The notes beneath the pieces are model-generated. The model worked only from the letters and a program-made list of their open reading frames with translations. It searched no databases and was not told where the DNA came from. The translations under genes and the position numbers were made by a program. Below, in pieces: positions 1 through 38,062 of a stretch of 38,062 bases of DNA (position 1 is the stretch's first letter; every line of letters starts with the position of its first letter). The DNA is from Spirochaetota bacterium. GTDB taxonomy: Bacteria; Spirochaetota; Spirochaetia; SZUA-6; Fen-1364. The stretch spans positions 1-38,062 of the forward strand of contig JAPLSM010000361.1 in the NCBI GenBank assembly GCA_026398635.1, read 5' to 3'.

Positions 1-44
1 ATGAGCTCCTCGTCGCCGATTCTCAATGAGACTCGTTGCGTCAT
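1..44 (-). CDS. pnp: Polynucleotide phosphorylase, first 14 codons only (runs off the window)
   Basis: The minus strand has an ATG at 44-42 followed by an open frame to the window edge that reads MTQRVSLRIGDEEL. This resembles the N-terminus of PNPase (RVxxxIGxxEL). AAGGA-type purine stretches lie a few bases upstream in the 33-bp gap after rpsO. rpsO-pnp is a very common gene order, which is the main support beyond the short match. PNPase degrades RNA 3'-5' in the cytoplasm. Only the start is visible, so nothing can be said about its domains. Confidence 0.75.
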   Translation of the reverse strand, partial: MTQRVSLRIGDEEL

Positions 45-77
45 TGTATTCCTTGCATTCCTTCGTGTGAGAAGCCG

Positions 78-347
78 CTATTTTCTGAGGTTCAGCTTCT
101 CGATGAGCTCGCGGTACTTCGCGAGCTGGTTGCGCCTCAGGTACGTGAGGAGCCGGCGCCGGGCGCCGACGATCTTCAGCAGTCCCCGCCGCGAGTTGGT
201 GTCCTTGGGGTGGGTCTTGAAGTGCTCGGTGAGTTCCTCGATGCGGCGCGTGAGCAGCGCCACCTGCACCTCGGCCGGGCCCGTGTCCTTGGGGTTCTTG
301 CCGTAGGCGGTGACGATCTCCTGCGTCTTTTCAGTGGTCAATGCCAT
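78..347 (-). CDS. rpsO: 30S ribosomal protein S15
   Basis: The 89-residue product has the usual S15 length and the conserved pattern around residues 10-60 ([14 protein letters not shown], then [11 protein letters not shown], then [15 protein letters not shown]). S15 binds 16S rRNA in the central domain and is an early assembly protein of the small subunit. The start ATG at 347 lies 17 bp inside the end of ribF, so the two genes are probably translationally coupled. It is the penultimate visible gene of the rimP-nusA-infB operon, before pnp. Confidence 0.97.
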
Positions 348-1158
348 CTCGGGGGCTCCTTTCGTTCCCTGTGTCCCTTCCGAATGTCAGGGCCGTGATG
401 TCCGCCTCGCGCTCGAGGCGCACCACGACCGATTCCTCCGCTGCCGTCAGCATGCCCGGCACCCCGCCCTCCGGCGAGCGGCCCGTGACGGCGTACGCGC
501 CCGCTGCGGGCAGCACCTGGGCCACCTCCGCACGGAGGAGCCGCAGCACGCCGGGTCCTTCGCGGACCGCGCCCACGCCCGCGAGGTCGACCTCGTGAGG
601 CGCATCGAGCATCGCCGCCGCCTCGTCCAGCCTTCCCTCCCGCACCGACCGGCGGATGCGGGAGCTGCTGACGATCGCCCCGCCGAAGCGGACCGGCTCG
701 ATCGTCTGCACGCTCGTCTGACTCGCCGCGAGCATCGCCTCGAGGTCGTGAACATCCGCGTCTCTGTTCATGCCGAAGCGGAAATTGGGGCCGACGACGA
801 TTCTCTCGATGGCGAGACGTCCCCGCAACAGATCGATGAAATCCCGGCCCGACAGTGTACGTATTTCCTCGGAAAAGTCAATCAGCACGGCAGCCCCGAC
901 GCCCAGCGCGGCGAGCCGGCGCAGTTTCTGCGGCAGGCTCAGGATGAGGCCGGGGACGTCGGCGCGTCCGAGGACATGACCGGGCAGCTGGCGGAACGTG
1001 ACGACTACGGCGAGCGGCTTTCCGGGGCCACGGATGTCCGTATCCGTTATGGCTGCCATCAGACGGCGGTGGCCCAGATGCAGCCCGTCGAAGACACCGA
1101 TCGTTAAATGGGCAGGGCGTTCGCGCAGGGCCGGACCCGCGGCCGTCCGCCCGGCCAG
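331..1158 (-). CDS. ribF: FAD synthetase (RibF-type nucleotidyltransferase), without a recognisable riboflavin kinase domain; non-standard start
   Basis: The frame contains the HxGH nucleotidyltransferase signature in [12 protein letters not shown], encoded near 1070-1105, then the [12 protein letters not shown] segment typical of the FMN adenylyltransferase domain. The bifunctional family normally continues into a kinase domain with a GFPTAN-like motif; I see none in the last ~100 residues. I therefore call it an FAD synthase-type protein. The first ATG in frame (1059) falls after the HxGH motif and cannot be the real start. Between an in-frame TAG upstream and the motif there is no ATG, GTG or TTG. 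A CTG at 1158, six bases after a GGGAG sequence, gives 275 residues and is my best guess. A sequence error or frameshift is the alternative. It lies 23 bp after truB. Confidence 0.75.
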
Positions 1159-1181
1159 GAACTACTCCCACGTGGCGACGA

Positions 1182-2063
1182 TCACGAGGGACCGCCCGCG
1201 AACACCGCCCGGAACCTCCACCGGCCGTCCGCGCGCTCCACGAGAGCCACCAGCTCCGCGCCGGCCCGGAACGCGCCATAGAGGCCATCTGACGGTACCG
1301 GGTCGGGAAACCATGCATCCGAAGGGGGAGTGCCGGTCGCGAGCGAGGCGGCCCGGACCGTCTCGACCTCGAGGATCCCCAGGGGCGGGCATCGCTCGAA
1401 CAGGACACGGGGGTCGCGGAGGTCGCGCGAGGGCTGGAAGGCATCCGGGGACACTGCTTCCTCCACCCTGAATCCTCCGACCCGGGTGCGGCGCAGGGTG
1501 GCGACGTGCGCGCAGGTGCCGAGACGTGCGGCGATGTCCCGGGCGAGCGATCGCACGTAGGTGCCGCGCGAGCAGGTGACAGCGAGCACGGCGTCCGGGG
1601 CTTCCCACGATACCAGTTCGAGCCGTGTAATGCGGACCGTCCGCTCCGCCGGCTCGACCGGCCGGCCGCGCCGAGCCAGCTCGTAGGCGCGCCGGCCCCC
1701 GACGTGGACGGCCGAGTAGGCGGGCGGCGCCTGCCGGATCTCCCCGAGAAAGGCCGGCAATGCGGCCGCGAGTGCCGCGCGGCCGGGTACCGGACCCTCG
1801 GCGACCACTGCTCCCTCGGGATCGAGCGTATCGGTGCCGGTGGCGAAGCGGACCCGGGCGAGGTAGTCCTTCTCGAGAGCCTCGGCGAGGGAGCTGAGCC
1901 GGGTGCAGCGGCCGCACATCACAACGAGCAGGCCGCTCGCGAACCGGTCGAGCGTGCCCGTGTGGCCTACCCTGCCCGTCCCGAGTGCCCGCTTGACGGA
2001 CGACAGGGCCTGGAAGGAGGTGAGCCCGGACGGCTTGTCCAAGAGCAGGATGCCGTCCGTCAA
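1182..2063 (-). CDS. truB: tRNA pseudouridine(55) synthase
   Basis: The product (293 aa from the chosen start) begins with GILLLDKPSGLTSFQALS and has the catalytic block GRVGHTGTLDRFASGLL, with the catalytic Asp at about residue 39. TruB converts U55 of the tRNA T-loop to pseudouridine. The start is a TTG whose last two bases are the first two of the rbfA stop codon (TTGA), which places GILLLDKPSG where the family usually starts; the longer upstream frame lies inside rbfA and has no TruB features. A C-terminal extension of ~60 residues resembles a PUA-like end. It belongs to the rimP-to-pnp operon. Confidence 0.95.
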   Translation of the reverse strand: MTDGILLLDKPSGLTSFQALSSVKRALGTGRVGHTGTLDRFASGLLVVMCGRCTRLSSLAEALEKDYLARVRFATGTDTLDPEGAVVAEGPVPGRAALAAALPAFLGEIRQAPPAYSAVHVGGRRAYELARRGRPVEPAERTVRITRLELVSWEAPDAVLAVTCSRGTYVRSLARDIAARLGTCAHVATLRRTRVGGFRVEEAVSPDAFQPSRDLRDPRVLFERCPPLGILEVETVRAASLATGTPPSDAWFPDPVPSDGLYGAFRAGAELVALVERADGRWRFRAVFAGGPS

Positions 2064-2407
2064 AGTCCTGCGTCCCTCAGCTTCTGGGCGATGCGGAAGC
2101 CCCGTTCCATGGAATCGTCGAGCACGAACCGCAGGTGCGGGAAGGTGCGCAGTGGAATCCGCCGGGCGAGCACGCTCTGGATGTAGCCGGCGGCGTGGTT
2201 CAGGGCTTCGACGCTGGCGGCGAGCTGTTCGCGCTCGCCGAAGCGGGACACCCACACCTTCGCGTGGGCGAGGTCCTTCGTCACCGACACCGCGGTGACG
2301 GTGGTGAGGCTCTCCACCCGGGGGTCCTTGATCTCCCCCCGCTGGATCATCGCGGCGAGCTCCTGCTGAAGCAGGCTCTCGATGCGTTTAAGCCGAAGCT
2401 CCGCCAT
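2060..2407 (-). CDS. rbfA: 30S ribosome-binding factor A
   Basis: The 115-residue protein has the single KH-like fold pattern of RbfA: an N-terminal helix with [17 protein letters not shown], then DPRVESLTTVTAVSVTKDLAHAKVWVS and an ARRIPLRTFPHLRFVLDDSM segment. RbfA helps late maturation of the 30S subunit and 16S rRNA 5'-end processing. Its ATG at 2407 lies 20 bp inside infB, and its stop overlaps the TTG start of truB. The infB-rbfA-truB order is conserved in many bacteria. Confidence 0.95.
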   Translation of the reverse strand: MAELRLKRIESLLQQELAAMIQRGEIKDPRVESLTTVTAVSVTKDLAHAKVWVSRFGEREQLAASVEALNHAAGYIQSVLARRIPLRTFPHLRFVLDDSMERGFRIAQKLRDAGL

Positions 2408-4991
2408 CGCGGGCGGCCTCGATCTTCCGGGCGAGCTCGCGCGTCTCGTAGGCTTCGATGAGGTCGCCGACCTCGATGTCGTTGAAGTTCTCGAGGCCGA
2501 TGCCGCACTCGAACCCCTGCTCGACCTCCCGCGCGTCGTCCTTGAACCGCTTCAGCGAGGCGATCCGGCCCTTGAACACCTCGACGCCCTCGCGGATGAG
2601 GCGCACGTCCGAGCTGCGCCTGATTTTCCCCTGCGTAACGTGGCAGCCCGCGATCGTGCCCACCCGGGAGATCTTGAAGACGTTGCGCACCTCCACGGTG
2701 CCGACCTGCTCCTCCTTCAGCTCGGGCTTCAGCATGCCCTCCATGGCGGAGCGGATGTCCTCGACCGCGTCGTAGATGATGTTATACTTGCGGATCTCCA
2801 CCTTCTCGCGGTCCGCGACGACCTGCGCGGGCGAGCTCGGCCGCACGTGGAACCCGATGATGAGGGCGTTCGAGGTCGAGGCGAGCAGCACGTCGCTCTC
2901 GTTGATGGCGCCGGCCCCGGCGTGGATCACCGACAGACGGATCTCGGGCGTGGACAGGCGCTCGAGGGCGGTCTTGAGGGCCTCGACGCTGCCGTGCACG
3001 TCGGCCTTGATGACCACCTTCAGGTCCTGGATCTCGCCTTCCTTGATCTGCTCGTAGAGGTTTGCGAGGGTGACCTTCTTCACCTCCCTCGTCTCCTCCA
3101 TCCGTCGCAGCTCCTGGCGCTTCGTGCCGATCACCTTGGCGGTACGCTCGGTGTCCGTCGCCTGGAAGGGGTCGCCCGCGTTGGGGATGCTGTCGAAGCC
3201 GATCACCTCGACGGGCATCGCGGGCGGGGCCTCCGCGATCTTCGTGCCCTTGTCGTCGTAGAGGGCCCTGACCTTGCCCGGCCAGATGCCGGCCACGAAC
3301 GAGTCGCCGACCTTCAGCGTTCCCTTCTGGATCACCACGGTGCCCACGATGCCCCGGCCCATGTCCACCCGCGACTCCAGCACGATGCCGGACGCCCGGG
3401 TGTGGGGGTTGGCCTTGAGGTCGAGCATCTCCGACTGCAGCAGGATGCTGTCGAGCAGCTCGTTGATCCCGGTCTTCTTCAAGGCCGAGACCGGGTTGTA
3501 GAGCGTGGTGCCGCCCCATTCCTCGGGCGACAGGCCGTGCTCGCTGAGCTGCTTCTTCACGAGCTCGAGGTTCGTGTCGGGCAGGTCCATCTTGTTAACC
3601 GCCACGATGATCGGGACTTTCGCGTCCTTCGCGTGGTTGATGGCCTCGATCGTCTGCGGCATGACGCCATCGACCGCGCTCACCACGAGCACCACGATGT
3701 CCGTCACCTGCGCACCCCGGGCCCGCATCTTGGTGAAAGCCTCGTGGCCGGGGGTGTCGATGAAGACGATTCGCCCCCGACTGGTTTCGACGCTGTAGGC
3801 GCCGATGTGCTGGGTGATGCCGCCGTACTCGCCGTCAGCGACGTTGGTCGACCGGATGGCGTCCAGCAGCTTCGTCTTGCCGTGGTCGACATGTCCCATC
3901 ACGGTGACGATCGGGGAGCGGCGCGCGATGTCCTCGTCGCGGCCCACCTCCTCCTCGATCACCGTCTCGTCGTAGAGGGAGACCACGTGGATCCGGCAGT
4001 CGTACTCCGCGGCCAGCAGCTGTGCCGTGTCCGAATCGATCTGCTGGTTCAGCGTCACCATCGTGCCCAGGGACATGAGCTTGTGGATGAGGTCCGAACC
4101 CTTCAGGTTCATCTTCTTGGCGAGGTCGGACACGGTGATGGCCCCGGTGATGGAAATCTCCTTCGGCACCGGGTTGGCCATGATGATGGTCTTCTTCTTG
4201 ACGCTGAGGCTTTTCTCCTCCGGCTCCGCGTGCTTGCGCTTCAGCCAGTCGGGCCTCTTCTTGCCCTTGGTGAAGAATTTCTTCCCGCCGGCGGCGGGCT
4301 TCTTGTCCTCGCCGGGCTTTGCCGGTGCCTGGCCGGGACGCGGCGGCCCTCCGGGCCGTCCACCGAACGGCGGCCGGCCGGCGTAGCCGCCGCCGGACGG
4401 GCGTCCGCCGTATCCGCCGCCTCCCGGCCCGATGCCGGAACTGCGTGCGGGCGGCACGTAGCCGATGCGGGCCTTTTCGCGTACCGACGGCGGCGGCTCG
4501 GGCGGCCGCTCGCGGAACGTGGTGCGCTCGATTTCCGGGGGACGGGAGACCGGTGGTCGTTCCCGGAAGGTGGTGCGTTCGACCTCGCTCGCACGGCCGA
4601 CGGGCGCGTGGGCGCGGGGTTGCGCAGCCGCAGCAGCCTGTCCGGCGCGGGCTCCTGCTGCGGGCGCCCTGGCTGCGGTGGGAGCCTCACGGGCGGGAAT
4701 CTTCGCGGCCGGAGTATGCGCGGCGGTTGCGGGCTTCCGGATGGAGGGGGGGATCTCCGGGCCGCGGGCTGGCGTCGACGGTTCCGCCGGGTGTGCCCCT
4801 GCAGCGGTTGTGGCCTCCTCGGCCGTCGGGCGGGCCGGAGTCGCCTTTTTCACCACCACCCGGCGCTTGACCACGACCTTCTTCAACTGCGGGGGCTGCT
4901 CCGCCGCTGCGACGGGCTGTGGCAGCTCCTCCTTCTTGTGCTTGATGAGGGCGGTCTTGGGCTTCTTCTTCCCTTCCAGTTCCTCGGGCAT
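2388..4991 (-). CDS. infB: Translation initiation factor IF-2
   Basis: The 867-residue GTPase delivers initiator tRNA to the 30S subunit. Residues 1-~270 form a low-complexity region: a Lys-rich start, an Ala/Pro-rich stretch, two copies of an [10 protein letters not shown] motif (~138-164) and a Gly/Arg-rich patch (~188-220). An IF2N domain follows (~278-340). The G domain starts near 358 with G1 GHVDHGKT (366-373), then DTPGH and NKMD. Domains II-IV follow with the expected [18 protein letters not shown] segment. An internal ATG at codon 271 (about 4181), just before IF2N, could give a short isoform; this is inference. The gene sits 13 bp after nusA. Confidence 0.97.
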
Positions 4992-5004
4992 ACCCCTCTC
5001 TCTC

Positions 5005-6591
5005 TTATTCCTGCTCCGCGCTTTCGTCGAAGCTTAGTCCCACGCCGCAGCTTGGGCAAGTGGCCATGTCGGGCGTGACGGCTGCGCCGCACTCCGGGCA
5101 CTCGTAGGTCTCTTCCTCGACGACGTCCTCTGCTGCCTCGGCGGGCGCTTCGACGGTCGCCCCGGCGGTCGTGGGGGCGGTGGCTTCCGGGGCGGTCGCC
5201 GCGGGTTCGGCGGCGCCGGCCGGTACCTCGGGCGGCTCCCCCGCGGCAGCCGGCTCGGGAGAGCCCGTCTCGGCGGGTGCCGCGGCGGGCTCCTCCTCGA
5301 CGATCTCGACGTTCTCCTCGATGATCTTCTGCAGCGCGACCACGTCGTCAGCGGTGATGCCTTCCAGGGCGGCGAGCTGCTCGGGGGCGAGCGAGACCAG
5401 GTCCTCGATCTCGTTGATGCCGTCGCGTGCGAGGATCTCGACGAGCCGCGCCGGGATGCCGGGCAGCTCCGAGATCTTCTCGATCTGGGCCACCGGCTCG
5501 CCGAAGAGGGCGGAGACGGCGCGCCGCGCGTCGGCGGAAATGTCCATGTCCGCGAACTGGGTCTCGGTCTTGACGTCGATGTTCCAGTCGGTGAGCCGGT
5601 TGGCCAGGCGGACGTTGAGGCCGCCCTTGCCGATGGCCAGCGAGAAGGCCGCGTCGGGCACGACGGCCACGGCGTTCTTGCGCGGCTCGTCGACGATGAC
5701 GACCTGGCTCACCTCGGCCGGCGACAGTGCGTTCTTGATGAAGGTGCGCGGGTCGAGCGAGTAGCGCAGCACGTCGATCTTCTCGCCCTCCAGCTCGCGA
5801 ACCACCGCCTGGATGCGAACGCCCTTGAGGCCCACGCAGGCGCCAACCGGGTCAACGTCCTCGCGGTTCGAGCGCACCGCAAGCTTGGTTCGGTAGCCGG
5901 GCTCGCGAACGATCTTCCAGATCTCGATGGTCTTGTCGTAGAGTTCGGGCACCTCGAGCTCGAAGATCTTCTTCACGAACTCGGAGTGGTTGCGCGAGAG
6001 GATGATCTGCAGGCCGGTGGGCGTCTTGGCCACCTCGTAGATCATGGCCTTGATCCGGTCGTTCGGGTGGTAGTCCTCGCGCGGGCTCTGGAACTTCTTC
6101 GGCAGGATTCCCTCGGTCTTGCCGAGGTCGACATAGATGTTGCCGTTCCGCTCGCGCTGGTAGTACCCGATGATCATCTCGCCGACCTTGTCCTTGTACT
6201 CGGAGTACAGGGTGTCCTTCTGGATCTCGCGCAGGCTCTGGCGCGCCTTCTGCTTGGCGCTCTGCACCGAGACCCGGTCGAACTCCTTCGGGTTCATCTC
6301 GATGAGCAGCTCGTCGCCGACTTCCGCCTCCTCGTTGAGCTCCTTGGCCTCGGGAAGGGGGATCTCGTAGACGGGGTCGTCGAGGTCGTCTTCGAGGACG
6401 ATCTTCTTGCGCGCGAACAGGGTGACCTCGGTGCCGTCGTCGTTGAAGCGCACCTCGGCGTTGTCGCACACGCCGAACTTGCGCTTGTACGCGGCGAGGA
6501 GGAAGTTCTCGATGGTGCTCATGACCAGGTCCTCGGGAATCCCCCGTTCCTGGACGAGCTGCTTGATGGCCTGCGACAGTTCAGACTGCAT
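5005..6591 (-). CDS. nusA: Transcription termination/antitermination protein NusA with C-terminal zinc ribbon
   Basis: The 528-residue protein has the NusA N-terminal domain (1-~125), an S1 domain (~135-200), two KH domains (~205-345, with GACVGLKGVRIQ and AFSLAIGKGGLNVRLA), and a helix-hairpin-helix segment (~375-425). A ~65-residue Ala/Pro/Glu linker (~432-495) then leads to a zinc-ribbon-like end with Cys pairs at 498/501 and 512/515 (CPEC and CPSC). NusA binds RNA polymerase and modulates pausing and termination. The zinc ribbon is not part of textbook NusA. It is in frame with no stop or shift before it. The gene sits 17 bp after rimP. Confidence 0.96.
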   Translation of the reverse strand: MQSELSQAIKQLVQERGIPEDLVMSTIENFLLAAYKRKFGVCDNAEVRFNDDGTEVTLFARKKIVLEDDLDDPVYEIPLPEAKELNEEAEVGDELLIEMNPKEFDRVSVQSAKQKARQSLREIQKDTLYSEYKDKVGEMIIGYYQRERNGNIYVDLGKTEGILPKKFQSPREDYHPNDRIKAMIYEVAKTPTGLQIILSRNHSEFVKKIFELEVPELYDKTIEIWKIVREPGYRTKLAVRSNREDVDPVGACVGLKGVRIQAVVRELEGEKIDVLRYSLDPRTFIKNALSPAEVSQVVIVDEPRKNAVAVVPDAAFSLAIGKGGLNVRLANRLTDWNIDVKTETQFADMDISADARRAVSALFGEPVAQIEKISELPGIPARLVEILARDGINEIEDLVSLAPEQLAALEGITADDVVALQKIIEENVEIVEEEPAAAPAETGSPEPAAAGEPPEVPAGAAEPAATAPEATAPTTAGATVEAPAEAAEDVVEEETYECPECGAAVTPDMATCPSCGVGLSFDESAEQE

Positions 6592-6608
6592 GGCTTCGTT
6601 CTCCGCTG

Positions 6609-7109
6609 CTATCCGTTCGTTCGATCGGCGGCCGGCCCCGGTCCAAGTGCGTCCTTCGGGTCGAGCCGGTAGTCCAGTCGACCCCGGCGTACGGCGCCCG
6701 GCGGGAACTCCCGCATGCCCTCCGGCGTGCGAAGGACGAGCGTCCCGTCCCGGTAAGCCTCAATGACCCCCCCGATCCACTCGCTGCCCTCCGCGGGCAG
6801 CACCTGCACCCCCCGTCCCCGAAAGATCCCGTACTCGGACGGGTCCTTGAGCGTCCGCTCGATGCCCGGCGAGCTCACCTCGAGGCTGACGTTCTCGAGG
6901 CCCTCGACGAGCTCGAGCCTCGGCTGAATGGCACGGGTGACCCCGGCGCAATCGTCGACGCCCACCCCGCCAGGCCGGTGGAGCACGACGACCACGTGCG
7001 AGACGCCTTTCCGCCGTCCCACCGAGAGCTCCACCAGGGCGTACCCCATGGCGGAAATCGCGGGCTCGATCTCTGCGCGAGCAGCCTGCTCGAACCGATC
7101 GGCGTACAT
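6609..7109 (-). CDS. rimP: Ribosome maturation factor RimP
   Basis: The 166-residue product has the RimP pattern: an N-terminal alpha/beta domain with GYALVELSVGRRKG, then DDCAGVTRAIQPRLE and the SLEVSSPGIERTLKDPSEY signature near the domain boundary, and an SH3-like C-terminus. It assists 30S maturation. I chose the ATG at 7109 because it gives the usual family start (MYADRFEQAARAEIEPAI). The longer frame to 7142 would run into a G-tract and a terminator hairpin. rimP is the first gene of the nusA-infB operon. Its leader holds a run of eight G 10-17 bases before the start. Confidence 0.93.
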   Translation of the reverse strand: MYADRFEQAARAEIEPAISAMGYALVELSVGRRKGVSHVVVVLHRPGGVGVDDCAGVTRAIQPRLELVEGLENVSLEVSSPGIERTLKDPSEYGIFRGRGVQVLPAEGSEWIGGVIEAYRDGTLVLRTPEGMREFPPGAVRRGRLDYRLDPKDALGPGPAADRTNG

Positions 7110-7140
7110 CCCCGGACACCCCCCCCGTGGACGCGGGCCC

Positions 7141-7168
7141 AAAAAAAAGAGTCGGGGCCCGACTCTTT
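7141..7168 (-). terminator. Intrinsic terminator or attenuator between comF and rimP
   Basis: On the minus strand the order is AAAGAGTCGGG, its complement CCCGACTCTT, and a run of eight T (7148-7141). This is an ~11-bp GC-rich stem with a U-tract, a textbook intrinsic terminator. It ends 31 bp before the rimP start. The simplest reading is the end of the mutS-comF transcript. Because no separate promoter is evident between it and rimP, it could instead attenuate read-through into the nusA operon. Confidence 0.85.
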
Positions 7169-7203
7169 ACACGAGGGGATACTACCGCATCCGCGGCTGA
7201 TTG

Positions 7204-7881
7204 TCAATCGACTGCGAGCGTCACCGCGTCGACCCTGGCGGCTCCGGCGGCGATCAACGCGCGGGCGCAGGCGTCGACGGTGGCGCCGGTCGTGAAGACG
7301 TCATCGATCACCACGAGCGCTCCCGCCGGACGCGCGCCCCGCGCGACATGGATCCGTCCCTGGAGGTTCCGAAGGCGATCGGTGAGGGACAGGGACTTCT
7401 GCGCCGCCCCGGGCCTGCGGCGGAGCAGCCGCAGCACCTGTACGCCGTACCGTCGCTCGAGCTCCCGGGCAAGGAGCTCTACCGGGTCGGGGCCTGACCG
7501 GCCGGGACGGCTCGGCACCGGCACCACGGCTGTTCCGGGTCGGCGCTCCGAGAGCAGGCGTGCGAGGAACGGGGCGAACAGGAGAACGAGCCGGCGGCGA
7601 CCGCCGGACTTGAGCGCGATCACCAGGTCCCGGACGATGCCCCGGTAGGCGAACACCGCGGTGGACGAGGCGAAGGCGTACCCCGCCGTCCGGCACCGGG
7701 TGCACCTCCCCTCCTCGACGAGCAGCGGCATCCCGCACCCCGGACACCGCGGGTCGGTGATGGGTACGAGCCCGATCCGGCATCGCGCGCAGACCGGCAC
7801 CGACTGGTCGGTCTCGCCGTCCATCCACGCACCGCAGGCGAGGCAGCGCCCTGGAAAGATGATCCCGGCGACCCGTGCCAT
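7204..7881 (-). CDS. comF: ComF-family phosphoribosyltransferase-like protein
   Basis: The 225-residue protein begins with a double zinc-finger region (CLACG, CARC, CPGCG, CTRC within residues ~13-65). It ends with a type I phosphoribosyltransferase fold whose PRPP loop reads VVIDDVFTTGATVDAC. ComF proteins are linked to uptake of single-stranded DNA in competent bacteria; the substrate is unclear. I chose ATG 7881, which gives the common MxxxxxIFPxRCLxCG start. A TTG at 7926, overlapping the mutS stop as TTGA and close behind GGAGG, is a real alternative (240 aa). It lies just after mutS and before a strong terminator. Confidence 0.88.
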   Translation of the reverse strand: MARVAGIIFPGRCLACGAWMDGETDQSVPVCARCRIGLVPITDPRCPGCGMPLLVEEGRCTRCRTAGYAFASSTAVFAYRGIVRDLVIALKSGGRRRLVLLFAPFLARLLSERRPGTAVVPVPSRPGRSGPDPVELLARELERRYGVQVLRLLRRRPGAAQKSLSLTDRLRNLQGRIHVARGARPAGALVVIDDVFTTGATVDACARALIAAGAARVDAVTLAVD

Positions 7882-7922
7882 CGCCCGGCGCACCTGGTCG
7901 ACCGGCGGGCCGCCCGCGGCGG

Positions 7923-10547
7923 TCAACCGCCGCCTCCGTCGAGCTCCGCCTTCCACCTTGCGATACGATTGAGCGCCTCCAGAGGCGTGGTGCGGTCGAG
8001 GCGCACGGCCTTGATCTCTCCCAGCACGAGCTCCGAGACGGGGAACAGCGTCGGGGCGGGTTTCGCAGCCGGCCGGGGCGCTTCTTCGGCTGCCGCGGTA
8101 TCGCTCCGGTCAGCGATCGCCTCGCCCCCCCCCGGCGCTTCACCTGCGACGAGCCGGTCGAGCACCTCGCCGGCCCACACCAGCGTCTCCGCGGGCAGAC
8201 CCGCGAGCTTCGCCACGTGCAGGCCGTAGGAGTTGTCCGACGGCCCGGGGCGCACGCGCTTGAGGAAGATCACCTCCCCCTCGCGCTCGAGCACATCCAT
8301 CGAGAGGTTGGCGATACGCGGATGGGTGAGCCCGGTCAGCTCGTGGAAGTGGGTGGCGAACAGGGTCCGTGCCCGCACGCGCTCGAGGATCGTGAGGCAG
8401 ACGGCCCACGCGATAGCGAGCCCGTCGCGCGTTCCCGTACCCCTGCCGACCTCGTCCATGATGATGAGGCTCCGTTCTCCCGCGTTGCGCAGGATGTTCG
8501 CGGTCTCGTTCATCTCCACCAGAAAGGTCGATTCGCCCCGGGCCAGGTTGTCGGTCGCGCCCACCCGGCAGAAGATCGCATCGACGATGCCGATCTCGGC
8601 TTCCACGGCCGGAACGAATGCGCCAACCTGTGCCATGAGCACGATGAGGGCGGTCTGGCGGAGAAAGGTCGACTTGCCGGCCATGTTCGGCCCGGTGAGC
8701 ACCACGAGATCGGGGCCCCCGTCGGCGAGCTCCACGCTGTTGGGCACGAACGCCCCTCCGGCGAGGTGAGCCTCCACCACCGGGTGACGGCCATCCCTGA
8801 TGCGCAGGACCCGGTCGTCGCGCATCACCGGCCGGGTGTAGCCGTGCGCCGTCGCTGCGAAGGCGAGCGACTGGCTCACGTCGAGCTCGCTGAGCGCCTC
8901 GCCGACTGCGAGGATCCAGATTGTCTCGGCCCGCACCCGGTCGCGCAACTGGAGAAAGAGGGTGCGCTCGATCTCCACGATGCGTTCGGCCGCGTCGTTG
9001 ATTGCGCTCTCGAGGTCCGAAAGGTGCTCCGTCGTGTAGCGCTCGCCGCCCACGAGCGACTGCCGCCGGATGAAGTGCCCGGGCACCAGGGGGAGGTTCG
9101 ACTTGGTGACCTCGAAGAAGTGCCCGATGATCCGGTTGTAGCGCAGCTTCAGCGTGCCGATCCCGGTCGCCGCCCGCTCCTCCTGCAGGTAGGCCTCGAG
9201 CACCCCCCGGGCGTCGTTCTTCAACCCGTGCAGCCGGTCGAGCTCCGCGTCGAATCCCCGCTTGATCAGCCCTCCCTCGGTCAGCACGCTCGACGGCTCC
9301 TCGTCGATGGCCCGTCCGATGAGATCGACGAGTTCCCTCATCGCCGGTGCGTGCGCGCGCATCACGGACACCGGCTCCCCGCTCCCACCGCCCCGGGCGA
9401 ACAGTGCTTCCGTCTCCAGCGCGGCGGCGAGCGACGAACGGATGCCGAGGAGGTCGCGGGCGCCGGCCCGGTCCATGGCCGTGCGGGCGGCCAGGCGCTC
9501 AAGGTCGCGCACGCCGCCGAGCGCCTCGCGCAGCCTCGACAGCGTGACCTGGTCCCGATAGAGCGATTCCACCGCATCGAGCCGCCGCTTGATGGCATCC
9601 TGGTCGAGCAGGGGGGTCAGGAGCCGGCGGCGCAGCTTGCGCGCGCCCGGGGCGGTCCGGGTCTGGTCCAGCACCTCGAGCAGCGTGAAGCGCCGACTCC
9701 CGTCCTGGAGGTTGACGAGGAGCTCGAGGTTGCGCTGCGTGGCCTCGTCGAGGCCCACGAACGTACGCTCGCCGTAGACGGTGAGTGTCGCGAGGTGGTC
9801 GAGCGACCGGCGCGCGTTCTCGCCGAGGTAGTCGAGCAGCACGCCCGCGGCGACGATCTCCACCGCGTCGTCGGCGAGGCCGTACCCCTTCAGGTTGGCG
9901 ACGCCGAGCTGCCGCACGAGGCGTGCCCGGCAGGCAGCGGCATCGAAACTCCAGTCCGGCAGCCGGTTCACGAGCATTCCGGCGCGCTCGTCGAGGAGTC
10001 GGCGTACTGGTTCGGCGTCGGCAAGGAGGCTCTCGGGCACGATCATCTCGCGCGGGTCGAGCCGGTGGAGCTCCTTTGCCAGGTGCTCGGCGCATGCGTC
10101 CGCGGCGAACGATGTGGCTGCCAGCTCGCCGGTGGACAGGTCCGCGTAGGCGAGTCCGACCCGGGCTCCCACGCGGGCCACTGCGGCGAGGTAGTTGTTG
10201 GACGACCGGTCGAGGAGACCCTCGTCGAGCACGGTTCCCGGGGTGATGATCTCGACCAGCTCCCGGTTCACCAGGCCCCGGCCGGGCGGGGAGGTCTGCT
10301 CGCAGATGGCCACCTTGCGCCCCGCGGTGAGCAGACGCGCGATGTACCCCGACACCGCGTGGTAGGGCACCCCGCACATGGGCCGGCCGTTGCGCTGCGT
10401 GAGGGTGAGGTCGAGCAGCGGCGCGCACTCGCGGGCGTCACGGTCGAACATCTCGTAGAAGTCCCCGAGACGGAACAGCAGCACCGCGTCGCCCGCGCGC
10501 TCGCGGGCGGCGCGATACTGCTGCATCATGGGAGTCGCGTCGCTCAT
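7923..10547 (-). CDS. mutS: DNA mismatch repair protein MutS
   Basis: The 874-residue protein has the mismatch-recognition Phe-x-Glu (F30, E32 in GDFYEMF), connector, core/lever and clamp domains, and the ATPase domain with Walker A TGPNMAGKS near residue 620 and the downstream MDEVGRGTGTRDG and TLFATHFHELT blocks. MutS finds mismatches and recruits MutL. After the ATPase domain a low-complexity linker holds a run of nine G on the coding strand (8133-8125; codons for Pro-Gly-Gly-Gly, ~residues 805-808). The last ~55 residues contain a PTLF segment. The start ATG lies only ~10 bp after a TATAAT box, with no visible ribosome-binding site. Confidence 0.97.
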   Translation of the reverse strand: MSDATPMMQQYRAARERAGDAVLLFRLGDFYEMFDRDARECAPLLDLTLTQRNGRPMCGVPYHAVSGYIARLLTAGRKVAICEQTSPPGRGLVNRELVEIITPGTVLDEGLLDRSSNNYLAAVARVGARVGLAYADLSTGELAATSFAADACAEHLAKELHRLDPREMIVPESLLADAEPVRRLLDERAGMLVNRLPDWSFDAAACRARLVRQLGVANLKGYGLADDAVEIVAAGVLLDYLGENARRSLDHLATLTVYGERTFVGLDEATQRNLELLVNLQDGSRRFTLLEVLDQTRTAPGARKLRRRLLTPLLDQDAIKRRLDAVESLYRDQVTLSRLREALGGVRDLERLAARTAMDRAGARDLLGIRSSLAAALETEALFARGGGSGEPVSVMRAHAPAMRELVDLIGRAIDEEPSSVLTEGGLIKRGFDAELDRLHGLKNDARGVLEAYLQEERAATGIGTLKLRYNRIIGHFFEVTKSNLPLVPGHFIRRQSLVGGERYTTEHLSDLESAINDAAERIVEIERTLFLQLRDRVRAETIWILAVGEALSELDVSQSLAFAATAHGYTRPVMRDDRVLRIRDGRHPVVEAHLAGGAFVPNSVELADGGPDLVVLTGPNMAGKSTFLRQTALIVLMAQVGAFVPAVEAEIGIVDAIFCRVGATDNLARGESTFLVEMNETANILRNAGERSLIIMDEVGRGTGTRDGLAIAWAVCLTILERVRARTLFATHFHELTGLTHPRIANLSMDVLEREGEVIFLKRVRPGPSDNSYGLHVAKLAGLPAETLVWAGEVLDRLVAGEAPGGGEAIADRSDTAAAEEAPRPAAKPAPTLFPVSELVLGEIKAVRLDRTTPLEALNRIARWKAELDGGGG

Positions 10548-10557
10548 GGGCGGTGCG

Positions 10558-10587
10558 ATTATACTCCGCCGGGACGGCAGCGAACAA
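10558..10587 (-). promoter_or_regulatory. Probable mutS promoter (TTGTTC-N18-TATAAT)
   Basis: The minus strand has TTGTTC (10587-10582), an 18-base spacer and a perfect TATAAT (10563-10558). The expected transcription start (~10551) is only a few bases before the mutS ATG at 10547, so the mRNA would have almost no leader. The -35 match is weak; the -10 match and position make the call. Confidence 0.6.
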
Positions 10588-10655
10588 TGCGCCGGATGCC
10601 TGTTTACACGGTGAGGACGACCGCGGCATCCGGGTCGGCGGGACGACCTCCCCGC

Positions 10656-11069
10656 TCAGGCCCGGCGGTGCTCCATCCAGTCGCGCAGAACGAGCGCCGC
10701 GGCCACCGGGTCGATGCGGCGCCGGACCGAAGCCCGGCGGCCGCCCGCCTCGCGCAGGGCTTCGGCCGCGTCGCGGCTCGACCACGACTCGTCCCACGAC
10801 TCCGCGCGCACTCCCAGCGAGACGAGACGGTCCACGATCCGGCGGGCGCGCGCACAGTTTTCCCTCTCAGCCCCGTCGTCGCGCACGGGCAGGCCCACCA
10901 CCACCAGGTCGGCGTCGTGTTGACGGCACAGGTCAGCGAGGCGCTCAGCGATTTTCCGTTCGGACACGAAGGGAATGGTGTCGAGCGGCGAGGCGAACGT
11001 GCGGCCGGGGTCCGTCAGGGCGAGCCCGACGCGCCGCTCTCCGAGGTCGACGCCGAGGACCCGTCCCAC
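10656..11069 (-). CDS. ruvX: Putative pre-16S rRNA nuclease / Holliday junction resolvase-like protein (YqgF/RuvX)
   Basis: The 137-residue protein has the RNase H-like YqgF pattern: VLGVDLGERRVGLAL at the N-terminus with the first acidic residue, VVVGLPVRDDG in the middle, and SSRDAAEALREAG then IDPVAAALVLRDWM at the end with the last acidic residues. The family trims the 5' end of 16S rRNA; a resolvase role was proposed from the fold. The start is GTG at 11069, two bases after the skp stop. It is the last gene of the envelope operon; after it come ~108 bp and the mutS start. Confidence 0.92.
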   Translation of the reverse strand: MGRVLGVDLGERRVGLALTDPGRTFASPLDTIPFVSERKIAERLADLCRQHDADLVVVGLPVRDDGAERENCARARRIVDRLVSLGVRAESWDESWSSRDAAEALREAGGRRASVRRRIDPVAAALVLRDWMEHRRA

Positions 11070-11071
11070 CC

Positions 11072-11623
11072 CTAGTCACTCCCGCCCGTCCAGGTCTTGC
11101 CGGCCCGGCGGAAGATCTCCTTGATGACCTTCTCGGTGATGTCGATCTCGGGGATGTTGTACAGGATGAGATCCGCGCCGGTGCCGTCGCTGCGCACGAC
11201 GAGCGCCATGCCCTCGCTCTCGGCAACCACCTTCACCACCTCGAGGATGTCCCGCAGGAAGTTCGAGCTGCCGAGGATGCGCTCGGCCTGCTGGCGGATC
11301 CAGTCGCCCTTGATTTTCTTGTAGTCGTCGAGGTAGCGGCGCTTCTCGGAGAGGCGCTTGTCGAGCTGGAGCACGGTCTCGGCGTTCCTGGCCTTGTCGG
11401 CCTCGAGGCGCTGGTTCTCCAGGTCCGAGATCTCCTTCTCGATCGCCGCCTGCTCCTTCTTGATGGTCTGCTGCGCCTCGTAGAACTCCCGGACCGTCTT
11501 GGACTCCCGGTAGGAGGTGTTCAGCACCCGCGAGAAGTCGCAGATGCCCACCTTGGTGACCTCCTGTGCCCAGAGCCCCAGGGCGGCGGATGCGAGCACG
11601 ATGGCGAGTGCGGTGCGCTTCAT
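11072..11623 (-). CDS. skp: OmpH/Skp-family periplasmic chaperone
   Basis: The 183-residue protein starts with a signal peptide (MKRTALAIVLASAALGLWAQ, cleavage near residue 20). A long charged coiled-coil follows (~45-130, rich in Lys, Glu, Gln and Arg), then a C-terminal alpha/beta part, as in Skp. Skp shields unfolded outer-membrane proteins in the periplasm on the way to BamA. The start at 11623 follows a good GGGAGG site. It lies 17 bp after bamA, the arrangement seen for tp0326-tp0327 in Treponema pallidum. Confidence 0.92.
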   Translation of the reverse strand: MKRTALAIVLASAALGLWAQEVTKVGICDFSRVLNTSYRESKTVREFYEAQQTIKKEQAAIEKEISDLENQRLEADKARNAETVLQLDKRLSEKRRYLDDYKKIKGDWIRQQAERILGSSNFLRDILEVVKVVAESEGMALVVRSDGTGADLILYNIPEIDITEKVIKEIFRRAGKTWTGGSD

Positions 11624-11640
11624 GGCGGTGCCTCCCTGCA

Positions 11641-14157
11641 CTAGAACACGTCCCCACCAAGGGAGATGATGAAGCTCAGGCTCCAGTTCGGGTCGGTCCC
11701 GAGGTCTCCCGGCTTCCATTCCACCGCACCGTCCTTCACCTGGAACCCCTTGCCGAGGTACAGACGAATCGGAAACTGCGGGATGGTGAACCGCAGGCCG
11801 GCACCGAAGGAGAAGCGGAAGTTGTCAATGGCGATCGAGGCCATGTCGGCGGGATCGCTCCACAGGGCCGCGGCGTCGAAGAAGAGCACCCCGGTCAGGA
11901 CATCCTTCGCGAGCGGGGTGCGCAGCTCGATCTTGTTGTCCCACAGAGCCTCGCCGTACATCTGGCGCCATCCCCGGCCGACGGTCATGCCGTCGATGTA
12001 CAACAAGTCCGTGGAATCGGTCACCGTGGCCCACCCCCACGTCCCGCTGTCCGGGTCGTAACGGAACTGGGGCAGGATCATCGAGAGGCTTGTATGGGCG
12101 GCGAGAATGATCGACCAGTCCCAGCTCTCGAAGACCGGCACCGAGAACAGCTTCACGAACCCCTCGAGGGTGGTGTCGGTCCGGATGTAGTGGCGGCTGC
12201 CGAAGAGCAGCCCGCCGGTGAAACCGATGCCCTGCGAGAGGTACCAGCCGTTGGACGGGTTCAGGTAGTAGTCCCGGCCGTCGAGGTAGATGGTCGGCGA
12301 GATCCGGTCGATGATGCGGAGCGCCCGCAGGTTGTCGCGCACGCTGCCCTCGAACGGCCGGTAGAGCATCGGATCGTATTCGATGTAGCGCAGCCGCGAG
12401 CTGATGCTGCCACGCACACCGAGCTGCCCCGCTTCGGTCTCCATCCGGTAGCCCGTGTTGAAGGCGAGGCTGATCTCGAACGAATCGTAGTTCATCAGGT
12501 ACTGGTCGCTTATCGTCTCGCCCGCGGCCAGCGCGGCGAGGTATTCCTCGCGGGTGGTGTACGGGTCAGGCGCGGCGATCGCCTCGTCGTCGTCCGAGAA
12601 CACCGGCGCGAGGATATCTTGGAGAACGTTCGTCTCGGTCGAGTGGTCGACGCTGAGCGTGGCACCCGCGGACCACCGGATCCCGGCGACCCAGGGCTCG
12701 TAGAAGTTGAGGGACGCCATCTGCGTGACCGGCGACAGCTCCAGGTTGACACCGAGGGTCTGGCCGTTGCCGCGGAAGTTGCGCTCGTTCCACTTGACCG
12801 TCCCCGAGATCGGGTAATCCCCACCCGAGAACATCACGCCGAAGTTGATGTCCGCGGTGCTCGATTCCTCCACGGTGAACACGAGGTCGATCAGGCCGGG
12901 GGCCGAGCCCGTCGGGGTATCGAGCGTGACGTTGCTGAAGTACTGCAGGTTGTACAGCGCCCGGTAGCCATCGACGATTTTCGCGCGGTTGAACACGTCG
13001 CCCTCGGCAATGGGCAGCTCGCGCCGCAGCACCTCCTCGGAGGTCTTCTCGTTGCCTTTGAAGATGATGCGCTCGATGTGCGCCTTGTCATACTCGGTGA
13101 TCGCGACGACGTAGGCGACGGTCTTCGCCGCCTCGTCGCGCACCTCCCGGCGCTGGATCTGGTTGAAGATGTAGCCATTCTCGGTGTAGAGGTCCACGAC
13201 CCGCTGGAAGTCGTCCAGCAGCTTCTGCCGGCTCACGGCCTTGCCCGTGCGCTGGCTTACGAGCGCCTCGAGCTGCGACGACGGGAAGACCCGGTTGCCC
13301 TCGAAGGTCATGCCCGCGTAGCTGTACTGGTCGCCCTCGTGCACGTAGACCGTGATCACGAGCTCGTTTCGGCCGTCGACGCTCTCGACGGTCTTTTCGA
13401 CGCGTTCCACCTGGGCGTCGAGAAAGCCGTGGTCGGCGTAGTAGTCGACGATCTTCTGCTTGTCGGCCTCCAGCTTCGAGGCCTGGAATACGCCGGAATC
13501 GAACAGCGATGGCGGTTTGGTATCCATCTTGCTGCGCAGGGTGCTCTCCGAGGCCCAGACATTGCCCGAGAACAGCACCTGCCGGATCTTCGTCTGCGCC
13601 CCCTCGATGACCGTGAAGATCACCTTCACGCTACCCGCGGTGTCGCCGGACTCGCTGCGGGAGCTCACCGACACATCGGCGTACCCCTTGTCGAGGTACA
13701 GCAGCCGGATCGCATCCTCGTCGGAGTGCAGCTTCGAGGAGCTCACCAGATCGCCCTGCTTCAGCAGCACCTTCTCGAGGATGTCGGCGGTGCGCACCTG
13801 GGAGTTCCCCGTGACCTGGATGGCGGAGGCTGCCGGCCGTTCCGTCACCTGGAACTCCACGACCACCGCGGACTTCGTCCCGTCCGGATCCTGCGCGACC
13901 GGCTCGAGCTGCTCGAACCAGTCGAGGGCGACGACGGCGTTCTGCAGCCGCTCGAACAGCTCGTAGCTGAACGGTTGGCCGAGGTACGGCTTCACCACGG
14001 CCATCAGGTCCTCGGCCTTCACGTTGACGAGCCCCGTGAATACGACGTCCGCGATCGGCTTCTCGAGGTACCAATCGCCGGCCTCCTGGGCGGCCAGGGG
14101 TGCGAAGGAGCCGGCGATCAGCGCGGCGAGGAAAACGGCGCGGCGGATATGGTGCAT
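11641..14157 (-). CDS. bamA: Outer membrane protein assembly factor BamA
   Basis: The 838-residue precursor has a signal peptide (~1-23, ending PLAAQ). POTRA repeats follow (~30-430, with boundary sequences such as ITVYVHEGDQYSYAGMTFEGN and VVAITEYDKAHIERIIFKGN), then a C-terminal 16-stranded Omp85 beta-barrel ending in SLSFIISLGGDVF. BamA folds and inserts outer-membrane proteins. An acidic stretch of ~35 residues near 520-555 is probably an extracellular loop. ATG 14157 follows AGGAG. The context (tamB upstream, skp downstream) strongly supports BamA over a TamA-like paralogue. Its presence shows a diderm envelope. Confidence 0.95.
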   Translation of the reverse strand: MHHIRRAVFLAALIAGSFAPLAAQEAGDWYLEKPIADVVFTGLVNVKAEDLMAVVKPYLGQPFSYELFERLQNAVVALDWFEQLEPVAQDPDGTKSAVVVEFQVTERPAASAIQVTGNSQVRTADILEKVLLKQGDLVSSSKLHSDEDAIRLLYLDKGYADVSVSSRSESGDTAGSVKVIFTVIEGAQTKIRQVLFSGNVWASESTLRSKMDTKPPSLFDSGVFQASKLEADKQKIVDYYADHGFLDAQVERVEKTVESVDGRNELVITVYVHEGDQYSYAGMTFEGNRVFPSSQLEALVSQRTGKAVSRQKLLDDFQRVVDLYTENGYIFNQIQRREVRDEAAKTVAYVVAITEYDKAHIERIIFKGNEKTSEEVLRRELPIAEGDVFNRAKIVDGYRALYNLQYFSNVTLDTPTGSAPGLIDLVFTVEESSTADINFGVMFSGGDYPISGTVKWNERNFRGNGQTLGVNLELSPVTQMASLNFYEPWVAGIRWSAGATLSVDHSTETNVLQDILAPVFSDDDEAIAAPDPYTTREEYLAALAAGETISDQYLMNYDSFEISLAFNTGYRMETEAGQLGVRGSISSRLRYIEYDPMLYRPFEGSVRDNLRALRIIDRISPTIYLDGRDYYLNPSNGWYLSQGIGFTGGLLFGSRHYIRTDTTLEGFVKLFSVPVFESWDWSIILAAHTSLSMILPQFRYDPDSGTWGWATVTDSTDLLYIDGMTVGRGWRQMYGEALWDNKIELRTPLAKDVLTGVLFFDAAALWSDPADMASIAIDNFRFSFGAGLRFTIPQFPIRLYLGKGFQVKDGAVEWKPGDLGTDPNWSLSFIISLGGDVF

Positions 14158-14186
14158 GGATCGGGCTCCTAATCGAAGGTGCGCCA

Positions 14187-17100
14187 TCAGTAGGTGTACC
14201 TCCATTTCAAGGCGAGGGAGTTGTCGGTGAGGAACAGCGTGTCCGGGTTGCGCGGCAGGAAGCTCCACTCCAGAAGGAAGAAGGGCGTGTCCCATTCGAG
14301 GTTCAGCTCGAACTCGGACGTGAGCCCGTGGCCCGGCAGCAGCAGCCCGGAGGGTCCGCGCGGGGCCTGCAGCCTCACGAGCATCTCCAGGAACAGGTCG
14401 TCGCCGAGGTACTTTCCCAAAGACAGGCTGGTGTTGTCAAGGGGATTCGTCCCCTCCAGACCCAGCACCTTCTCGGCCACGAGGTTCTGGATCACCTGCG
14501 TGCGCACGGAGAACATGTCGAGGCCGAGCAGCTCGCGCACCCGCTGCTCGAACGGCCTGAGCAGGCCGAAGCGGGTGAGCACGTCGCTCGAGAGCATCAC
14601 GGCGGACGACAGCAGCCCCTGTCCCTCCACCTGCTCGGTGAACGGTGCGCCGAGCAGGGCGAAGATCTCTGGCTCCGCCAGCGAGGGGTCGGAGCTGAAG
14701 CGCGGCGAGAACTCGTTGATGGTGTCGTCGACGTCGAGCCAGATGCGCACCTCCTCGCCGCTCGAGGGATCCCACTCGCGGGCCTCCGCGCGCGCGGTGA
14801 TGCGCGGATCGAAAGACCGCTGGTCCTCCTTGAAGGTGATCGAACCCTGCTTCAGCACGAAGTTTCGGTCCAGGAAGAAAATCTCGCCGCCGTGCACGTC
14901 GGCAGCCCCCGTCACGGTGTAGGCGCCGGTGTCGCCTCGATAGGTGATGGCGAGCTTCCCGCCTGGAGCAGCAGTGGTCCTCACGACCGGGTAGCTTTCG
15001 GAAGGCCAGAAGAACTCCACGCGCTTGCCCGTGACCGCCTCCATCGACACGAACGTGGGCGGTTCCTCGGGCATGAACGGCACGTCGGCCCACTCCCCGA
15101 GGGTGATACGGGCCTCGTTCACGGTCATGGAGCCCGTCACGTCGGTCCGGCGCTCGCTCCCCGCCACGCGCACGCGGCCGGCAGCCCGGCCGTCGATAAT
15201 GACCCGTCCGAACGTCGCGGCGGTGCGGATGGCGCTGTCGCGTGCCGTAGCCGCGTCCAGCACGAAGGATGTCGGCACCCAGTGATCGAGGGTGAAGACG
15301 ATTGAGGCGGTGCCCCAGGCACTGCCGACGGGGACCGTCACCGGGCCCGCCGAGAACTCGTGGCCCGAGAAGGAGAACGCAGTGCTGACCGGACCGACCT
15401 TGTCCGGCGAATACCGGAACCGCAGGCCGCCGTCGACCAGCTGGAGCTCGCCGGTGAAGTCGGGGTCGTTGAACGGCCCGGCAACGGTGAGCCGGCCCGA
15501 CGCGTTGCCCGAAGTGAAGGTGACGATGTCTGTCTTGAGCATCGAGCTGATGACCCGCAGGTCGAACGAAGCCACGCGGGCCTCCGCCTCGATGCGCGTG
15601 CCCGTGAACCGCCCCTCGGCTCGGCCGGTCACCGGCAGCGGCGCCTGTGCGAGCAGCACCCACGCGAACCGGTCGTCGAGGGACGCGTGCAGCGAATCGC
15701 CGGGACCCCCGTCGAGGTAGAGGCAGCCGTCGGCGGTCCGCAGGCGCAGGCCCCACGACGGGAAGGGAACACCGGCCACCTGAATAGAGGAAAGGTCGAG
15801 CTGGCCGGTGAGCGGCATCCCGAGCGGCCCCGCGTCGGCAGCCGTCGGTGCCTCGGGCCCCAGCGCGGCCCACAAGGTGGCGTACAGGTTGACCCGGTCG
15901 AGGAAGTACACCCCCTGGTACTGGCCTGCCAGCTCGAGCGATCCGCCCCCGAGGTCGAGGTGCCCGGAGAAACCCGACATCCGGTGGTCGAGGTAGGACA
16001 CCGAGAGGTTCTCCACCTCGAGGCGCCGGCCGGCGAGGCGCACGGCCGAGGTGACCGCGATGGGATCGGTGGCGAGCATGCCATTGACCAGGGAGAGGGT
16101 GGCGGAGACCTCCGGCGAACCGTACGGCCCCGAGAGGTGTCCTGTACCCGATACCCCCCCTCGCAGCGCGAATGAGCCGAAACGCTTCAGCGGCGAGGAC
16201 GCGAAGCCGATCCGGGCGTCCAGCGCTCCCTCCGCAGCGGTGCCGCGGAGGGAGTACGTCTCCGCGGTTCCGGCGGTCTTCAGGTCGAGGGTGTACTCAG
16301 CATCGAGCGCCCGGAGGAAGTTCAGGGCAAAGGGATCGAGCGGCGAGCGGAAATCGACGGCGCCGCCGCCCTCGAGCACGGAGACGGTGTCCGCGTAGCG
16401 TACCTCGCGAAGGGTGATCCTGCGGGGCGCGGCGTCGAAGGCGACCTCGAGGGTGGCCGCGGTGGAACGGACGACGTCCAGGTCGGGCACGGTAAGGCGG
16501 CCCGCGACCTTCCAGTCGCCCGAGCGGTCCACCTCCCCCGCCGCGTCAAACGTGGGGTACCAGACCCGGCCGGTCGTGGGCACGGGCAGGTGCTCCGCCC
16601 GGGCACGCAGGGTGGCTGCTCCGCCGGAGGTGGTGACGAGCGCGACGGACAGGCCGTAGGAGCCCTCGACGAAGAGGCCGTCGCGGGCGGACCAGCTGCC
16701 GGTGAGCGAGTAGGGAATGTCCTTGAACCGTACGTTCGCGCCGAAACGTGCGCTCCCGTCGTCGGCGATCTTCACCGAGGCATCGCCGGCGACCGTGAGG
16801 CCTCCCCACGTCCCGGTGAACCCGGACAGGTAGACGTTGCTCCGGTCCATGGTGAAAACCGTGGAAAGCCGCATGTGCGGGTCGGCACGCGAGCTCACGG
16901 TGAGTTGTGGACTGGTCACCACCAGCCGGTCGAAGTCGGTCCAGAGCGCGACCGTCGCGTCCACGCTGATGCGCGAGAGCAGATCGCGGATCTGGGCTTC
17001 CTGCCATGAAATCCCGCCGGCCCCCAGTACGAGGTAGTACAACTGGTCGGGCGGCGCGCCGGCAAGGTTCGCCGACAGCGAGAGGTGACGCGGGGCGACG

Positions 17101-18488
17101 GTTACCAGCTCGCCCGCGGCGTGCACCAGATCGCCTTCCGGCGCGTCGGCGAACGAGGCGGTCGCGTCGAACTTCAGCCCGGTCGGTCCGGGTTCGATGT
17201 CGGCCCGCAGCCGGTCGAGGCGGACCTGCCCCAGCTGTACCTGGCTGCCGTCAACGGAGAGGCTCCCCGTGAGGCGCTTCACGGTGACGGTGGCATCCGC
17301 GCTTCCGGCGGCGAGGCTGGTGAGGTTCGAGACGGTGAGGATTCCCTCGGGCCAGAGATTGGAGAGCAGCACGTCGCCGATGAACTCGAGCGAGCCGCTG
17401 GGGGACGCGGCGGTGAGGCTGCTGAAGCGCACGCGGTGACGGTCGCCGTCGAATACCGCGGCGACGTACACGTCGGGGGCGACCGGCAGCTGGTCGACGA
17501 GGTCGACCGCGAGGTCTCCCGCGTAGAAGAGGCTCCCGTCGGCGGGCCGCCACGTGACGGAGGCGGTGCCGCTCACGGGTGCGGCGAGCCACGGGGCGAA
17601 CCGGGCCAGGTGTCCCGTCGGCTGCACCAGCTGGTCGGCCCGGAACCCCTCGGCGCGCATCGTCGCGGTGACGTCCCCCGACGGGAATCCCACGACCACT
17701 GTGAGATCGACGGGCACCCGGTCCTCGATCTTCGTCACCGCGAGACGTCCATCCGCCCAGGATGCCTGGAGGGTCTGCGGGCGTACGGAGGCCACGGGGG
17801 TTTCGAGGGTCAGGAGACGCACGATTGCGTCGGCCGCAGTGAAGTCCCTCGACACCGTGCCCCGCGCCTTGATGCCTGACTGGAACCACAGTCCCGTTTC
17901 CATGCGTCCCGAGAGGCTGCCGCGAAGGGCCACGTCGAGCCGTTTACCCGATCCGCCCGCCTCGAAGAACAGGCCGGTCCCCGTGACGCGGGCGCCCGGC
18001 ATCGCGAGCTCCACGTCCACCCCCGCCCCGACCAGGCGCAGCCGGGGCAGCCCGGCCGACCAACCATCGGAGGACGTGAACCGGGAGACGAGGTCGAGGA
18101 GGTCACGGTCGGCGGTGAGGTCGAGTCGGAGTGTGACCCCCGAGATCCTGATCTCCCGAAGCGAGCCGACCGGGTCACGGCCCGAGAGCAGCCCGAGCAG
18201 GCTGTAGCGGACCTTCAGCGTGCGCACCGTGAGCAGGTCGCTTCCGGCGCCGTCGGAGGAGTGGACGACCAGGTCGCGAACGACGATCTGCCAGAGGACA
18301 GACGGCGAGATCGAGCCGTACGCGACGCGCCGTCCAATGAGCTGCTCGAGCGCTGCCATGCCCCGCACCTTGAGTTCGGCCATGCGCACGGTCAGCGCGC
18401 GGTCGAGCGCCGACACGCCGGCCACGGTGGCACCGACGAGCGCGCCGATGGCGAGGAATCCGAGAGTGAACCGCAGCGCCCGCTTCAA
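14187..18488 (-). CDS. tamB: TamB/AsmA-like inner membrane protein (translocation/assembly module, DUF490)
   Basis: The 1433-residue protein has one N-terminal membrane anchor (FTLGFLAIGALVGATVAGVSAL) and a very long beta-rich repeat region. It ends in a TamB/DUF490 domain (roughly the last 350 residues, with GDTGAYTVTGAADVHGGEIFFL and FALLGAPFTEQ). TamB-like proteins span the periplasm and are implicated in outer-membrane protein or phospholipid transport. I start it at TTG 18488, which overlaps the tonB stop as TTGA and puts the anchor at residues ~5-28. The longer frame to 18566 lies inside tonB. Next to bamA, as in T. pallidum tp0325-tp0326. Confidence 0.92.
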   Translation of the reverse strand: MKRALRFTLGFLAIGALVGATVAGVSALDRALTVRMAELKVRGMAALEQLIGRRVAYGSISPSVLWQIVVRDLVVHSSDGAGSDLLTVRTLKVRYSLLGLLSGRDPVGSLREIRISGVTLRLDLTADRDLLDLVSRFTSSDGWSAGLPRLRLVGAGVDVELAMPGARVTGTGLFFEAGGSGKRLDVALRGSLSGRMETGLWFQSGIKARGTVSRDFTAADAIVRLLTLETPVASVRPQTLQASWADGRLAVTKIEDRVPVDLTVVVGFPSGDVTATMRAEGFRADQLVQPTGHLARFAPWLAAPVSGTASVTWRPADGSLFYAGDLAVDLVDQLPVAPDVYVAAVFDGDRHRVRFSSLTAASPSGSLEFIGDVLLSNLWPEGILTVSNLTSLAAGSADATVTVKRLTGSLSVDGSQVQLGQVRLDRLRADIEPGPTGLKFDATASFADAPEGDLVHAAGELVTVAPRHLSLSANLAGAPPDQLYYLVLGAGGISWQEAQIRDLLSRISVDATVALWTDFDRLVVTSPQLTVSSRADPHMRLSTVFTMDRSNVYLSGFTGTWGGLTVAGDASVKIADDGSARFGANVRFKDIPYSLTGSWSARDGLFVEGSYGLSVALVTTSGGAATLRARAEHLPVPTTGRVWYPTFDAAGEVDRSGDWKVAGRLTVPDLDVVRSTAATLEVAFDAAPRRITLREVRYADTVSVLEGGGAVDFRSPLDPFALNFLRALDAEYTLDLKTAGTAETYSLRGTAAEGALDARIGFASSPLKRFGSFALRGGVSGTGHLSGPYGSPEVSATLSLVNGMLATDPIAVTSAVRLAGRRLEVENLSVSYLDHRMSGFSGHLDLGGGSLELAGQYQGVYFLDRVNLYATLWAALGPEAPTAADAGPLGMPLTGQLDLSSIQVAGVPFPSWGLRLRTADGCLYLDGGPGDSLHASLDDRFAWVLLAQAPLPVTGRAEGRFTGTRIEAEARVASFDLRVISSMLKTDIVTFTSGNASGRLTVAGPFNDPDFTGELQLVDGGLRFRYSPDKVGPVSTAFSFSGHEFSAGPVTVPVGSAWGTASIVFTLDHWVPTSFVLDAATARDSAIRTAATFGRVIIDGRAAGRVRVAGSERRTDVTGSMTVNEARITLGEWADVPFMPEEPPTFVSMEAVTGKRVEFFWPSESYPVVRTTAAPGGKLAITYRGDTGAYTVTGAADVHGGEIFFLDRNFVLKQGSITFKEDQRSFDPRITARAEAREWDPSSGEEVRIWLDVDDTINEFSPRFSSDPSLAEPEIFALLGAPFTEQVEGQGLLSSAVMLSSDVLTRFGLLRPFEQRVRELLGLDMFSVRTQVIQNLVAEKVLGLEGTNPLDNTSLSLGKYLGDDLFLEMLVRLQAPRGPSGLLLPGHGLTSEFELNLEWDTPFFLLEWSFLPRNPDTLFLTDNSLALKWRYTY

Positions 18489-19183
18489 TCCCGTTTCTCC
18501 AGGGGGAAACGATAGGACACCGTGCCTATTGCGTTCTGCTTCCCTTCGCTGCGGGAGAAGATCCACTGTCGGAGCGCGGTTTCCACGGCAGCATCGATTT
18601 CAGTGTACCCCGAGCCCAGTGTGATTTCCACGTCGACGACCGCGCCGAGGGGGGTGACGGTGATCCGGGCCCCGACCTCGGCCTCCTGTCCCGTCTCGCT
18701 GAGGATTGCGGGAAACCGGGGATTCACGGACCGGACCACCGTCCGTGCCGCGCCGGTCCACCCGATACGCACCGTCGGCTCCGCAGCTGCTGCATCGGTT
18801 CGGGCCGCGCCTGTGGCCGGGGCGACGGATGTCGCCGGGAGCGAGGCGAGCACCTCGCGGGCGGAGGGAACCCCCCCGGGAACCGTTTCGACGCGGGTGG
18901 AAGAAGCGCGAAGCGTATCCGCCACCGGGTCCAGCGCAGCCGCCGTCGGCAACGGGAGGCTCGAGGGCATCGACAGGGCGGACGCGGCGATGGACGGCCC
19001 CGAGGGCGACGATGCGGCCGGCGCGGTGGGGACAGCGTCGGTGTCGTCGAAGACCAGGACCACTCGGCGCTCGGGAACCGGGACCCTCATCCCACGGAGG
19101 TCCGAGCCAACGGGCACCAGGAGCACGAGGCCTGCGTGTACGGCGAGCGAGATCATCCACGGCGCGAACCGACGCAGGAGCAT
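18485..19183 (-). CDS. tonB: TonB-like energy transducer
   Basis: The ~232-residue protein has an N-terminal membrane anchor (MISLAVHAGLVLLVPVG), an Ala/Pro/Ser-rich periplasmic spacer (~50-140) and a TonB C-terminal domain (~155-232, NPRFPAILSETGQEAEVGARI...GSGYTEIDAAVETALRQW). It should transfer proton-motive energy from ExbB/ExbD to outer-membrane receptors. A TolA role is possible, but the C-terminal pattern favours TonB. The start is ATG 19183, sharing one base with the exbD stop (TGATG); a TTG sits directly before it at 19186. No TonB-dependent receptor is in this window. Confidence 0.88.
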   Translation of the reverse strand: MLLRRFAPWMISLAVHAGLVLLVPVGSDLRGMRVPVPERRVVLVFDDTDAVPTAPAASSPSGPSIAASALSMPSSLPLPTAAALDPVADTLRASSTRVETVPGGVPSAREVLASLPATSVAPATGAARTDAAAAEPTVRIGWTGAARTVVRSVNPRFPAILSETGQEAEVGARITVTPLGAVVDVEITLGSGYTEIDAAVETALRQWIFSRSEGKQNAIGTVSYRFPLEKRD

Positions 19184-19590
19184 CAACGCCCCCCGGACCT
19201 CACCGTGGCGAGCGAGATGCGGCCCGTGCCGGCCAGCTTGGCCTGGTCCATCACCTCGATCAGCCGTTCGTAGGGCAGGCTCTTGTCCGCCTGGAGCAGG
19301 ATACTGCTCGCCCCTGCCCTGGCGAGCGCGGCGCGCAGCTCGACGCCGAAGGCAGCCATCTCCACCCGTCGCTCGTCGATGAAAACGCCGCCGTCCGCCC
19401 CCACCGTCACCACCACGTCGGTACCGATGGCTCCGAGCGAGGAACGTGCCCGGGGCAGGTCGACCCTGATCGCGGGATTGATGGAGAGGACCGCGTTCAC
19501 CATGAAGAAGAGCAGCGTGAGGAACACCATGTCGATGAGCGGGGTCATGATGATCCCGCCCTCGTCGCGCCGCCGACGCGGGAGCTTCAT
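19183..19590 (-). CDS. exbD: ExbD/TolR-family biopolymer transport protein
   Basis: The 135-residue protein has a short basic cytoplasmic start (MKLPRRRRDE), one membrane helix with the functional Asp in the pattern MTPLIDMVFLTLLFFMV, and a periplasmic domain, as in ExbD/TolR. With ExbB it forms the proton channel that energises TonB (or TolA). The ATG overlaps the exbB stop as ATGA. ExbD and TolR cannot be separated from sequence alone; the tonB gene directly downstream favours ExbD. Confidence 0.92.
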   Translation of the reverse strand: MKLPRRRRDEGGIIMTPLIDMVFLTLLFFMVNAVLSINPAIRVDLPRARSSLGAIGTDVVVTVGADGGVFIDERRVEMAAFGVELRAALARAGASSILLQADKSLPYERLIEVMDQAKLAGTGRISLATVRSGGR

Positions 19591-20201
19591 CGGCGCAGCC
19601 CCCGCTGGGCGTAGAAGAGCTGCAGCTCGGTGGCCGCGGTCTCCACGCGCGCGGCGATCCGGTCCGCGGACTGGATCAGCACGTGGTAGGTGACGAGGCA
19701 CGGGATGGCCACCATGAGGCCCGCGGCCGTGGTGATGAGCGCCTCCGAGATGCCGCCCGCGAGCACCGCGGGGTCGGCGACACCCGTGAGGCGCAGGTTC
19801 ATGAAGGAGCGGATCATGCCGGTCACCGTGCCGAGCAGGCCGAGCAGGGTCTCGACATTGGCCAGCGAGGAGAGCCAGGGCAGGAACCGTTCGAGCCGGG
19901 CCAGCTCATTCTGGGCTCTGGCCTGCATGCGCAGTTCGCGCTCCTCGGGCGCGGTACTGCGGGAGAGCACGCCCTCGCGCAGCACGGCAGCCTCGGGCGA
20001 AGGGCTCTCACCGAGCTCCTCGGCGAGGACGGTACCCCGACCTTTCCCCAGCTCTCCGAGCACCCAGGGCAGGAGGTCCGCCCGGCGCTCGCGAACGCGG
20101 ATGAACGCGATCACACGCTCGATGATGAGGCCGAAGGCGAGGACGGAGAGCAAGATGATCGGGATCATCACCGGCCCGCCCGCGCGGATGTATTCAAGCA
20201 T
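19587..20201 (-). CDS. exbB: ExbB/TolQ-family proton channel protein
   Basis: The 204-residue protein has three predicted membrane segments: ~9-33 (VMIPIILLSVLAFGLIIERVI), ~118-140 and ~155-175. The conserved family block LGLLGTVTGMIRSF is followed by GGISEALITTAAGLMVAIP. It is the inner-membrane motor subunit working with ExbD. It overlaps the preceding small gene by 8 bp and exbD by 4 bp, so the group is certainly one transcription unit. Confidence 0.94.
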   Translation of the reverse strand: MLEYIRAGGPVMIPIILLSVLAFGLIIERVIAFIRVRERRADLLPWVLGELGKGRGTVLAEELGESPSPEAAVLREGVLSRSTAPEERELRMQARAQNELARLERFLPWLSSLANVETLLGLLGTVTGMIRSFMNLRLTGVADPAVLAGGISEALITTAAGLMVAIPCLVTYHVLIQSADRIAARVETAATELQLFYAQRGLRR

Positions 20202-20493
20202 CAGTCGCCTCCATCATGGCGATCACCTGGACGGGCGCGGGTGCGGTCCAGGGCGGGATCGGCGGCACGAACGGGGAGTCCGGCCCTCCCGCCGGAAGGA
20301 CGAGATCCAAATCGGGAAGCTCCACGGCTGCCCAACCAGCGGGCTCGGGCGCCTGGAGCACTACCCGGTCCTCCCCCACGACCACGACCGCGCGGTCGAG
20401 GCCCGAGGAGGCATCGTCGGCCCGCAGGCTCCCGGCTGCGACGGCTAGAATGAGGGCTGCAGCGAGGACGGTGACACGCCCGGGGCTTCGCAT
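20194..20493 (-). CDS. Small exported protein of unknown function, first gene of the exb-tonB-tamB-bamA operon
   Basis: The 99-residue protein has a clear signal peptide (VTVLAAALILAVAAGSLRA, ~7-25) and then ~75 residues rich in Pro, Asp and Val with no Cys, including PFVPPIPPWTAPAPVQV. I do not recognise a family. There is no lipobox. It overlaps exbB by 8 bp and leads the operon, so a periplasmic role linked to the ExbB/ExbD/TonB motor is possible, but this is only position. The ATG at 20493 is preceded by CAGGA. Confidence 0.7.
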   Translation of the reverse strand: MRSPGRVTVLAAALILAVAAGSLRADDASSGLDRAVVVVGEDRVVLQAPEPAGWAAVELPDLDLVLPAGGPDSPFVPPIPPWTAPAPVQVIAMMEATDA

Positions 20494-20546
20494 TAGAATC
20501 CTGACTCGTGGTACTGAGTATACTGCAGGGATTCGTGGTCCTGGAA
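20494..20546. promoter_or_regulatory. Shared divergent promoter region between the envelope operon and tmk
   Basis: Only 14 bp separate the two divergent start codons. A symmetric GAGTATACTG-type sequence (20516-20525) reads TATACT on both strands: 20519-20524 on plus, 20523-20518 on minus. A minus-strand start near 20511 would give the envelope operon a ~18-base leader. A plus-strand start near 20531 would fall inside the annotated tmk start, which would favour the internal GTG at 20535. No strong -35 is visible on either side. Confidence 0.4.
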
Positions 20547-21137
20547 GGCCTGGACGGCGCCGGAACCACGACGCAGATGCGCCTGCTCTGCGAACGGCTC
20601 GACCGCGAGGGCCGGGCGCATGCCGGGACCTTCGAGCCGACGGAGGGGCCTGTCGGCCGGCTCATCCGCTCGATCCTCGCCCGCCGGGTGATGGCGCTGC
20701 CCCTGACCGTCGCGATGCTCTTTGCCGCGGACCGGCACCAGCACCTCGCCGGCCCGGACGGCGTGATCGAGCGCGCGAACCGCGGCGAGCTGGTGGTGAG
20801 CGACCGGTACTTGTTCTCCAGTCTCGCCTACCAGTCGATCGAGTGCGGGTTCAAGCGGGTGCTCGACCTGAACGAGGGCTTCCCGCTGCCGGAGCTGCTC
20901 GTGTTCCTCGACACGCCGGTGGCCGTGAGCCAGGCGCGGCTCGACCGTCGGACGCACCGGGAGCTCTACGACGGCGCCGGGTTCCAGGCCCGGGTGCGCG
21001 AGGGGTACCTGCAGGCCATCGAGCACTTCGAGGGCAGCGGGATGCGCGTGCTCGTCCTGGACGGCAACCGTCCGGCCGACGAAATCCACGAAGCCGTCTG
21101 GACCGAAACCGCCCGGCTGCCGATACACAAGGTGTGA
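20508..21137 (+). CDS. tmk: Thymidylate kinase with altered P-loop
   Basis: The 209-residue protein phosphorylates dTMP to dTDP. It has FVVLEGLDGAGTTTQ at the N-terminus, the EPTEGPVGRLIR dTMP-binding segment, and the DRY motif in VVSDRYLFSSLAYQ. The P-loop reads GLDGAGTTT, so the usual Walker A Lys is replaced by Thr. I keep GTG 20508 because it gives a normal lead-in to the first strand (MVLSILQGFVVLEG). GTG 20535 is possible if the TATACT at 20519 is the promoter. Its stop overlaps the next gene as GTGA. Confidence 0.9.
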   Translation: MVLSILQGFVVLEGLDGAGTTTQMRLLCERLDREGRAHAGTFEPTEGPVGRLIRSILARRVMALPLTVAMLFAADRHQHLAGPDGVIERANRGELVVSDRYLFSSLAYQSIECGFKRVLDLNEGFPLPELLVFLDTPVAVSQARLDRRTHRELYDGAGFQARVREGYLQAIEHFEGSGMRVLVLDGNRPADEIHEAVWTETARLPIHKV

Positions 21138-21733
21138 AGAGAGCAGCGTTCGCCCTCCTCCTCGCGCTCCTGCCGCTGCTGCCGGTTTCCGCGTGGCGCA
21201 TCCTCTACAAGGAGCAGTACTACAAGCTCTACCACGAGCACTTCTACCACTACCCCGACGACACGATGGAGTCGATCCACTACCTCGAGGAGGCGATGAA
21301 GGCTGATTTCGCGAACCCCCTGTACGCGATGGCCCGCATCACCAACACCACGGAGTGGGAGCGCTACCGTTACCTGTTCAACCTGCACGTCAACCTCCGG
21401 CTGATCTACCTCTACCTCACGCTGGGATCCAAGTACGACAAGCAGATCGCCTACTTCTACAACGCGCCGTGGCAGCGCCAGAACCTCGAGAGCCTTGAGA
21501 CCGCGGAGCAGCTCTACCGGGTCGCCTACCGCTACTGGGAAGAGGCGAGGAAGTGGTCCGCACGGGCCTGGGCGATGCGCACGGTGCACCTCGAGGATGT
21601 CCAGTTGTGGGAGGACGATTGCTGGCGCATCGAGACCGGGGACCTGGACTACCGGGAGATCATCGACGAGCAGCTCACGCGCCTCGCGAAGGTCCGCGCG
21701 ACCTTCGAGGCGATGGACGAGAAGACGTATTAA
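21134..21733 (+). CDS. Exported protein of unknown function, co-transcribed with tmk
   Basis: The 199-residue protein starts with a signal peptide (MKRAAFALLLALLPLLPVSAW). The rest is helical and very rich in Tyr, Trp, Glu and Arg, with several YxxLY-like stretches (YKEQYYKLYHEHFYHYP, LRLIYLYLTLGSKYDKQIAYFY). I do not recognise a family; the helix pattern might be TPR-like, but no repeat is convincing. It starts at GTG 21134, overlapping the tmk stop, so the pair is probably translationally coupled. It is likely periplasmic. The stop TAA forms part of the first unit of the following repeat array. Confidence 0.75.
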   Translation: MKRAAFALLLALLPLLPVSAWRILYKEQYYKLYHEHFYHYPDDTMESIHYLEEAMKADFANPLYAMARITNTTEWERYRYLFNLHVNLRLIYLYLTLGSKYDKQIAYFYNAPWQRQNLESLETAEQLYRVAYRYWEEARKWSARAWAMRTVHLEDVQLWEDDCWRIETGDLDYREIIDEQLTRLAKVRATFEAMDEKTY

Positions 21734-21864
21734 CGCCTCCCAGCTGCTAGGCCACCGGGCGTTAATGCGGTCGCGGGCCGAAGGCCGACAAGCCGCTTAA
21801 TCGCCCCGGGCCGTGAGGCCGAAAGGGCATTAATGCGGTCGCGGCCTGAAGCGACACGCTGCCT
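21730..21864. repeat. Degenerate tandem repeats of 32-35 bp, each headed by TTAA(T/C)
   Basis: Four units start at 21730, 21762, 21797 and 21830. Each begins TTAAT (first one TTAAC) and is followed by a GC-rich body. Units 2 and 4 share TTAATGCGGTCGCGG at their start. Units 2 and 3 contain short dyads GGCC-GAA-GGCC and GGCC-GTGA-GGCC. The array lies between convergent genes, so it could act as a bidirectional terminator region or be an eroded palindromic repeat. There is no T-tract. Confidence 0.65.
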
Positions 21865-21900
21865 TACGGACATGCGCGCGGGGTCTTCTGTACCTCTCGG

Positions 21901-21942
21901 TTAGAGAATCAGCATTGCATCGCCGGGCGAGAGTACCCGCAT
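21901..21942 (-). pseudogene. Possible remnant of a second queA 3' end
   Basis: The minus strand reads PGDAMLIL then TAA (in the frame MRVLSPGDAMLIL), 22 bp beyond the real queA stop. The real queA ends YGDAMLIR then TGA. The shared GDAMLI is encoded with different third bases in four codons, so this is not a recent DNA duplication. It may be the tail of an older queA that was replaced. The match is only ~7 residues, so chance remains possible. Confidence 0.4.
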
Positions 21943-21963
21943 GGGGCTTGCTTCAATCCTCGG

Positions 21964-22980
21964 TCAGCGGATGAGCATGGCATCCCCATAACTGAAAAAC
22001 CTGTACTTCTGCTCCGCTGCTTGGCGGTAGGCTTCCAGGATCCGGTCGAGGCCCGCGAACGCGCTCACTAAGACGAGCAGGCTCGAGCCGGGCGTATGGA
22101 AGTTGGTGAAGAGCCGGTCCACGACATTGAACCGGTACCCGGGCGTGATGAAGAGCCGGGTCCTGCCCTCGCCTTCCCGCAAGCACTGACCGTCCCAGGC
22201 GCTCTCCAGCGCGCGCACCACCGTGGTGCCCACGGCCTGCACCTTCCGGCCCTCGGCCTTGGCGGCTTCCACCTCGGCTTTCACCGCTGCCGGAATGGTG
22301 TAGGCCTCCTCGTGCATGACGTGGCCCTCGATGTCCTCGCTCCTGATCGGCAGAAAGGTGCCCAGACCGACGTGGAGTGTGACGTACGCGATCCGCACGC
22401 CTCTGCTCTCGAGCTCTGCGAGCAGGCGTCTGGTGAAGTGAAGTCCCGCCGTCGGGGCCGCTGCCGACCCCGTCTGCCGGGCGAAGACGGTCTGGTAGCG
22501 CTCGGCATCGGCCCCCGTGTCCGCCCGGCGGATGTAGGGCGGCAGCGGCACGTGGCCGCGGCGCTCGAGGTACGCCTCGTCGACGGGCGGCTCGAAGCGG
22601 ACCACGCGCGCGTCCCCCTCGGCGCCGACGAGCGCCGCGGCCACGCCCTCGGCAAACCGCAGCGGTTTGCCGAAATCCCGACGGCGGAGCCCCCCGGTGA
22701 GGGCATTCCAGCACCCGTCGTCCCGCCGGTCCAGGAGCAGTAGTTCGACCCGCCCGCCCGATGCCGATTCCCCGATCAGGCGCGCCTTCCGCACCCGGGT
22801 GTCGTTGAGCACCACGAGGGTTCCCGGCTCGATCCACCGGCAGAGATCCCGCACGGCCGAATGCTCCATGCGTCCCGAGACCCGGTCGAGCACGAGGAGG
22901 CGCGCGGCTTCCCGTTCGGCCGCGGGCTCCTGGGCGATCAGGCCTTCGGGAAGGTCAAAGGAGAACCGGCTGGTCTTCAC
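21964..22980 (-). CDS. queA: S-adenosylmethionine:tRNA ribosyltransferase-isomerase
   Basis: The 338-residue enzyme transfers and isomerises the ribose of SAM onto preQ1-tRNA to form epoxyqueuosine. It starts with FSFDLPEGLIAQEPAAEREAARLLV and carries LVVLNDTRV, AAPTAGLHFT and THVGLGTF-like blocks (TLHVGLGTFLPI), ending YRFFSYGDAMLI as usual for the family. The start is GTG 22980, 26 bp inside ruvB; a longer frame upstream lies within ruvB and has no QueA features. ruvA-ruvB-queA is a frequent gene order. Confidence 0.96.
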   Translation of the reverse strand: MKTSRFSFDLPEGLIAQEPAAEREAARLLVLDRVSGRMEHSAVRDLCRWIEPGTLVVLNDTRVRKARLIGESASGGRVELLLLDRRDDGCWNALTGGLRRRDFGKPLRFAEGVAAALVGAEGDARVVRFEPPVDEAYLERRGHVPLPPYIRRADTGADAERYQTVFARQTGSAAAPTAGLHFTRRLLAELESRGVRIAYVTLHVGLGTFLPIRSEDIEGHVMHEEAYTIPAAVKAEVEAAKAEGRKVQAVGTTVVRALESAWDGQCLREGEGRTRLFITPGYRFNVVDRLFTNFHTPGSSLLVLVSAFAGLDRILEAYRQAAEQKYRFFSYGDAMLIR

Positions 22981-23983
22981 CGCCCGACCACTTGAGGCCG
23001 AGGTGGGCCCACGCCTGCGGGGTGGCCATCCGTCCACGCGGGGTGCGCTTGAGGAATCCGATCTGGATGAGGAAGGGCTCGTAGACATCCTCGAGGGTGT
23101 CAACGGCTTCGCCGATCGAGATGGCGATCGTCTCGGAGCCCACGGGCCCGCCCGCGTACTTCTGGATGATGGTGCGAAGGATCTCCCGGTCGATCTTGTC
23201 CAGCCCCAGCCGGTCGATCTCGAGGCTCTCAAGTCCGCGATGCACGATGTCTCCGTCGACCGCGCCGGTGCCCCAGACCTGCGCGAAGTCGCGCATGCGG
23301 CGCAGGATCCGGTTGGCGATGCGCGGCGTACCCCGCGAGCACTTCGCAACGAGCGCGGTCGCCTCGTCTCCGATGGAAATGCCGAGTATGCCCGCCGACC
23401 TCTTCACGATGCGCTCGAGGTCGCCCGGCTCGTAGTAGTCGAGGCGCAGCGGAATGCCGAACCGTGAGTACAGGGGGCTCGAGACGAGCCCGGTCTTGGT
23501 GGTCGCGCCCACGAGGGTGAACGGCGGCAAAGGGATCTTGATGGTCCGCGCCCCCGGGCCCTGGCCAATCACCACGTCGATCTCGAAGTCCTCCATCGCG
23601 GAGTAGAGCATCTCCTCTACTATGGGCTTCAGCCGATGAATCTCGTCAATGAAGAAGATGTTCCGGTCTCCGATGCTCGTGAGGATCGCGGCCAGGTCGC
23701 CGGGCTTCTCGAGGGCCGGCGCCGAGGTGGCCCGGAATTGCACGCCCAGCTCGTTCGCCACGATTGCGGCGAGGGTCGTCTTGCCGAGTCCCGGGGGCCC
23801 GGCGAGGAACACGTGGTCGAGGTGCTCGCCGCGCTGCCGGGCCGCGGTAATGTAGATCGAGAGGTTCTCCTTGAGACGGGTCTGGCCGACGAACTCCTCG
23901 AGCAGCCGGGGCCGCAGCGTGAGCTCCTCACGGTCCTGCCCGGCGTCGAAGGACGGGCTGCCGACGCGCTCGGGGGTCTTCAC
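22955..23983 (-). CDS. ruvB: Holliday junction branch migration ATPase RuvB
   Basis: The 342-residue AAA+ ATPase has Walker A GPPGLGKTT (62-70), Walker B FFIDEIHR (~113-120), the sensor segment LVGATTKTGLVSSPLYSRFG and a winged-helix C-terminus (GRMATPQAWAHLG). Two RuvB hexamers with RuvA drive branch migration of Holliday junctions. Its ATG overlaps the ruvA stop (ATGA-type), and its 3' end overlaps queA by 26 bp. Confidence 0.98.
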   Translation of the reverse strand: MKTPERVGSPSFDAGQDREELTLRPRLLEEFVGQTRLKENLSIYITAARQRGEHLDHVFLAGPPGLGKTTLAAIVANELGVQFRATSAPALEKPGDLAAILTSIGDRNIFFIDEIHRLKPIVEEMLYSAMEDFEIDVVIGQGPGARTIKIPLPPFTLVGATTKTGLVSSPLYSRFGIPLRLDYYEPGDLERIVKRSAGILGISIGDEATALVAKCSRGTPRIANRILRRMRDFAQVWGTGAVDGDIVHRGLESLEIDRLGLDKIDREILRTIIQKYAGGPVGSETIAISIGEAVDTLEDVYEPFLIQIGFLKRTPRGRMATPQAWAHLGLKWSGGEDQPVLL

Positions 23984-24579
23984 GGCTTGACGCCCTTCCC
24001 AGCGATGGCCACCGCCTTGCGAAACAGCTCGCGCTCGAGGTCTTCGGCGGAGAGGCCGGCATCGACGGACTTCAGGGCCTCGGCCACGGCCGCTTTCGCC
24101 GTGCGTCGATCGAACCCCATCCCGACGAGCGCCGTGGCGATGTCGTCCTCCGACGCCCTTCCCGTTCCCCCGCCCGAGGACGTGAGCTTTCCCTTCAGCG
24201 TGAGGATGATCTTCTGGGCGGTCTTTTTCCCGATGCCCGGCACCGCGGACAACGCGTCCACGTCGTCCCGGTCGAGGGCCTGCTCGAACTCGGGCCGCTC
24301 GATGCCCGAGAGGATGCGCATGGCGCCCCGGGGCCCCACGCCGTCAACCTTCTGGAGATCGAGGAAGAGGCTGCGCTCCGCCGGGTCGAGGAACCCGTAC
24401 AGCTTCATGGCGTCTTCGCGGTGCAGGAGGTGCGTGTACACGCGCACCGGCTGGCCGGGCCCCGGGAACCGGGCGGAGGCCTTGCGGGAGACCGCAAGCT
24501 CCCACTCCACGCCGCCGGTTGCCACGCAGAGCCGCTCGTCCTCCCGGAGGGTCACCTCACCGGACAGGCTGTTGAACAT
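23980..24579 (-). CDS. ruvA: Holliday junction branch migration protein RuvA
   Basis: The 199-residue protein has the OB-fold N-terminus (MFNSLSGEVT...THLLHREDAMKLYGFLDPAE), two helix-hairpin-helix motifs (VDGVGPRGAMRIL, VPGIGKKTAQKIIL) and a C-terminal UBA-like domain that contacts RuvB (DIATALVGMGFDRRTAKAAVAEAL). The ATG at 24579 was chosen because it gives the canonical start; it lies 23 bp inside ruvC. RuvA binds the four-way junction and loads RuvB. Confidence 0.97.
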   Translation of the reverse strand: MFNSLSGEVTLREDERLCVATGGVEWELAVSRKASARFPGPGQPVRVYTHLLHREDAMKLYGFLDPAERSLFLDLQKVDGVGPRGAMRILSGIERPEFEQALDRDDVDALSAVPGIGKKTAQKIILTLKGKLTSSGGGTGRASEDDIATALVGMGFDRRTAKAAVAEALKSVDAGLSAEDLERELFRKAVAIAGKGVKP

Positions 24580-25054
24580 CGAGGCGCGACCTCTGGCAGT
24601 GGCAGACGGCGACCGCGAGGGCATCCGCCGCGTGGTCGGGGGAAGGAATCTCCTCGAGGCCGAGTAGCACGGCCACCAGGCGCTGCACCTGGCCCTTCTC
24701 GGCCCGTCCGCGACCGATGACGGCCTGTTTCACCTGCTGGGGCTGGTAGAAACCCGTCGGGATGCCGCGTTGGCCGAGGGCGAGCACCACGACCCCGCGG
24801 GCGTGCGCCACGGGTATGGCGCTGGCCACGTTGCGGGCGAAGTACAGCTCCTCCACGCCGGCCTCGTCGGGCTTGTACTCTTCGAGCACCGCGAGGATGC
24901 CTTCGTAGATGGCTCGCAGCCGGTTGGGCAGACCGAGCTCGGGACCGGTCGACAGCACGCCGTGGGCGACATGGCGGAAGCGCGTGCCGTCGAAGCGGAC
25001 GACGCCCCAGCCGGTCGCCGCCAGTCCGGGATCGATCCCGATCAGGGTGGTCAT
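24557..25054 (-). CDS. ruvC: Crossover junction endodeoxyribonuclease RuvC
   Basis: The 165-residue resolvase has all four catalytic acidic residues in place: D8 in GIDPG, E68 in VEELYF, and D140/D144 in PDHAADALAVAVCH. The QVKQAVIGRGRAEKGQVQ segment is also typical. RuvC cuts Holliday junctions migrated by RuvAB. The ATG overlaps the yebC stop by 4 bp. All three ruv genes in a row make a complete resolvasome operon. Confidence 0.97.
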   Translation of the reverse strand: MTTLIGIDPGLAATGWGVVRFDGTRFRHVAHGVLSTGPELGLPNRLRAIYEGILAVLEEYKPDEAGVEELYFARNVASAIPVAHARGVVVLALGQRGIPTGFYQPQQVKQAVIGRGRAEKGQVQRLVAVLLGLEEIPSPDHAADALAVAVCHCQRSRLDVQQPVR

Positions 25055-25794
25055 TCCGTCATTTCGAATCCGTCGGGGATCTCCAGGTTGGTTGCCACGC
25101 TCTGCACGTCCTCGTGGTCCTCGAGGTACTCGACGAGCTTCAAGGCCTTCTGTGTCTTGTCGTTGTCGAGGCTGACCGTGTTGTCAGCCACCCGGGCCAG
25201 CTCGGCAGTGGTGCTCGCGTACCCCGCTGTCTCCAGCGCCTTGGCCACCTTGTAGAAGTCCTCGGGAGTGGTGGAGACCTCGATGGATTCGCCGTAGGTG
25301 GCGACGTCCTCCGCGCCCGCGTCGAGGGCGGCCGTGAGAATGTCGTCCTCCTTGTACTTCGATGCCTCGAAGGTGATCAGGCCCTGGCGCTTGAACAGGT
25401 GCTTGACGCTGCCCGCGGTACCGAGGTTTCCGCCGTGCTTGTTGAGGAGGTTGCGGATCTCGGCGGCAGCCCGGTTCTTGTTGTCGGTGAGCACGTCGAT
25501 GAGGATGGCCACGCCGCCCGGACCGAACCCCTCGTACAGGATTTCCTCGTAATTGACGCCCTCGAGCTCGCCGAGACCCTTCTTTACAGCCCGGTCGATG
25601 TTGTCCTTGGGCATGTTCCCGGCCTTTGCCTTGAGGATGGCAGTGCGGAGCCGGGGGTTCGTCTCCTGGTCCCCGCCGCCTTGCTTGGCGGCGATGCTGA
25701 TCTCCTTGATCAGCTTGGTGAACATCTGGCCGCGTTTCGCGTCCGCGACGCCCTTCTTGTGCTTGATGGTATGCCATTTGCTATGGCCGGACAT
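25051..25794 (-). CDS. yebC: YebC/PmpR-family protein (TACO1-like)
   Basis: The 247-residue protein starts with the family signature SGHSKWHTIKHKKGVADAKRGQMFTKLIKEI and contains GNMPKDNIDRAVKKG and EGFGPGGVAILIDVLTDNKNRAA. Proteins of this family have been described as transcriptional regulators and, more recently, as helpers of translation through difficult stretches. The ruvC neighbour downstream is common. It is first in the yebC-ruvCAB-queA operon, with a candidate promoter and palindrome just upstream. Confidence 0.96.
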   Translation of the reverse strand: MSGHSKWHTIKHKKGVADAKRGQMFTKLIKEISIAAKQGGGDQETNPRLRTAILKAKAGNMPKDNIDRAVKKGLGELEGVNYEEILYEGFGPGGVAILIDVLTDNKNRAAAEIRNLLNKHGGNLGTAGSVKHLFKRQGLITFEASKYKEDDILTAALDAGAEDVATYGESIEVSTTPEDFYKVAKALETAGYASTTAELARVADNTVSLDNDKTQKALKLVEYLEDHEDVQSVATNLEIPDGFEMTE

Positions 25795-25834
25795 GGTTGT
25801 TGCTCCCTATTATCGTGAGAGGTTTGCTCGAGTG

Positions 25835-25863
25835 ACGCTACACCAACCCTCGGAGGGTGTCAA
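25835..25863 (-). promoter_or_regulatory. Candidate promoter of the yebC-ruv-queA operon with a palindrome in the spacer
   Basis: The minus strand has a perfect TTGACA (25863-25858), a 17-base spacer and TAGCGT (25840-25835, a poor -10). The spacer contains CCCTCCGAGGG, a perfect dyad around one base. The dyad could be an operator. With the flanking ACACC and GGTGT it could also form a weak terminator hairpin for hemW, but there is no T-tract. Confidence 0.4.
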
Positions 25864-25881
25864 GAATCCGGGCGCGCCGGT

Positions 25882-27135
25882 TCAGTCCGGCCAGCGCACG
25901 GTAATCGCCGGCAACCCGTCCGCGCGCAACGCCCCGGCCAGCTCGCCCAGGAGTGAATCGAGCAGCAGGAGGCCTCGATCGGTCAGCCGCAGGGTGCCGG
26001 CCTCCGACGAGGCTAGCCCCTGCTCCACCCACCGTTCCCATACTCCCGGCGCGAGCCGGTCCAGGTCCTGCCCGAAGCGGCGTCGGAACGACTCCGCGCA
26101 GATTCCGTCCACGAGCCGCAGGCCCATCATGAGGGTCTCCAGGACGAAGGAGGAGGCGGGGACGACCTCCGTTTCGATGCCCCATGGAGTGCCGGCCAGT
26201 CCTGTTGCCCGTGACAGGAACGTCGAAATATCGCGCGGATTCGAGAGACGGATAACGCCGGCATGCTCCCCGATATCCGTGAGGGCTTTCGTGAGATTGG
26301 CGGGAAGTGTGGAAACAGCTCCGGGGCCGATGCCGAGGTATGGCTCCAGGCGCCAGTACCGCAGATTGTGCTGACATTCCTTACCCGGACGGGCGAAATT
26401 AGACACTTCGTACTGGTGCAGCCCTGCACCCTCGAGGGCTGCCCTGCCCTCCAGCCAGAGTTCATCATCGTGGTCCCGTTTGTTCAACGCGACGCTGCCC
26501 GATCTGACGAACCCGGCAAGCGGGGTATCCGGCTCGACGGTCAGGGAATACAGCGACGCGTGGCCGGAGCCTGTCCGCACCACCGTCTCCCCGTCGGCGA
26601 TCATCCCCTCCCTGGACTGTCCGGGGATGCCTGCGATCAGGTCGAAGCTCGTGTCCCCGTTCCATGCCTGCCCCAGGAACTCGATCGCGCGCAGGTTGTC
26701 AGCGGCCGTGCCGGGCCGGCCGAGCACAGCCAGGAGTCGGTCATCCATACTCTGCAGGCCGACGCTCAGCCGGGTTACCCCGGCCTGGCCGCAGATATCG
26801 AGAAACGCGCGGTCGAGGGACTCAGGATTCGCCTCCACCGTCCATTCCGATGGCCCGAGATCCGCAAGCCGGCCGAGGAGCCGCCCCAGCAGGGCCGTCG
26901 GCAGCACGCTCGGCGTCCCGCCGCCCACGTAGACCGTTTCGAAACGTACCGCGGGAGCCTGAGCGAGGAATCGATCGAGTTGCGCGATGGTCTGTTCGAT
27001 GACCGGGACGGCCGAACCGTCAGCCGCGTCGCCCCTGCCGAGGGGCACCGAATAGAAATCGCAGTAGAGGCACTTCGAGGCGCAGAACGGCACGTGGACG
27101 TAGAGTGAGAGACGGATCGGGTCAGAGACCGCCAA
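25882..27135 (-). CDS. hemW: Radical SAM protein HemW (coproporphyrinogen III oxidase-like)
   Basis: The 417-residue protein has the radical-SAM cluster C18-x3-C22-x2-C25 (FCASKCLYCDFYS), the GGGTPS motif (YVGGGTPSVLP) and a C-terminal HemN-like domain (ESFRRRFGQDLDRL...GLLLLDSLLGEL). HemW-type proteins bind heme and act as heme chaperones; true HemN makes protoporphyrinogen IX. The lack of a long N-terminal extension before the cluster favours HemW. The start is TTG 27135, 14 bp inside the upstream signal peptidase gene; no ATG or GTG is available before the cluster. Confidence 0.9.
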   Translation of the reverse strand: MAVSDPIRLSLYVHVPFCASKCLYCDFYSVPLGRGDAADGSAVPVIEQTIAQLDRFLAQAPAVRFETVYVGGGTPSVLPTALLGRLLGRLADLGPSEWTVEANPESLDRAFLDICGQAGVTRLSVGLQSMDDRLLAVLGRPGTAADNLRAIEFLGQAWNGDTSFDLIAGIPGQSREGMIADGETVVRTGSGHASLYSLTVEPDTPLAGFVRSGSVALNKRDHDDELWLEGRAALEGAGLHQYEVSNFARPGKECQHNLRYWRLEPYLGIGPGAVSTLPANLTKALTDIGEHAGVIRLSNPRDISTFLSRATGLAGTPWGIETEVVPASSFVLETLMMGLRLVDGICAESFRRRFGQDLDRLAPGVWERWVEQGLASSEAGTLRLTDRGLLLLDSLLGELAGALRADGLPAITVRWPD

Positions 27136-27871
27136 GGGATCGCAGGGGCCAATAGCGGAACATCACCCTGCCGATGATGCGGGCCTCGGCGAGGGGGCCC
27201 CAGCTCCGGCTGTCGCTCGAGGAGGTTCGATTGTCCCCCAGCACATAGTACTCACCGGCACTGAGGGTGATGTCGGTCGCCGAGCCGGAGAACGGGAGGT
27301 AGGGTTCCCAGTTCGCCGGGGCGAACTCGACGCGCCGTTCGAACGGCTCGCGGATCAGCTGCGCTTCCGGGGTGAAATCCGAGGCGTCCCGGGGCCGGAT
27401 CGCAGCGGTGAAGTCCTGCAGCCGGATGGTGTCCCCGGGCACGCCGATGACCCGCTTCACCACGAACCGGTTCACCCGTCCACCTTCGAGATCGCGCACG
27501 AGGGTTGCCTTCTGCCCGGTGAAGAAACCTGCAATCGGTTCGAGCAGTCTTCTCCAAGCGGGCGCCGCAGCCGCATAGGGAGGTTCCACGACCACCAGGT
27601 CGCCTCTCCGCGGCTCGCCGAGGCCGGGGAGGCGTGTCGAGGTGAACGGGAGCCTCGGGCCGAAGGCAACCAGGCTCACGACGACCCGGTCCGAGGGCTC
27701 GAGTGCCGGACTCATCGATACCGACTCGATGCGCCACGTGGAAGCGAGGAATCGTGAAACCACGAGCCACAGCAGGAAGGCCGCAGCGATCACCCGTACG
27801 ACGCCCGAGCGCCAGAGCGAAGCCCGGCGTTTCCGTACTGAGGAGGTGTACCGCTCTACCGTACCGATCAC
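27122..27871 (-). CDS. lepB: Signal peptidase I, shorter copy
   Basis: The 249-residue protein has one membrane anchor (VVRVIAAAFLLWLVVSRFLA, ~24-43), the catalytic Ser in ESVSMSPAL (S52), the catalytic Lys in FVVKRVIGVPGD (K139) and the GDNRTSSSDSRSWGP box. It should cleave signal peptides at the outer face of the inner membrane. The start is GTG 27871, overlapping the upstream lepB stop as GTGA. All catalytic residues are present, so it is predicted active. It sits between the longer lepB and hemW in one operon. Confidence 0.93.
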   Translation of the reverse strand: MIGTVERYTSSVRKRRASLWRSGVVRVIAAAFLLWLVVSRFLASTWRIESVSMSPALEPSDRVVVSLVAFGPRLPFTSTRLPGLGEPRRGDLVVVEPPYAAAAPAWRRLLEPIAGFFTGQKATLVRDLEGGRVNRFVVKRVIGVPGDTIRLQDFTAAIRPRDASDFTPEAQLIREPFERRVEFAPANWEPYLPFSGSATDITLSAGEYYVLGDNRTSSSDSRSWGPLAEARIIGRVMFRYWPLRSLGGL

Positions 27872-28923
27872 TTTACTCCGCCGAACCGACTGAAGGGCCA
27901 GTAGCGGAAGAGCCCGCGCCCGAGCACCTTTCCCAGCTTGACCGGGCCGAAGTACCGGGCATCGCGGGAGTTGTCCCGGTTATCCCCCATGGGAAAGAGA
28001 CGGTCATCGGGCACGTACGCGCCCTCGGAGCGCCTGCGCCATTCGAGCCGGACCGCCTGGTTCCATGGCTCGAGCGACCACGCGGCACGGTAGCGGGAGG
28101 CGCTGAAAGCAAGATCGTCGAACAGGGCGACCGCCTGCGCGCCGAGATGGCCGTCCGCGTCGCGTGAAACGCTGAGGTACCGTCCCAGGTCGCGTTTCAG
28201 GCTGTCCGCAACGGGCAGGTTCGCTTCCTCGAGGGCGAGCGCTGTACCGGCGTTCCCGAGGTGCGGATACTCGTCCGCGTCGAAGCTCCGGGTGTTCGGG
28301 TACACGAGGCCGAAGTCTTCCTTGATCGCCGCCTCGCTTCGGAAATCCATAGCGCCGGCGGTCAGGATTTCCACGTTCCCGTCGTTCATCCTGATCCGCT
28401 CGCCCGGCATGCCGATGGCGCGCTTGACGAGGAAGTGGTGCTTGGGATTTCCGTTCTCGTCCCGGTCGATGTCCACCAACGACAGCGTGACCATGTAGAC
28501 GACACGCTGCAGGATGTCCTTCAGGGGTCCGATCGAGAGGTACTCGGGGCTCTCGAAGATGATGACGTCGCCGCGCTTGGGTTGCCGGAAGCCGGGCATC
28601 TTCAGCATGCCGGGCACGAGCTCGGGGCCGTAAACGAGCTTGTTCACGAAGATCCGGTCGCTGATGAGCAGCGACGGAACCATGGATTCCGAGGGGATCT
28701 GGTAGGCCTGCAGCAGATACTGGTTGATGAGGAGCACGATCACCACGGCCGAGAGGATGGCGTCGAGCCAGTCCAGAACCGGGTTCTTCTTCTTTTGCTT
28801 CTCCTTCTTCGCGATCCGCCGGCGCTTCTGCCACGTAAGCACACGTTCGGTGGCGGTCTGCACGGCGAGTTCCCATTCCTGCCATTTCATGTGCCAGCGA
28901 GGATACCACGTGTCCGATTTCAT
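27868..28923 (-). CDS. lepB: Signal peptidase I, longer copy
   Basis: The 351-residue protein has a basic cytoplasmic start with a Lys/Arg-rich run (~33-47), one membrane anchor (AILSAVVIVLLINQYLLQA, ~55-73), the catalytic Ser in IPSESMVPSLL (S80), the Lys in LVKRAIGMPGE (K167) and MGDNRDNSRDARYFGP. A ~100-residue insertion between these last boxes makes it longer than its neighbour. I start it at ATG 28923. A TTG two codons earlier and the ATG at 28890 are alternatives. The ATG is complementary to the -35 of the divergent promoter, so the two start regions overlap. Confidence 0.92.
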   Translation of the reverse strand: MKSDTWYPRWHMKWQEWELAVQTATERVLTWQKRRRIAKKEKQKKKNPVLDWLDAILSAVVIVLLINQYLLQAYQIPSESMVPSLLISDRIFVNKLVYGPELVPGMLKMPGFRQPKRGDVIIFESPEYLSIGPLKDILQRVVYMVTLSLVDIDRDENGNPKHHFLVKRAIGMPGERIRMNDGNVEILTAGAMDFRSEAAIKEDFGLVYPNTRSFDADEYPHLGNAGTALALEEANLPVADSLKRDLGRYLSVSRDADGHLGAQAVALFDDLAFSASRYRAAWSLEPWNQAVRLEWRRRSEGAYVPDDRLFPMGDNRDNSRDARYFGPVKLGKVLGRGLFRYWPFSRFGGVK

Positions 28924-28951
28924 TGACAAGCAGAGAGTGCCTTCCTATACT
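28923..28951 (+). promoter_or_regulatory. Strong sigma-70-type promoter (TTGACA-N17-TATACT) for the PEGA/SUMF1 gene
   Basis: A perfect TTGACA (28923-28928), a 17-bp spacer and TATACT (28946-28951) lie on the plus strand. The predicted transcription start, seven bases after the -10, is the A of the ATG at 28958. The transcript would then be leaderless. The -35 also covers the start codon of the divergent lepB gene. Confidence 0.75.
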
Positions 28952-28957
28952 GCCGTC

Positions 28958-30610
28958 ATGCCCAAACGGGAGAAAACCCCGCCGCAGGGTGCGCAACCCT
29001 CGGAGGTCTTCGTACGCCTCAAGCCGATCCTCGGCATCAAACCCGGCACGTACCTCACTGCCGTCTACGTGCTCGCGGTCTTGCTCGTTCTCTTTTTCGT
29101 GCTGTTCTATCCGGGGCTGCGCCACCGGGGCTCGTATCTCGTGCTCTCCGGTGAGCCTGCGCGTGCCACCGTTCTCGTCGACGGCAGGTTTGCCGGCAGT
29201 ACGCCGTGCACCGTTTTCGCACCTATTGGCACCCGAAGCATCGAAGTGTCAAAGCCTTTCTACAGCACCGATGAACGGAATGAGTCGGTGCCTGGCAGGG
29301 TGTTCGCAACTCTCATTGTCCCACAGCGCAGAAGCATCTATTACCACCTCGATCTCGCCGACGCTCAGGGCCTTTTCGCTTGGGCGCTTGATGATTTCGC
29401 CCGCAACCCGATCATTCCCGAGATCATTTCAACGACAACCGCCGAGGTTATTGCTGCATATCAGGGAGATTTACCCAAGGATATCCAATTACAACTGTTA
29501 TTTTTTTTAGACAATGCGATGCTGTTTATCACAAATGAGCAGCAAATGCGTGAGCTAATGATTGCGAGATCGACTCTGGCAGCGACAGGCGGCTTTTCCA
29601 CTCCTGCCAACCTCCTTGGGTTTGTTCAACAAATCGCACAACTTCAAGAGAAATATGACAATCTCCCTGCCTGGACTATCCTGGCATCTTCAAAAGAAAA
29701 GTCCAAGCAGATCCTGGCAACCGGCTGGTCGAGCGCGTATGCCGCACATTATCTCAACGCGGTGAAGAAACTATCCCTGGAACCCGCGCCTGCGGGCTCA
29801 GGTGGCTCAGTGAGTCTTTCTGGTGTCATTCTACGTTCCATCCCTTCCGGAACGCTCCTGATGGGCAGGGACGACGTAGAAAGCACCCTCGGCAAGACCA
29901 TCGATCAGCTCATGGCACACGCGGTCCGAATCGAGCGCTTCTTCATCGCCGAGACCGAGGTGACCAACCGGCAGTACCAGGCGTTCGTCGACGCCGTCCC
30001 GGAGTGGAAGCCTTCCAACCGGGACGCCCTCCTCAGCACCGGTCTCGTTTCGGACGGGTACCTCGCAACCTGGAGCGAGGACCGCTTCCCTGCCGGTAGC
30101 GCTGACCTGCCCGTAACCGGTGTATCATGGCATGCAGCTTCAGCGTACTGCGTGTGGCTCCAGGCGGGACTCGCCGCATCACGGCCGGGCTCGATCGTCC
30201 GCCTGCCGACCGAGGCCGAGTGGGAGTGGGCGGCACGCGGCGGGCTGCGGGGCAAGCCCTACCCTTCTGGGGACAAGCCGGGACGGTCCGTGTTCTTCGT
30301 CAAGGACATCAGCGGTCCCGGGCCTGCCGGAAGCTCCGAGCCCAACGGGTATGGCCTGCGCGACATGGCCGGCAACGTATGGGAGTGGTGCGCGGACAGT
30401 TACGCGCCGGCAGCCTACCTCCTCAGCTCGCTCGACGGCGAGGCAAACCGACGACTCGCCGCGGCTCTACCGGAAACGTCCGAGAAGGTCGTGCGCGGCG
30501 GCTCCTGGAACAACCAGAAAGAGCTGCTGCGCGTGTACACCCGGGGCAGCCAGCCCGCCGACTGGTGCACCGGGCAGCTCGGGTTCCGGCTGGCGGCCAC
30601 GATCCCCTAG
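28958..30610 (+). CDS. Membrane protein with PEGA-like and SUMF1 (formylglycine-enzyme-like) domains
   Basis: The 550-residue protein has a short cytoplasmic start, one membrane helix (TYLTAVYVLAVLLVLFFVLFY, ~34-54) and a PEGA-type domain (~65-105, ARATVLVDGRFAGSTPCTVFAPIG). A helical middle (~130-290) follows, then a C-terminal SUMF1 domain (~300-550: FFIAETEVTNRQYQAFV, LPTEAEWEWAARGG, GLRDMAGNVWEWCADS, VVRGGSWNNQ, LGFRLA). SUMF1 proteins share the formylglycine-generating fold, but here the catalytic Cys pair pattern is not evident, so I predict a structural or binding role. The middle (~29230-29780) is clearly AT-richer than the rest and has a T8 tract at 29501-29508. It precedes smpB by 6 bp. 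Confidence 0.85.
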   Translation: MPKREKTPPQGAQPSEVFVRLKPILGIKPGTYLTAVYVLAVLLVLFFVLFYPGLRHRGSYLVLSGEPARATVLVDGRFAGSTPCTVFAPIGTRSIEVSKPFYSTDERNESVPGRVFATLIVPQRRSIYYHLDLADAQGLFAWALDDFARNPIIPEIISTTTAEVIAAYQGDLPKDIQLQLLFFLDNAMLFITNEQQMRELMIARSTLAATGGFSTPANLLGFVQQIAQLQEKYDNLPAWTILASSKEKSKQILATGWSSAYAAHYLNAVKKLSLEPAPAGSGGSVSLSGVILRSIPSGTLLMGRDDVESTLGKTIDQLMAHAVRIERFFIAETEVTNRQYQAFVDAVPEWKPSNRDALLSTGLVSDGYLATWSEDRFPAGSADLPVTGVSWHAASAYCVWLQAGLAASRPGSIVRLPTEAEWEWAARGGLRGKPYPSGDKPGRSVFFVKDISGPGPAGSSEPNGYGLRDMAGNVWEWCADSYAPAAYLLSSLDGEANRRLAAALPETSEKVVRGGSWNNQKELLRVYTRGSQPADWCTGQLGFRLAATIP

Positions 30611-30616
30611 CCCTCC

Positions 30617-31081
30617 ATGGCAAAGGCGGAAGACGGCATCAAGGTCCTTTCGGTCAACCGGAAGGCTCGGTTCAACTACTCGATCCAGGAAGCGTTCGAG
30701 TGCGGTATTGAACTGGTGGGAACCGAGGTGAAATCGATGAAGGAAGGCCGGTTTTCGTACTCGGACGCCTTCGCGACGGTGGACAACGAACAGCTGTGGC
30801 TGGTGGACTTCCATATCAGCCCCTACTCCCACGGCAACATCTTCAACCACGACCCGTTGAGGCGGCGGCGCCTCCTGGTGCACAAGAAGGAAATCCGGCG
30901 CCTCCGCCGGGTGGTCGATGAGAAGGGGTTGACCCTCGTCCCCATGCGGTTTTATCTTAAGCGTGGATTCGTGAAGTGCGAACTTGCCATCGCCAAGGGC
31001 AAGAAGCTCTTTGACAAGCGCGAAGATATCAAGCGGCGGGACGTCCGCCGCGAGATCGAACGGGACTTCAAGGACCGGTAG
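30617..31081 (+). CDS. smpB: SsrA-binding protein SmpB
   Basis: The 154-residue protein has the SmpB core: NRKARFNYSIQEAFECGIELVGTEVKSMKEG, DFHISPY, RRRRLLVHKKEI and LTLVPMRFYLKRGFVKCELAIAKGKKLFDKREDIKRRD, with the basic C-terminal tail that enters the decoding site. SmpB brings tmRNA to stalled ribosomes. No clear ribosome-binding site precedes it, so translation may be coupled to the gene 6 bp upstream. The tmRNA gene begins 9 bp after its stop. Confidence 0.97.
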   Translation: MAKAEDGIKVLSVNRKARFNYSIQEAFECGIELVGTEVKSMKEGRFSYSDAFATVDNEQLWLVDFHISPYSHGNIFNHDPLRRRRLLVHKKEIRRLRRVVDEKGLTLVPMRFYLKRGFVKCELAIAKGKKLFDKREDIKRRDVRREIERDFKDR

Positions 31082-31090
31082 TTATACCCA

Positions 31091-31437
31091 GGGGGTGCAA
31101 CGGTCTCGACTGAGGTTGGTTCGGTCATGAGCTGCAGGTGGAGCGCCACCACTCCTAACAGTGGCAAAACCTTTAACTGCCAACGCAGATTACGCTCTCG
31201 CTGCCTAAGGCGGCGACGGGCCTCCGGAAGCGCTGCTCCGAGCGTCCGGTACGCCCGACGCAAACCGGGGATCACCTACGCGACGGCCTGCGGGCGCGCG
31301 GGGACAATACACGCGGGCTTTGACGACCGGCGGATCGCCGCCACCCAAACCGGTTATCGAGAAAACATCGGGCGGATAAACCTGTAGAAGTTCATGGTCG
31401 GCGCTTCAGGACGCGGGTTCGACTCCCGCCACCTCCA
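31091..31437 (+). ncRNA. ssrA: Transfer-messenger RNA (tmRNA, ssrA)
   Basis: The 5' end GGGGGTGCAACGGTCTCGAC and the 3' end are diagnostic. The acceptor stem pairs GGGGGTG (31091-31097) with CACCTCC (31430-31436), and the T-arm GCGGG-TTCGACT-CCCGC is intact. The genome reads A then TTT, so CCA is not encoded. The tag frame is in 31179-31208. smpB lies only 9 bp upstream and I see no good promoter in the gap, so the two may be transcribed together and processed. Boundaries rest on the acceptor pairing. Confidence 0.95.
31179..31208 (+). other. tmRNA proteolysis tag reading frame (ANADYALAA, stop)
   Basis: Within ssrA the frame GCC AAC GCA GAT TAC GCT CTC GCT GCC TAA encodes Ala-Asn-Ala-Asp-Tyr-Ala-Leu-Ala-Ala. 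The YALAA end is the classical degron recognised by ClpXP-type proteases. The resume codon is inferred as GCC at 31179 from comparison with other tags (AAN...YALAA); it could be shifted by a codon. Confidence 0.85.
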
Positions 31438-31526
31438 TTTGTCAATTCCTTTCTGAGTAATGAGTCGCAGGATTTCGTGCCTGCCAACTGACAGTACTTT
31501 GACCAAAATGGAAGGGGCAAAGTGTC

Positions 31527-31655
31527 ATGGCACGGTATCGGGATCTCTTCACGCTATTCCCACAGCCTCGAAAGAACGGACACACCGTTTGGTACTACTT
31601 CACCTACTGAAGTCGGTAGATGTACCAAGTCGCGTTCTGCGTGACAATCCAACGA
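31527..31655 (+). pseudogene. Decayed N-terminal fragment of a phage-type tyrosine integrase
   Basis: An ATG at 31527, behind a GGAAGGGG site, opens 27 codons reading MARYRDLFTLFPQPRKNGHTVWYYFTY and then a stop. This resembles the start of phage/island integrases (FTLFxRKxxxGxxVWYYxTYDxxGRRT). In the next frame the similarity seems to continue as EVGRCTKSRSA, stop, QSN. So there is a frameshift near 31605 plus stops, and the rest is missing before the following gene. It lies 90 bp after the tmRNA 3' end, a classic island attachment site. Confidence 0.6.
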
Positions 31656-31681
31656 TCTCGGTTGGCCTGCAACAGGGGGAC

Positions 31682-32599
31682 TCAGCGCGCGAATGCAGAG
31701 AACGGGTTGGCGCGCGTGAGGAGGCGGATCGTCTGCTCCCTTACACCCGCCAGGCCCAGCTGCGGTAGAAACTCGTCGCTCAGGTAAGTGTAGGACTTCT
31801 GTTCTCCTCCCCGCGGCTTGGCCGGATCGTACTGGCCTCTGTCCTGGCTGAGAAGGATCCTCTGGCCGAACCCGGCATCAAGGAGCTTCAGGATATCGTT
31901 CACGTATGCTGGATCCGACCCAGGGCTTCCAATGCCGTCATACTCCACCCACGCACCCCGTCGTGCGATCTCGAGATGAATTGAGAAGTCCTTTTCCGCC
32001 TGCGTGTGGATCCAGATAAACCTGCCCGGGTCCCAGCCTAGGCTTTCGAGGATCCGAAGCTGCTCCCGGACGACCCGGCCTCGAATGGTGTGGCTTCCGA
32101 TGACGGCAAAAGTCTCCTTTGCCGCCCGCACAGCCGCGCGAAAAACCTTTGCTTCGCATTCCGTGAGCCCGTCGTCACCCGCGCTTAGCTTGATCCAGCC
32201 GGCGCGTACGCCGCTGCGCCCGATCTCCCCTGCTAACTCCCCACTCATCCATTCGAAGAGCCTGTCCTCGCTTGCCTCGTGCACCCATGCGGGGATCCAC
32301 GGTTCACGGTAGACACCGGTGGGCACCACGAGAGGAAACCCCGTCGCCTCGGAAACGGCTCGCAGGATATCCGCGCGCCGTCCCACGCCTACGCAGCTCG
32401 CCTCTACGATGACCCCGATTCCCGCGCCCTGCGCACTGCGCAGACCGGGAGACATGACGGCCACGACCGCCGCAGCGTCCGCACAGCCATGCGCGGGATC
32501 GTTCGGCGTCCTCAGATCCACGAAAACATGCTCGTGAGGGAGGATGATACCGGCGGTGCTCGCATCGATCCGGCCAAGGGTGGTGATCAGATCTCCCAC
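31682..32599 (-). CDS. Phosphotriesterase-family (amidohydrolase) metal-dependent hydrolase
   Basis: The 305-residue TIM-barrel protein shows the full binuclear metal site of the family: HxH at H22/H24 (LPHEHVF), the bridging Lys at K137 (WIKLSAG), H170 (IGSHTIRG), H198 (WIHTQAE) and D253 (LSQDRGQYD). Family members hydrolyse phosphotriesters, lactones or other esters; the substrate cannot be told here. The start is GTG 32599 behind a GGAAAGAG sequence. It stands alone, with its own promoter, between the integrase remnant and the IS66 element. Confidence 0.85.
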   Translation of the reverse strand: MGDLITTLGRIDASTAGIILPHEHVFVDLRTPNDPAHGCADAAAVVAVMSPGLRSAQGAGIGVIVEASCVGVGRRADILRAVSEATGFPLVVPTGVYREPWIPAWVHEASEDRLFEWMSGELAGEIGRSGVRAGWIKLSAGDDGLTECEAKVFRAAVRAAKETFAVIGSHTIRGRVVREQLRILESLGWDPGRFIWIHTQAEKDFSIHLEIARRGAWVEYDGIGSPGSDPAYVNDILKLLDAGFGQRILLSQDRGQYDPAKPRGGEQKSYTYLSDEFLPQLGLAGVREQTIRLLTRANPFSAFAR

Positions 32600-32693
32600 A
32601 GGTTTCTCTTTCCGGTGACGCGCCCCGTAAACGGACGGAGGCAGCTTGCGCCACGCACTATCAGCAAGGCTTGCACATCAGCCTTTCGACCTC

Positions 32694-32722
32694 AGAATAG
32701 GGCACTTCTTCATTGCTGTCAA
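32694..32722 (-). promoter_or_regulatory. Promoter of the phosphotriesterase-family gene (TTGACA-N17-TATTCT)
   Basis: The minus strand has TTGACA (32722-32717), a 17-base spacer and TATTCT (32699-32694). The start site would be near 32687, giving a leader of ~88 bases. That leader opens with an AAGGCT/AGCCTT dyad (32663-32686). The remaining ~110 bp up to the IS66 end (32723-32830) show nothing I can name. Confidence 0.6.
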
Positions 32723-32830
32723 TTTTTATCGGGAGCCCATACGAGAACCGACGCGCCCGACCTTGACGGCAAGGGAAGCGAACCATAGTATGAAGCCGGC
32801 AGTTGTATCTTGAACATACGTTGATTCGCG

Positions 32831-34188
32831 GTAACTATTCAGGACCTTGCTTGTAAAACTACCGGACACCTGTATAGTACCGGAACTTTTCGAGATGTGC
32901 GATGCTTCTCTCAATGGGAGAGGAGAAAAGACAATCGTTTCGGCGCATCAGCCGAGAACAGATGCAGAGCATCTATCGCGCTGGTCCCGAGGCCATCTTT
33001 TCTCTAATCGATTATCTGCAGGACATCATCGAATCAAACGCGCATCGCATTGAGGCACTCGAACAACAGCGCCATACTGACAGCCATAACAGCAGTAAGC
33101 CTCCTTCCAGCGACGGGATTGGGCGTACAATCGTGCAAACCAGGAAAGCAACGGGAAAGAAACCAGGCGGGCAGAACGGTCACAAAGGTTCGACGCTGCC
33201 ATTTGCCGAACATCCCGATCAGGTAGTCGTGCATGCTCCGAAGCGCTGTGGCAAATGCGGCGGGTCCTTGGAGGCAGAGGCCTCCATCGGCTACGAACGG
33301 CGTCAGGAGGTGGAGCTTCCCCCTGTGAAGGCACAGGTGACCGAGCATCAGGCGCAGATCAAGGCGTGTCGCAACTGCGGGACACAGACTCGAGGGGAGT
33401 TTCCTGTCGGATTGAACAGTCCGATGCAGTACGGCACTCGGATTCGTGCCAGCTTGATCTACTTAAAGGACTATGCGCTGCTGCCATTCCAACGCAGCGT
33501 AGAACTAATGCACGACTTGTTCGGGGTGCCCATATGTGCGGGGACCTTGGCGAACATCGAACAGCAGTGTAGCGCCAAGCTCGAGGCGACGGTGGAATTG
33601 ATCAAGGAGAGCGTCCGTCACGCCGAGGTGGTGCACTTCGATGAGACGGGCATAAAGATCAACGGAAAGTTGTTCTGGCTTCACAGCGCCAGTACGGCAC
33701 GGGCAAGCTACTATTTTCCCCATGCCAAACGGGGCACTGCGGCCATGGACGCCATGGGGATCTTGCCCGGGTTTGAAGGGGTGGCAATTCATGACTTCTG
33801 GTTCAGCTACCTGGGTTACAGCTGCGCCCATGCGTTGTGTAATGCCCACCTTTTGCGGGAGCTGACCTTTGTCTGGGAAGAATGCCACCAGAAATGGGCG
33901 CAGGGACTGATCGATGCTCTGCTGAAATGGAAGAAGGCTGTGCAGCAGGCACATCAGATGGGAAGAACAGCGTTGGGAAGATGGCAGATACTCCAGATTG
34001 AGAAAGAGTATCGAAGGATCATTCTCCGAGGCCTGCTAGCAAATCCGCCCCCTCAGGAGACAGGAGCGCCAAAGCGTGGGCGCAAGAAGAAGAGCAAACC
34101 ACGCAATCTCGTGGAGAGGCTGAGGGATTACTCCCAGGAGGTGCTGCGCTTTGTGCATGACTTTGGGGTTGAATTTGATAACAATGCA
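32831..34188 (+). mobile_element. Truncated IS66-family insertion sequence (left part)
   Basis: The element carries the single-gene type of IS66 transposase. I place the left end at 32831 because GTAACTATTC there resembles IS66-type ends (GTAA...) and lies ~70 bp before the gene. The right end was lost when the RIT element joined at 34189, so no matching terminal repeat or target duplication can confirm the boundary. Confidence 0.5.
32851..32878 (+). promoter_or_regulatory. Promoter of the IS66 transposase (TTGTAA-N16-TATAGT)
   Basis: TTGTAA (32851-32856), a 16-bp spacer and TATAGT (32873-32878) lie just inside the proposed IS end, 23 bp before the transposase ATG. Confidence 0.5.
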
Positions 34189-34269
34189 GCATTATGCTCA
34201 GGATTTCATAATCCTCAGGATTTGCGGATGCCAGCCGCCCGGCGCGTGGATCGAAGGTCTGCCGCCTGA
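32902..34269 (+). pseudogene. tnpC: IS66-family transposase, cut before the catalytic Glu and fused to a 26-residue tail from the RIT repeat
   Basis: The 455-residue frame shows a coiled N-terminus with NSSKPPSSDG (63-72), a zinc-binding CxxC pair (C116/C119 and C156/C159), and the DDE domain with Asp at D247 (HFDETG) and D298 (AIHDFW). In IS66 proteins the next motif is (D/T)NNxAER, whose Glu is the third catalytic residue. Here the protein reads DNNAA (426-430) and then switches to LCSGFHNPQDLRM..., encoded by the inverted repeat, and stops at 34267-34269. The catalytic Glu and the C-terminal ~60-70 residues are missing, so it should be inactive. Start 32902 is the first ATG; 32914 is equally possible. 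Confidence 0.9.
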
Positions 34270-34283
34270 ATCCTGAGGATTAT
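34189..34283 (+). repeat. Left 95-bp terminal inverted repeat of the RIT element
   Basis: It matches the reverse complement of 37546-37640 at 94 of 95 positions (the difference is T/C in GAAGGT[C/T]TGCC-like sequence near 34260). It contains three copies of an AGGATT-type site: TCAGGATT (34198-34205), the dyad AATCCT-C-AGGATT (34210-34222) and the dyad AATCCT-G-AGGATT (34269-34281). The dyads are about 59 bp apart. They are good candidates for recombinase binding sites. Confidence 0.95.
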
Positions 34284-34337
34284 GTTTGGCTTTTTGCAAG
34301 CTTGTTGATACTTGGAGTACCCGAAGGAGGGGTTCCC

Positions 34338-35555
34338 ATGTATCAGCAATACGACCAGGCGGTCCAGACAGTCCTTGAATATCTTCAACAGAAGGGCTTT
34401 TCAAGATCTCCGCTCAAGCAGTTCCAGAAAGCAAGTTGGGAGTTCAGGAATTATCTTGAATGCCGACAAGTTGAATACTCACCAGATCTCGCCAAGGCAT
34501 GGCTTGGAGCCGCTAAACAGGTATTCCCCACGTGGAAATTCCTGGGCTTCCGCCGCGCTATGGCGCTTGTCGAAGAAGTTGTGAGAACAGGCGCAGTCAC
34601 CACCTTGGCATTCCCCTACGACCGCAGACCAAAGCTTCAAGTGCCAGCATGCTATGAATCGCTGCTGGACTCCTATCTGCAGGAAAGGAAGCGGGATGGA
34701 AACCAACCATCCACCTTGTGCATGGATGCGCATGCGTGCATCCGGTTCCTGGTGTTCCTGGAATCCCAGGGGATCACCAGCTTGGATGGCCTCAGCCCGC
34801 AAGCCATAAAGGATTACCACGCCCAGGCCAAGCACGAGACTGCTGAAGGAAAGAACGCCTATACCTGCAGGATCCGCGGCTTTGTCCGGTTTCTCGCAAG
34901 GAAGCGCCTGGTTCCGGAAACCCTCGAGTTTGCCTTCGCCTCCGACAAGGCGGAGCGTGTTCGAATTGTCACTTCGCTATCCACGGACCAGGTTGAGACA
35001 GTCAGGAACTATTGCCGTGCGAGTTCATCGCCTACTGAGCTGCGAAACGCCGCGATCGCGCTCTTGGTTCTTCGCATGGGATTCAGGTCCATCGACGTGT
35101 GCAACCTGCGCTTTTCCGACATTTTCTGGAAGGACAGGACGATTTCAATCGTCCAGCAGAAGACCAGGACTCCATTGACGCTGCCGTTTCCCATTGAGGT
35201 AGGGAACATGCTTGCCCGGTACATCAGCGAGGGACGTCCTGAATGCACGTTGCCAACGGTCTTCGTCTCCCTGTATCACCCCTACAGGAAAATGCAGTCT
35301 TCGCGATGCTATCGCGCCTCCGTGGCGATCTTGGGCGAGAAGGCATCGCTGGAGGACATCAGGGGAATGCACCTTCTCAGGAGGACTTTTGCCTCACGGC
35401 TTCTGGCGGCGGGCAACGCGGTCCCGATAATATCCGTAGCATTGGGACATGCTCAGGAAGGGTCGGTTGACGAGTACCTGGCAACGGACGAGCAGCGAAT
35501 GCGCCGATGCTCCATCGGACTTGCCGGCATCGAGATCCAGAAGGTCTTCGCATGA
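34338..35555 (+). CDS. ritA: Tyrosine recombinase RitA
   Basis: The 405-residue protein has a SAM-like DNA-binding N-terminal part (~105-200) and a catalytic domain (~215-390) with the expected residues: R250 (MGFRSIDVCNL), K275 (QQKTRTP), H345 and R348 (HLLRRTFASRLL), H371 (LGHAQ) and nucleophile Y380 (VDEYLATD). About 100 residues at the N-terminus lie before the usual recombinase fold, which makes it the longest of the three. ATG 34338 follows a strong GAAGGAGG site (34323-34330). The stop overlaps ritB as ATGA. RIT recombinases are thought to act together; the job of each is unknown. Confidence 0.93.
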   Translation: MYQQYDQAVQTVLEYLQQKGFSRSPLKQFQKASWEFRNYLECRQVEYSPDLAKAWLGAAKQVFPTWKFLGFRRAMALVEEVVRTGAVTTLAFPYDRRPKLQVPACYESLLDSYLQERKRDGNQPSTLCMDAHACIRFLVFLESQGITSLDGLSPQAIKDYHAQAKHETAEGKNAYTCRIRGFVRFLARKRLVPETLEFAFASDKAERVRIVTSLSTDQVETVRNYCRASSSPTELRNAAIALLVLRMGFRSIDVCNLRFSDIFWKDRTISIVQQKTRTPLTLPFPIEVGNMLARYISEGRPECTLPTVFVSLYHPYRKMQSSRCYRASVAILGEKASLEDIRGMHLLRRTFASRLLAAGNAVPIISVALGHAQEGSVDEYLATDEQRMRRCSIGLAGIEIQKVFA

Positions 35556-36517
35556 AGCGCTACAACAGCCAACTCGCACCGTACATCTGTGGACTCGTGA
35601 CCCAGAAGCGGGCCTCTGGGTTCATATACGGCTTTGAATCCTATATCCTCGCCTTTTTTGACAGGTTCTGCATCGAGCATGGCTACAATTCGGGAACGCT
35701 GACCCGAGACATGGTCATGCATTGGGCGATCCAGCGGCCTACCGAAAGCAAGAACTACCGGAACCAACGAGTGTCCTTCGTTCGCCAACTCGCTCTCTAT
35801 ATGCAATCACTCGGGATGAACCCATACATCCCCCTGCGTTTCGAATCGGAGACAAGGGATATTCCGCACATCTTCTCCCGCGATGAATTGGTGGGCTTCT
35901 TCGATGTCGTGGATGATTACACGCCGCCGCAGACCAGCCTCCGAAGGCTGTCCCTGTCATATCGAGTCTTGTTCAGGCTTTTCTATTGCTGCGGGTTTCG
36001 GCTTGCAGAGGCTTGTTACCTGCGACGTCGATGCGTCGACCTGGAAAAGGGAACCTTCAGGATTCTCCAGTCCAAGGGCGACAAGGACAGGCTTGTGTAC
36101 CTCTCCGATGACGTCCGCGCAATGTGCCGCGACTATGACGCATGGATGCAGGCGATAATCCCCGACCGGGAGTGGTTCTTCCCCGGACGCCGTCCCGGCA
36201 AGCCATTTCAAAAGACATCCATCGACAAGAAGTTCGGCGAGTTCTGGAACCAGACTAGTTTCTCGGGCAAGGTCGATAAAAAACCAACGATCCATGGCCT
36301 TCGGCATACCTTCGTGGTGGACAAGATGAACGAGTGGATGCTTGCGGGAATTGACACCGACGCGATGATGCCCTACCTGAGCCGCTATCTTGGCCATTCA
36401 TCAATCCAGGAAACACAGTACTATTTCCACACCATAGAACAGGCTTTTCCCGTCATCCGCCAGCACGATGCTATGACCAGGAGCGTGATTCCCGAGGTGA
36501 TGGCGTATGAAGAATAA
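35552..36517 (+). CDS. ritB: Tyrosine recombinase RitB
   Basis: The 321-residue protein has a full catalytic set: R150 (CCGFRLAEACYL), Lys in SKGDKDR (175/178), H248 and R251 (HGLRHTF), H282 (LGHSS) and Tyr 290 or 291 (IQETQYYFHT). The N-terminal core-binding part covers ~10-100. I start it at ATG 35552, which overlaps the ritA stop (ATGA); the longer frame lies inside ritA. The last 11 bp overlap ritC, so all three are probably made from one mRNA by coupled translation. Confidence 0.93.
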   Translation: MKRYNSQLAPYICGLVTQKRASGFIYGFESYILAFFDRFCIEHGYNSGTLTRDMVMHWAIQRPTESKNYRNQRVSFVRQLALYMQSLGMNPYIPLRFESETRDIPHIFSRDELVGFFDVVDDYTPPQTSLRRLSLSYRVLFRLFYCCGFRLAEACYLRRRCVDLEKGTFRILQSKGDKDRLVYLSDDVRAMCRDYDAWMQAIIPDREWFFPGRRPGKPFQKTSIDKKFGEFWNQTSFSGKVDKKPTIHGLRHTFVVDKMNEWMLAGIDTDAMMPYLSRYLGHSSIQETQYYFHTIEQAFPVIRQHDAMTRSVIPEVMAYEE

Positions 36518-37538
36518 CCATCGCGGCGGTCCACTTTTCTTTTCGATGACCTTCGAGTTTCTGGAAACCTACCTGCCGATGCAGTGCGGGAGAAGCCCCC
36601 ATACCGTGGAATCCTATCGGGACGCCCTGTCCCTGTTCCGGCGATACCTTCTTGCGGAACTTGGAATCTCCGTGGCCAAGTTCACGTTCGGAGAATGTAC
36701 CAGGGACTGTGTTCTTGGATTCATTGCATATCTCGCAAAATCGGACAGCAAGCCTGGTACGCGCAACCAGCGTCTCGCCGCACTGAAATCCTACGTCGCG
36801 TTCGCCGCAGACAAGGATGTCACGGTGCAATCCATGGCGCTTCAGGTCAAAAGGGTCCCTCAGTGCAAAGTCCCAAAGGCAGAAAAGGCTGTCATTCCCG
36901 AAGACGCCATGGCCGAGTTGCTCAGGCAACCCGCAAACACTAAAATGGGGCTCAGGGATCGGACTATCATGATCCTGCTTTATGACAGCGGCGCCCGGTT
37001 GGCGGAGATCCTTGGATTGCGCATCACCGACGCGATGATCTCAGGAGACAACCCATATATCCGCGTCAACGGCAAGGGTAGCAAGCAAAGGGTCATTCCC
37101 ATCTCGCTCAAAACCGCAGGGCATCTTGCCCAGTACATCTCGGTCTTCCACGGGCATGGATGTCCAGAGACTTCGCTGTTGTTCCTCACGATCATTAAGG
37201 GAGTCGCAGGCCAAATGTCCGAAGGCAATGTCGAGCGATTCCTGAAGGCCTATGCAGACAAGGCCAGATTGTCCTGCCCTTCAGTGCCCGGGAAGGTGCA
37301 TCCCCACATGTTTCGAAGAACAAGGGCAACGGAACTCTACCAAAAGGGAGTGAGCCTTCCCCTGGTCTCACGCCTTCTTGGTCACGCAAATCTGGATACA
37401 ACGAAAATTTATGCAAGACCGAGCCTCAAGATGCTTCGCGATGCCATCGAATCCGTGGAGACTCCAGTTGATCGGGCCGAGAGACCTCTGTGGAAAGGCA
37501 ACGAGGAGATGATGGTGAAGCTGACCGGCTTGAGATGA
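36507..37538 (+). CDS. ritC: Tyrosine recombinase RitC
   Basis: The 343-residue protein looks the most XerC/D-like of the three: N-terminal SAM-like domain (~15-105, FLETYLPMQCGRSPHTVESYRDALSLF), then R164 (YDSGARLAEILGL), K190/K193 (NGKGSKQR), H267 and R270 (HMFRRTRATEL), H293 (LGHAN) and Y302 (TTKIYARPS). It starts inside ritB (11-bp overlap) and ends 7 bp before the right inverted repeat, so the element has no spare coding space. Confidence 0.94.
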   Translation: MKNNHRGGPLFFSMTFEFLETYLPMQCGRSPHTVESYRDALSLFRRYLLAELGISVAKFTFGECTRDCVLGFIAYLAKSDSKPGTRNQRLAALKSYVAFAADKDVTVQSMALQVKRVPQCKVPKAEKAVIPEDAMAELLRQPANTKMGLRDRTIMILLYDSGARLAEILGLRITDAMISGDNPYIRVNGKGSKQRVIPISLKTAGHLAQYISVFHGHGCPETSLLFLTIIKGVAGQMSEGNVERFLKAYADKARLSCPSVPGKVHPHMFRRTRATELYQKGVSLPLVSRLLGHANLDTTKIYARPSLKMLRDAIESVETPVDRAERPLWKGNEEMMVKLTGLR

Positions 37539-37545
37539 CCGGAAT

Positions 37546-37640
37546 ATAATCCTCAGGATTCAGGCGGCGGACCTTCGATCCACGCGCCGGGCGGCTGGCA
37601 TCCGCAAATCCTGAGGATTATGAAATCCTGAGCATAATGC
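37546..37640 (-). repeat. Right 95-bp terminal inverted repeat of the RIT element
   Basis: It is the reverse complement of 34189-34283 with one mismatch and carries the same three AGGATT-type sites (dyads at 37548-37560 and 37607-37619, the single site at 37624-37631). Read on the minus strand, it encodes the same tail (LCSGFHNPQDLRM...RRSAA, stop) in the same frame as the left repeat does for its transposase. Confidence 0.95.
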
Positions 37641-37967
37641 GGAATTGTTTGTCGGCTCTACCCCTTCGTGAAAAATGAAGGTAAACAGGTGCGCTCGGAG
37701 CTTGTACAGCCGACGCGCAAGAGAACGGACTGAACGATCGGGCGAATCGCAATAGTGATGCAAACACTTCTCCATACCGAGTCGGATGGGTTTTGATAGA
37801 TAGATCAGTCGTTTTCGTTTGATCTCTCCCGTCTTGTACCGATACCACAACTTCATGAATTCCTTGCGCCGGTACTCCATTCGGCGGGCAAATGCGCATG
37901 CCTGCTGCGATGAGAGGGATAAATGATAGCAACTACTATAGCTTGCCGTTGGGTCGGATGGGCACAA
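37560..37967 (-). pseudogene. Fragment of a second, different IS66-like transposase fused to the RIT repeat
   Basis: On the minus strand the frame carries ~85 residues resembling the middle of the other IS66-like transposase type: FMKLWYRYKTGEI, then SLARRLYKLRAHLFTFIF, then HEGVEPTNNSA, where the family continues AERALR. After NNSA the frame passes into the RIT repeat and stops at 37562-37560. The recognisable part starts near 37905; upstream (37906-37967) the match fades, and the first catalytic Asp region is missing. It shares almost nothing with the left transposase except the NNxA motif, so the two flanks are not halves of one gene. Confidence 0.75.
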
Positions 37968-38062
37968 GGGAGGCCCGGCATGGCCAAGAAGGCGGGCTCC
38001 GCCGAACGGATAGGGGTGCCCGGAAACGGATTGTGGTGGAAACCGTAGGGCCAGAGAGAGAT
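37968..38062. other. Window end, nothing assigned
   Basis: These 95 bp have short open stretches on both strands but no recognisable protein, repeat or RNA. GC is higher again than in the RIT element. It may belong to the second IS66-like element or to what follows outside the window. Confidence 0.3.

Follow-up and report, generated by a model that had tools for sequence, protein, structure and literature searches.

The stretch of DNA analysed here (the window, 38,062 nucleotides) carries a RIT element of 3446 bp at 34192-37637, in which ritA, ritB and ritC all run in one direction between two long terminal inverted repeats (TIRs) that differ by two mismatches. On each side the element is joined to the 5′ part of an IS66 transposase gene. 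The features are collected in Table 1.

Table 1. Features of the RIT locus and its two flanks, with positions in the window.
Feature	Position	Strand	Remarks
IS66 transposase gene, left, 5′ part	32902..34191	+	ends ...FDNNAA at RIT; NF033517 E 3e-76, profile 1-333/387; PF03050 E 8.5e-38
7 bp at left RIT end (TGCAGCA)	34185..34191	+	target-derived overlap, inferred from 7-bp arms at other RIT ends
Left TIR	34192..34286		95 bp, 93/95 identical to right repeat
ritA, tyrosine recombinase, 405 aa	34338..35555	+	PF00589 E 3.5e-21; R248 region, HLLRRT, LGH..Y
ritB, tyrosine recombinase, 321 aa	35552..36517	+	PF00589 E 5.3e-21; motifs; 4-bp overlap with ritA
ritC, tyrosine recombinase, 343 aa	36507..37538	+	PF00589 E 3.9e-30; motifs; 11-bp overlap with ritB
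Right TIR	37543..37637		95 bp
7 bp at right RIT end (TTCCGCA, minus strand)	37638..37644	-	target-derived overlap, inferred as for left
Second, different IS66 transposase gene, 5′ part	37638..38060	-	ends ...EPTNNSA at RIT; NF033517 E 2e-4, profile 254-333

The hallmarks of the RIT class are all present: an adjacent trio of tyrosine recombinase genes on the same strand, in A-B-C order and overlapping by 4 and 11 bp, a size of about 3.5 kb, terminal inverted repeats, and the occurrence of the same rit trio in further genomes. Overlaps between rit genes elsewhere measure 4-8 bp (PMC3414803). A motif scan of the sequence found the catalytic R, HxxR, H and Y retained in each of RitA, RitB and RitC. 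The ritA1B1C1 and ritA2B2C2 elements of Cupriavidus metallidurans CH34 and the RIT of A. ferrooxidans are built alike, with three overlapping tyrosine recombinase genes in about 3.5 kb and an inverted repeat plus a palindrome at the ends (PMC2864759, PMC3414803). A fourth conserved gene of the GInt or SE type is absent, the window's repeats enclosing the three rit genes only. We class the element as a RIT and treat the target rule described below as a new property of a known kind of element. Insertions in different genes suggest that RITs are mobile.

At the left junction (34191/34192) the sequence reads GAT AAC AAT GCA GCA followed by TTATGCTCAGG, and at the right junction (37638/37637, minus strand) ACA AAC AAT TCC GCA followed by TTATGCTCAGG. 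The left ORF scores 257 bits against NF033517 (transpos_IS66), above the curated cut-off of 180. The start of the right gene lies beyond the contig end at 38062, 423 bp from the junction, leaving a 141-aa fragment; it reaches 20.7 bits with NF033517, a weak match because no more than 141 residues are left, has no match in a Pfam search, and was assigned by its profile position and the NNxA motif. On the IS66 model, which has 387 positions, both genes end at 333. Intact IS66 relatives read FDNNQGERDVRM, FSNNSAERDLRM, FSNNIGEKSFRL and FTNNQGERDLRM at this place, so that the next residue, lost in both window genes, is a conserved Glu, which we take to be the catalytic Glu of the IS66 transposase. 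An earlier note on this DNA had claimed that both genes are cut directly before that residue and that they belong to different IS66 subtypes. The position of the cuts is borne out, and the genes do differ, with 11 of 30 amino acids identical ahead of the junction. In a search of 118 relatives for close copies of either IS66 gene, none was nearer than 51%.

The common AACAATnnnGCA falls outside the TIR, since the latter begins at TTATGC. The same note had named a longer conserved RIT end as another possible source of the two NNxA junctions. This was ruled out by the flanks, whose left-right identity beyond the repeat falls from 67% over 15 nt to 57% over 30, 48% over 60 and 42% over 120.

To test the note's prediction of IS66 ends in related RITs, 84,980 prokaryote genomes were scanned with a four-sequence RitB alignment, and 80 loci were retained, about half of them RIT trios; further loci (all with L numbers below) were drawn from relatives, plasmids and phage records. 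A quick RitB tree places the window with L025, L026 and L038, and next with L027, L028 and L029 (98 SH-aLRT, inner clade); L030 lies near. The IS66 profile stops at the RIT at position 333 on both sides of the window, at 333 in L027 and at 332 in L028 (the L028 end is also at PF03050 position 259, as in the window); it starts at the RIT at 333 in L025 and L038 and at 334 on both sides of L030. In other words, among the ends of the window's RitB clade and of L030, all eight whose flank is long enough for a profile match, from six elements, lie in IS66 at 332-334. A ninth end comes from L211, a RIT that is carried by a Paraburkholderia plasmid and is distant from the window's; IS66 starts there at 334. 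This brings the total to nine IS66 ends of seven elements, which fall at profile positions 332-334 of 387 and belong to different IS66 subtypes. The flank of L026 is 23 bp long and reads IENKLA up to the RIT end, which is compatible with an IS66 junction and is not decisive. L029 has no flank, its RIT end being the contig end, and contigs that stop at the RIT end likewise make L031, L035, L045, L050, L055 and L060 uninformative. The ends of L225-L227 (44% RitB) were not readable. Plasmids held no DNA-level relatives of the window RIT, and virus contigs searched with RitA, RitC, RitB and the TIR pattern held no close ones.

The prediction of IS66 ends preceded these data, which makes it the firmest part of the analysis. 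The idea that the IS66 active-site codons serve as an attachment site was supported by the eight ends; L016 (placed by ritA only, 59%), which lies within an IS630 gene, is an exception. The target rule is strong, not absolute, and we regard the IS66 codon as very probably the target in the window's clade. One could argue instead that RITs land broadly, that insertions in other mobile elements alone survive, and that the common codon is the visible remainder. Six loci (L036, L033, L034, L044, L047, L058) are outside genes or have no known catalytic motif at the junction, as this would predict, but survival explains neither the single codon boundary in nine IS66 ends nor L246, where two IstB genes both end at 102 of 232. 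We consider it very improbable.

The ends also differ in what lies between the RIT and its target. Near the window, 5′ halves of target genes meet the RIT repeat directly after 7 bp, and 3′ halves are separated from it by an 18-bp palindrome (S, NATCCTAAnnTTAGGATN) with 7 bp on either side. This RIT-7-S-7-3′ order is present at the 3′-type ends of L025, L038 and L030 (both ends), and nearby in L032 (both ends), L039 and L241; the 3′ half begins with GAA or GAG in L025, L038, L030 (both) and L032 (both) and with TAC in L039. The 5′-type ends of the window (both), L027, L028 and L016 have no S. The palindrome scan covered 44 nt outside each end. Its background was 400 draws from flank windows, with 99% at 6.0 and a highest score of 11, and the cut-off of 8 was chosen after the scores were viewed; L032, L039 and L195 fall below it, and their S was assigned by eye from the alignment. 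Farther from the window, S is joined to the 5′ half in L200, L203, L209 and L213, and it was not detected on either side of L189, L034, L044, L186, L188, L196 and L211, none of which is a 5′/5′ locus. Because several such two-flank loci lack S, the bookkeeping is clean near the window only, and elsewhere the sidedness of S is suggestive. In L039 (1979-2317), the RIT end adjoins the start of an IS66 TnpB gene and not a transposase gene.

In the window, the two IS66 5′ halves both face the RIT, on opposite strands. A simple insertion would split one gene, leaving its 5′ half on one side and its 3′ half on the other; the window has two 5′ halves and no palindrome, and is therefore not a simple insertion. 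A second recombination, which the earlier note had not considered, probably brought two IS66 copies together in this layout. We propose that the RIT enters the DNA encoding the IS66 active-site motif by site-specific recombination of the tyrosine type, in a target site whose 5′ arm would lie in the D/T-N-N codons, whose 7-bp overlap would span the last part of Asn together with x and Ala, and whose 3′ arm would start from the Glu codon. The moving form may be circular, made up of the RIT and of S flanked by 7 bp on either side, and would then offer two equivalent attP sites (TIR, 7 bp, S). A first reaction would give 5′-RIT-S-3′ in a single gene, if the order is as we infer; the leftover attP could then recombine with a second IS66 copy to give 5′a-RIT-5′b, as in the window, with 3′a-S-3′b as the partner. 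Insertion would presumably abolish transposase function. We see an even chance for the two-attP route, and the whole explanation, from integration at the IS66 motif to the circle and its two attP sites, appears to us moderately probable. The window genome is a fragmented metagenome-assembled genome (MAG). When a 3′-S-3′ partner was sought in this assembly, three loose-pattern matches came up, none of them an S-type palindrome.

The main rival for the 5′/5′ layout keeps the target rule and replaces the second site-specific step, which it does not need, by homologous recombination between two opposite RIT copies inserted in two IS66 genes, with 5′a-RIT-5′b and 3′a-S-RIT-S-3′b as products. Loci of the latter kind do exist (L030, L032, L197, L198), but none was found in the window's fragmented assembly, which has one RIT copy only. 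In L032, moreover, the 7-bp arms are swapped across the sides (AATGAAT and TGTCGGT inside, ACCGACA and ATTCATT outside) and form one 32-bp direct repeat, which is not expected from two independent insertions. We consider this route unlikely. The L032 repeat (7+18+7; locus at 870-5073) flanks a RIT that sits between the 3′ halves of two different IS3-family transposases.

It is also conceivable that the 5′/5′ junction is an assembly chimera, a wrong flank having been joined through the long inverted repeats, in which case the target rule would stand. The MAG is in 491 contigs with 7.4% contamination, and the right flank soon runs into the contig end. The window's two repeats, however, differ at two sites, and different targets cut at one position on both sides recur in L030, L032, L058, L246 and L189; as L189 is in a single-contig genome, metagenome assembly alone does not account for the layout. 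A chimera is in our view highly unlikely, and the joining of two IS66 copies by recombination remains the preferred account of the window. L189 and L190 (G497:C1) are two near-identical RIT copies in a complete single-contig genome. An IS3-type transposase that is cut after DNG lies between them, on the right of L189 and on the left of L190, as a flank common to both; the GATAAT or GATAAC there is contributed by the RIT end itself. In L246 (G117:C359) the RIT has the 5′ half of an IstB helper ATPase gene on each side; the two genes are different, and both break off at Walker A.

Empty sites were reconstructed at 13 loci of other clades where a single gene is split into a 5′ and a 3′ half. Joins deleting the RIT and S were tried over many offsets and filtered for common bases and a retained open frame; since open frames were selected, an open frame alone is weak evidence. 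In nine of these 13 simple insertions, the join with the longest common stretch (4-8 nt) was clean and in frame and restored a motif of the family: HWGIEN (L042), EKGIVEN (L053), WCWDITW (L247), SGGKDS (L046, L056), SGGIDS (L052), LQGGVISP (L200), FFVDLLFFH (L206) and LLHELTH (L208). For L195, L203, L209 and L213 the search yielded no single clean join.

A wider reading extends to the 46 RITs with a readable flank, 26 of which, by the author's count, are at a catalytic, nucleotide-binding or signature motif. These are the IS66 Glu (window, L025, L027, L028, L030, L038, L211), Glu motifs of other families, namely IS3 (L032, L195), ISNCY (L241), ISAs1 (L042), IS21 (L053), a KGKVE transposase (L049) and IS4 (L188), DDE Asp motifs (L189, L247), the IstB Walker A on both sides (L246), PP-loops (L046, L048, L052, L056), the reverse transcriptase QGG (L200, L203), YhcG (L206), HExxH (L208) and a recombinase Tyr region (L202). 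The other 20 are not at a motif or are unclear (L016, L026, L033, L034, L036, L039, L040, L044, L047, L058, L061, L186, L196-L199, L209, L210, L212, L213). The motifs, whose catalytic roles we assume from what is known of the families, were recognised after the junctions had been seen, with neither a list fixed beforehand nor a null, the ends and flank ORFs were picked by hand or as the longest ORF, and the loci are not independent of one another (RitB is identical in L048 and L056, and others are close kin). With motifs chosen post hoc and ends picked by hand, the wider motif claim is an exploratory hypothesis to which no probability is attached. As a class, RITs may attach where the DNA encodes a catalytic or signature motif, in most cases one that belongs to another mobile element, with a separate motif for each clade, and a circle with two equivalent attP sites could join two targets, inactivate both and rearrange the genome between them; we put this forward tentatively, as somewhat less than an even bet. 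The four PP-loop loci belong to one RIT clade, and their junctions are at SGGxDS codons, in PAPS-reductase-like and Asn-synthase-like genes.

Knowledge of RITs goes back to about 2009, and we are aware of no established target rule for them. In C. metallidurans CH34, one RIT inactivates an IS66 tnpA and others are in radC, as described in 2010 (PMC2864759); a palindrome close to the ends of RITs was described in 2012, as was a RIT located in a Tn6049-type transposase (PMC3414803), and in a table from 2023 the target specificity of RITs is listed as not formally tested (PMC10214605). We found no codon rule for RIT targets in the part of the literature that was accessible. The earlier reports (PMC2864759, PMC3414803) concern single cases, without the codon rule, the 7-bp overlaps, the sidedness of the palindrome and the two-gene junctions presented here. 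GInts and SEs resemble RITs in having several tyrosine recombinases, site-specific integration and a short donor-site sequence that is carried along, 6 bp in SEs (PMC5385486, PMC10214605); they differ in having four conserved genes, including non-recombinase parts, and large cargo, whereas the window RIT has three genes and no cargo. Like RITs, Tn916-type elements and Tn554 use tyrosine recombinases with coupling or overlap sequences of 6-7 bp (for Tn554 also PMC10214605). Their gene content is different, and they have no known link to transposase active-site codons. Many inteins, homing endonucleases and group II introns sit, like RITs, in the most conserved codons of the host gene, but they splice out and spare the product, while a RIT truncates it and uses tyrosine recombinases.

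Our results suggest that the window RIT recognises its targets through the DNA that is most conserved in a different family of mobile elements. A codon-based rule makes RIT ends predictable, and it would explain how RITs could persist at low cost in distant hosts, by landing in other mobile elements at a site that can hardly change. If insertion inactivates the target, RITs would be natural brakes on insertion sequences. With two kinds of half-sites to handle, the need for three recombinases becomes a testable question.

Some of the sampled loci have features of their own. L209 and L213 are RITs within strawberry notch helicase genes on conjugative plasmids, L213 with a second recombinase trio just downstream. 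The trios of L197, L198 and L199 come from unverified phage records of human faecal samples, and in L025 and L034 ritC itself is interrupted by other sequence.
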